Of a DNA stretch of 48,164 nt, positions 1-48,164 are shown piece after piece; positions within the stretch are counted from its first letter, which is position 1, and every line of letters starts with the position of its first letter. This DNA comes from Thermoleophilia bacterium (GTDB lineage Bacteria > Actinomycetota > Thermoleophilia > Gaiellales > SKUG01), in NCBI GenBank assembly GCA_025964435.1, contig JAOPYV010000164.1:1-48164 (forward strand), given 5' to 3'. Made by a program: the position numbers and the translations under genes. The notes under the pieces were generated by a model that was not told the DNA's origin, did no database searches, and saw nothing but the letters and a program-made list of their open reading frames with translations.

Positions 1-1035
1 GAGGATCACCTCGACGCGCGCGGCGCGCCGCCGGACGTCGTGCTGTAGCGCCGTGGCCCGCGCCATCAGGTTAGGCACTGTCAGTGCCGCCGCCTCGCGG
101 AGCCCGCGCTCGTTGTCGTCCACGTCGAGCGGATCGACGAGGATGCCGGCACCGGGGCGCACGAACTCCGGCGGACCACCGACGTTGGTCGCGACGACCG
201 ATCGCTCGCAGCCCATCGCCTCCACCAGGACCTGACCGAATGGCTCGACCAGGCTCGGCAGGCAGAGCACGTCGCAGGCGCGCATCCACGTCACGACGTC
301 GTCGTGCTGCGCGCGCCCGACCAGCCGCACGCCCTCGGCGCCCTGCAGCAGCTCTCGCAGCGGACCATCACCGACGACGGTCAGGGAACCCGAGCCGAGC
401 CGACCGAAGGCCTCGGCCAACGCGACGACGTTCTTGCGCACGTCGAGCGTGCCGACGAACAGGAACGCAGGGCCGGGAACGTCCCCGGGCCAGCGATCGC
501 CGAGCCGTCGGCGCGCATCGGCGTGCAGCCCCGGCGTGAACTTGGTCTCGACGTCCACCCCGGCATCGAGCACTTCGACCCGGTCGGCGAGCTGCGGCAG
601 CCGCGCGACGAGGTCGTCGGCGAGGAAGCGCGAGACGGCGATCACGCGATCGGCGCGGCGCACGACGAGCCGCATCAGCCGATGCACGAGCCCGCGCGAG
701 GCGATGTTGCGCACGTCACGCCCGTGCGCCACGACGACCAGGCCGGTGCGCGGCAGCAGCAGGCACGCAAGTGCCGCGAGCGCGCCCGCGGGCGCAAGGA
801 AGTGCGCGTAGACGACCTGCGGTCGGCGCAGCAGGATCGACAGCACCACACGGAGCGCGAAGCCGAGGTGCTTGCGGACGCCCCCGCCGCGTCGCGTCAC
901 CGCCACGACGCGGACACGGTGCCCGCGTACGCGCAGCGCCTGTTCCTGGCCCTGGACGAAGATCCCGAGGTCCGGGTCACGGGGGCCCGGGTACATCTGC
1001 GAGACGATGAGGATGTCGAGTGGCGCGGTCGGCAT
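1..1035 (-). CDS. GT4-family glycosyltransferase, C-terminus cut by the window edge
   Basis: This gene is absent from the ORF track because it runs off the window. Reading the minus strand from the ATG at 1035 gives 345 open codons. The N-terminal Rossmann half begins with ILIVSQMYPGPRDPD and continues with VVVAHGRDVRNIAS. The donor-binding half has FLFVGTLDVRKN and the GT4 EX7E motif in EPFGQVLVEAMG, followed by ATNVGGPPEFV. Family members use nucleotide-activated sugars to build cell-surface glycans or glycolipids at the cytoplasmic face of the membrane; the acceptor here is unknown. Typical length is about 370-420 residues, so only the tail is missing. The start lies 21 nt after the protease stop, so it is probably the third gene of the cyclase-protease operon. 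No clear Shine-Dalgarno sequence precedes the ATG. Confidence 0.85.
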   Translation of the reverse strand, partial: MPTAPLDILIVSQMYPGPRDPDLGIFVQGQEQALRVRGHRVRVVAVTRRGGGVRKHLGFALRVVLSILLRRPQVVYAHFLAPAGALAALACLLLPRTGLVVVAHGRDVRNIASRGLVHRLMRLVVRRADRVIAVSRFLADDLVARLPQLADRVEVLDAGVDVETKFTPGLHADARRRLGDRWPGDVPGPAFLFVGTLDVRKNVVALAEAFGRLGSGSLTVVGDGPLRELLQGAEGVRLVGRAQHDDVVTWMRACDVLCLPSLVEPFGQVLVEAMGCERSVVATNVGGPPEFVRPGAGILVDPLDVDDNERGLREAAALTVPNLMARATALQHDVRRRAARVEVIL

Positions 1036-1056
1036 GGCGTGCTACGAGCGTACCAG

Positions 1057-2217
1057 TCAGCGTGAGCGATGCCACTGCGGGCAGCCACCCGGAACATGCT
1101 CGTACCACTGCTCGAGGCGCGCGCTCGCCGTCAGCGCGGCGGTCACCAACCGGCTCGGCACGACGATGCCGCCCGTGTTGGAGCGGAACGGGACTCGCGC
1201 GCGCACGAGGCCATGGAAGCCCCAGCCGGTCACGAGGTTGGCGTCGTTGGTCGCCATGACCGGTCCGCCGGAGTAGCCGGTGTCGACGGCTCCCACCAAC
1301 GTCTGGACGCTGCGGTCGGAGATCCGCTCGGCGAAGCCGTCCGGCTGCTCACGGTCGATCGTTCCTTCCTCCATCGTCACCATCACGGGCGTCTGCTGGA
1401 TGCTGCCGTTGCTGCTCGTGCTCGCGACGCCGAAGGCGTACGCCCAGGTCGGCGCGGCGCCGGCGGGCGCGTGGATCGGCAGCGGTGCAAGGTCGAGCCC
1501 CGGCACCTTGAGCACGGCGATGTCATCGTCGACGTCGAGGTAGCGCACCATGGCGCCGAGGCGTGCACCGCCCGCCGCCGCGACGAGCACGCGAGTCTCG
1601 GGGGACTCCACGACATGCGCTGCCGTCACCACCGTCTCGTTCCCGAGCACGACCCCCGTGGCAACCGTCTGCGCGCCGCCACAGCGTTCGACGTAGATGC
1701 GCACGACGTGGCGCGTCAGCGCGCCCTGGGTCTGCCCGAAGATGTTGCCCGGGCCCGCAGTCATCCAGCGGTTCCACTGCGCGATGTCGACACGTCGCAT
1801 CGACGCCGACAGGCGCTCGATCCCCGCGGTCGTGGCGGCGTCGTCCTCGATCGGCAGCGTCTGGGCCCGCGTCGTGGTGCCGGCGAAGGGGTCGTCCGCC
1901 AACGTGATCGTGCCATCCGCATTCAGCGGCGGCGGCTTGATCTCGCGCACCGTGCGCTTCGCGGCCTTCCTCGTCTTCAGCGCCTGCGCCGCCGCAACCT
2001 TGGCGGAGGGCGTCTCGGCAGGCTCGTTGGTGAAGCGCCCCTGCGCGTCCACTGGCCGACCCTTGAGCACGAGCGTCGAGTCCGCTGCGGCCCCATCCTC
2101 GGCGTTGGACGCGTCGGCGGCGTCGGTCTTCGTCTCCGCCGGCGCCTCGCCGCCGCAGGCAGTGACCAGCAGTGCAAGGAGGAGCAGCATTGCTATTCGG
2201 ACGGCGACGACACGCAT
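1057..2217 (-). CDS. lipoprotein-anchored trypsin-like serine protease
   Basis: The 386-residue product starts with a lipoprotein signal ending in LLVTAC (Cys21). A low-complexity acidic, Ala-rich stretch follows, and the trypsin-like domain begins around residue 165. The triad is visible: His201 in TAAHVV, Asp232 in DDIAVLKVPG and Ser316 in TGYSGGPVM. The DDIAVLKVPGLDLAPLPI stretch resembles the MarP/HtrA-like actinobacterial periplasmic proteases, but there is no PDZ domain and no N-terminal multi-pass region. It should act outside the cytoplasmic membrane. Its ATG overlaps the cyclase stop (TGATG), so its translation is likely coupled to the cyclase. The substrate is unknown. It could sense envelope stress as MarP does, but that is inference from sequence flavour only. 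Confidence 0.87.
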   Translation of the reverse strand: MRVVAVRIAMLLLLALLVTACGGEAPAETKTDAADASNAEDGAAADSTLVLKGRPVDAQGRFTNEPAETPSAKVAAAQALKTRKAAKRTVREIKPPPLNADGTITLADDPFAGTTTRAQTLPIEDDAATTAGIERLSASMRRVDIAQWNRWMTAGPGNIFGQTQGALTRHVVRIYVERCGGAQTVATGVVLGNETVVTAAHVVESPETRVLVAAAGGARLGAMVRYLDVDDDIAVLKVPGLDLAPLPIHAPAGAAPTWAYAFGVASTSSNGSIQQTPVMVTMEEGTIDREQPDGFAERISDRSVQTLVGAVDTGYSGGPVMATNDANLVTGWGFHGLVRARVPFRSNTGGIVVPSRLVTAALTASARLEQWYEHVPGGCPQWHRSR

Positions 2218-3692
2218 CAGGCGACGTTCGAATCGTCGAGGTCGTCCAGGTCCTCGAGCTCGGAGATCTCGGGCTGGTCCGGCTGCAGCGCCCAGACCTC
2301 GACGGCACGCGCCTTGCCCTTCATCGTCACGTCGCCGATGCGGAGCGCTCGCTCACGCAGCTCGTCACTGAGCAGGTTGATCGTCACGCTCGACGCCAGC
2401 AGCACCGCGCCGATCTCCTTCGTCGATGCCTCGAGCCGCGCCGCCGTGTTCACGGTGTCCCCGATCGCGGTGTAGTCGAGCCGTCGCTCGTGGCCGACGT
2501 TGCCGACGACCGCCGTGCCGGAGTGGACGCCGACGCCGATCGCGAATGGCTCCTGTCCCTCATGCACGCGGCGCTGGTTCACGTGCTCGAGACGACGCAA
2601 CATGTCGAGCGCAGCCAGGCAGGCCCGCTCGGCGTGGTCCTCCACCGGCACGGGTGCCCCCCAGAACGCCATGAGGCCATCACCGGTGAACTTGTCGAGC
2701 GTCCCCTCGGTGCCCATCACGGCGTTCGACAGCTCCGTCAGCAGCACGTTGAGCTCGGAGATGACCTCCGTCGCGCCCTTGTCCTCGGACCAGCTCGTGA
2801 AGCCGCGGATATCGCAGAACAGCACCGACACGTCGCGCTGCTCGCCACCCAGCTCGACCGCCTGCATCGTCTCGAGGTTGTCGTCGACGATGCCCTCCGG
2901 CACGTAGCGCGAGAAGGTGTCCTTGAGCCGCTGGCCGCGTCGCTTCTCCAGCTGCTGGCTGTTCGCCACCCACAGCGCGCCGTACATGCCGAGCAGGAGC
3001 ACCGGCAGCAGCAGGGCGAAGGCGAGCGGCTGGTGGATGTACGGGGTCAGCACCGAGACCACGAAGGTCGGCAGCATCACGTTCGCGGCGATCGGCGCCC
3101 AGCCGGCCAGCATCTGGCGCGCCGACCCGGGCTCCTCCGCGTCGAGCTCGATCGCCACGACGACGTCGAACATCGCCTCCAGGGCGAGGGCGACGACGAA
3201 GGCCTGCACCAGCAGCACCGGGCCCAGCCCATTGTCGCGGGCACCCATCCACTCAGCCAACATGCCGGCGATGCCCATCGAGAGCCCCGCAGCGAGCGGC
3301 GCCTGGATCCGCCAGAACCAGCCCGCAGCGCCCGGCAGCGTCGGCTGGCCGATGAGCGCGACGGCGACACAGGCGATGCCGACGAGCACGGCGAGTGAAG
3401 GCTCGAGCAGCACGGCGACGAGCACCAGCGGGATGCTGTCGAGCGAGATGAACGTCTCGCCGTGCCCCATGCGGAGCGGGAATCGAGCAACGACCATCGC
3501 CGCGCCGGTGAGCAGGATGAGCAGCATGATCCGGGTCAGGCCGAGATTCACGGAGGTCACGTCAGATATCGCCCATGCGGCAGCGGCCAGCCCCATGGCC
3601 GCGAGTACCGCGGCGATGGCGTAGAGGCTACGTTGTGAAGCAGTGAGTGACAGAGGAGTGGCCCGTTCGAGGATCGGTCGGAGCATCGTCAA
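2217..3692 (-). CDS. membrane-bound class III (IIIb-type) adenylate cyclase
   Basis: The 491-residue product has about six hydrophobic segments in residues 15-215 and a cytosolic class III nucleotide cyclase domain from about residue 260. Metal-binding Asp residues are in VLFCDIRGFTS and FTGDGLMAFWG. The substrate-selecting Lys is in LDKFTGDG, and the partner position, just before GDTVN, reads YTAIGD. This gives the Lys/Thr pair typical of class IIIb enzymes using ATP. The transition-state Asn and Arg are in NTAARLE. It should make cAMP. The N-terminal module resembles no named sensor domain that I recognise. It is the first gene of an apparent operon with the protease (TGATG overlap) and the glycosyltransferase. 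M3 is an alternative start. The 5' region 3693-3857 is the likely shared promoter region with the divergent small gene. Confidence 0.9.
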   Translation of the reverse strand: MTMLRPILERATPLSLTASQRSLYAIAAVLAAMGLAAAAWAISDVTSVNLGLTRIMLLILLTGAAMVVARFPLRMGHGETFISLDSIPLVLVAVLLEPSLAVLVGIACVAVALIGQPTLPGAAGWFWRIQAPLAAGLSMGIAGMLAEWMGARDNGLGPVLLVQAFVVALALEAMFDVVVAIELDAEEPGSARQMLAGWAPIAANVMLPTFVVSVLTPYIHQPLAFALLLPVLLLGMYGALWVANSQQLEKRRGQRLKDTFSRYVPEGIVDDNLETMQAVELGGEQRDVSVLFCDIRGFTSWSEDKGATEVISELNVLLTELSNAVMGTEGTLDKFTGDGLMAFWGAPVPVEDHAERACLAALDMLRRLEHVNQRRVHEGQEPFAIGVGVHSGTAVVGNVGHERRLDYTAIGDTVNTAARLEASTKEIGAVLLASSVTINLLSDELRERALRIGDVTMKGKARAVEVWALQPDQPEISELEDLDDLDDSNVA

Positions 3693-3890
3693 ACGCGCGC
3701 GCTTCGCGCGGAATGGGACATCCGGAGGATCGCATCGGCGGAAAGCGCGACACCTGAAGCTGCCTTATCGTGTTCACGGTTCATCAACGGGTGTAAGCAA
3801 GTTGTAAGGCATGCTCGAGATTGCTCAAGAAAGACCCCCATTCCACCGATAGGGACCGTGGGGAAGTTCGGGAAACAAGGGTGGGGAATC

Positions 3891-4127
3891 ATGAAAAAGA
3901 TGCGAAAGATCATTGCCGTCGGTTGTTGCGGCCTCGTGCTCGGCGGAATCGCCAGCGTCTTCGTCGCCAGTCCTGCCACAGCGCGGATCTACGCCCGCTG
4001 CGACCAGCAGGTCGACATCATGGAAGCCGATGCCGCCAAGCAGTTCAAGCGTGGCAAGCTGACGCAGGCACAGTACGACTCGGTCATGGCATCGCTTGCC
4101 GCGCACCGTGTCGCTTGGGGCTGCTAG
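3891..4127 (+). CDS. small secreted protein of unknown function
   Basis: The ORF track opens at 3858, but the better start is the ATG at 3891, which follows GGGTGGGG closely and gives a 78-residue protein. It starts with a canonical signal peptide (MKKMRKI, then a hydrophobic core, then an ATAR cleavage region). The short mature part has charged, helix-prone sequence (EADAAKQFKRGKLTQAQYDS) and two Cys, one at the very C-terminus. I recognise no family. It stands alone on the plus strand, divergent from the cyclase operon, and is followed by a strong hairpin. The upstream 30 nt carry two copies of GTGGGGAA, the second overlapping the ribosome-binding site. Confidence 0.68.
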   Translation: MKKMRKIIAVGCCGLVLGGIASVFVASPATARIYARCDQQVDIMEADAAKQFKRGKLTQAQYDSVMASLAAHRVAWGC

Positions 4128-4167
4128 CCAACCGCTCCCGGTGAAGCCGGGACTACGGAACTATCAT

Positions 4168-4202
4168 CGAGGGCCGATATGCACTGCGCATGTCGGCCCT
4201 CG
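4168..4202 (+). terminator. 15-bp stem hairpin between two plus-strand genes
   Basis: The arms CGAGGGCCGATATGC (4168-4182) and GCATGTCGGCCCTCG (4188-4202) pair over 15 positions with one G-U and a 5-nt loop. There is no U-tract, as is common in high-GC actinobacteria. It lies 41 nt after the small secreted gene and 16 nt before the start of the next gene. A TATCAT box directly precedes it (4162-4167), so it may instead be a 5'-UTR element of the downstream gene. Confidence 0.6.
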
Positions 4203-4217
4203 ACGACTCTCGGGACC

Positions 4218-5309
4218 ATGAAGCGCACCTCGACACAGATCATCCTCGGCATCCTCCTGCTCGCCGCGTGCGTGGCCGGCGGCTTCCTGGCGACCAACGC
4301 GTTCCAGAAGACCGTGCCGATCGTGCCCGGCCTCCAAGGCTGCTGGCGCCTCGACGGGAGCGCGCGACAGGTCGCGTGCCTCTCCGAGGAGTTCCGCTCC
4401 GGCGCCGAGGAGTCTGCAGGGGATACGACGGGCCGCGAGCGTGACACGGCGGTCATCGCGTACGTGCGCCGCGCCGAGAAGCTCGCCGCGGGCGACAGCC
4501 GGCTCGCCGGCACGTGCCACCCGGCGATGCACCAGCTCGGTCGTGACGAGGGCTCGCGTGCCGCCGCCGAGGAGCGCGTCCCGACCTACCCCGGAGGATC
4601 CACGCAGCTGTGCACTGCCGGCTACACCCACGGACTGTCGGAGGGCTATCTCGAGGACACGCCCGACGCTGACGTCGCAGCCGTCTTCCCCAAGCTCTGC
4701 CACGAGACCGCCTCACGCGGCGGCTGCGCCCACGGCATCGGGCATGCGCTGCTGCGCGCCCAGCCGGGCGGCTCGGTCGACTCCAGCACCGCTGCACTGG
4801 ATCGCTGCGGCGCGCTGCCGGATGCGTGGCCGTCCGACTGCCTCGACGGCGTCTACATGGAGCTCGCGATGCGGACGCGGCCCGAGCCGGTTCCCGTCGC
4901 CGACTACGCGAAGGTCTGTGGCGCCGCGGCCGACGTCGACCGCGAGCTGTCGTGCTGGGGCTACCTCGGCCTGAGCCTGACCTCCAACGACGTCGCGACC
5001 GAGGATGTCCCGGGCTGGTGTGCCAAGGCGTCAGTGCCAGGGCAGTTCCCCTGCATCGAGGGCTATGGCCGCGACATCGGCGCGAAGGAGGTCAGCCGCT
5101 GCGGCGAGCGCGGCATCGGTCGCGCCGCGCTCCAGCAGCGCTGCATCGATGGCGCTATCGGCCTGCAGGTCGGCAGCGGCCACGTCAGCGATGACGAGGC
5201 GTCCTCGGCATGCGACGACCTCGACGCCGCGGCGCTCGTGAAGTACTGCCGAAGCGCGGTCGAGCGCTATGCAGCGGGACGAGCAGGTACGGCCAGCGCC
5301 GTGGCCTGA
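4218..5309 (+). CDS. membrane-anchored Cys/His-rich repeat protein, unknown function
   Basis: I chose the ATG at 4218 over the track start at 4179 because it puts the hydrophobic segment at the N-terminus and clears the upstream hairpin; the product is 363 residues. Residues 8-28 form an uncleaved anchor or signal, and the rest is extracytoplasmic. The ectodomain repeats a loose CxxGxxxG pattern: CTAGYTHG, CAHGIGHA, CLDGVYME, CWGYLGLS, CIEGYGRD and CIDGAIGL, preceded by CHPAMHQLG. At least 16 Cys are present, plus His residues in the first three units. It is not a c-type cytochrome (no CxxCH). I recognise no named family. Disulfide-linked helical repeats, or metal or ligand binding through the Cys/His units, are both possible. 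Confidence 0.8.
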   Translation: MKRTSTQIILGILLLAACVAGGFLATNAFQKTVPIVPGLQGCWRLDGSARQVACLSEEFRSGAEESAGDTTGRERDTAVIAYVRRAEKLAAGDSRLAGTCHPAMHQLGRDEGSRAAAEERVPTYPGGSTQLCTAGYTHGLSEGYLEDTPDADVAAVFPKLCHETASRGGCAHGIGHALLRAQPGGSVDSSTAALDRCGALPDAWPSDCLDGVYMELAMRTRPEPVPVADYAKVCGAAADVDRELSCWGYLGLSLTSNDVATEDVPGWCAKASVPGQFPCIEGYGRDIGAKEVSRCGERGIGRAALQQRCIDGAIGLQVGSGHVSDDEASSACDDLDAAALVKYCRSAVERYAAGRAGTASAVA

Positions 5310-5395
5310 CGCTGCCGGTGCGTCGACGGCCGCAGCACCCGGCACGGGTGCGCCGCCGAGATGCTGGTGATACAGCTCCCAGCGAAGGAACGCAC

Positions 5396-5809
5396 ATGAG
5401 CGTTGCACCCGTCCCCGCAAGCCGCCCCACTCCACTGTCGAAGCCCGCAGCCGCGCCGGCGCTGCCGGCCGGTCCCGACTACTTCCCCACCGCGCCGACC
5501 GCGTGGCCGACCCCGGCGACCCCGGCGACCCCCGCGAGCGGTTCGGCGGCAGCAGGCCCGACGACCGGACTCAACTGGTTCGACAAACTCCAGGACCTGC
5601 GGACACCCACGGGTCCGGTCGGGAGCGCCGGGGTCGTCCCGGTCGGCATGACCGACCTGCTGACCAGCCTCGCTGGAATCGCGACGAACGCGAAGCCGCC
5701 GCGCAACTGGGGCCAGGACCGCATGCACGACGCGATCCCGTGGCCGACTCCCAAGGTTCCGGATCCGCCCGTCGACCCGATCGTCCAGCCGACGCCCAAG
5801 TACGTCTAG
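5396..5809 (+). CDS. Pro/Ala-rich 137-residue protein, unknown function
   Basis: The track ORF begins at 5210, but the ATG at 5396 has a good ribosome-binding site (GAAGGAA, 5 nt upstream), giving 137 residues. The first 60 residues are Pro/Ala/Thr-rich with no signal peptide (MSVAPVPASRPTP, then PTPATPATPASG). A short, more regular core follows (LNWFDKLQDLRTP and VGMTDLLTSLAGIATN), then a Pro-rich tail. I recognise no domain. The N-terminal composition resembles those of the subtilase and amylase in this window. It ends 21 nt from the convergent GH3 gene. Confidence 0.6.
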   Translation: MSVAPVPASRPTPLSKPAAAPALPAGPDYFPTAPTAWPTPATPATPASGSAAAGPTTGLNWFDKLQDLRTPTGPVGSAGVVPVGMTDLLTSLAGIATNAKPPRNWGQDRMHDAIPWPTPKVPDPPVDPIVQPTPKYV

Positions 5810-5830
5810 GTGGGCGACTGACATCCACGT

Positions 5831-7015
5831 TCAGGGCGCGACACGCGCCTTCAGTGCGAGCACGCGTCCGGCGGCCTCCCGGACGCGTTCTTCTTCCAGT
5901 CGCCCTTCCTTGACCGCGAGCAGGATCTGCTTGCGGCAGAGCGCGGCCGTCTCCATCGAACCGGTCAGCAACAGCAGGTCGATGCCGGCGGCGACGGCGA
6001 CCGGGCAGGCGCGCGGCACCGTGTCCCCCCACCCGTCACGGAAGCCCTTGGCGTTCATCGAGTCAGTCATCGCGACGCCCTCGAAGCCGAGCTCGGTGCG
6101 CAGCAGGTCGGTCACGACCTTCGGCTCGAGCGTCGCTGGCAGCTTCGAGCCGAGCCCGCGATAGATGCCGTGCGAGACCATGATCGCATCGACCTCGGCG
6201 GCGATCGCCGCGCGGAAGGGCGGCAGGTCGATCGCGCGCAGGTCGACTGCGGTGCGGTCGACGTAGGCGATGCCATTGTCACTGTTCTCGGTGCTCGCGC
6301 CGAAGCCGGGGAAGTGCTTCGCGGCGGCGGCCACCCCACCGGTTTCCATGCCGCGGGCGTAGGCCGCGACGAAGGGCGCGATCGCAGCGGCATCCTCGCC
6401 GAAGGCGCGTCCTGCCATCGTGCGATTGGGCGCGGCGGCGAGGTCCGCGACCGGGCCGAGGTTCATCGAGACGCCGTCGCCGACCAGCGCGGCCCCGACG
6501 TCGCGGCCGATCGATTCGACCTGCGCGATCGGCAGGCCGGACAGTGTCGGCTGCGTCTGCTCCGGCGGCGCGAAGGGCACGTTGCGGATCGAGCCGCCCT
6601 CCTGGTCGACTGACACGAGCACGCCTCCAGGCAGGCCGTAGCGCTCGGCCAGCGGCTTGCGCGCCGCCTGCATGCTTGCGGTCAGCGCGCGCAGCTGGGC
6701 GCGGTCGATGACGTTCGGGCCGAACAGGATCACGCCACCGAGGTGCAGGTCGCGGATCGCCTGCAGCTCCTCATCGGTCGCGGTCGCGCCCGCGAACTTC
6801 GTCATGACCAGCTCGCCGGCCAGCACGCCGATCGAGAGCTTCGCGAGCGGGTCCGCAGGCTCGGCGGGCGCGGCTTCCTCGGCTGACCGTGCGGGGGCGG
6901 CGGCCGGCGCTGCGGGCTTCGACTTCGGCTGCTCCTCCGAGCCGCATCCAGCGACGAGGAGGGCGACGACGAGGGTGGCGACGAGGGTGGCGAGGAGCGT
7001 AGAGGCGCGGGTCAT
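5831..7015 (-). CDS. GH3 (NagZ-like) family lipoprotein lacking the canonical catalytic dyad
   Basis: The 1010-residue track ORF is mostly read-through of the antisense of ettA. The real gene starts at the ATG at 7015 and gives 394 residues. A lipobox LLVAGC (Cys24) and an Ala/Pro/Glu linker lead to a single TIM-barrel GH3 domain with LHLGGVILFGPNV, VDQEGG, KHFPGFG (233-239), MVSHGIY and the nucleophile region GVAMTDSM (Asp318). True NagZ enzymes have KHFPGHGD followed by DSH, whose Asp-His dyad is the acid/base; here the aligned tripeptide is NSD (244-246). It may be an altered hydrolase, a phosphorylase-like enzyme or a non-catalytic glycan binder. A TATCCT box ends 8 nt before the ATG, suggesting a leaderless mRNA. 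Confidence 0.85.
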   Translation of the reverse strand: MTRASTLLATLVATLVVALLVAGCGSEEQPKSKPAAPAAAPARSAEEAAPAEPADPLAKLSIGVLAGELVMTKFAGATATDEELQAIRDLHLGGVILFGPNVIDRAQLRALTASMQAARKPLAERYGLPGGVLVSVDQEGGSIRNVPFAPPEQTQPTLSGLPIAQVESIGRDVGAALVGDGVSMNLGPVADLAAAPNRTMAGRAFGEDAAAIAPFVAAYARGMETGGVAAAAKHFPGFGASTENSDNGIAYVDRTAVDLRAIDLPPFRAAIAAEVDAIMVSHGIYRGLGSKLPATLEPKVVTDLLRTELGFEGVAMTDSMNAKGFRDGWGDTVPRACPVAVAAGIDLLLLTGSMETAALCRKQILLAVKEGRLEEERVREAAGRVLALKARVAP

Positions 7016-7023
7016 AGCGCAGG

Positions 7024-7033
7024 AGGATAGACT
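7024..7033. promoter_or_regulatory. overlapping divergent -10 elements between the GH3 gene and ettA
   Basis: AGGATAGACT reads TAGACT on the plus strand (7028-7033) toward ettA and TATCCT on the minus strand (7029-7024) toward the GH3 gene. The two hexamers share the central TA. Both match the actinobacterial TAnnnT pattern. No convincing -35 was found for either, so this is a motif-level call. Confidence 0.4.
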
Positions 7034-7075
7034 GGATGCTGCCCGTACCGCAGTTTTTTGAGGAGCCTTGCCACC

Positions 7076-8749
7076 ATGGCCGACGAATACATCTACGTGA
7101 TGCAGAACGTGACGAAGGTCTATCCGCCGACCAACGAGGTCATCAAGGACATGAGCCTCTCGTTCTACCCGGGCGCGAAGATCGGCGTGATCGGCTACAA
7201 CGGCTCCGGCAAGTCGACGCTGCTGCGCATCATGGCGGGCGTCGACAAGGACATCCGCGGCGACGCCTGGATCGCCAAGGACAAGACGGCGGGCATGCTC
7301 GAGCAGGAGCCCAAGCTCGACGAGACGAAGACGGTCCGCGAGAACGTCGAGGACGGACTCGCGCCGCTGCGCGATGCGCTCAAGCGCTTCAACGAAGTCT
7401 CCAACGCGATGGCCGACCCGGACGCCGACTTCGACGCGCTGCTCACCGAGCAGGCCGACCTGCAGCAGATCATCGACCACGCCGACGGCTGGAACATCGA
7501 CACCAAGATCGATGTCGCGATGAACGCCCTGCGCGTGCCCGAGGGCGACCTTGAGGTGACCAACCTCTCTGGTGGCGAGCGTCGCCGCATCGCGCTGGCG
7601 CGCCTGCTGCTCAGCGCGCCCGACATGCTGCTGCTGGACGAGCCGACCAACCACCTCGACGCCGAGAGCGTGCTCTGGCTCGAGCAGTACCTGGCCAAGT
7701 ACCCGGGCACGATCGTGGCGATCACCCATGATCGCTACTTCCTCGACAACGTGGCCGACTGGATCCTCGAGCTCGATCGCCAGAAGTACTTCCCCTGGAA
7801 GGGCAACTACACCGGCTGGCTCGAGCAGAAGGCCGAGCGCATGCGCCTCGAGGAGAAGTCCGACAAGACGCGCCAAAAGACGCTCGAGCGCGAGTTCGAG
7901 TGGATCAAGCAGAGCCCGAAGGCCCGCCAGGCCAAGAGCAAGGCGCGCATCGCCAACTACGAGGAGCTGGTCGCCCAGCAGAACACCGCCGAGATCGGTG
8001 GCTCGGTCATCCAGATCCCGATGACCAAGCGCCTCGGCGACGACATCGTCACGTTCGAGATCGTGTCGTAGGCGTTCGGCGACAAGCTGCTCTTCGAGTA
8101 CCTCTCCTTCACGCTGCCGCGCGGTGGCTTCGTCTGCGTGATCGGCGCGAACGGCGCCGGCAAGTCGACCTTCATGCGACTGCTCGTCGGTCAGGAGCAG
8201 CCCGACACGGGCACCGTCAAGATCGGTGAGACCGTCGACCTCGGCTACGTCGACCAGGGCCGCGACTCGCTCGACCCCGAGAAGACCGTGTGGCAGGAGA
8301 TCTCCGGCGGACACGACATCATCGAGTTCGGCAAGCGCGAGATCCCGAGCCGTGCGTACGTCGGCAAGTTCAACTTCAAGGGCTCCGACCAGCAGCAGCG
8401 CGTCGGTGACCTCTCCGGTGGTCAGCGCAACCGCGTGCACCTCGCCAAGCTCATCAAGAACGGCTGCAACGTGCTGCTGCTCGACGAGCCGACCAACGAC
8501 CTCGACGTCGACACGCTCCGCTCGCTGGAGGACGGCATCGAGCAGTTCCCGGGCAGCGCGGTGGTCATCAGCCATGATCGGTGGTTCCTCGACCGCCTCG
8601 CCACGCACATCCTCGCCTTCGAGGGTGACAGCGAGGTCGTCTGGTTCGAGGGCAACTTCGAGCAGTACGCCGAGGACCTCAAGCGCCGCAAGGGCCCCGA
8701 CGCCCTCGAGCCGACCAAGATCAAGTACCGCAAGCTCGTCCAGCAGTAG
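7076..8749 (+). pseudogene. ettA: EttA-type ABC-F ATPase interrupted by an in-frame TAG
   Basis: From the ATG at 7076 (GAGGAG upstream) the reading frame covers 557 sense codons plus one internal TAG at 8069-8071 (codon 332), close to the usual EttA length of about 555. Domain 1 has GYNGSGKST, LSGGERRRIALARL and [11 protein letters not shown]. The linker KARQAKSKARIANYEEL follows. Domain 2, downstream of the TAG, has [23 protein letters not shown] and [11 protein letters not shown]. EttA binds the ribosomal E site and gates elongation in response to ATP/ADP. Both halves remain in the same frame with intact motifs, and the TAG sits where homologues typically have Lys before (G/A)FGD, consistent with one AAG to TAG change. 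Recent inactivation, readthrough or a sequence error are all possible. Confidence 0.9.
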
Positions 8750-8801
8750 CGGCTGCGAATGCGGCGTTGACGGATTGCAGATCGTCGCGCATGTTAGTGG
8801 T

Positions 8802-8912
8802 ATGGATCGCTCCCCCACTGCCCGTACGAACTCCCGGATCACCGCTGCGATCGGCGCCATCACGCTGCTGCTGGTGATGGTCTCCGCCGCGCAGGCCGCT
8901 GGCGCCGCGTAG
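8802..8912 (+). CDS. possible 36-residue membrane or signal-peptide-like microprotein
   Basis: After ettA an ATG at 8802 opens 36 codons: a Ser/Arg/Thr N-region, then a hydrophobic stretch AAIGAITLLLVMVSAAQAA that looks like a signal peptide or one membrane helix, then the stop. TTGACG at 8767-8772 lies upstream. It ends 5 nt before the convergent 144-residue gene. It could be a genuine small membrane peptide or a chance ORF in high-GC DNA; the hydrophobic pattern is the only support. Confidence 0.35.
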   Translation: MDRSPTARTNSRITAAIGAITLLLVMVSAAQAAGAA

Positions 8913-8917
8913 CGCAG

Positions 8918-9352
8918 CTACTCCTGGTTGCCGGCGTGGCCCACCAGGGCGCCGCCGATGGCGCCGAGGCTGCCCGCTGAGGTGACGACCGGGGACATCG
9001 CATCCCCGATCGCCTGCTGGGGCGTGATGTACCACGTGGCATTGCCGCGGGTGACGGTTGCCGTGCCACGGGGCAGCGAGCGCAGGCCCTGCATGGCGTC
9101 GTCGGTGATCTGCGCACCCTTGATGCCGAGACGCGTCGCGATCATCGTCGCAGCGACGACGCTGCCGACACCCACGGCGCCCGAGACGATCCGATCAGCT
9201 GCGCCTCGATCCGAGTCGGCAGCCCGGCTCGTGCCGACGGCAGCGACGCCGCCGACGGCGACCGCCGCTGGCAGCGTGATGAACTTCTGCATCGGGTGCT
9301 CGGCCTTGAACAGCTGGATCGAGCTGGATCGAATTGCAGCCGGAATATGCAT
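8918..9352 (-). CDS. 144-residue membrane-associated protein, unknown function
   Basis: The track ORF extends to 9424, but the ATG at 9352 sits behind CAGGGGACACAC and is the likelier start. The protein has two Ala/Gly/Val-rich hydrophobic stretches (PAAVAVGGVAAVGTS and SGAVGVGSVVAATMIATRLG), a polar middle containing ATVTRGNATWYITP, and a third Gly-rich hydrophobic segment near the C-terminus (SLGAIGGALVGHAG). I recognise no family. It is divergent from the delta-60 protein gene, sharing a roughly 100-bp intergenic region, and it may be a small inner-membrane protein. The leader upstream of the start contains GGGGTGGGACC. Confidence 0.55.
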   Translation of the reverse strand: MHIPAAIRSSSIQLFKAEHPMQKFITLPAAVAVGGVAAVGTSRAADSDRGAADRIVSGAVGVGSVVAATMIATRLGIKGAQITDDAMQGLRSLPRGTATVTRGNATWYITPQQAIGDAMSPVVTSAGSLGAIGGALVGHAGNQE

Positions 9353-9455
9353 GTGTGTCCCCTGTCGCGATGCTGGTCCCACCCCGCATGTCGAATACCG
9401 GAGCAAGGTCGTTTCGCAGGTCAAGGAAGGGAACGCGCGTGTCGATGCCTATTCC

Positions 9456-11372
9456 ATGGACCGACGCTCCCAAATGCGCCGAATCGCGCGATGGTGGGGT
9501 CGAATGTGCCCTGTGGCATCGATCCTGCTCGCGGCTGCGCTCGCCGCGGGCCTGGGACATGCCCCTGCGGATGCCGCGTCGAGCGCTGGCACGATCGTCG
9601 GTGCAGAGGTCCTGACGGCAGTGACGGTCGATGCGACCGCCTGCGCATCCGGGGTCGCTGGCCGCACCGACTTCGGCGCCCTGCTCCCCGGGGTGGCGAC
9701 CGTGACCACCTCCGACTGCACGGTCGGCTTTGGCTCGAGCAACTCCGCGACCCAGCTACGGCTGCGCCAGGAGGACGGCGCAGGCGTGGCGATGTGGCAG
9801 GAGAACCGTGGGACGTTGGACACCGGCTTCAGCGCCGACGGCATGCTCGCCGAGCCCTTCGTCGCCGGCGCGACGACGATGACCACCGCAGAGGCAGTCG
9901 TCGTCCAGCCCGATGGCGCGATCGTGATCGCCAGCGCGTGCGACTCCGGGGGCGGCACGGGAATCGATGCATGCGTCGTCCGTCTCCTGCCGAGCGGCGC
10001 TCGCGATGGGTCCTTCGGAAGCGGCGGACTCGCGATGTTCCCGTTCGTCCCGGGCGCTGTCGTCGACGCGGTGACATCGGTCGCGCTGCAACCCGACGGG
10101 AAGATCCTGGTCGGCGGATCCTGCACCGGAGCTGCCGCCACGAACATGGACTTCTGCCTCGCTCGCCTCCTCGTGGATGGCACGCTCGACACCTCCTTCG
10201 CCGGCACCGGCTCGATGCGTCCCGTCGTCGTCGCCGGTGCCTACGACGAGCAGGTGGACGAGCTCGTCGTCTCGCGGAACGGTGCGATCGTTGCGGCTGG
10301 CACCTGTGGCTCGGCGCCCGCTGCGTTCTGCGCGGCGCGCTTCACCTCCTCCGGCACGATCGATACGGCATACGGCACCAACGGGGTGACGACGGTGCGC
10401 CTCACGACGGGGACGGCCGACAATCGCGTGTCCGCAGCGGTCGAGCAACCTGATGGGCGCCTGGTCCTTGCCGGCTCGTGCGAGGACTCCGCCGGAACGA
10501 CCATGACCGATGCCTGCGTGCTCCGCCTCACGATCAACGGGCTGCCCGACACGACGTTCTCGGGTGACGGACACATCGTCATCGCCACCGTTCCGGGAAC
10601 GGAACCGGACCTTGCTGCCGACGTCGACCTGCTCAGCGGCGGGTCGATCCTCACGACGGGGAGCTGCTCCGTCGCAGGGGTCGGGGGCAACTGCTACGTC
10701 CGACTGACATCGACCGGCATCCCGGATGCGTCCTTCGGAACGGGCGGGATCGTGCGCAACGTCGTGACGCCGAACTTCTCGGTGGGTCGGTCGACAGCCG
10801 TGGTCGGGAGCCGGATCACCACCGCAGCGTGGTGCCTCGATGCTGCCCTGACCAACATCGAGACCTGCGTGTCGCGCCATCTCCTCGATGGCTCCTTCGA
10901 CACGACCTTCGGCGGCGGCACGGGATGGATGCGACTGTCGCTCGCGCCCGCCGCGGGCAACGAGTACGGCAACGTGGTCGCGGCGGGACCCGATGGCAGC
11001 TTCGTCGTCGGCTCGTCGTGCGAGGTCGCCGGCAACGGCAACGACACCTGCATCGCGCGCTTCGCCGGGGGCTCGACAGTCTCCCAGTACACCCCGACAA
11101 CGGCTGACTGGAGCTCCGTCGGCACGAGCCACTTCGCTGCCTGCCTGCACGGCACGGTGAATGCGGCACCGACCTGGACACCGAACGGAAGCTGCGCTGT
11201 CGGGAACGGCGCGTGGTGGAACGCGGTGCCGACGACGGCGACGATCATCGCCTCGGCGACCTCGGGGGAGACCGGCGCCTCGGCATCGCTGCGCTTCGGC
11301 CTGCGGACGCGCGCCGACCAGTCGCCCGGGCGGTACGTGGCACCGATCGTGTTCGACGCGATCGCTCCGTAG
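9456..11372 (+). CDS. secreted delta-60 repeat protein, seven Cys-paired repeats inside a split beta-domain
   Basis: From the ATG at 9456 the product is 638 residues; the track start at 8928 is spurious, and the ATG at 9474 is an alternative. An Arg-rich N-region and a hydrophobic core form a signal peptide ending near HAPADA. Seven repeats of about 60 residues follow the delta-60 pattern (LDTSF or DGSFGSGG, then QPDGKILVGG, then xCxARL). Every repeat contains exactly one Cys pair 7-14 residues apart (SCTGAAATNMDFC, TCGSAPAAFC, SCSVAGVGGNC). The segments before and after the repeats (VDATACASGVAGRTDFGALL; SASLRFGLRTRADQSPGRYV) look like two parts of one beta-domain. It probably folds as an extracellular propeller. 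The MFS gene starts 12 nt later. Confidence 0.85.
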   Translation: MDRRSQMRRIARWWGRMCPVASILLAAALAAGLGHAPADAASSAGTIVGAEVLTAVTVDATACASGVAGRTDFGALLPGVATVTTSDCTVGFGSSNSATQLRLRQEDGAGVAMWQENRGTLDTGFSADGMLAEPFVAGATTMTTAEAVVVQPDGAIVIASACDSGGGTGIDACVVRLLPSGARDGSFGSGGLAMFPFVPGAVVDAVTSVALQPDGKILVGGSCTGAAATNMDFCLARLLVDGTLDTSFAGTGSMRPVVVAGAYDEQVDELVVSRNGAIVAAGTCGSAPAAFCAARFTSSGTIDTAYGTNGVTTVRLTTGTADNRVSAAVEQPDGRLVLAGSCEDSAGTTMTDACVLRLTINGLPDTTFSGDGHIVIATVPGTEPDLAADVDLLSGGSILTTGSCSVAGVGGNCYVRLTSTGIPDASFGTGGIVRNVVTPNFSVGRSTAVVGSRITTAAWCLDAALTNIETCVSRHLLDGSFDTTFGGGTGWMRLSLAPAAGNEYGNVVAAGPDGSFVVGSSCEVAGNGNDTCIARFAGGSTVSQYTPTTADWSSVGTSHFAACLHGTVNAAPTWTPNGSCAVGNGAWWNAVPTTATIIASATSGETGASASLRFGLRTRADQSPGRYVAPIVFDAIAP

Positions 11373-11384
11373 TAGCCTCCAGCG

Positions 11385-12680
11385 GTGCGTTCCGACCGCC
11401 CCACACTGCGCCAGCGCCTGCGTCGCGCGACGATCGACGTGAGCGCCCTCCGCGAGTCGGCGCCGTTCCGTCGCATGTTCGCGGCACAGCTCGTCTCGAG
11501 CATCGGCACGCAGGTCACGCTCGTGGCGCTGTTCTACCAGGTGTACCACCTCAACGAATCGACCTTCCAGGTCGGACTGCTCGGCCTCTTCATGGTCGTG
11601 CCGACGCTGTGCGTCGCGCTGCTCGGCGGTGCGATCGCCGACGCGATGGATCGCCGCAAGCTGCTCGTCGTCGTGCAGGTCTGCATGGCGGCGGTCAGCC
11701 TGACGCTCGCCTGGCTGACGACCTTCGACACGCCGCCGCTGTGGGCGCTCTACGTGCTCGGCGCCCTGGGCTCCTCCTTCGCGGCGATCGATGGTCCGGC
11801 GCGCACGGCGGTCATCCCGGCGCTCGTCAGTGCGGCTACGCTGCGCAGCGCGATCCAGCTGCGTGAGGTGCTGACGCAGTCGGGCCGCACCTTCGGGCCC
11901 GTGATCGGCGGCGTGCTCATCGACACGGTCGGGCTGGGCGCGGCCTACCTCGTCGACGTCGCATCGTTCGCGATCGCCTTCACGCTGTTCCTCGGCCTGC
12001 CCGCGCTCCTACCCGAGACGCGGCGCAAGTTCGAGCTCTCCTCGATCGTCGAGGCAGTGCAGTTCGTCGGCTCGCGCCCAGTGCTCGCGGCGTCCTTCTA
12101 CGCCGACATCATCGCGATGGTGTTCGGCCAGCAGCGCGCGCTGTTCCCCGCCTATGCCGACCGCATCTTCGATTCCGGTCCGGTCACCTTCAGCCTGCTG
12201 TTCGCTGCGCCCTCGGCTGGGGCCATGATCGGCCTCCTGTTCCTCGGCATGTTCCGCAACGTGCGGCGTGAGGGGCGGGCCGTGCTGCTGTCCGTCGCGG
12301 CATGGGGTGCGTGCATCGCGCTGTTCGCCATCTCGCCGTGGTTCTGGCTCGCGCTGGTCTTCCTGGCGCTGGCGGGAGCGGCGGACATGGTGAGCGCGAT
12401 CTTCCGCCAGACGATCCTGCTCACGACGGTGCCCGACGAGCTGCGTGGGCGGATGAGCTCGGTGCACATCATGGTCGTGACCGGTGGCCCACCGGTGGGC
12501 GACATGCTCTCGGGCACCCTCGGTGAGACGATCGGCGTGCGCCAGAGCTCGCTGGCGGGCGGGCTCGCGTGCATCGGCGGCGTGCTGCTGCTGGCCAACC
12601 GCGTGCCGGCGTTCACGAGGTGGGTCGACCCGCAGCGCGGCGGGCTGGCCGGGCCGCCCGATACGTCCGGCGATGGGTGA
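11385..12680 (+). CDS. MFS exporter, DHA3/EntS-like
   Basis: The GTG-initiated 431-residue product has about 12 membrane segments. It begins with FRRMFAAQLVSSIGTQVTLVALFYQVY, the usual start of DHA3-group exporters, followed by the loop motif GGAIADAMDRRKL (the GxLaDRxGRR element) and a second-half region GMFRNVRREGRAVLL. Related proteins export siderophores, macrolides or other small molecules by proton antiport. The substrate cannot be read from the sequence. It starts 12 nt after the delta-60 protein, so they are probably cotranscribed, although a functional link is not evident. It ends 12 nt from the convergent lipase gene. Confidence 0.88.
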   Translation: MRSDRPTLRQRLRRATIDVSALRESAPFRRMFAAQLVSSIGTQVTLVALFYQVYHLNESTFQVGLLGLFMVVPTLCVALLGGAIADAMDRRKLLVVVQVCMAAVSLTLAWLTTFDTPPLWALYVLGALGSSFAAIDGPARTAVIPALVSAATLRSAIQLREVLTQSGRTFGPVIGGVLIDTVGLGAAYLVDVASFAIAFTLFLGLPALLPETRRKFELSSIVEAVQFVGSRPVLAASFYADIIAMVFGQQRALFPAYADRIFDSGPVTFSLLFAAPSAGAMIGLLFLGMFRNVRREGRAVLLSVAAWGACIALFAISPWFWLALVFLALAGAADMVSAIFRQTILLTTVPDELRGRMSSVHIMVVTGGPPVGDMLSGTLGETIGVRQSSLAGGLACIGGVLLLANRVPAFTRWVDPQRGGLAGPPDTSGDG

Positions 12681-12692
12681 AGCCAGTCAGGT

Positions 12693-13535
12693 TCAGGCAG
12701 GTGCGAGGTCGTCGTGGATGCCTGCGGCAACCTTCGCGACCTTCGTGACATCGGGCGCAGTGACGGGCTCGGCGCCCAGCAGCGCGGAACGAGCGGCCTC
12801 GTAGGCCTCATCGCTCTGGTGCACGATCGAGTAGTGGTTGGGGTGCGCGGAGAACTTGCCCCACTGGCGGTCGCCACTCAGCACGACGTTGCTCGCACCC
12901 TCCAGCTTCGCGCTGTCGTACGGGAGCACGAAGCCATCGAAGGCCGGTGCGTAGATCGAGTGGTACTTCCCACCATCCGCCGGGTCGTAGGCAGCGTTGA
13001 GCTTCTGGAAGACGGCGGAGTCGGGCGCGAGGTCGAGCGTGGCCTGCGGCAGCTTCCTGAGGAACGGGACGCGCGCGAGCCTGTCGGCCGTCGGCGCGAT
13101 CAGCGAGCCGTGGTGCGGCGTGGCGATGGTGACGAGGCGTGAGACGCCACGCCAGCCGTCGTTGAGCTCCAGGTGCACGCGGCTGACGACGCCACCCAGG
13201 CTGAAGGCGAGCAGCTGCACGTTGGTGCGGCCGGTCTTGAGGCGCACGTCATCGATGGCGGCGTCGAGCACCTTCGCACCCTCGAGCGTGCTGCCCATGG
13301 CGTTGTCGGGCAGCGCCACGATGTGGACGTCGAAGCCGTCCTTGCGCAGCGTGCGCGCCATCTCGGTCCAGGTCTTCACGGTGTTGCCCATGCCGTGCAC
13401 GAGCACGACCGGGTCACTCGCCTTCGCGGCCGCCTGCATCGCCTCGGTCGCGGGCACACCGAGCCGCTCCGGGCCCGGGAACATGCGTTCCACGGTGCGG
13501 ATCAAGTTGACGTATGCGCGATCAAAGGCTCGCAT
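12693..13535 (-). CDS. alpha/beta-hydrolase, lipase-like, with an AxSxG nucleophile elbow
   Basis: The start at 13535 has an excellent ribosome-binding site (GGGAGGAGTCATCG before the ATG), so the 17 extra track residues are rejected; the product is 280 residues. The oxyanion loop PVVLVHGMGNTVKTW (43-57) and the elbow LLAFSLGGVVSR (Ser112) identify an alpha/beta-hydrolase of the bacterial class 2 triacylglycerol lipase type. The first elbow Gly is Ala, as in Bacillus LipA. ATPHHGSL follows, and NHYSIVHQ probably supplies the catalytic His. There is no clear signal peptide, although the first 20 residues are amphipathic. It likely acts on acyl or other esters; whether it is exported is uncertain. 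It is followed by the convergent MFS gene. Confidence 0.8.
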   Translation of the reverse strand: MRAFDRAYVNLIRTVERMFPGPERLGVPATEAMQAAAKASDPVVLVHGMGNTVKTWTEMARTLRKDGFDVHIVALPDNAMGSTLEGAKVLDAAIDDVRLKTGRTNVQLLAFSLGGVVSRVHLELNDGWRGVSRLVTIATPHHGSLIAPTADRLARVPFLRKLPQATLDLAPDSAVFQKLNAAYDPADGGKYHSIYAPAFDGFVLPYDSAKLEGASNVVLSGDRQWGKFSAHPNHYSIVHQSDEAYEAARSALLGAEPVTAPDVTKVAKVAAGIHDDLAPA

Positions 13536-13634
13536 CGATGACTCCTCCCACGGGCTGCGGTCCCACGCAAATGCCCACCGGACCATCGGGTCAGGGCGGA
13601 CGCGTGTTGCGCGGGGGTGCCGACCGTACCGGAC

Positions 13635-15659
13635 TCAGCGACCCGCGTGCGGCGCCACCGTGAACGGCGCGCCGTGGATCCAGTCGCCGGCGAAGCGGCC
13701 GTTGTCGGCGCGAACGCGAACCGCGGCATCGCTGGTTGCCGCGTCGGGGGTCCAGGTCGCGCCCGTCGCGCCGGGCTCGGTCGTGCCGATGGGCGTCCAG
13801 GCCGCGTCGCTGACGCTGCCGATGCGCAGGCCGTCGATCGCGATCGGCGCGGACTGGCGCGACTTGCCCGTCGCGAGCCACGTGAAGGTGTGCGTGCCGG
13901 GCTGGAGCATGGTGCGGAACTCCTGCCACTCGGCGCCCGTCGCGGGCTTGGCCTGCAGGTCACGGTCGATGAAGAACGACAGCTCGCTGGCCGTGCCGGC
14001 GTTGTAGAAGAACGACAGCTCGGTCGGCTCGGTGATCGTCTCCGTCAGCTCGAGCCGCGACTGCTGGCCGTTCGTCAGGCCCTCGACGTTGAAGGACTTC
14101 ACGCCGACCTTCGCGATGCGGTCGGTGATGCCCCAGCTGCGGTCGCCGCTGGTGCGGAACGGCCGCGCCGAGGTGCCGGCCTCGAAGTCCTCCGCCAGCG
14201 CGCGCGTGGCGGTGGCGTTGTTGGAGACCTCGACCTGGAAGCGCTGGCCATCGACCAGGTCGCTCCCCCAGGCGAGCTGCACGGGTGCGCCGACGACGGC
14301 TGCGCCTGCGGCGCCCGGTGCGACCGGGGTGGCGAGCGGTGTCAGTGCCGCCTCGGCGTCGACACGACCGCCGCTGGCGACGAGCGTGCTCCACACCTTC
14401 GCGGCGCCATCACGCTGCACGCTGCGGAACACGCGCTGCTCGATCTCGCGCATCGAGAGCTCGGGATAGCGCGCCTTCATCAAGGCGAGCAGGCCGCTCA
14501 CGACGGGCGCCGCCATCGAGGTGCCGCTCATGCTGCCGTACTTGCCGCCGGGCAGCGTCGAGTGGATCTTGTCGCCGGGAGCTGCGACATCGATCGTGAT
14601 CGTGCCGCGGTTGGAGTAGGAGGCCTTGCCGTCCTTGTGGTCGCTCGCCGCGACCGCGAAGGAGCCCGCGTAGTTGTCGGGGTAGGAGCCGGTGATGCCG
14701 GTGTCCCAGTCCTCGTTGCCGGCGGCGACGACGACGCTGACGCCGGCGTCGGTCGTGCGCCTGACCGCGTCGGCGAGCGCCGGCTCGAAGGTGTTGTTGC
14801 CCCACGAGTTCGAGATCACGTTCGCGCCGTTCTGCACGGCGTAGCCGAACGCCTTGATCGCATTGGCGGTGGTCGCTCGGCTGGTCAGCACGGCGATCGG
14901 CATGATCTGCGCGGCGGGTGCCACGCCCGATCCGCCGACGCCGTTGCCCTGTGTCGCGGCGATCAGGCCTGCGACGTGCGTGCCGTGCGACTGGCCACCA
15001 TCCTGCGGGCGATTGGTGTCGGTGCCGAAGTTCCAGCCGTGCACGTCGTCGATGTAGCCGTTGCCGTCATCGTCGGTGCCGTTGCCGGCGATCTCGCCCG
15101 GGTTCGTCCAGATGTTCGCGGCAAGGTCGGGATGCGTGATGTCGATGTTGGTGTCGGCCACGGCAACGATCACGCCGGCACCCAGCGTCTGGCGCCAGGC
15201 TGCGGTCGCCTTGATGTCGGCGCCCGGCGTTCCGCTGGTCTGCCCGTGGTTGTCGAGGTGGTACTGCTTCGTGAGCTCCGGGTCGACGGTCACGCTGCCC
15301 TCGTCGCCGCGCAGCTCCTGGAAGAAGTTGGGCTGGGAGTAGCGCACCTTGCTCAGCTCGTCCGGCGTCAGGCCGACGAGCTGCGGCGACTGCGCCGGGT
15401 CGAGCGTGATCAGCACGCCGTTGACGAGCGGCAGGTCCTCGATCGCGCGGGGCGCCAGTCCGCGCAGCAGCTGCGCCTGCTCGGTCCGGGACACGCCATC
15501 CTGGAAGACGACGATGTGCTCGCCGGGCACGACGTCCGGGCGCAGGCCGATCGTCGGTCCAGTACCGCCGGGCACGCTCGGTGCGCTCGGTGCTCCCAGT
15601 GGCGCGGCGGGCGCGCTCGACGGAGACAGGTGCGTGGACGCTGCGATTCGAGTGATCAT
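13635..15659 (-). CDS. subtilisin-family (S8) serine protease with C-terminal beta-domain
   Basis: The start at 15659 has GGAGGATCGTTCC before the ATG; the product is 674 residues. An I9-like propeptide (about residues 43-118, GEHIVVFQDGVSRTEQAQLL to YSQPNFFQE) precedes the catalytic domain. Catalytic residues are Asp169 in VAVADTNID (the usual DTG is DTN), His225 in SHGTHVAG, the oxyanion Asn315 in AAGNE and Ser381 in GTSMAAP. Calcium-type loops such as NGTDDDGNGYIDD are present. The last 250 residues look like a beta-sandwich binding domain (LSFFYNAGTASELSFFID). Unusually, no signal peptide is seen; the N-terminus is Ser/Pro/Ala-rich. It may be secreted by another route or act in the cell. 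It is divergent from the phosphatase gene. Confidence 0.9.
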   Translation of the reverse strand: MITRIAASTHLSPSSAPAAPLGAPSAPSVPGGTGPTIGLRPDVVPGEHIVVFQDGVSRTEQAQLLRGLAPRAIEDLPLVNGVLITLDPAQSPQLVGLTPDELSKVRYSQPNFFQELRGDEGSVTVDPELTKQYHLDNHGQTSGTPGADIKATAAWRQTLGAGVIVAVADTNIDITHPDLAANIWTNPGEIAGNGTDDDGNGYIDDVHGWNFGTDTNRPQDGGQSHGTHVAGLIAATQGNGVGGSGVAPAAQIMPIAVLTSRATTANAIKAFGYAVQNGANVISNSWGNNTFEPALADAVRRTTDAGVSVVVAAGNEDWDTGITGSYPDNYAGSFAVAASDHKDGKASYSNRGTITIDVAAPGDKIHSTLPGGKYGSMSGTSMAAPVVSGLLALMKARYPELSMREIEQRVFRSVQRDGAAKVWSTLVASGGRVDAEAALTPLATPVAPGAAGAAVVGAPVQLAWGSDLVDGQRFQVEVSNNATATRALAEDFEAGTSARPFRTSGDRSWGITDRIAKVGVKSFNVEGLTNGQQSRLELTETITEPTELSFFYNAGTASELSFFIDRDLQAKPATGAEWQEFRTMLQPGTHTFTWLATGKSRQSAPIAIDGLRIGSVSDAAWTPIGTTEPGATGATWTPDAATSDAAVRVRADNGRFAGDWIHGAPFTVAPHAGR

Positions 15660-15683
15660 GGAACGATCCTCCAACCAATTGAT

Positions 15684-15726
15684 GTCCCCAAGGGACGGAA
15701 TGGGGAGCTCGGGGCCGCGTGCGGCC
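15684..15726. promoter_or_regulatory. two short inverted repeats in the subtilase/phosphatase divergent region
   Basis: The 92-bp gap between the divergent starts holds GTCCC-CAA-GGGAC (15684-15696) and GGCCGC-GT-GCGGCC (15713-15726). Both are perfect dyads and could be operators or small hairpins. No -35/-10 pair could be fixed around them, and such dyads do arise by chance in GC-rich DNA. Confidence 0.3.
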
Positions 15727-15751
15727 GCCGCCGTGTGGCAGGATCGCCCGC

Positions 15752-16252
15752 ATGTCCGACGTCTCGGTGCTGTTCCTCTGCATGGGCAATATCTGCCGCT
15801 CCCCGATGGCGGAGGCGGTCTTCCGCGCGCTGGTCGTCGCCGAGGGGCTCGACGACCGCATTCGCATCGACTCGGCCGGCACGCACTCCTACCACCTGGG
15901 CCATGCGCCCCACCCCGAGACGCAGGCCGAGCTCGGCCGCCGTGGCGTGGCCGTGGGTGAGCAGGTCTCGCGCCTGATCACTCCCGCCGACCTGGACGAG
16001 TACGACTTCATCGTCGCGATGGATCGCGCGAACGTCGCGGAGCTGGGCGAGTTGCTCCATGCGGCCGGTGGCGCGCAGGCCGTGCGTGCCGAGATCTCAC
16101 TGCTGCTCGACCACGCCGAGGGCGAAGACCACGACGGCCAAGTGCCCGACCCGTACTACGCGGGCGGCTATGACCACGTCTACGAGCTCGTGGACGACGG
16201 CTGTCGCGGCCTGCTCGAGACGGTGCGCGCCCGCCTGGTCACGTCGAGCTGA
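15752..16252 (+). CDS. low-molecular-weight protein tyrosine phosphatase
   Basis: The start at 15752 (AGGA about 9 nt upstream) gives 166 residues, a normal length for the family. The P-loop CMGNICRS (Cys10 to Arg16, CX5R) sits at the N-terminus as expected, IDSAGTHSYHLGHAP is the conserved second block, YDFIVAMDRAN the third, and the general-acid Asp is in VPDPYYAG. These cytosolic enzymes dephosphorylate phosphotyrosine (and arsenate in some cases) and often serve capsule or signalling kinases. No tyrosine kinase lies next to it. Its last 14 bases overlap the 3' end of the convergent CPBP gene. Confidence 0.92.
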   Translation: MSDVSVLFLCMGNICRSPMAEAVFRALVVAEGLDDRIRIDSAGTHSYHLGHAPHPETQAELGRRGVAVGEQVSRLITPADLDEYDFIVAMDRANVAELGELLHAAGGAQAVRAEISLLLDHAEGEDHDGQVPDPYYAGGYDHVYELVDDGCRGLLETVRARLVTSS

Positions 16253-17126
16253 ACCCGGAGACGCGCGCCGGGCGCTCGCCCCCGCACGAGTCGCACGTGC
16301 AGCCGACCGGATCGGCGCGTCCGGCAGTCACGATCCCGTGGCGCACGAGCCACAGCCCGTAGACGATGAAGACGAGCCACGGCACGATCTCCATGAGCGT
16401 CGGACCGCCGCCCGCCGTCGAGCCGCCACGGACGCCCATGCCCATCACCATGAAGTACGGGAAGTCCCAGTACGCATGGGCGAGGATCGGCGCGATCGGG
16501 TTGCGCGTGCGCAGGTAGATCGCCCCGAGCATGAAGCCGCCGGCGGTCTGCGGGATGATGCTCGCGAAGCCCACCACCGAGAACTCGTGCAGGTGGGCCA
16601 TGCCGAAGACGACGCTCGAGACGGTCAGGGCCGCCGGCGCCGAGATGCGCCCCACGAGCCACCCGACCAGCAGCACGCGGAAGATGAACTCCTCGGCGAT
16701 GCCGACCGACAGGGCCAGTGCGATCGGCCCCGCATCGAGCCGGATCATGCCGATGTGGGCGGCGTAGATGCCGAGCACCCACGTCGCGTAGAAGAGCTCG
16801 GGCCAGTCGAGCTTGAGCCCCTCGAGCGTCGAGCGCCACGAGATGTCGTGCTGGATCGCGCTCGGCATCAGTGGCGCACACATGATCGCGGCGATGAGCC
16901 ACACCGATTCCCACGTGATCACGGGGATCCAGCCGACGCCACTGAAGAAGAGCGTCCCGGCGCGCATGCACATGAAACCGATCGACGCCGCGAAGGCAAC
17001 TCCCACCGCGACGTCGAGCCAGGCGCGCCAGCCCTCCCGGCCGCGCGCGAGCTCCGCGCCGGGATAGGCAGGCAGCAGCACGCCCGGATTGGGCAGCGCC
17101 GACGGATGGGTCGCGGGGGCGGTCAT
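16239..17126 (-). CDS. CPBP-family intramembrane metalloprotease
   Basis: I place the start at the ATG at 17126, dropping the 58 Arg-rich track residues upstream; the product is 295 residues. About eight hydrophobic segments are present. The three CPBP motifs are clear: EEFIFR (EExxxR), FGMAHL (FxxxH) and HAYWDF (HxxxD, in place of the commoner HxxxN). Family members cleave peptides within the membrane (Rce1/CAAX-like; in bacteria often bacteriocin self-immunity or signal-peptide processing). The C-terminal tail carries CTCDSCGGE, a possible small metal-binding knuckle not usual for the family. The target is unknown. It is convergent with the phosphatase gene and divergent from the next membrane protein. 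Confidence 0.87.
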   Translation of the reverse strand: MTAPATHPSALPNPGVLLPAYPGAELARGREGWRAWLDVAVGVAFAASIGFMCMRAGTLFFSGVGWIPVITWESVWLIAAIMCAPLMPSAIQHDISWRSTLEGLKLDWPELFYATWVLGIYAAHIGMIRLDAGPIALALSVGIAEEFIFRVLLVGWLVGRISAPAALTVSSVVFGMAHLHEFSVVGFASIIPQTAGGFMLGAIYLRTRNPIAPILAHAYWDFPYFMVMGMGVRGGSTAGGGPTLMEIVPWLVFIVYGLWLVRHGIVTAGRADPVGCTCDSCGGERPARVSGFSST

Positions 17127-17225
17127 CACCGTTCTGTCTCCCGCGAGGGCCCTGCGGCCCGGGAAATTTCGTCGTCGCGGCCGACGAAGGCCGCCGCCGG
17201 GGCCGAGGACGGACGCCCATGTTGG

Positions 17226-17231
17226 TAGGCT
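17226..17231 (+). promoter_or_regulatory. -10 element TAGGCT, probable leaderless start
   Basis: TAGGCT lies 7 nt before the ATG at 17239, so transcription would begin at or next to the start codon. No Shine-Dalgarno sequence is present, which supports a leaderless mRNA. No matching -35 was identified. Confidence 0.4.
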
Positions 17232-17238
17232 CCGCGAC

Positions 17239-18432
17239 ATGGCCCAGCGCAGTTCTCGAAGCAACAAGAAGAAGTCCAGGAAGCAGCCGGAGCTGCGCAC
17301 CGGGGGTGGACGTCAGGCGAAGGCCGAGCGAACCCGTGCGCGCGAGGCATCTGGAACCAGTGCGACGCAGGCAGGACCAGTCGTCCGCGTGCGGCCCGCA
17401 GGCGCCGGTGGCATGCTCGTCATGCACCTCGTCGCCTACCTCGGCGTGGCGCTCGTCGCCTACGTCGGCGCGCTCATCGCGCGCTGGGACATCCTCAGCT
17501 ATCCCGACTCGCTGTGGCTCTACGCAGCCTTCGGATTCGCCGCGGTCGCACCGGCCGTCGGTCGCGTCGCACGTGGTCGCACCGATGCCAACGCGTGGGG
17601 TGCGCAGGCACTGCTCATCCCACTCGGCCTGTTCGCCGCCGAGAGCGTGATGGGTCCGGAATGCCCGGCCGGCGGCTCGTGCGCGTCGATCGGTGCGCGT
17701 GGCGCACTCGGCATCTTCGGCACGGTCCTCGTCATCCTCGTGCTGGCTGCCGTCGCCTGGGGCCTCGCCCGCTGGACCGCCGAGCGCGCAGCACGCAACC
17801 GCCCCAGCCAGGGACGCGTGCGCTACAGCGCCCTCATCGCCAGCATGGTGCTCGGCATCCTCTTCATCGGTGGTCCGCTGACGATCGCCTTCGGCGGCGT
17901 CGACATCCTCGTGCGCGACACGCCCACGCAGGTGAAGGACGCCTCGTACGAGGTCGCCAACCACTGCTTCGCGTTGGGTGAGCAGCCTGCGCTCGACGTG
18001 CGTGCGGCGCCCGAGGGGATCTACTCCGACTGGACCACCTACGCAGTGCGCCAGGCCGACGAGGAGCGCACTGGCGTGAAGGGCGCGAAGCTCCCCGGCA
18101 ACTGGGCCGACCTCAACGGGCTCCACCCGTACGAGGCCACGACGACCTTCGACGCCGACGGCGACGTGGTCTCGATCGAGTGCCGCAAGATCGCACCCGA
18201 TGCAGGAACCGCAACGGCCGAGGACCTGACGCCGAACGTTCCCGCGTCGGATCCCCTGCCGCTCGACACGATCCGCTCCGGCTCGCAGTTCTTCCCGCAG
18301 TTCTACACGCAGGCGCCGCCCACGGCGGAGCAGCTCGCGACGTCGAAGAAGACGCTCGAGGACGCTCGCAAGGCAGCAGCCAAGGAAGCGGCCGACGCGA
18401 AGAAGCCTGCCGCGGAGACGCCCGCCAAGTAG
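17239..18432 (+). CDS. multi-pass membrane protein with basic N-terminus and extracytoplasmic domain, unknown function
   Basis: The ATG at 17239 follows TAGGCT and gives 397 residues. The first 55 are Lys/Arg/Ser-rich and probably cytosolic (RSSRSNKKKSRKQPE). Four or five hydrophobic segments span about residues 57-220 (VAYLGVALVAYVGALIA; FGTVLVILVLAAVAWGLA; SMVLGILFIGGPLTIAFGGVD). A soluble region follows, with Cys and a YSDWTTYAV stretch, and then an Ala/Lys-rich helical tail (EDARKAAAKEAADAKK). I recognise no family. It precedes the osmoprotectant operon in the same direction but is separated from it by a 126-bp hairpin-rich leader, so it is probably a separate unit. Confidence 0.75.
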   Translation: MAQRSSRSNKKKSRKQPELRTGGGRQAKAERTRAREASGTSATQAGPVVRVRPAGAGGMLVMHLVAYLGVALVAYVGALIARWDILSYPDSLWLYAAFGFAAVAPAVGRVARGRTDANAWGAQALLIPLGLFAAESVMGPECPAGGSCASIGARGALGIFGTVLVILVLAAVAWGLARWTAERAARNRPSQGRVRYSALIASMVLGILFIGGPLTIAFGGVDILVRDTPTQVKDASYEVANHCFALGEQPALDVRAAPEGIYSDWTTYAVRQADEERTGVKGAKLPGNWADLNGLHPYEATTTFDADGDVVSIECRKIAPDAGTATAEDLTPNVPASDPLPLDTIRSGSQFFPQFYTQAPPTAEQLATSKKTLEDARKAAAKEAADAKKPAAETPAK

Positions 18433-18438
18433 GCGGTC

Positions 18439-18536
18439 GGGGCCGCCGCCCCTGCAACGTTCGCTCGCCTCCAGCCCGATAGTCGGGATGGACAGCACGC
18501 ACACGCCCGACCCTGGGGGGTCGGAACCGTGCGCTG
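18439..18536 (+). promoter_or_regulatory. multi-hairpin leader upstream of the osmoprotectant ABC operon
   Basis: Three hairpins are visible. GGGGC-CGCC-GCCCC (18439-18452) is a likely terminator for the upstream gene. CCCGA-TAG-TCGGG (18475-18487) is next. CCGACCC-TGGG-GGGTCGG (18507-18524) is a perfect 7-bp stem enclosed by an outer stem CGCAC (18498-18502) with GTGCG (18529-18533), extended by CAG/CTG. The nested two-stem fold ends about 20 nt before the ATP-binding gene start. It could be a regulatory RNA or an attenuator; I do not match it to a named riboswitch. Confidence 0.5.
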
Positions 18537-18558
18537 CGATGGGAAGCGGGACGGATAC

Positions 18559-19650
18559 ATGGACGATGCGCGTGGCGTCATCGAATTCGATCAGGTGACG
18601 AAGGTCTATCCGGGTGCCACGGCGCCCAGCATCGACCGCCTGACGATGCGCATCGAGGCGGGCGAGATCGTCGCCCTCGTCGGCCCGTCGGGCAGCGGCA
18701 AGACCACCGCCATGCGCATGGTCAACCGCCTGCACGAGCCCTCCTCCGGCACGATCCGCATCGACGGCGTCGACAACCGCACGCTCCCGATCGAGGAGCT
18801 GCGCCGCGGGATCGGCTACGTCATCCAGCAGGTCGGCCTCTTCCCCCATCGCACGGTCCTCGACAACGTCGGTACCGTGCCAGCGCTGCTCGGCTGGGAC
18901 TCGCACCGGATCCAGCAGCGCAGCCGCGAGCTGCTCGACCTGGTCGGGCTTGATCCTTCGACCTTCGGAGATCGCTATCCCGCACAGCTCTCTGGTGGCC
19001 AGCGCCAGCGCGTGGGCGTGGCTCGTGCGCTGGCCGCCGACCCGCCGGTGATGCTCATGGATGAGCCGTTCGGCGCGATCGACCCGCTGGTGCGTGAGCA
19101 GATCCAGGATGAGTTCCTGCGCATGCAGCGCGACGTGCGCAAGACGATCATCATCGTCACGCATGACCTCGACGAGGCGATGCGCATGGGCGATCGTGTG
19201 GCCGTGCTGCAGGAGGGCGGCGTCCTCGCCCAGCTGGCGACCCCCGAGCAGCTGCTGTCGGCGCCGGCGAATGCGTTCGTGCGCCAGTTCGTCGGGGGCG
19301 ATGCCCCGCTGCGTCGCCTGGCATTGGCACGCGTGCGGGAGCTGCCACTGATTCCGCTGGACGTCGCACACGGGCAGGGCTTCGGCCTGTTCGTCGACGC
19401 GACCGGTCGGCCGGTGCACTGGGCCAGTGGCGCGCCGGTCACCGTCACCGTGGAGCTGGAGACGACGCTGCGCACCGCAGCGGGCGAGCTGCTGGCCGCG
19501 GGCGCGCAGTACGCGCCGGTCGTCGACGAGCTCGGGCGACCCGTCGCCCTGCTGACCACAGACATGCTGCACGGCTGGCTCAATCGGCCGACCGAGGCGA
19601 TGCTCGCCGCGGCCGTCACGACGACCCTCGCGCAGGCCCACACCGCATGA
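18559..19650 (+). CDS. opuCA: osmoprotectant (glycine betaine/choline-type) ABC transporter ATP-binding protein
   Basis: The 363-residue product (ATG at 18559; the GTG at 18529 is an alternative) is an OpuC/ProV/YehX-type ATPase. It has Walker A GPSGSGKTT, Q-loop VIQQVGLFPHRTV, signature LSGGQRQRVGVARAL, Walker B VMLMDEPFGAIDP and the H-loop VTHDLDEA. Residues from about 255 form a C-terminal extension that resembles a degenerate CBS-like sensor (DATGRPVHWASG; VVDELGRPVALLTTD). In homologues the CBS region senses ionic strength or c-di-AMP. It powers uptake of quaternary-amine solutes through the two downstream permeases. Its stop overlaps the next start (ATGA). The hairpin leader upstream suggests RNA-level control. 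Confidence 0.88.
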   Translation: MDDARGVIEFDQVTKVYPGATAPSIDRLTMRIEAGEIVALVGPSGSGKTTAMRMVNRLHEPSSGTIRIDGVDNRTLPIEELRRGIGYVIQQVGLFPHRTVLDNVGTVPALLGWDSHRIQQRSRELLDLVGLDPSTFGDRYPAQLSGGQRQRVGVARALAADPPVMLMDEPFGAIDPLVREQIQDEFLRMQRDVRKTIIIVTHDLDEAMRMGDRVAVLQEGGVLAQLATPEQLLSAPANAFVRQFVGGDAPLRRLALARVRELPLIPLDVAHGQGFGLFVDATGRPVHWASGAPVTVTVELETTLRTAAGELLAAGAQYAPVVDELGRPVALLTTDMLHGWLNRPTEAMLAAAVTTTLAQAHTA

Positions 19651-20291
19651 GCTTCCTCGCCGACCAGTGGCCGGAGGTGCTCCGGCTGACGCTCGAGCAC
19701 GTGCTCCTGTGCGCCATCGCGCTGGGTATCGCACTGCTGCTGGCACTGCCGCTCGGCGTCTGGGTGCATGGTCGCTCGAGCCGGATCGGCATCGTCACCG
19801 GCATCGCCGGCGTGCTCTACACGCTGCCGAGCCTGGCGCTGTTCGCCATCCTCGTGCCGATCGTCGGGCTCGGCGTGCTGCCGACCGTGATCGGCCTCGT
19901 GCTCTACGCGCAGCTGATGCTCGTCCGCGCCGTCGTCAGCGGCCTCGACAGCGTGCCTGAGGACGTTCGGGATGCCGCGGTCGGCATGGGCATCGATCGC
20001 TGGCGGATCCTCGTCGAGGTCGACCTGCCGCTGGCGCTGCCGGTCTTCCTGGCCGGCGTGCGCATGGCTGCCGTGACGGTGATCGGCATCGCCACCGTGG
20101 GCGCCGTCATCGACGCGGGCGGCCTGGGCGAGCTGATCCTCCAGGGCATCCAGCGCAACCAGACCGAGCGGGTCGTCGTCGGCGCGCTCGCCGTCACCGC
20201 GCTCGCGCTCGGCACCGACTATGGGCTCGTTCGCCTGGAGCGTCGCTCGCGACCGTGGGTCGGGCAGCAGGGCAGCGGAGCCGCCGCCTGA
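19647..20291 (+). CDS. opuCB: osmoprotectant ABC transporter permease
   Basis: The 214-residue OpuCB/YehW-type permease has five or six membrane segments, typical for the family. It includes GVLYTLPSLALFAILVPIVG, and the cytosolic coupling helix around VPEDVRDAAVGMGIDRWRI is the EAA-loop equivalent that contacts the ATPase. Its start overlaps the ATPase stop by 4 nt, and its own stop overlaps the next start (TGATG), so the three subunits are translationally coupled. It should pair with the permease domain of the next protein as a heterodimeric channel, with the single ATPase as a homodimer. Confidence 0.9.
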   Translation: MSFLADQWPEVLRLTLEHVLLCAIALGIALLLALPLGVWVHGRSSRIGIVTGIAGVLYTLPSLALFAILVPIVGLGVLPTVIGLVLYAQLMLVRAVVSGLDSVPEDVRDAAVGMGIDRWRILVEVDLPLALPVFLAGVRMAAVTVIGIATVGAVIDAGGLGELILQGIQRNQTERVVVGALAVTALALGTDYGLVRLERRSRPWVGQQGSGAAA

Positions 20292-22789
20292 TGGGCATGG
20301 TCGCCGACACCCTTGCAGTACTGACCGGACAGGTCGACCAGTGGCTCCCGCAGCTCCAGCGGCACCTGCTGCTGAGCATCGTCGCGCTCGCGCTCTCGCT
20401 GGCGATCGGGCTGCCGCTCGGCGCGTGGCTGACGCGCCGCGAGCGGTGGGCGTTCGCCGTCGCCAGCGTCGCCAACCTCGGGCGCACCATCCCGTCGCTG
20501 GCGCTGCTCGCGCTCGTGTATCCCTTCGTGGGCACCGGCTTCGCGCCGAGCGTCATCGCGCTCATCGCGCTCGGCGTGCCGCCGATCCTGCTGGCCACGT
20601 ACACGGGCATCCGCGAGGTCGACGCCGACGTGCGCGATGCCGCTGCGGGCATGGGCCTGACATCCGTCCAGCGACTCCTCCAGGCCGAGCTGCCGATGGG
20701 CGCGCCGGTCATCCTCTCGGGGATCCGCACCGCGGCCGTGCAGGTCGTGGCCAGCGCGACGCTCGCGGCGTTGATCGGTGGCGGCGGGCTCGGCGAGATG
20801 ATCATGGCCGGCCTCACCAACATGCGCTACGACCTGCTGCTGGCGGCCGCGATCCTCGTGGCGCTCCTGGCCGGCGCCGTCGAGCTGGGCTTCACGTGGC
20901 TCGAGCGACGCGTGCTGCCCGAGGGCATCCGCCTGCAGCGCGCGACCCCTGCCGCACAGGCGCTCGACTACCAGGCCGGCAGCGGCGTGACCAAGCGGCA
21001 CTGGCAGGTCGTCATCCTCGCCGCTGTCGTGGCCAGCGCCGCGCTCGTCGGCGCGGGCAACGTCGCGAACGGCATGATCGCGGGCATCGGCACGTCGAGC
21101 GCCGGTGCGGGTGGGCCGCTCCCGCCGATCACGATCGGCTCGAAGGACTTCACCGAGAGCGTCGTCGTCGCCGAGCTCTACGCACAGGCGCTCGAGGCGC
21201 AGGGCCACCCGGTGGAGCGCCGCCTCGGGCTCGGTGCGACCGCCGTCGCGGATGGCGCGCTCCAGCGCGGCGACATCGACCTGTATCCCGAGTACACCGG
21301 CACGGCGCTCGTGGCCGTGCTCGGCAAGCAGGTCCCGACCGCCACGGGCGGAGGAGGCGACGCAATGGCGCTCCTGGATCGCTCGGTCACCGACACCGTC
21401 CGCGCCGGCTATGCCAAGCGCGGCGTGACGATGCTCGCGCCGACGCCCTTCTCCAACGGCAACGCGATCGCGGTCACGCGCGCCACCGCGGCGAAGTACG
21501 AGCTGGAGACGCTGAGCGACCTCGCGAAGGTGTCGGGCACGCTGCGCTTCGGCGCGATCCCCGGGTTCGATACGCGCGCCGACGGGCTGCCCCTGCTCAA
21601 GCGGGCATACGGGCTCCAGTTCCAGGACGTCAGCACGCTCGAGAACGGCATCAAGTACAAGTCGCTCGATGACGGCAAGGTCGACGCCGTCTACGGCTTC
21701 GAGACCGATGGCCAGATCAGCGAGTCCAAGCTCGTCGTGCTGCGCGACGACCGGGCGGTCTGGCCGCCCTACCACTCGGCTCCGATGGTCTCGAAGGCGT
21801 TCGCCGCGAAGGCCGGACCCGCCTTCGCTGCCACCGTCAACTCGGTCTCGTCGCTGCTCGACGCCGACACCATGCGTGACCTCAACCGGCAGGTCGACCA
21901 GGGCGGCATGGAGCCCGCCGACGTGGCGAAGGCGTTCCTGGCCAAGCACCACATGCTCGAGCAGGGCGCGCGCCCGACCGTGCACGTCGGCAGCAAGGAC
22001 TTCACCGAGCAGTTCGTGCTTGGCGAGCTCTACGCCCAGGCGCTCGAGGCGCGCGGCTATCCCGTCGAGCGACACCTGGGCCTCGGTGCGACGGCGGTCG
22101 CCGACAGCGCACTCAAGGCGGGTCGCATCGACCTGTACCCCGAGTACACGGGCACGAGCTGGACCTCCGTGCTCAAGCGTGACGTCAAGCCGGGCACGAG
22201 CGCCGACGCCATCTGGACGGGCGTGCACGCCGGCTACGCCAAGCGCGGCATGGACGTGCTCGAGCCCACGCCCTTCTCCAACGGCAACGCGATCGCCGTC
22301 ACGCGTGCCACGGCCAAGCGCTACGACCTGGCGACGTTGAGTGACCTCGCGAAGGTCTCCGGGAAGCTCAAGCTCGGCACGATCGCCGGCTTCGAATCAC
22401 GCGAGGACGGCATGCCCCTGCTCAAGCAGGTCTACGACATGCGCTTCGGAAAGCTGCAGACGCTGACTGACAGCCTCAAGTACAAGACTCTGACCGACGG
22501 CTCCGTCGATGCCGTCTACGGCTTCGAGACCGATGGGCAGATCGCCGCAGGCAAGCTCGTCGTGCTCCGCGACGACCGCGCCGCGTGGCCTGCCTACAAC
22601 GCGACGCCGATCGTCTCGAAGGCGTTCGCCAAGCAGGCCGGCCCCGAGTTCGAGGCGACCGTCAACCACGTCTCCTCGCTGCTCGATGCGAAGACGATGC
22701 GCCGACTCAATCGACAGGTCGACACCGACGGGCGCGAGCCGGCCGACGTCGCACGCGGCTTCCTCGAAGCTCACGGTCTCGTCTCCTGA
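20291..22789 (+). CDS. fusion of ABC permease and two tandem osmoprotectant-binding domains
   Basis: The 832-residue product has three modules in one frame. Residues 1-215 are an OpuCB-like permease (ANLGRTIPSLALLALVYPF; coupling loop VDADVRDAAAGMGLTSVQRL). A sixth hydrophobic segment (WQVVILAAVVASAALVGAG) leads outside. Then come two OpuCC/OsmF-type substrate-binding domains, about residues 277-555 and 560-832. They begin with GSKDFTESVVVAELYAQALE and GSKDFTEQFVLGELYAQALE, and each has DLYPEYTGT, TPFSNGNAIAVTRAT, DAVYGFETDGQI and SKAFA. The two copies are offset by exactly 284 codons (852 bp) and remain highly similar. OpuA-type fusions carry one C-terminal domain; GlnPQ carries two but at the N-terminus and in another family. 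Two sites per permease chain may raise capture rate or broaden specificity. Confidence 0.9.
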   Translation: MGMVADTLAVLTGQVDQWLPQLQRHLLLSIVALALSLAIGLPLGAWLTRRERWAFAVASVANLGRTIPSLALLALVYPFVGTGFAPSVIALIALGVPPILLATYTGIREVDADVRDAAAGMGLTSVQRLLQAELPMGAPVILSGIRTAAVQVVASATLAALIGGGGLGEMIMAGLTNMRYDLLLAAAILVALLAGAVELGFTWLERRVLPEGIRLQRATPAAQALDYQAGSGVTKRHWQVVILAAVVASAALVGAGNVANGMIAGIGTSSAGAGGPLPPITIGSKDFTESVVVAELYAQALEAQGHPVERRLGLGATAVADGALQRGDIDLYPEYTGTALVAVLGKQVPTATGGGGDAMALLDRSVTDTVRAGYAKRGVTMLAPTPFSNGNAIAVTRATAAKYELETLSDLAKVSGTLRFGAIPGFDTRADGLPLLKRAYGLQFQDVSTLENGIKYKSLDDGKVDAVYGFETDGQISESKLVVLRDDRAVWPPYHSAPMVSKAFAAKAGPAFAATVNSVSSLLDADTMRDLNRQVDQGGMEPADVAKAFLAKHHMLEQGARPTVHVGSKDFTEQFVLGELYAQALEARGYPVERHLGLGATAVADSALKAGRIDLYPEYTGTSWTSVLKRDVKPGTSADAIWTGVHAGYAKRGMDVLEPTPFSNGNAIAVTRATAKRYDLATLSDLAKVSGKLKLGTIAGFESREDGMPLLKQVYDMRFGKLQTLTDSLKYKTLTDGSVDAVYGFETDGQIAAGKLVVLRDDRAAWPAYNATPIVSKAFAKQAGPEFEATVNHVSSLLDAKTMRRLNRQVDTDGREPADVARGFLEAHGLVS

Positions 22790-22794
22790 CGCAG

Positions 22795-22831
22795 CGAAGC
22801 CCCGCCCGGCGCAGTGCCGGACGAGGCTTCG
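22795..22831. terminator. bidirectional hairpin between convergent genes
   Basis: Outer arms CGAAGCC (22795-22801) and GGCTTCG (22825-22831) enclose an inner stem CCGGC (22806-22810) with GCCGG (22816-22820). It lies 5 nt after the transporter operon stop and 24 nt from the stop of the convergent histone-like gene, so it can serve both. There is no U-tract. Confidence 0.65.
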
Positions 22832-22854
22832 ACTGACAGTACCTGACGGAGTGA

Positions 22855-23211
22855 CTACTTCACGTACGTCAGCAGCGTCTTGGTGGCGTCCAGGGCCACC
22901 GCGTCCGTCTTGCTGCTCGAGAGCTTCACGAGCTTCCGGAGCAGTGCGTCGCGGGTGACACCCAGGTTGCCGTTGGTGGAGGCGGTCGCCTTCACCGTGC
23001 TGCGAGCAGCGGTCGTCTGCTTCGCGACGGGCTTCTTGGCGACGAGCTTCTTCGCGGCAGGCTTCTTGGCGACGGGCTTCTTGGCGATTGCCTTCGTCGT
23101 CGTCGCCTTGCGAGCGGCGGGCTTGGTGGCGGTGGTCTTCTTCACCGCGGCCTTGGCCGTCGTCGTCTTCTTGGTGGTGGCGGTCTTCTTCGCCGGCGTT
23201 GCCTTCGTCAC
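22855..23211 (-). CDS. Lys/Ala-rich histone H1-like DNA-binding protein
   Basis: I choose the GTG at 23211 because GAGGAAGG lies 8 nt upstream; the product is 118 residues. The first 80 residues are an almost pure Lys/Ala/Thr/Pro tract with the AAKK/PVAKKPAAKK repeats seen in bacterial H1-like proteins and in the C-terminal tails of actinobacterial HupB. The last 35 residues form a short ordered segment (VTRDALLRKLVKLSSSKTDA). There is no HU fold. It should bind and compact DNA non-specifically in the cytosol, and could respond to stress or growth phase. The shared terminator with the transporter operon lies just downstream. Confidence 0.72.
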   Translation of the reverse strand: MTKATPAKKTATTKKTTTAKAAVKKTTATKPAARKATTTKAIAKKPVAKKPAAKKLVAKKPVAKQTTAARSTVKATASTNGNLGVTRDALLRKLVKLSSSKTDAVALDATKTLLTYVK

Positions 23212-23296
23212 GATTGGTACCTTCCTCAGGATCGTCTGCACGCTGGTGCGCGTGACACCCGAACGGAGTACCCGTGGTGGTTGCTGCCGAATCGTG

Positions 23297-24010
23297 TCAG
23301 GCGCGCGGAGTGCGGTCGTACGCGACCGTCGGCGTCTCGTCGAACCAGTGGATCCTGCGCGCTCGTTCGGCACCCTGCTGCTCGAGCGGCGTCGACTTCC
23401 AGTCCAATGCCTTGAACGCGTCGAGCTCGTTGGCGGCTGACACGAAGCGTGTCGCCGCACCTGCGAGGGCGGGGCCGACGCCCGGGATGAACAGCAACGC
23501 TCCGGCGATGACCTGGAGCACGCCGGTTCGACCGGTTCGCGAGTGGATGATGCTGAACAGCCCGTCCTCGTGCGAGTCGAGCTCGTTCCAGCCCTGCCAG
23601 ACCTGCGCGACGCCCGACGCGATGCTGAGCACCGGCAGGACCTTGCCCAGGACGTTGGAGCCCGCCGCGATGATGCCCTTGCCCGACGCCACGTGCCGCA
23701 GACCGGCCTGCAGCAGCTGCTGGCCAGCGAGCAGGACCTGCGTCATCGCCTTGCCCGAGCGCTCGTCGCGCTCACCGGTGATGCGCTCGACGAGGTTCGT
23801 CAGGAAGTTCGGCACGATCTCGAGCGGCCGATCCAAGGTCAGCCCGTCGAGCAGCGCCCGATCATGACCGACGCCCTTGGTCGCGACCGGCGCGGCGCGC
23901 TCGGGCAACGCAGGGTCCGGCAGGCGCTCGACGGCCCACGTCAGTGGGCTCGCCGCCGTCACACCTGCTGTTGCTGCTATCGCCACGCTGGCTGGGCCAT
24001 CCCGGGTCAC
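23297..24010 (-). CDS. 237-residue protein with hydrophobic C-terminal half, unknown function
   Basis: The GTG at 24010 follows CAGGAATTCGAT. The N-terminal 60 residues are Ala/Pro-rich (VAIAATAGVTAASPLTWAV), possibly a weak signal or anchor. The middle is helical (LEIVPNFLTNLVERITG; KAMTQVLLAGQQLLQAG). The C-terminal half has two Gly-rich hydrophobic helices (IIAAGSNVLGKVLPVLSIAS; VLQVIAGALLFIPGVGPALA) that look like a membrane-inserting hairpin. I recognise no family. It lies between the 63-residue gene and the histone-like gene on the same strand, with 85 bp before the latter. Confidence 0.58.
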   Translation of the reverse strand: MTRDGPASVAIAATAGVTAASPLTWAVERLPDPALPERAAPVATKGVGHDRALLDGLTLDRPLEIVPNFLTNLVERITGERDERSGKAMTQVLLAGQQLLQAGLRHVASGKGIIAAGSNVLGKVLPVLSIASGVAQVWQGWNELDSHEDGLFSIIHSRTGRTGVLQVIAGALLFIPGVGPALAGAATRFVSAANELDAFKALDWKSTPLEQQGAERARRIHWFDETPTVAYDRTPRA

Positions 24011-24086
24011 ATCGAATTCCTGCTACCTGCCTGTCGCAGGAATGCAGGAAGAAGGTCCGGAAGCGGCCACCGAATGGCCGCGCGTC

Positions 24087-24278
24087 CTACGCCGCGTCGC
24101 GGTCGCGCACCGCCAGGGCGAAGCCGAACATGCTGCCGGAGAAGCGGGAACCGCCGCCAGGGGTGGGGTGTACGTGCTGGAGCGGCGGCAGCGGAGGCGG
24201 CGTCTTGGACGATGCGGGGAACGGGATGACCACGCCCTCCTGCTCGGTGGATTCGTCGTTCGAACGTGCCTCAGCCAT
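24087..24278 (-). CDS. 63-residue peptide, unknown function
   Basis: The ATG at 24278 has a strong ribosome-binding site (GGGAGGA about 7-8 nt upstream), which favours it over the track start at 24311. The peptide has an acidic N-terminal half (AEARSNDESTEQEG), a Pro-rich middle (SKTPPPLPPLQHVHP), a GGG, and a hydrophobic-aromatic C-terminal part (SRFSGSMFGFALAVRD). It has no signal peptide or Cys. The layout recalls a leader-plus-core peptide, but no modification enzyme is adjacent, so that is only a possibility. A perfect dyad sits in its 5' leader. Confidence 0.5.
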   Translation of the reverse strand: MAEARSNDESTEQEGVVIPFPASSKTPPPLPPLQHVHPTPGGGSRFSGSMFGFALAVRDRDAA

Positions 24279-24295
24279 GTGCATTTCCTCCCTCA

Positions 24296-24326
24296 GGCAT
24301 GCTGGATGCATGCCAACCCGACCATA
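24296..24326 (-). promoter_or_regulatory. TATGGT -10 followed by a GGCATGC-N5-GCATGCC dyad
   Basis: On the minus strand TATGGT (24326-24321) is followed 6 nt later by a perfect 7-bp inverted repeat, GGCATGC-atcca-GCATGCC (24314-24296). The dyad would span roughly +1 to +19 of the transcript and ends 5 nt before the ribosome-binding site. It could be an operator or a 5'-UTR hairpin. No matching -35 was found. Confidence 0.4.
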
Positions 24327-24363
24327 GGTATCGGCAGGTTTTGCACTTTCTTGAACATACTCG

Positions 24364-26712
24364 TCACGCGTCGCCAGATGGGCCTTCCACGCTGTTCGAG
24401 GCGATCAACATGAGCACGGGAAAACCCGAGAGCAGCTCGGCGGCGGGGCGTCCCGCAAGGTCCACGTCGGCACCGGTCACGACGTGGCGCCACGTCGTCG
24501 GCGCACCATCGGGCAACTCGAGCACGGCGCTCGCGCCAGCTTGGAAACCGGGTCGCGGGACTGCGACCAACGCCCACGTGTCACCCAGCTGGCGCGCGTA
24601 GGCGACCACCCCGACGCCCGTGTGGCGGACCGGCAGGTAGGAGCCATCCCGGAACAGCTCCCGATGCTCGCGCCGCGCTCGCAAGGCGGCACTGACCAGG
24701 CGCAGCTTGGATGGGGCGTCAGCACTGTCCAACAGCGCATCCAACGCGGCGAAGTCGACGGGCTGGCGATTGTCCGGATCCACCAGCGTCAGGGACTCGA
24801 CCTCGGTTCCCTGATAGGTGTCAGGCACGCCGGGGGCGAAGAGCTTGAGCGCCGTCGCCGCGAGCGAGTTGCACTCGCCCTCGGCTGCGATCTTCGCGAC
24901 CGCCTGCTCGACCTCACCGCTGGTCCGCAGCCGTTCCCCGAACGCCAGCACCGCGGATTCGTAGCTCTCGTCGGGGTCGGTCCAGCTCGTCCGCTCCTTC
25001 TCCTCGCGCAGGGCCTTGCGAACGTACTGCGCCAGCCGCGCACCGTCGAGCGGCCATGCGCCGACGAGCGTCGACGCGACCATCCATCCATCGTTCGCGT
25101 CCGGCGCCGCGAACCGCTCCAGCCACTCCTCCACGAGGTCGGCCCACCAGTCAGGGCGTTCGGTCAGCACCATCAGCCGGGCGCGAACGTCCTCGCTCCG
25201 CTTCGTGTCGTGCGTCGAGCTCGCGTTCATCGAGTGCGGCCACTCCTGCGCCAGCTGCCCGAGCAGCCAGTGGAAGCTGCCGACGGCCGCGGCAGGGTGC
25301 GATGGATGCGCACCGACCTCGTTGCGCGCCGGGACGGCGTAGTACCGGTAGAAGGCCGTGTCCTCGACGCTCTTCGCCGTGACCGGACCGCTGAACTGCT
25401 GCCACCGCAACGTCAGTTCCAGGTCCTCCTGCAGCGCTCGGCCAACCTGTGCCAAGGCGAGTGGATCGACGCCTGGATTCGCCGCTGCCCCCGCGAGCGC
25501 GTGCGCGATCACGCGCTGGTCCTCCGCCGATCGTCCCCGCGCATCGACGTAGGTGCGGTAGATCGGCAGCTGGGCGGTCACGACTGCCAGTGCATCGCGG
25601 ACGCGACGGAGCTCGCCCTCGTCGTCGCCGAGGTCGACGGCGTCGTCGCCGACGATGTGCCGGGCAAGCCGACCCAGCTCACCCCAGAACGCCTCGCGCA
25701 TCGTACGCAGCTTGGCGCTCGCGACGATGTCGTCGAACCCCTGCTCGTGGGCGGTCACCGCGGCGTAGCGCTCGGCGATCTGCTCGGCGCCGTCGGAGTC
25801 CACGAACAGCCCATCGCATGCATCGAGGAAGTGGTAGCCGGTCGTGCCTGCCACCGGCCAGTCCGGAGGGAGCACCTCGTCCTCGGCGAGGATCTTCTCG
25901 ACCAGGATGTAGAACGGCTCATCGCGTCCCGATGCAGCGCGTGCAGCCGTGGCGAGCTGCTCCAGGTAGCCGCGCGGATCACGGAGCCCGTCGACGTGAT
26001 CGACCCGGAGTCCGGTGACGCGTCCCTCGGCGACCAGTTCCAGGATGCGCGCGTGCACGTCCCGGAAGACGTGCGGAAGCTCCACGCGGACGCCGACGAG
26101 GCCGGTGATGTCGAAGAAACGGCGGTAGTTGAGCCGGCGTGCCTGCTCGCGCCAGTCCGCGAGCTCGTAGTGCTGGGCGTCGACGACCTCGGCGATGGTG
26201 GCGAGCTTGTCACTGCCCGCCCGGAGCGGGTAGCGGTGCTCGTGGTACGCCAGCTCGTCGCCGTCGACGTGCAGCTCACCGGCTGCGAGCACCTCGGCAA
26301 GCGGCGCGCCCAGCACCGGCAGGAGCAGTCGCCCCGCCCCGGCCGCCCAGTCGATGTCGAAGTGGTCCGCGTACGCAGACTCCTCGCCGCGCTCCAGGAC
26401 GTCCCGCCACCACGGGTTCGCGGTCGATGCAGCCATGTGGTTGGGCACGATGTCGAGCACGAGCCCCATCCCGCGTGACTCGAGCTCGTCGCTGAATGCG
26501 ATGAACTCGGCGTCGGTCCCCAGCCGAGGATCCAGCGTCGTCGGATCAGCGACGTCGTAGCCATGCGTGGAACCGGGCGCCGCACGCAGCAGCGGCGAGC
26601 AGTACACATCGGTGACACCGAGCCGTTCCAGGTACGGCAGCGTCGCGAGCGCCTCGACGAATCCGAACTCGGCCGTCATCTGCAGGCGGTACGTCGAGCA
26701 CGGCACGGGCAT
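24364..26712 (-). CDS. treY: malto-oligosyltrehalose synthase (TreY)
   Basis: The 782-residue GH13 enzyme (EC 5.4.99.15) converts the reducing-end maltose unit of a glucan chain to a trehalose unit. It opens with STYRLQMTAEFGF, the usual TreY start, followed by PNHMA, the nucleophile block GLRVDHVDGLRDP, the acid/base block FYILVEKILAEDEVL and the third Asp in SSTHDTKRSEDVRAR, which is characteristic of TreY. A C-terminal beta-domain closes the protein. Length is normal. It is the last gene of the six-gene glucan/trehalose operon and starts 2 nt after glgX. Its product is the substrate of TreZ, encoded two genes upstream. Confidence 0.95.
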   Translation of the reverse strand: MPVPCSTYRLQMTAEFGFVEALATLPYLERLGVTDVYCSPLLRAAPGSTHGYDVADPTTLDPRLGTDAEFIAFSDELESRGMGLVLDIVPNHMAASTANPWWRDVLERGEESAYADHFDIDWAAGAGRLLLPVLGAPLAEVLAAGELHVDGDELAYHEHRYPLRAGSDKLATIAEVVDAQHYELADWREQARRLNYRRFFDITGLVGVRVELPHVFRDVHARILELVAEGRVTGLRVDHVDGLRDPRGYLEQLATAARAASGRDEPFYILVEKILAEDEVLPPDWPVAGTTGYHFLDACDGLFVDSDGAEQIAERYAAVTAHEQGFDDIVASAKLRTMREAFWGELGRLARHIVGDDAVDLGDDEGELRRVRDALAVVTAQLPIYRTYVDARGRSAEDQRVIAHALAGAAANPGVDPLALAQVGRALQEDLELTLRWQQFSGPVTAKSVEDTAFYRYYAVPARNEVGAHPSHPAAAVGSFHWLLGQLAQEWPHSMNASSTHDTKRSEDVRARLMVLTERPDWWADLVEEWLERFAAPDANDGWMVASTLVGAWPLDGARLAQYVRKALREEKERTSWTDPDESYESAVLAFGERLRTSGEVEQAVAKIAAEGECNSLAATALKLFAPGVPDTYQGTEVESLTLVDPDNRQPVDFAALDALLDSADAPSKLRLVSAALRARREHRELFRDGSYLPVRHTGVGVVAYARQLGDTWALVAVPRPGFQAGASAVLELPDGAPTTWRHVVTGADVDLAGRPAAELLSGFPVLMLIASNSVEGPSGDA

Positions 26713-26714
26713 GG

Positions 26715-34632
<7,918 letters not shown>

Positions 34633-34635
34633 GTG

Positions 34636-39971
<5,336 letters not shown>

Positions 39972-40015
39972 GTTCGTGGCGATGCTTTCGTGGGTCGACG
40001 GGACGAACCCATCCC

Positions 40016-40021
40016 ATACCC
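40016..40021 (-). promoter_or_regulatory. candidate -10 (GGGTAT) for the glgE operon
   Basis: The 68-bp gap between the amylase stop and the glgE start holds GGGTAT on the minus strand. This matches the alternative (SigB/SigF-like) -10 form, but no GTTT-type -35 was found at the right distance. TATGGG, shifted by 3 nt, could be read as an ordinary -10. The six genes may also be partly transcribed from the amylase promoter. Confidence 0.25.
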
Positions 40022-40039
40022 ACTTCGCCGGTGGCTAGA

Positions 40040-41632
40040 TCAGGCCGTCTCGCGGAGCAGCACCGCGCCCCAGTTGCCGTCCATCTGGCCGAGGTCGAGC
40101 TTGCCGCCCTGCACCACGTGGCGGGCACCGCTCAGCGCGTCGATGAAGGCGGAACCATCGGCGGCGAAGGAGCCGACCGGCACGTCCACGTGCCGGCTCA
40201 CGACATTGTTGTTGAGCGCGACGACCGCATCGCGCGCGTCACCCTCGACGAAGCGTCGGAAGGAGAGCGTGTTGTCCTCGTTGTGGGACTTCAGCACCTC
40301 GAACTCGCCGCGTCGCAGCGCGTCGGAGCCCTTTCGCGTCTCGATCAGCTTCTGGTACAGGCCGAACATGTCGCCGGCGCGGTCCGCCTGGCCGCCGTCC
40401 TTGCGCTGCAGGCCGGTCAGCGTCGCCCGCGGCTCGAGCGAGTCGGCGACGTTCCAGTCGAAGGCGCGTCGCGAATCGGGATCCGCGCCGCCCTCCATGC
40501 CGATCTCAGCGCCGTAGTAGATGCTCGGCGCGCCCTGGTAGGTCATCTGGAAGATCGCCGCGGGCCGGGCGCGATACCAGTCGCCACCCGCCTGCGTGAT
40601 GAAGCGCGGCGTGTCGTGGCTCTCGAGGATGTTGAGCATCGCGAGCTTGTTCTCGGTCGCGTACGGGCTCTTCAGGCGGTTGACGAAGTCATCGACCGGG
40701 ATCGACTTCTTGGCGAAGAAGTCCACTGCCGGGAGCTGGAAGTGCTTGTAGTCCATGACGCCGTCGAACTGGTCGCCCTGGAGCATGCCGCTCGCGTCGT
40801 GCCAGTTCTCCCCGAGCATGTAGCCCTCGGGGTTCTCCGCCTTGATCACCTTGCGCGCCTCGCGCCAGACCTCGGGCTCGACCTCGTCGGCGACGTCCAT
40901 GCGCCAGCCGTCGATCTTGCCGTCGCGCATCCACTTCCGGACGATCGAATCCTTGCCGGTGACGAGCCCGTCCATGACGTCCGGGTGGAGGTTCTTGAGC
41001 ACCGGGAGCGTGGCGTAGGGGCCGCCCCACTCCGCCTTGCCCCAGCCCTCGTAGTCGTTGCTGCGCAGCACGCCCTTCTCGTCCGTGAAGGTCGAGATCG
41101 GGTGGCGGTGGACGTTGTAGTAGTCCCAGTACTTGCTCTCGCGCCCCTTCTCCTGCACGTCCTTGAACCAGACGTGCTCGTTGGAGGTGTGGTTCAGCAC
41201 GCCGTCGAGGATCAGCTTCACGCCGCTCGCGTGGGCGGTGTCGACGAGCTTGTCGAAGGCGGCGTTGCCGCCGAACGCAGGATCCACCTGCGTGAAGTCG
41301 GTCGTGTCGTACTTGTGGTTCGACGGCGCCGTGAAGATCGGGTTCAGGTACAGCGCGTTCACCCCGAGCTTCGTGAGGTGGCCGAGCTTCTCCGTCACGC
41401 CGTTGAGGTCGCCGCCCATGAAGAACTTGTCGTTCTTGGGCGGTGAGCCCCACGGGACGGTGCCAGCCGGGTCGTTGGAGGTGTCGCCGTTGCGGAATCG
41501 CTCCGGAAACACCTGGTAGAAGATCGCGTCCTTGACCCAGTCCGGGCTCTTCGCCGACGTGGCTGGCGCGGTCGTGGCGGGCTTGGCGGGCGTGGCGGGC
41601 GTGGCGGCTGAAGGGGAGGCGACGGGCTGCAT
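40040..41632 (-). CDS. GH13 alpha-amylase/neopullulanase-like glucan hydrolase
   Basis: The 799-residue track ORF is trimmed to the ATG at 41632, giving 530 residues. A Pro/Ala/Ser/Thr tail (SPSAATPATPAKPATTAPA) precedes the GH13 barrel, which starts at DWVKDAIFYQVFPERFRNGD. The nucleophile is in DGWRMDVADEVE, the acid/base in YMLGENWHDA and the third Asp in LESHDTPRFI; MTYQGAPSIYYGAEIGMEGG is typical of the cyclomaltodextrinase/neopullulanase group. There is no N-terminal starch-binding domain and no recognisable signal peptide, so a cytosolic role degrading maltodextrin or glycogen fits. GATAGT lies 6 nt before the ATG, a possible leaderless start. It precedes the glgE operon on the same strand. 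Confidence 0.87.
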   Translation of the reverse strand: MQPVASPSAATPATPAKPATTAPATSAKSPDWVKDAIFYQVFPERFRNGDTSNDPAGTVPWGSPPKNDKFFMGGDLNGVTEKLGHLTKLGVNALYLNPIFTAPSNHKYDTTDFTQVDPAFGGNAAFDKLVDTAHASGVKLILDGVLNHTSNEHVWFKDVQEKGRESKYWDYYNVHRHPISTFTDEKGVLRSNDYEGWGKAEWGGPYATLPVLKNLHPDVMDGLVTGKDSIVRKWMRDGKIDGWRMDVADEVEPEVWREARKVIKAENPEGYMLGENWHDASGMLQGDQFDGVMDYKHFQLPAVDFFAKKSIPVDDFVNRLKSPYATENKLAMLNILESHDTPRFITQAGGDWYRARPAAIFQMTYQGAPSIYYGAEIGMEGGADPDSRRAFDWNVADSLEPRATLTGLQRKDGGQADRAGDMFGLYQKLIETRKGSDALRRGEFEVLKSHNEDNTLSFRRFVEGDARDAVVALNNNVVSRHVDVPVGSFAADGSAFIDALSGARHVVQGGKLDLGQMDGNWGAVLLRETA

Positions 41633-41793
41633 CGTCCAACTATCCCCGACCGTGGCGTCGATTCGCAGCGGCCACGTGCCAGGCGGCGCGGAAGGGGCAC
41701 ACGAGCGGCCGCCTTGGCCCACCCACGACGACGGCGCCACCTCGCGTGATGCGAGATGACGCCGTTGACCGGTCGCCCATGCAGCAGCGCGGA

Positions 41794-42624
41794 TCAGACC
41801 TCGCGGTCGATGCTGCTTGCTGCGGGCGTCCGGTTCCCCGTGATGCGATTCGGAGTGGTCAGGTCCGGCATGCCGGAGGCGTCGTCGGACTGCTCGCCTG
41901 CGAACTCCTCCTTCGCCTTCTCGGCCCCGGCGCTGATTGCCTCCGTTGCGCGCTCGACCGTCTCCTGTGCCTTGTCGACGGTGTCGGAGACGAGCTGCGA
42001 AGCCTTCTCCTTGACCTGCTCCTGGACGGGAGCCAGCTTCTCCTGCTCCGCCTGCGACCGCGGGATGAAGCTTCCCGCGACGGCGCCGATCGCCAACGCA
42101 CCGAGCCCGAGCAGGTGGCTGTGCTCGCGCACCGCTACCTTGGCCTGGGTGCGACTCGGGATGTGGTCGACGATCGCCTCCTTGGCGTGCGAGACCTGAC
42201 CCGTGACGGCCGAGCCGGCATGGCTGACCTTCGACTGGGCTGACCCCATCATCGAGTCGCCGGATTCGTGCCGCATGCCGTCTCCCGACGATACGGAGCT
42301 GCGGGTGGGATCGTACGTCGAGATCGATCGTGGTGGTGCCGCGTCGTCCCCGCGTGCCTTGAGGTTCCTGGCAAGCACCGTGCCGCCGAGACCCATCGCG
42401 ATGAGTGGCGCGATGTTGTGGCGGACGAATCCGCCCCATCCCTCGCCTGGCTGTCCCTGGTTCATTCCGAGCGTTCCTTTCACCTTGCCGACGGCGTCCT
42501 CGGCGATGTTGCTCACCTGCCGTCGTACGTTGAGCTTGTTCTCGAGCGCATCGATGTCACGGACGATGAGGTCCCGCGTGCGTTCGTTGTGCCGCTTGAT
42601 CAGGCCTTGTGTTCCTTGATCCAC
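41794..42624 (-). CDS. DUF3618-type membrane-associated stress protein
   Basis: The GTG at 42624 has a strong ribosome-binding site (AAGGAGGACCTGAC) inside the end of the upstream gene and gives 276 residues. The N-terminus (RTRDLIVRDIDALENKLNVRR) is the DUF3618 helix, which usually carries the xDIExTR(x)xL pattern. One short hydrophobic segment (IAPLIAMGLGGTVLA) and a second (GLGALAIGAVAGSFI) flank a Ser/His-rich region. The C-terminal third is a charged coiled-coil-like helix (EQVKEKASQLVSDTVDKAQE). The role of the family is unknown; it is often found with Holin-X and YtxH-like proteins, as here. It overlaps the upstream gene by 25 nt, indicating coupling. Confidence 0.78.
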   Translation of the reverse strand: MDQGTQGLIKRHNERTRDLIVRDIDALENKLNVRRQVSNIAEDAVGKVKGTLGMNQGQPGEGWGGFVRHNIAPLIAMGLGGTVLARNLKARGDDAAPPRSISTYDPTRSSVSSGDGMRHESGDSMMGSAQSKVSHAGSAVTGQVSHAKEAIVDHIPSRTQAKVAVREHSHLLGLGALAIGAVAGSFIPRSQAEQEKLAPVQEQVKEKASQLVSDTVDKAQETVERATEAISAGAEKAKEEFAGEQSDDASGMPDLTTPNRITGNRTPAASSIDREV

Positions 42625-43058
42625 GTCAGGTCCTCCTTCGTCTGGTTGATGGCTCCACTCGGAGCGATCTGGGCGTGCTGGATGCGGTTGCGCGCAACGA
42701 GTGCGAACGCAGCTGCGATGGCCCCGAACACGGCGGCCACGATGAGGTAGCTGGCCCATGCGGGCAGCGCTTCGTCGAGCCCTGCGGCAGCTGCGAAGCC
42801 GAGCAGGATCACCGTCGCCAACGCGAACGGCCAGGCGGCTGCGCCGATCGCCGCCGCACCACCGAGCTGCTTGGCGCTGGTCGTCGCCTCCTGCTTCGCC
42901 AGCGCGAACTCGCCGCGCATCAGCTCCTGCGTGTGGGATGCGAGGTCACTGACGATCTGGCCGATCGAGCGCTCGTCCTCGACGGAGCCCGGGGCGTACC
43001 GCTCGCGGACCGTGCGCCCGCCGATCGGCACGCCACGGCGTTCTGCGGTCCAGGCCAT
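42600..43058 (-). CDS. Holin-X/phage-holin-superfamily III-type membrane protein (PF07332-like)
   Basis: The 152-residue protein has an amphipathic N-terminal half (IGQIVSDLASHTQELMRGEFALAKQEA, the typical PF07332 opening) and two membrane helices (GAAAWPFALATVILLGFAAAAG; YLIVAAVFGAIAAAFALVA). Despite the name, chromosomal members in actinobacteria are not phage lysis genes; they occur in conserved stress-type cassettes and their function is not established. It starts on the stop of the upstream gene (TGATG) and its 3' end contains the ribosome-binding site of the DUF3618 gene. Confidence 0.85.
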   Translation of the reverse strand: MAWTAERRGVPIGGRTVRERYAPGSVEDERSIGQIVSDLASHTQELMRGEFALAKQEATTSAKQLGGAAAIGAAAWPFALATVILLGFAAAAGLDEALPAWASYLIVAAVFGAIAAAFALVARNRIQHAQIAPSGAINQTKEDLTWIKEHKA

Positions 43059-43561
43059 CAGTACACCCCTCGGTCCATCGAGCTGGCGCGGACCGCACTC
43101 GGGTCGACCGGCTTGAGCGCACGCGACAACGCGAACCCTGCACCGAACAGCCCTGCGGCGAAGAGCAACGGATGACGCCGCACCTGTGCGGAGAGGTCCT
43201 TCGTCATCTCCTCGACCGGGGTGCGCTCGACGTAGGAGACGACGTTGCCGGCCGAGTTGGAGACCTGCTCGATCGCCTTGCCGACCTGCGGCTGCTCCTC
43301 GGCGATGTTGCGCGCGAACTCCTGCGCCTTCTCCTGGATCGCGCGCGCCGTGTCGGCCATCTCGGAGCGCCGGGTGTCAGCCTTGTCAGCGACCTTGTGT
43401 GCGACGCTGCCGATTCGATCCGCCGTGCCGTGCCGGAGCTCGCCGCCGGTTTCCTTGATGGTGCCAGCAGCGCCTTCGAGCGCGGTCCCTGCCTTGTCCG
43501 TGAGCGATGGACTGGTAGAGCCTTCCAGCCCTGCTCGATTCCCGGTATATGTCCCGGCCAT
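43058..43561 (-). CDS. YtxH/apolipophorin-like helical membrane-anchored protein
   Basis: The ATG at 43561 has GCAGGAGGACACC before it, so the track extension is rejected; the product is 167 residues. A polar, helix-rich body (DKAGTALEGAAGTIKETGG; MADTARAIQEKAQEFARNI) resembles LEA/YtxH-type stress proteins, and a C-terminal region with RRHPLLFAAGLFGAGFALSRAL anchors it in the membrane, as in DUF883/ElaB-like proteins. These proteins are associated with desiccation, osmotic or stationary-phase stress. It is the first gene of the three-gene cassette and its stop overlaps the Holin-X start. Confidence 0.72.
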   Translation of the reverse strand: MAGTYTGNRAGLEGSTSPSLTDKAGTALEGAAGTIKETGGELRHGTADRIGSVAHKVADKADTRRSEMADTARAIQEKAQEFARNIAEEQPQVGKAIEQVSNSAGNVVSYVERTPVEEMTKDLSAQVRRHPLLFAAGLFGAGFALSRALKPVDPSAVRASSMDRGVY

Positions 43562-43754
43562 GGTGTCCTCCTGCAAAGTCGTCGTTGTGACGGGTAGGAG
43601 TGTCATGCCGCACAGGTAGGACAGAAAACGAGGTACCTACGAGGAGCCTGTCGATCTTCGCCGAAGCCTGCGCACACCGCGCGATCGAACGGAAATCACA
43701 GTTTCATGGATGCGGCGCGGTCCATCGGGATCGCGCATCGCGCGTCAGGAGCAG

Positions 43755-43827
43755 GGCCGGATAGCGGACTCGAACCGCTGACATCCACTTTACAAGAGTG
43801 GCGCTCTACCAACTGAGCTAATCCGGC
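43755..43827 (-). tRNA. tRNA-Thr (anticodon TGT)
   Basis: The minus strand folds as a cloverleaf: acceptor GCCGGAT with ATCCGGC, D-arm GCTC...GAGC, anticodon stem CCACT/AGTGG around CTTGTAA (anticodon TGT), variable ATGTC, and T-arm AGCGG-TTCGAGT-CCGCT. All stems pair fully. CCA is not encoded. The discriminator position reads C, whereas bacterial tRNA-Thr usually has A or U there. Confidence 0.95.
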
Positions 43828-43890
43828 AACGTCGTCCATCCTACCCGGACGGCTCCTCCACTTTCGAGGGCCGCACCTCGGGACGAGGCA

Positions 43891-43896
43891 TATTCT
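43891..43896 (+). promoter_or_regulatory. -10 element TATTCT upstream of the Ser/Thr kinase gene
   Basis: TATTCT matches TAnnnT well and lies 25 nt before the ATG at 43922, between the divergent tRNA and the kinase. No convincing -35 is present at 16-18 nt upstream. Confidence 0.35.
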
Positions 43897-43921
43897 CCGC
43901 CGAGCGCGCAACAAGCCATGT

Positions 43922-45400
43922 ATGGAGACGACCACGACCGACAGGCTTCCCGAGCGATACGCCGACGCCGAGCTAGTCGCGCGGGGCGGCATGGGCGAGG
44001 TGTGGCGCGCCACGGACACGCTGCTCAATCGTCCGGTCGCCGTGAAGCTCCTGCGCGACAGTGCGGGCAACGAGCCGCCGGAGACCCTGCGGCTGCGCTT
44101 CCAACGCGAGGCGCAGGCAATCGCGCGCCTCTCGTCGCATCCGCGCATCGTCACCGTCTTCGACGTCGGCGAGACCGCCGGCGGCGTGCCCTACATGACG
44201 ATGCAGTGGCTGGGCGGCGGCACGCTGCCCGTCGACCGCACCGCTGCCGACTGGAGCGATCGTGCTGCGGTGCGCTGGCTCGCGCAGGCGGCGAGCGGAC
44301 TCGACGCCGCGCACCTCGCGAACATCGTGCACCGCGACGTGAAGCCGAGCAACATCCTGCTCGACGAGGAGGGTGATGCGTACATCGGCGACTTCGGCAT
44401 CGCCCAGGTCCAGCAGGGTGTCGCGGGCGCACTGACGCAGACCGGAACGCTCATCGGAACGGCGTCCTACATGTCGCCGGAGCAGGCGACCGGCGACGGC
44501 GTCGAGGCAGCCAGTGACCAGTATGCGTTGGCGTCGATCGCCTACGAGATGCTCGTCGGGGTGCGGCCCTTCCCGCGCGAGAGCCCGCTTGCCGAGCTTG
44601 CTGCGCACGTCTCGGAACCGCCACCCACGCCGTCGCTGCAACGACCCGGCCTGCCGCCGGCCGTCGATGCCGTGTTCCTGCGCGCGCTGGCGAAGCAGCC
44701 TGACGAGCGCTACCTGACCTGCGGCGCCTTCGTCGAGGAGCTGCAGGCTGCGCTGGCCCAGTCGGCGCCAATCGCGGCACCTGCCGAGCCGACGCGGCCA
44801 CAGCCGATGCGCCCGCGGCCGCAACCAACGCGCCGTCGACAGCGGCGATCGCACGCGCTCCTGCCCCTCGCGGCGGTGCTCGCCATCGCTGGAGTCGGCG
44901 GCATCACGCTGGCGCTCACCACGGGCGACCGCGAACCTCCCACCGAGCAGGCCAAGGTCGAGGACGCGACACCGGCGACGACCACGCCAGCGACCACTGC
45001 GCCAGCGGCAACGACACCTGCCACGACGGCACCTGCGACGACGCCTCCCGCGACGACCACGCCCGCGGCTGCCGCCGACGCAGGGCCGCAGGACGCGCCG
45101 CAAGCGGCCCCCCGTGCGCCGACCCCCACGTCCACCAGCGCGGCGATAGCGCAGCACCTGCGCTCATTCCGGCTGCTGCAACAGCGCCGCTACTCCGAAG
45201 CGCTCGCCGAAGGCACGGCATCCCTGGCCCGGCTCGGTGGGGTCAAGCCGTACGAGGCGTTCGCCAACTACAACGTGGGCGCGAGCCTCGTCGGACTCGG
45301 GCGCTGCGCCGAAGCACTTCCCTACCTGGATCGCTCCGAGCAGCTCCAGGGAAGCCGCGCAGAGATCCGCGCGGCGCGGAACACCTGCTCGCGCGGCTAG
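43922..45400 (+). CDS. PknB-type Ser/Thr protein kinase with extracellular TPR-like tail
   Basis: The 492-residue product has a Hanks-type kinase domain in residues 12-275: Gly-rich loop LVARGGMGEVW, Lys in PVAVKLL, catalytic loop HRDVKPSNILL, DFG in YIGDFGIA, and an activation loop with TQTGTLIGTASYMSPEQA. A Pro/Arg-rich juxtamembrane region and a membrane helix (HALLPLAAVLAIAGVGGITLAL) follow. Outside, a Thr/Pro/Ala linker of TPATT-like repeats leads to a C-terminal TPR-like pair of helices (QRRYSEALAEGTASLAR; GRCAEALPYLDRSEQLQG). There are no PASTA domains, so the signal sensed differs from that of PknB. The substrate is unknown. It overlaps the convergent DUF922 gene by 4 nt. Confidence 0.93.
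   Translation: METTTTDRLPERYADAELVARGGMGEVWRATDTLLNRPVAVKLLRDSAGNEPPETLRLRFQREAQAIARLSSHPRIVTVFDVGETAGGVPYMTMQWLGGGTLPVDRTAADWSDRAAVRWLAQAASGLDAAHLANIVHRDVKPSNILLDEEGDAYIGDFGIAQVQQGVAGALTQTGTLIGTASYMSPEQATGDGVEAASDQYALASIAYEMLVGVRPFPRESPLAELAAHVSEPPPTPSLQRPGLPPAVDAVFLRALAKQPDERYLTCGAFVEELQAALAQSAPIAAPAEPTRPQPMRPRPQPTRRRQRRSHALLPLAAVLAIAGVGGITLALTTGDREPPTEQAKVEDATPATTTPATTAPAATTPATTAPATTPPATTTPAAAADAGPQDAPQAAPRAPTPTSTSAAIAQHLRSFRLLQQRRYSEALAEGTASLARLGGVKPYEAFANYNVGASLVGLGRCAEALPYLDRSEQLQGSRAEIRAARNTCSRG
44970..45075 (+). repeat. TPATT-like repeat tract in the kinase linker
   Basis: A run of imperfect 12-15-nt units encodes Thr-Pro-Ala-Thr-Thr repeats linking the membrane helix to the extracellular domain of the kinase. 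It resembles glycosylated, wall-spanning linkers of actinobacterial surface proteins. The repeat number may vary between strains. Confidence 0.6.
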
Positions 45401-45987
45401 CCGAAGGTGGCGCCCTGCGTTGCGCCGTGGCTGGTGCGCGCGTCGTACGCCGCCTGTCGGAGACCGTCGAGCCGCATCTGCGACTTGGCGACGCTCGACG
45501 CGGCGGCATCCAGGGCGCTGCAGGTCGAGCGTGTGCCGACACGCATCAGCACGAAGTTCACCTTCGCCGCCGCCTGGCGGGTCAGGAAGCCATGGCCCTT
45601 CTCGTGGACCCAGAGCCGCACGAGGTAGGCGTCCCATGCGGCGCGCACGTCTGCGGCCGCATCGGTCGGCATCGACCACTTCGGCATGGTGTAGCGCTGG
45701 CGCACGGTCACCGAGACGGATCCGATCGAGCAGCCGCGGCTGGACCGGACGAAGGAGTAGCGCCACGCGACATACCCGTTGGCTCGCGCGTCGTGCCCAC
45801 CGGGACCCTTCGCATCGAGGCTCGCTCGGATGCCGGGAACGGTCGCGCCGTAGACGGAGTAGTAGGTCGTCGTTGCGGCGCTCGGCCGGACGACCGCGTG
45901 GGCGACCGAACTTCCAGCCGTGAGCACAAGCAGGGCCAGCATCAGGGCGCTGGGCAGGACGCGACGAGTGATCCGAGGTCGTGACAT
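45397..45987 (-). CDS. secreted DUF922-type zinc metalloprotease
   Basis: The 196-residue product starts with a signal peptide (ALMLALLVLTAGSSVAHA). The mature part opens with TTTYYSVYGATVPGIRASLDAKGP, includes GYVAWRYSF, and has the zinc motif HEKGH within WVHEKGHGFLT. This is the pattern of the DUF922/COG5661 predicted secreted Zn-dependent proteases, at about the normal length. Two Cys (CSIGS and CSALD) may form a disulfide. The substrate is unknown. It converges on the Ser/Thr kinase with a 4-nt overlap and diverges from the histidine kinase. Confidence 0.83.
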   Translation of the reverse strand: MSRPRITRRVLPSALMLALLVLTAGSSVAHAVVRPSAATTTYYSVYGATVPGIRASLDAKGPGGHDARANGYVAWRYSFVRSSRGCSIGSVSVTVRQRYTMPKWSMPTDAAADVRAAWDAYLVRLWVHEKGHGFLTRQAAAKVNFVLMRVGTRSTCSALDAAASSVAKSQMRLDGLRQAAYDARTSHGATQGATFG

Positions 45988-46175
45988 GCCCGCATGCTAG
46001 CCGCTGCTGCACGCAGTTCGAACAGGATCGAAAGGTGAATCCTGCTATCCATTCACAGATCGGACATAGCTGCGCAAAGACCGTTTTCCTCTATCCGTGC
46101 GAGGGGATGCTCTTGATACGTGCGGCTGTGGAACTGCGTGTCCACACGGAACGACCACTCGACAAGTCGGGAACC

Positions 46176-47957
46176 ATGGATTCCAGCTATCAGATCAGCA
46201 CGCTCGTGGAAGTCGTCGCTGCCGTCTTCGACGGCATCGTCTTCCTCACGCTGGCGTTGGTCGGGCTCACCTCGCTGATCCGCACGCGCGACGGCGTCGC
46301 AGGCTGGTTCGCCGGCATGTTCTTCGCACTGGGCGGCACCGTCGCACTCGGGCTCATCGTCGACCCCGGCCCGGAGACCAGCGTCTGGTTCTCGCGTATC
46401 TCGATCGCGACGCTCGCGCTCATCCCCTTCTTCCTCTACCGCTTCACGCGCTCCTTCGCGCGGGGGAACTCGTGGGTCGACGTCGTGTCGACGATCCTGA
46501 CCGTGGTCGTCGTCGTCTGGAGCTGCACGCTCACGCCACCACCCGAGGGTGCGGCGTGGGGCCGCTCGTTCGCGATCTTCGCCATCACGTTCCTCGCGCA
46601 TTGGACGATCCTGTCGATCGCATCCGCCTGGTTCTTCCTGCGGGAGGCGCGCCAGACCCTCGGCGTGGCGAGTCGGCGCATGCGCCTGTTCGCCGGGGCG
46701 ACTCTCGCCCTGGCAGGGGCGATCCTCCTCTCGAGCTTCACGGGCAACGCCAGCGGCACGCAGCTCATCATCGGCGTGGTCGTCCAGCTCGGTGGCGCCG
46801 CGTCGGCGCTGCTGTTCTGGTTCGCCCTCGCACCGCCGCGCGCCCTGCGCGCCTCCTGGCGCGCCCGCGAGCTCCAGGCCATGGAGGGCGGGCTCCGGTC
46901 GCTGCTGGAAGGCGAGACCGTCGACGACGTGCGCGAGCGAACGCTGCAGGCAGCGCTCCGGCTCACCGGCGGCATCGGCGCGATCATGCTCGATCAGGAT
47001 GGACTCCCCTGCGCACGCCTGGGGCTCGACGAGGACGCCGGCCTTCGCGTGGCCGCGGCGGCGCGCGGTGGCGAGGGCAACGGTCGCGGCGCATCCAGGC
47101 TCATGGCGGTCGATCGGATCGTCGTGGCGTGCGGCCCGTCCGCTCCCTTCTTCGGCGTCGACGAGCGACAGCTGCTCGACTCCCTGAGCGCGTTCGCGTC
47201 GCTGGGCGAGGGGCGAGCACGAACGCTCGAGCGTGAGCGCGACGCGAACGAGCGCCTGCGCCAGGTCGACCAGCTCAAGTCCGAGTTCGTCGCGATGGTG
47301 GCACACGACCTCCGCACGCCGATGAGCGTCATCTCGGGCTTCGCCGACATGATCCGCACCCGCTGGGACGACATGCCGGACGAGCGCAAGCTGGAGCTGT
47401 TGCAGCTGATCTCCCACAACACCCACAGCCTGTCGGAGTTCGTCGAGGACGTGCTGCAGGTCGCACAGATGGAGTCGGGCGAGTTCCGCTACGACGCCGC
47501 GCCCTTCGATCCACGCACGGTGGTCCAGCGCATCGTGCGCGACATGGAGATCGCGCATCCCGAGATCAAGCTCGTCATCGAGTCGCCGCCCGAGCTTCCA
47601 GCGGCACTCGGCGACGCCGAACGCAACTGGCAGATCCTCACGAACCTGGTCAGCAACGCGATGAAGTTCTCGGCCGGTGCTCCCTGCATCCACGTCCAGC
47701 TGCGCACCCTCCCCGAGGAAGGCGCCGTCGCGATCGCGGTCCGTGACGAGGGCGTCGGCATCTCGACCGAGGACATGCCGCGCCTGTTCCGACGCTTCTC
47801 CCGCGTCGGCCCCACGCGCTTGACCGTTGCCGGCACGGGACTGGGCCTGTACATCGTCAAGACGATGGTCGAGGCACAGGGCGGGCGCATCTGGGTGACG
47901 AGCGAGCCGGGACAGGGATCGACGTTCACGTACACACTGCCACTGGCCGATAGGTAA
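46176..47957 (+). CDS. membrane histidine kinase
   Basis: I choose the ATG at 46176 (593 residues), because the upstream 65 track residues are unlike coding sequence; an ATG at 46107 is possible. Seven or eight hydrophobic segments fill residues 10-230, a 7TM-like sensor module. A degenerate GAF-like segment follows ([20 protein letters not shown]), then a short coiled coil and the HisKA H-box [19 protein letters not shown], and the HATPase with [17 protein letters not shown] and [10 protein letters not shown]. There is no receiver domain and no response regulator next to it in the window. The signal is unknown. The 188-bp upstream region is shared with the divergent metalloprotease gene. Confidence 0.92.
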
Positions 47958-47978
47958 CGCCGAAGGAGCAATCCGTTC

Positions 47979-48016
47979 GCGGACCCAGGGGTGGGGCCGC
48001 AAACCGGGGGACCCAC
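47979..48016 (+). promoter_or_regulatory. structured G-rich leader before the partial membrane gene
   Basis: GCGGaCCC (47979-47986) pairs with GGGGCCGC (47993-48000) around AGGGGT, with one mismatch. Alternatively, GTGGGGCC within the right arm can pair with GGACCCAC next to the start codon. GGACCCA is directly repeated (47981 and 48009). The ribosome-binding site GGGGGA lies in the second half. Two exclusive folds around a start codon suggest a regulatory leader; I cannot assign a family. Confidence 0.35.
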
Positions 48017-48164
48017 GTGCTGATCAGCGAGGCCGAACAGGCAGGAGTGCTCGACAAGGGCGTGGCGCGCCGCGCGCTGCCGTTCCTCCTCGCCATCGCC
48101 CTCGGCCTGCTCCTCCTGCCACTGCAGCATCTGCCGATCGATGGCCCCCGCCTGGCGGTCTCGA
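48017..48164 (+). CDS. N-terminus of a membrane protein, cut by the window edge
   Basis: A GTG at 48017 behind GGGGGACCCAC opens 49 codons to the window end. The product has a short acidic N-terminus (LISEAEQAGVLDKG), an Arg pair and a hydrophobic helix (ALPFLLAIALGLLLLPL). This layout fits the start of a membrane-bound sensor or signalling protein, but nothing diagnostic is within the window. Confidence 0.5.
   Translation, partial: MLISEAEQAGVLDKGVARRALPFLLAIALGLLLLPLQHLPIDGPRLAVS

What the first reader, a model, noticed from the sequence alone, without database searches (positions are those of the whole stretch)
9456..11372. Seven delta-60 repeats, each carrying its own Cys pair
All seven repeats contain exactly one Cys pair at the same place, spaced 7-14 residues apart, just after the QPDGxIxxxG strand and before the (A/V)RL strand. 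Ordinary delta-60 repeats lack these Cys. If delta-60 repeats form propeller blades, this would be a seven-bladed propeller with a disulfide staple in every blade.
Basis: partly seen in the sequence, partly recalled or inferred. Interest (0 to 1): 0.52.

Follow-up and report, generated by a model that had tools for sequence, protein, structure and literature searches.

The report
Secreted propeller with seven cysteine staples
This gene encodes a secreted protein shaped like a seven-bladed propeller in which every blade carries its own pair of cysteines, probably a disulfide staple; such stapled propellers turn out to be an all-or-none subtype of a known bacterial repeat family, and here the propeller is plugged into a second, undescribed domain that also carries other propeller types.

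Summary
The ORF at 9456-11372 (638 aa, signal peptide, TIGR02608 / DUF5122 repeats) has seven repeats, each with exactly one Cys pair at the same two places (i to j spacing 8-12, not up to 14; the QPDG motif is in three repeats only). AlphaFold2 (pLDDT 88, pTM 0.86) gives a closed seven-bladed propeller; each pair lies at the end of strand B and the start of strand C, in the same register in all blades. Bond distances could not be measured. Over 1030 delta-60 blades fetched, the two Cys occur together or not at all (212 both, 16 one, 802 neither), and by protein nearly all-or-none (29 stapled, 101 plain). They are the only columns that clearly differ between the classes. Stapled proteins also occur in Betaproteobacteria and a Leptospiraceae genome. 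A staple in nearly every blade is known in other folds (plant CRINKLY4, PfCyRPA). New variant of a known kind; ligand unknown.

The parts
9456..9575 (+). signal peptide, residues 1-40 (MDRRSQMRRIARWWGRMCPVASILLAAALAAGLGHAPADA)
   Evidence: sequence pattern; predicted helix 3-32; cleavage site inferred
9576..9800 (+). N-terminal half of the host beta-sandwich domain (residues 41-115), with C63 and C88
   Evidence: profile from paralogues hits 39-114 at 77 bits; contiguous with the C-half in L059, L162, L163
9807..9854 (+). half repeat RGTLDTGFSADGMLAE: probable outer strand that closes blade 7 (velcro)
   Evidence: partial repeat hit 118-130 to the D-strand columns only; last repeat lacks that part; strand 130-133
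9807..11075 (+). seven-bladed delta-60 propeller (residues 118-540)
   Evidence: TIGR02608, PF17164; AlphaFold2; PDB fold search
9939..9974 (+). Cys pair of blade 1 (C162-C173)
10122..10157 (+). Cys pair of blade 2 (C223-C234)
10305..10331 (+). Cys pair of blade 3 (C284-C292)
10479..10517 (+). Cys pair of blade 4 (C342-C354)
10665..10694 (+). Cys pair of blade 5 (C404-C413)
10833..10868 (+). Cys pair of blade 6 (C460-C471)
11019..11051 (+). Cys pair of blade 7 (C522-C532)
11079..11369 (+). C-terminal half of the host domain (residues 542-638), with C563 and C580; ends in ...PGRYVAPIVFDAIAP
   Evidence: profile hit 119 bits; 18 copies in the own genome

Best explanation
A secreted two-part protein. 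A lineage-specific beta-sandwich 'host' domain is split by a closed seven-bladed delta-60 propeller inserted in one of its loops. In every blade a Cys pair joins strands B and C at the base of the B-C loop, most likely as a disulfide. In the usual propeller topology that loop lies on the top face, the common ligand-binding face, so seven staples would pin seven variable loops and hold each blade together outside the cell while the rest of the blade sequence drifts. The host domain acts as a common carrier on which the genome displays different propellers (plain delta-60, stapled delta-60, YCF48/BNR) or a LamG domain; I take the whole to be an extracellular binding or adhesion protein. Shown: repeats, Cys pattern, all-or-none rule, insertion and interchangeable inserts. 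Predicted: fold, strand positions. Inferred: oxidised state, binding role, surface display.
For: Cys pattern. Model pLDDT 87.9, pTM 0.86, with Cys in strands B and C of each blade. Both-or-none Cys in 1030 blades: 212 / 16 / 802; 25 proteins with every blade stapled, 100 with none (0.02 all-stapled proteins expected under independence). Only the two Cys columns differ strongly (Jensen-Shannon 0.87 and 0.89, next 0.17); in plain blades they are mostly small (S/A/T and A/V/G), and the loop is not enriched in His/Asp/Glu, which favours a staple over a metal site. All seven pairs are kept although the blades are only 33% identical to each other. Signal peptide; two Thioredoxin_4 (DsbA-like) hits in the genome. 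Insertion: N- and C-halves 2-4 residues apart in L059, L162, L163. Other inserts. All delta-60 inserts forming one clade of the host-domain tree is rejected, p 0.0095. B-C loops on the top face: PMC8916777.
Against: S-S distances were not measured; the constant register offset of two residues could mean diagonal rather than facing Cys. No VKOR found in the 88% complete genome. No ligand, localisation or neighbouring partner gene. The host domain has no significant PDB fold match, so 'beta-sandwich' rests on the predicted strands alone. Poor support in both trees.
Confidence: 0.68

Rival explanations
1. The Cys pairs are metal or cofactor sites: seven two-Cys sites on the rim of the propeller bind a soft metal or other ligand.
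For: Paired Cys on a loop base could bind a metal; the protein is exported.
Against: No other ligand residues go with the Cys: H/D/E in the loop 0.130 in stapled and 0.162 in plain blades, His about 0.01 in both. Loop length between the Cys varies, spacing 5-13 in the sample.
Confidence: 0.1
2. The Cys pairs have no current function: the blades were copied from one Cys-bearing blade and simply still carry the Cys.
For: All-or-none distribution is what blade copying would give; in Burkholderiales examples blades are 73-76% identical.
Against: In the window protein the blades are 33% identical on average (minimum 12%) yet all 14 Cys remain; L158 and L084 likewise, 36% and 31%. Only 5 other Cys occur in 11,678 aa of stapled propellers.
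Confidence: 0.1
3. The protein is an enzyme rather than a binding protein, with its active site between the propeller and the host domain, as in CylK.
For: The best PDB fold match is CylK (7roo, E 3e-16), a seven-bladed propeller enzyme whose active site lies at a domain interface.
Against: CylK has an N-terminal Ca-binding beta-roll, absent here; no sequence match to CylK listed for the protein or the profiles; no conserved catalytic residue was found; inserts of other fold types share the host domain.
Confidence: 0.1

Closest known systems
delta-60 repeat proteins (TIGR02608) / DUF5122 beta-propeller (PF17164)
   Same: Repeat family, above both curated cut-offs; seven blades
   Different: Cys pair in every blade; propeller inserted into another domain. 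101 of 130 sampled delta-60 proteins are plain
Betaproteobacterial (mainly Burkholderiales) stapled delta-60 proteins (L082, L088, L090, L091, L093, L096, L106, L158 and others; unnamed)
   Same: Seven blades, one Cys pair per blade in the same two columns
   Different: No host domain; most end in a conserved dockerin-like C-terminal segment instead; often in tandem arrays
Plant CRINKLY4 (CR4/ACR4) ectodomain, PMC4617170
   Same: Seven repeats, each C(X10)C on neighbouring antiparallel strands, thought to be disulfides in a propeller
   Different: Crinkly repeats with CWG motif, TNFR-like domain and kinase; presumably convergent
PfCyRPA (PMC5349852)
   Same: Secreted propeller with a disulfide inside five of six blades (crystal structure)
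   Different: Six blades, sialidase fold
CylK (PDB 7roo, PMC8916777)
   Same: Closest solved fold; seven-bladed bacterial propeller fused to another domain
   Different: Ca-stabilised enzyme; no per-blade Cys described in the passages read; no sequence similarity found

Membership tests
delta-60 repeat (TIGR02608) / DUF5122 (PF17164) | profile score above the curated cut-off | tested here: met
   188.8 vs 76.5 bits; 89.4 vs 27 bits
delta-60 repeat (TIGR02608) / DUF5122 (PF17164) | tandem repeats of about 60 residues | tested here: met
   seven repeats, period 56-62
beta-propeller fold | closed ring of four-stranded blades | tested here: met
   by prediction only; fold matches to propellers
stapled delta-60 subtype (named here) | both Cys columns filled in most blades | tested here: met
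   7 of 7
stapled delta-60 subtype (named here) | disulfides formed | not testable with these tools
   no coordinates, no experiment
CRINKLY4 crinkly repeats | C(X10)CWG motif and kinase domain | tested here: not met
   second Cys followed by VVR, LAR, AAR, VLR, YVR, VSR, IAR, never WG; no kinase domain
sialidase / BNR propellers (as PfCyRPA, YCF48 paralogues) | Asp-box / BNR or PSII_BNR profile | tested here: not met
   no such hit for the window protein; paralogues L055, L057, L047 (minus strand) have it
CylK-type alkylating enzymes | Ca-binding beta-roll and sequence similarity | tested here: not met
   fold match only; no sequence match listed
any named family for the host domain | Pfam or NCBIfam profile hit, or PDB fold match E <= 0.001 | tested here: not met
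   no Pfam/NCBIfam hit on the domain (one sub-cut-off pilin hit in L173); no PDB match under 0.001

The most novel reading that the evidence does not exclude
The host domain is an unnamed 'socket' domain with one loop into which whole domains of unrelated sequence (stapled or plain delta-60 propellers, YCF48/BNR propellers, LamG) have been plugged and exchanged repeatedly, giving each genome about 20 surface-display proteins; stapled delta-60 propellers are one cross-phylum module among them.
Probability: 0.5. Interest if true: 0.6.

Novelty: new variant of a known kind. Interest (0 to 1): 0.45.

Why it matters
A repeat family nobody seems to have worked on (no hit for 'delta-60 repeat' and one passing mention of DUF5122 in the paper library) has a sharply separated subtype in which all blades carry a Cys pair. 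That is a clean natural comparison for what per-blade disulfides do in a propeller, and a natural template for stabilised designed propellers. The split host domain with exchangeable inserts gives a lineage-specific set of about 20 secreted proteins whose role can be tested.

Tried and rejected
Single origin of the stapled propellers: tested, not rejected and not shown (p 0.41 on the host-domain tree; p 0.51 on propellers). PDB sequence relatives: none for the protein, only weak WD40/NHL-like matches for the profiles. Named family for the host domain: none; the weak pilin hits are below any threshold. VKOR as oxidase: not found. Host domain outside the family: 5 of 399 Thermoleophilia genomes, all of one family. 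A possible second delta-60 gene at 17.6 kb (tblastx) was not confirmed by profile. Plasmid hits are delta-60 proteins of Deinococcus, Streptomyces, Azotobacter and others; their Cys were not counted.

Full report
WHAT IS THERE. The ORF from ATG 9456 to the stop at 11370-11372 encodes 638 aa: a signal peptide, then about 75 residues, then seven delta-60 repeats, then about 97 residues. TIGR02608 and PF17164 are hit above their cut-offs. Each repeat has one Cys pair: 162/173, 223/234, 284/292, 342/354, 404/413, 460/471, 522/532. Spacing is 8-12.

FOLD. AlphaFold2 on a 37-row alignment gives mean pLDDT 87.9 and pTM 0.86. The strand list is a regular set of about four per blade. A half repeat before blade 1 (118-130, matching only the last columns of the repeat profile) and the missing same part after blade 7 indicate a velcro closure. 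PDB fold matches are mostly propellers, first CylK. In every blade the first Cys lies at the end of strand B and the second near the start of strand C, and the difference of the two offsets is 2 in all seven. So loop length varies but the register does not. Distances could not be read; an offset of 2 leaves open whether the pair is directly opposite or diagonal.

IS THE PAIR A RULE? I fetched 80 loci from genomes of many phyla plus relatives of the window's genome, built a repeat profile and looked at the two columns. Of 1030 blades, 212 have both Cys, 16 one, 802 neither. Among proteins with at least four scorable blades, 25 have every blade stapled, 100 none, 5 are mixed. The other stapled ones are mainly Burkholderiales and other Betaproteobacteria, and one Leptospiraceae locus. 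Apart from the two Cys columns the blades are alike in both classes; in plain blades these columns are mostly small residues, S/A/T and A/V/G. This fits a simple staple across two neighbouring strands. The pairs persist in the window protein although its blades share only 33% identity, so they are not just a trace of recent blade copying. The scan used a Cys-bearing profile, so the proportion of stapled proteins is not representative.

The sequences before and after the propeller are two halves of one domain. Profiles of the halves find both ends in nearly all complete paralogues, with inserts of 215-850 aa; in L059, L162 and L163 the halves are 2-4 residues apart. Inserts: 27 plain delta-60, 6 stapled delta-60 (one, L064, with 14 stapled blades), 15 YCF48/BNR-type, one LamG-like by sequence look (L173), 3 none. 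A standalone model of the uninterrupted domain has pLDDT 83 and is nearly all strands, with no significant PDB match. The own genome (88% complete) has 18 C-halves; in 399 genomes of the class only the five of one family have it. On the host-domain tree one clade for all delta-60 inserts is rejected (p 0.0095), so inserts have been exchanged, though the tree is weakly supported. Two stapled members are seen in the own genome: the window gene and the partial L054. The class is Thermoleophilia: a same-class locus, L184, is identical over 3870 bases to a record named Solirubrobacteraceae.

HOW IT WORKS, MOST LIKELY. Exported protein; each blade's B-C hairpin tied by a disulfide at the base of a loop that in the usual topology faces the top (ligand) side (PMC8916777); the host domain is the common carrier. 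DsbA-like (Thioredoxin_4) genes exist in the genome, VKOR was not found. Binding or adhesion is inferred from fold, export and gene-family expansion; no ligand evidence exists. Neighbours (GH3, ABC-F, MFS, alpha/beta hydrolase, subtilase) do not suggest a pathway.

COMPARISON. It is a delta-60/DUF5122 protein by test. Per-blade staples are known in plant CRINKLY4 receptors, seven repeats with C(X10)CWG (PMC4617170), and PfCyRPA, five of six blades (PMC5349852). It works like these but is not a member: no CWG, no kinase, no BNR hit. I found no description of stapled delta-60 propellers or of the host domain in the library searched. Verdict: new variant of a known kind.

Noticed in passing
window 7058-8749: ABC-F (EttA-like) gene with an in-frame stop at 8069-8071, so that it reads as two ORFs, each with ABC_tran; sequencing error or real break.
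   Followed up: partly
L055, L057, L047 (minus strand), L164, L168-L172, L176, L180: Paralogues with the same split host domain but a YCF48/BNR-type propeller insert of about 285 or 600 aa (one or two propellers).
   Followed up: partly
L059:1638-2162, L162:609-1091, L163:358-930: Uninterrupted versions of the host domain; L162 has a LamG domain before it.
   Followed up: yes
L173:486-1865 (minus strand): Host domain whose insert looks like a LamG / concanavalin-like domain; its C-half weakly hits a CPR Pam pilin profile (E 0.013, below cut-off).
   Followed up: no
L064:2-3139: Member with 14 stapled blades, presumably two stapled propellers in one host domain.
   Followed up: no
L088:661-7027 and neighbours: Tandem array of stapled delta-60 genes in a Betaproteobacteria genome; proteins end in a conserved dockerin-like segment (C.LDIDGDG ... 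QCGM) that also hits alone at other places in such genomes.
   Followed up: partly
L056 (G000:C201:8000-12000): Host-domain N-half and C-half fall in separate ORFs; possibly a disrupted paralogue or assembly error.
   Followed up: no
L077 (minus strand 601-2472): Otherwise plain delta-60 paralogue with a single stapled blade (1 of 7).
   Followed up: no
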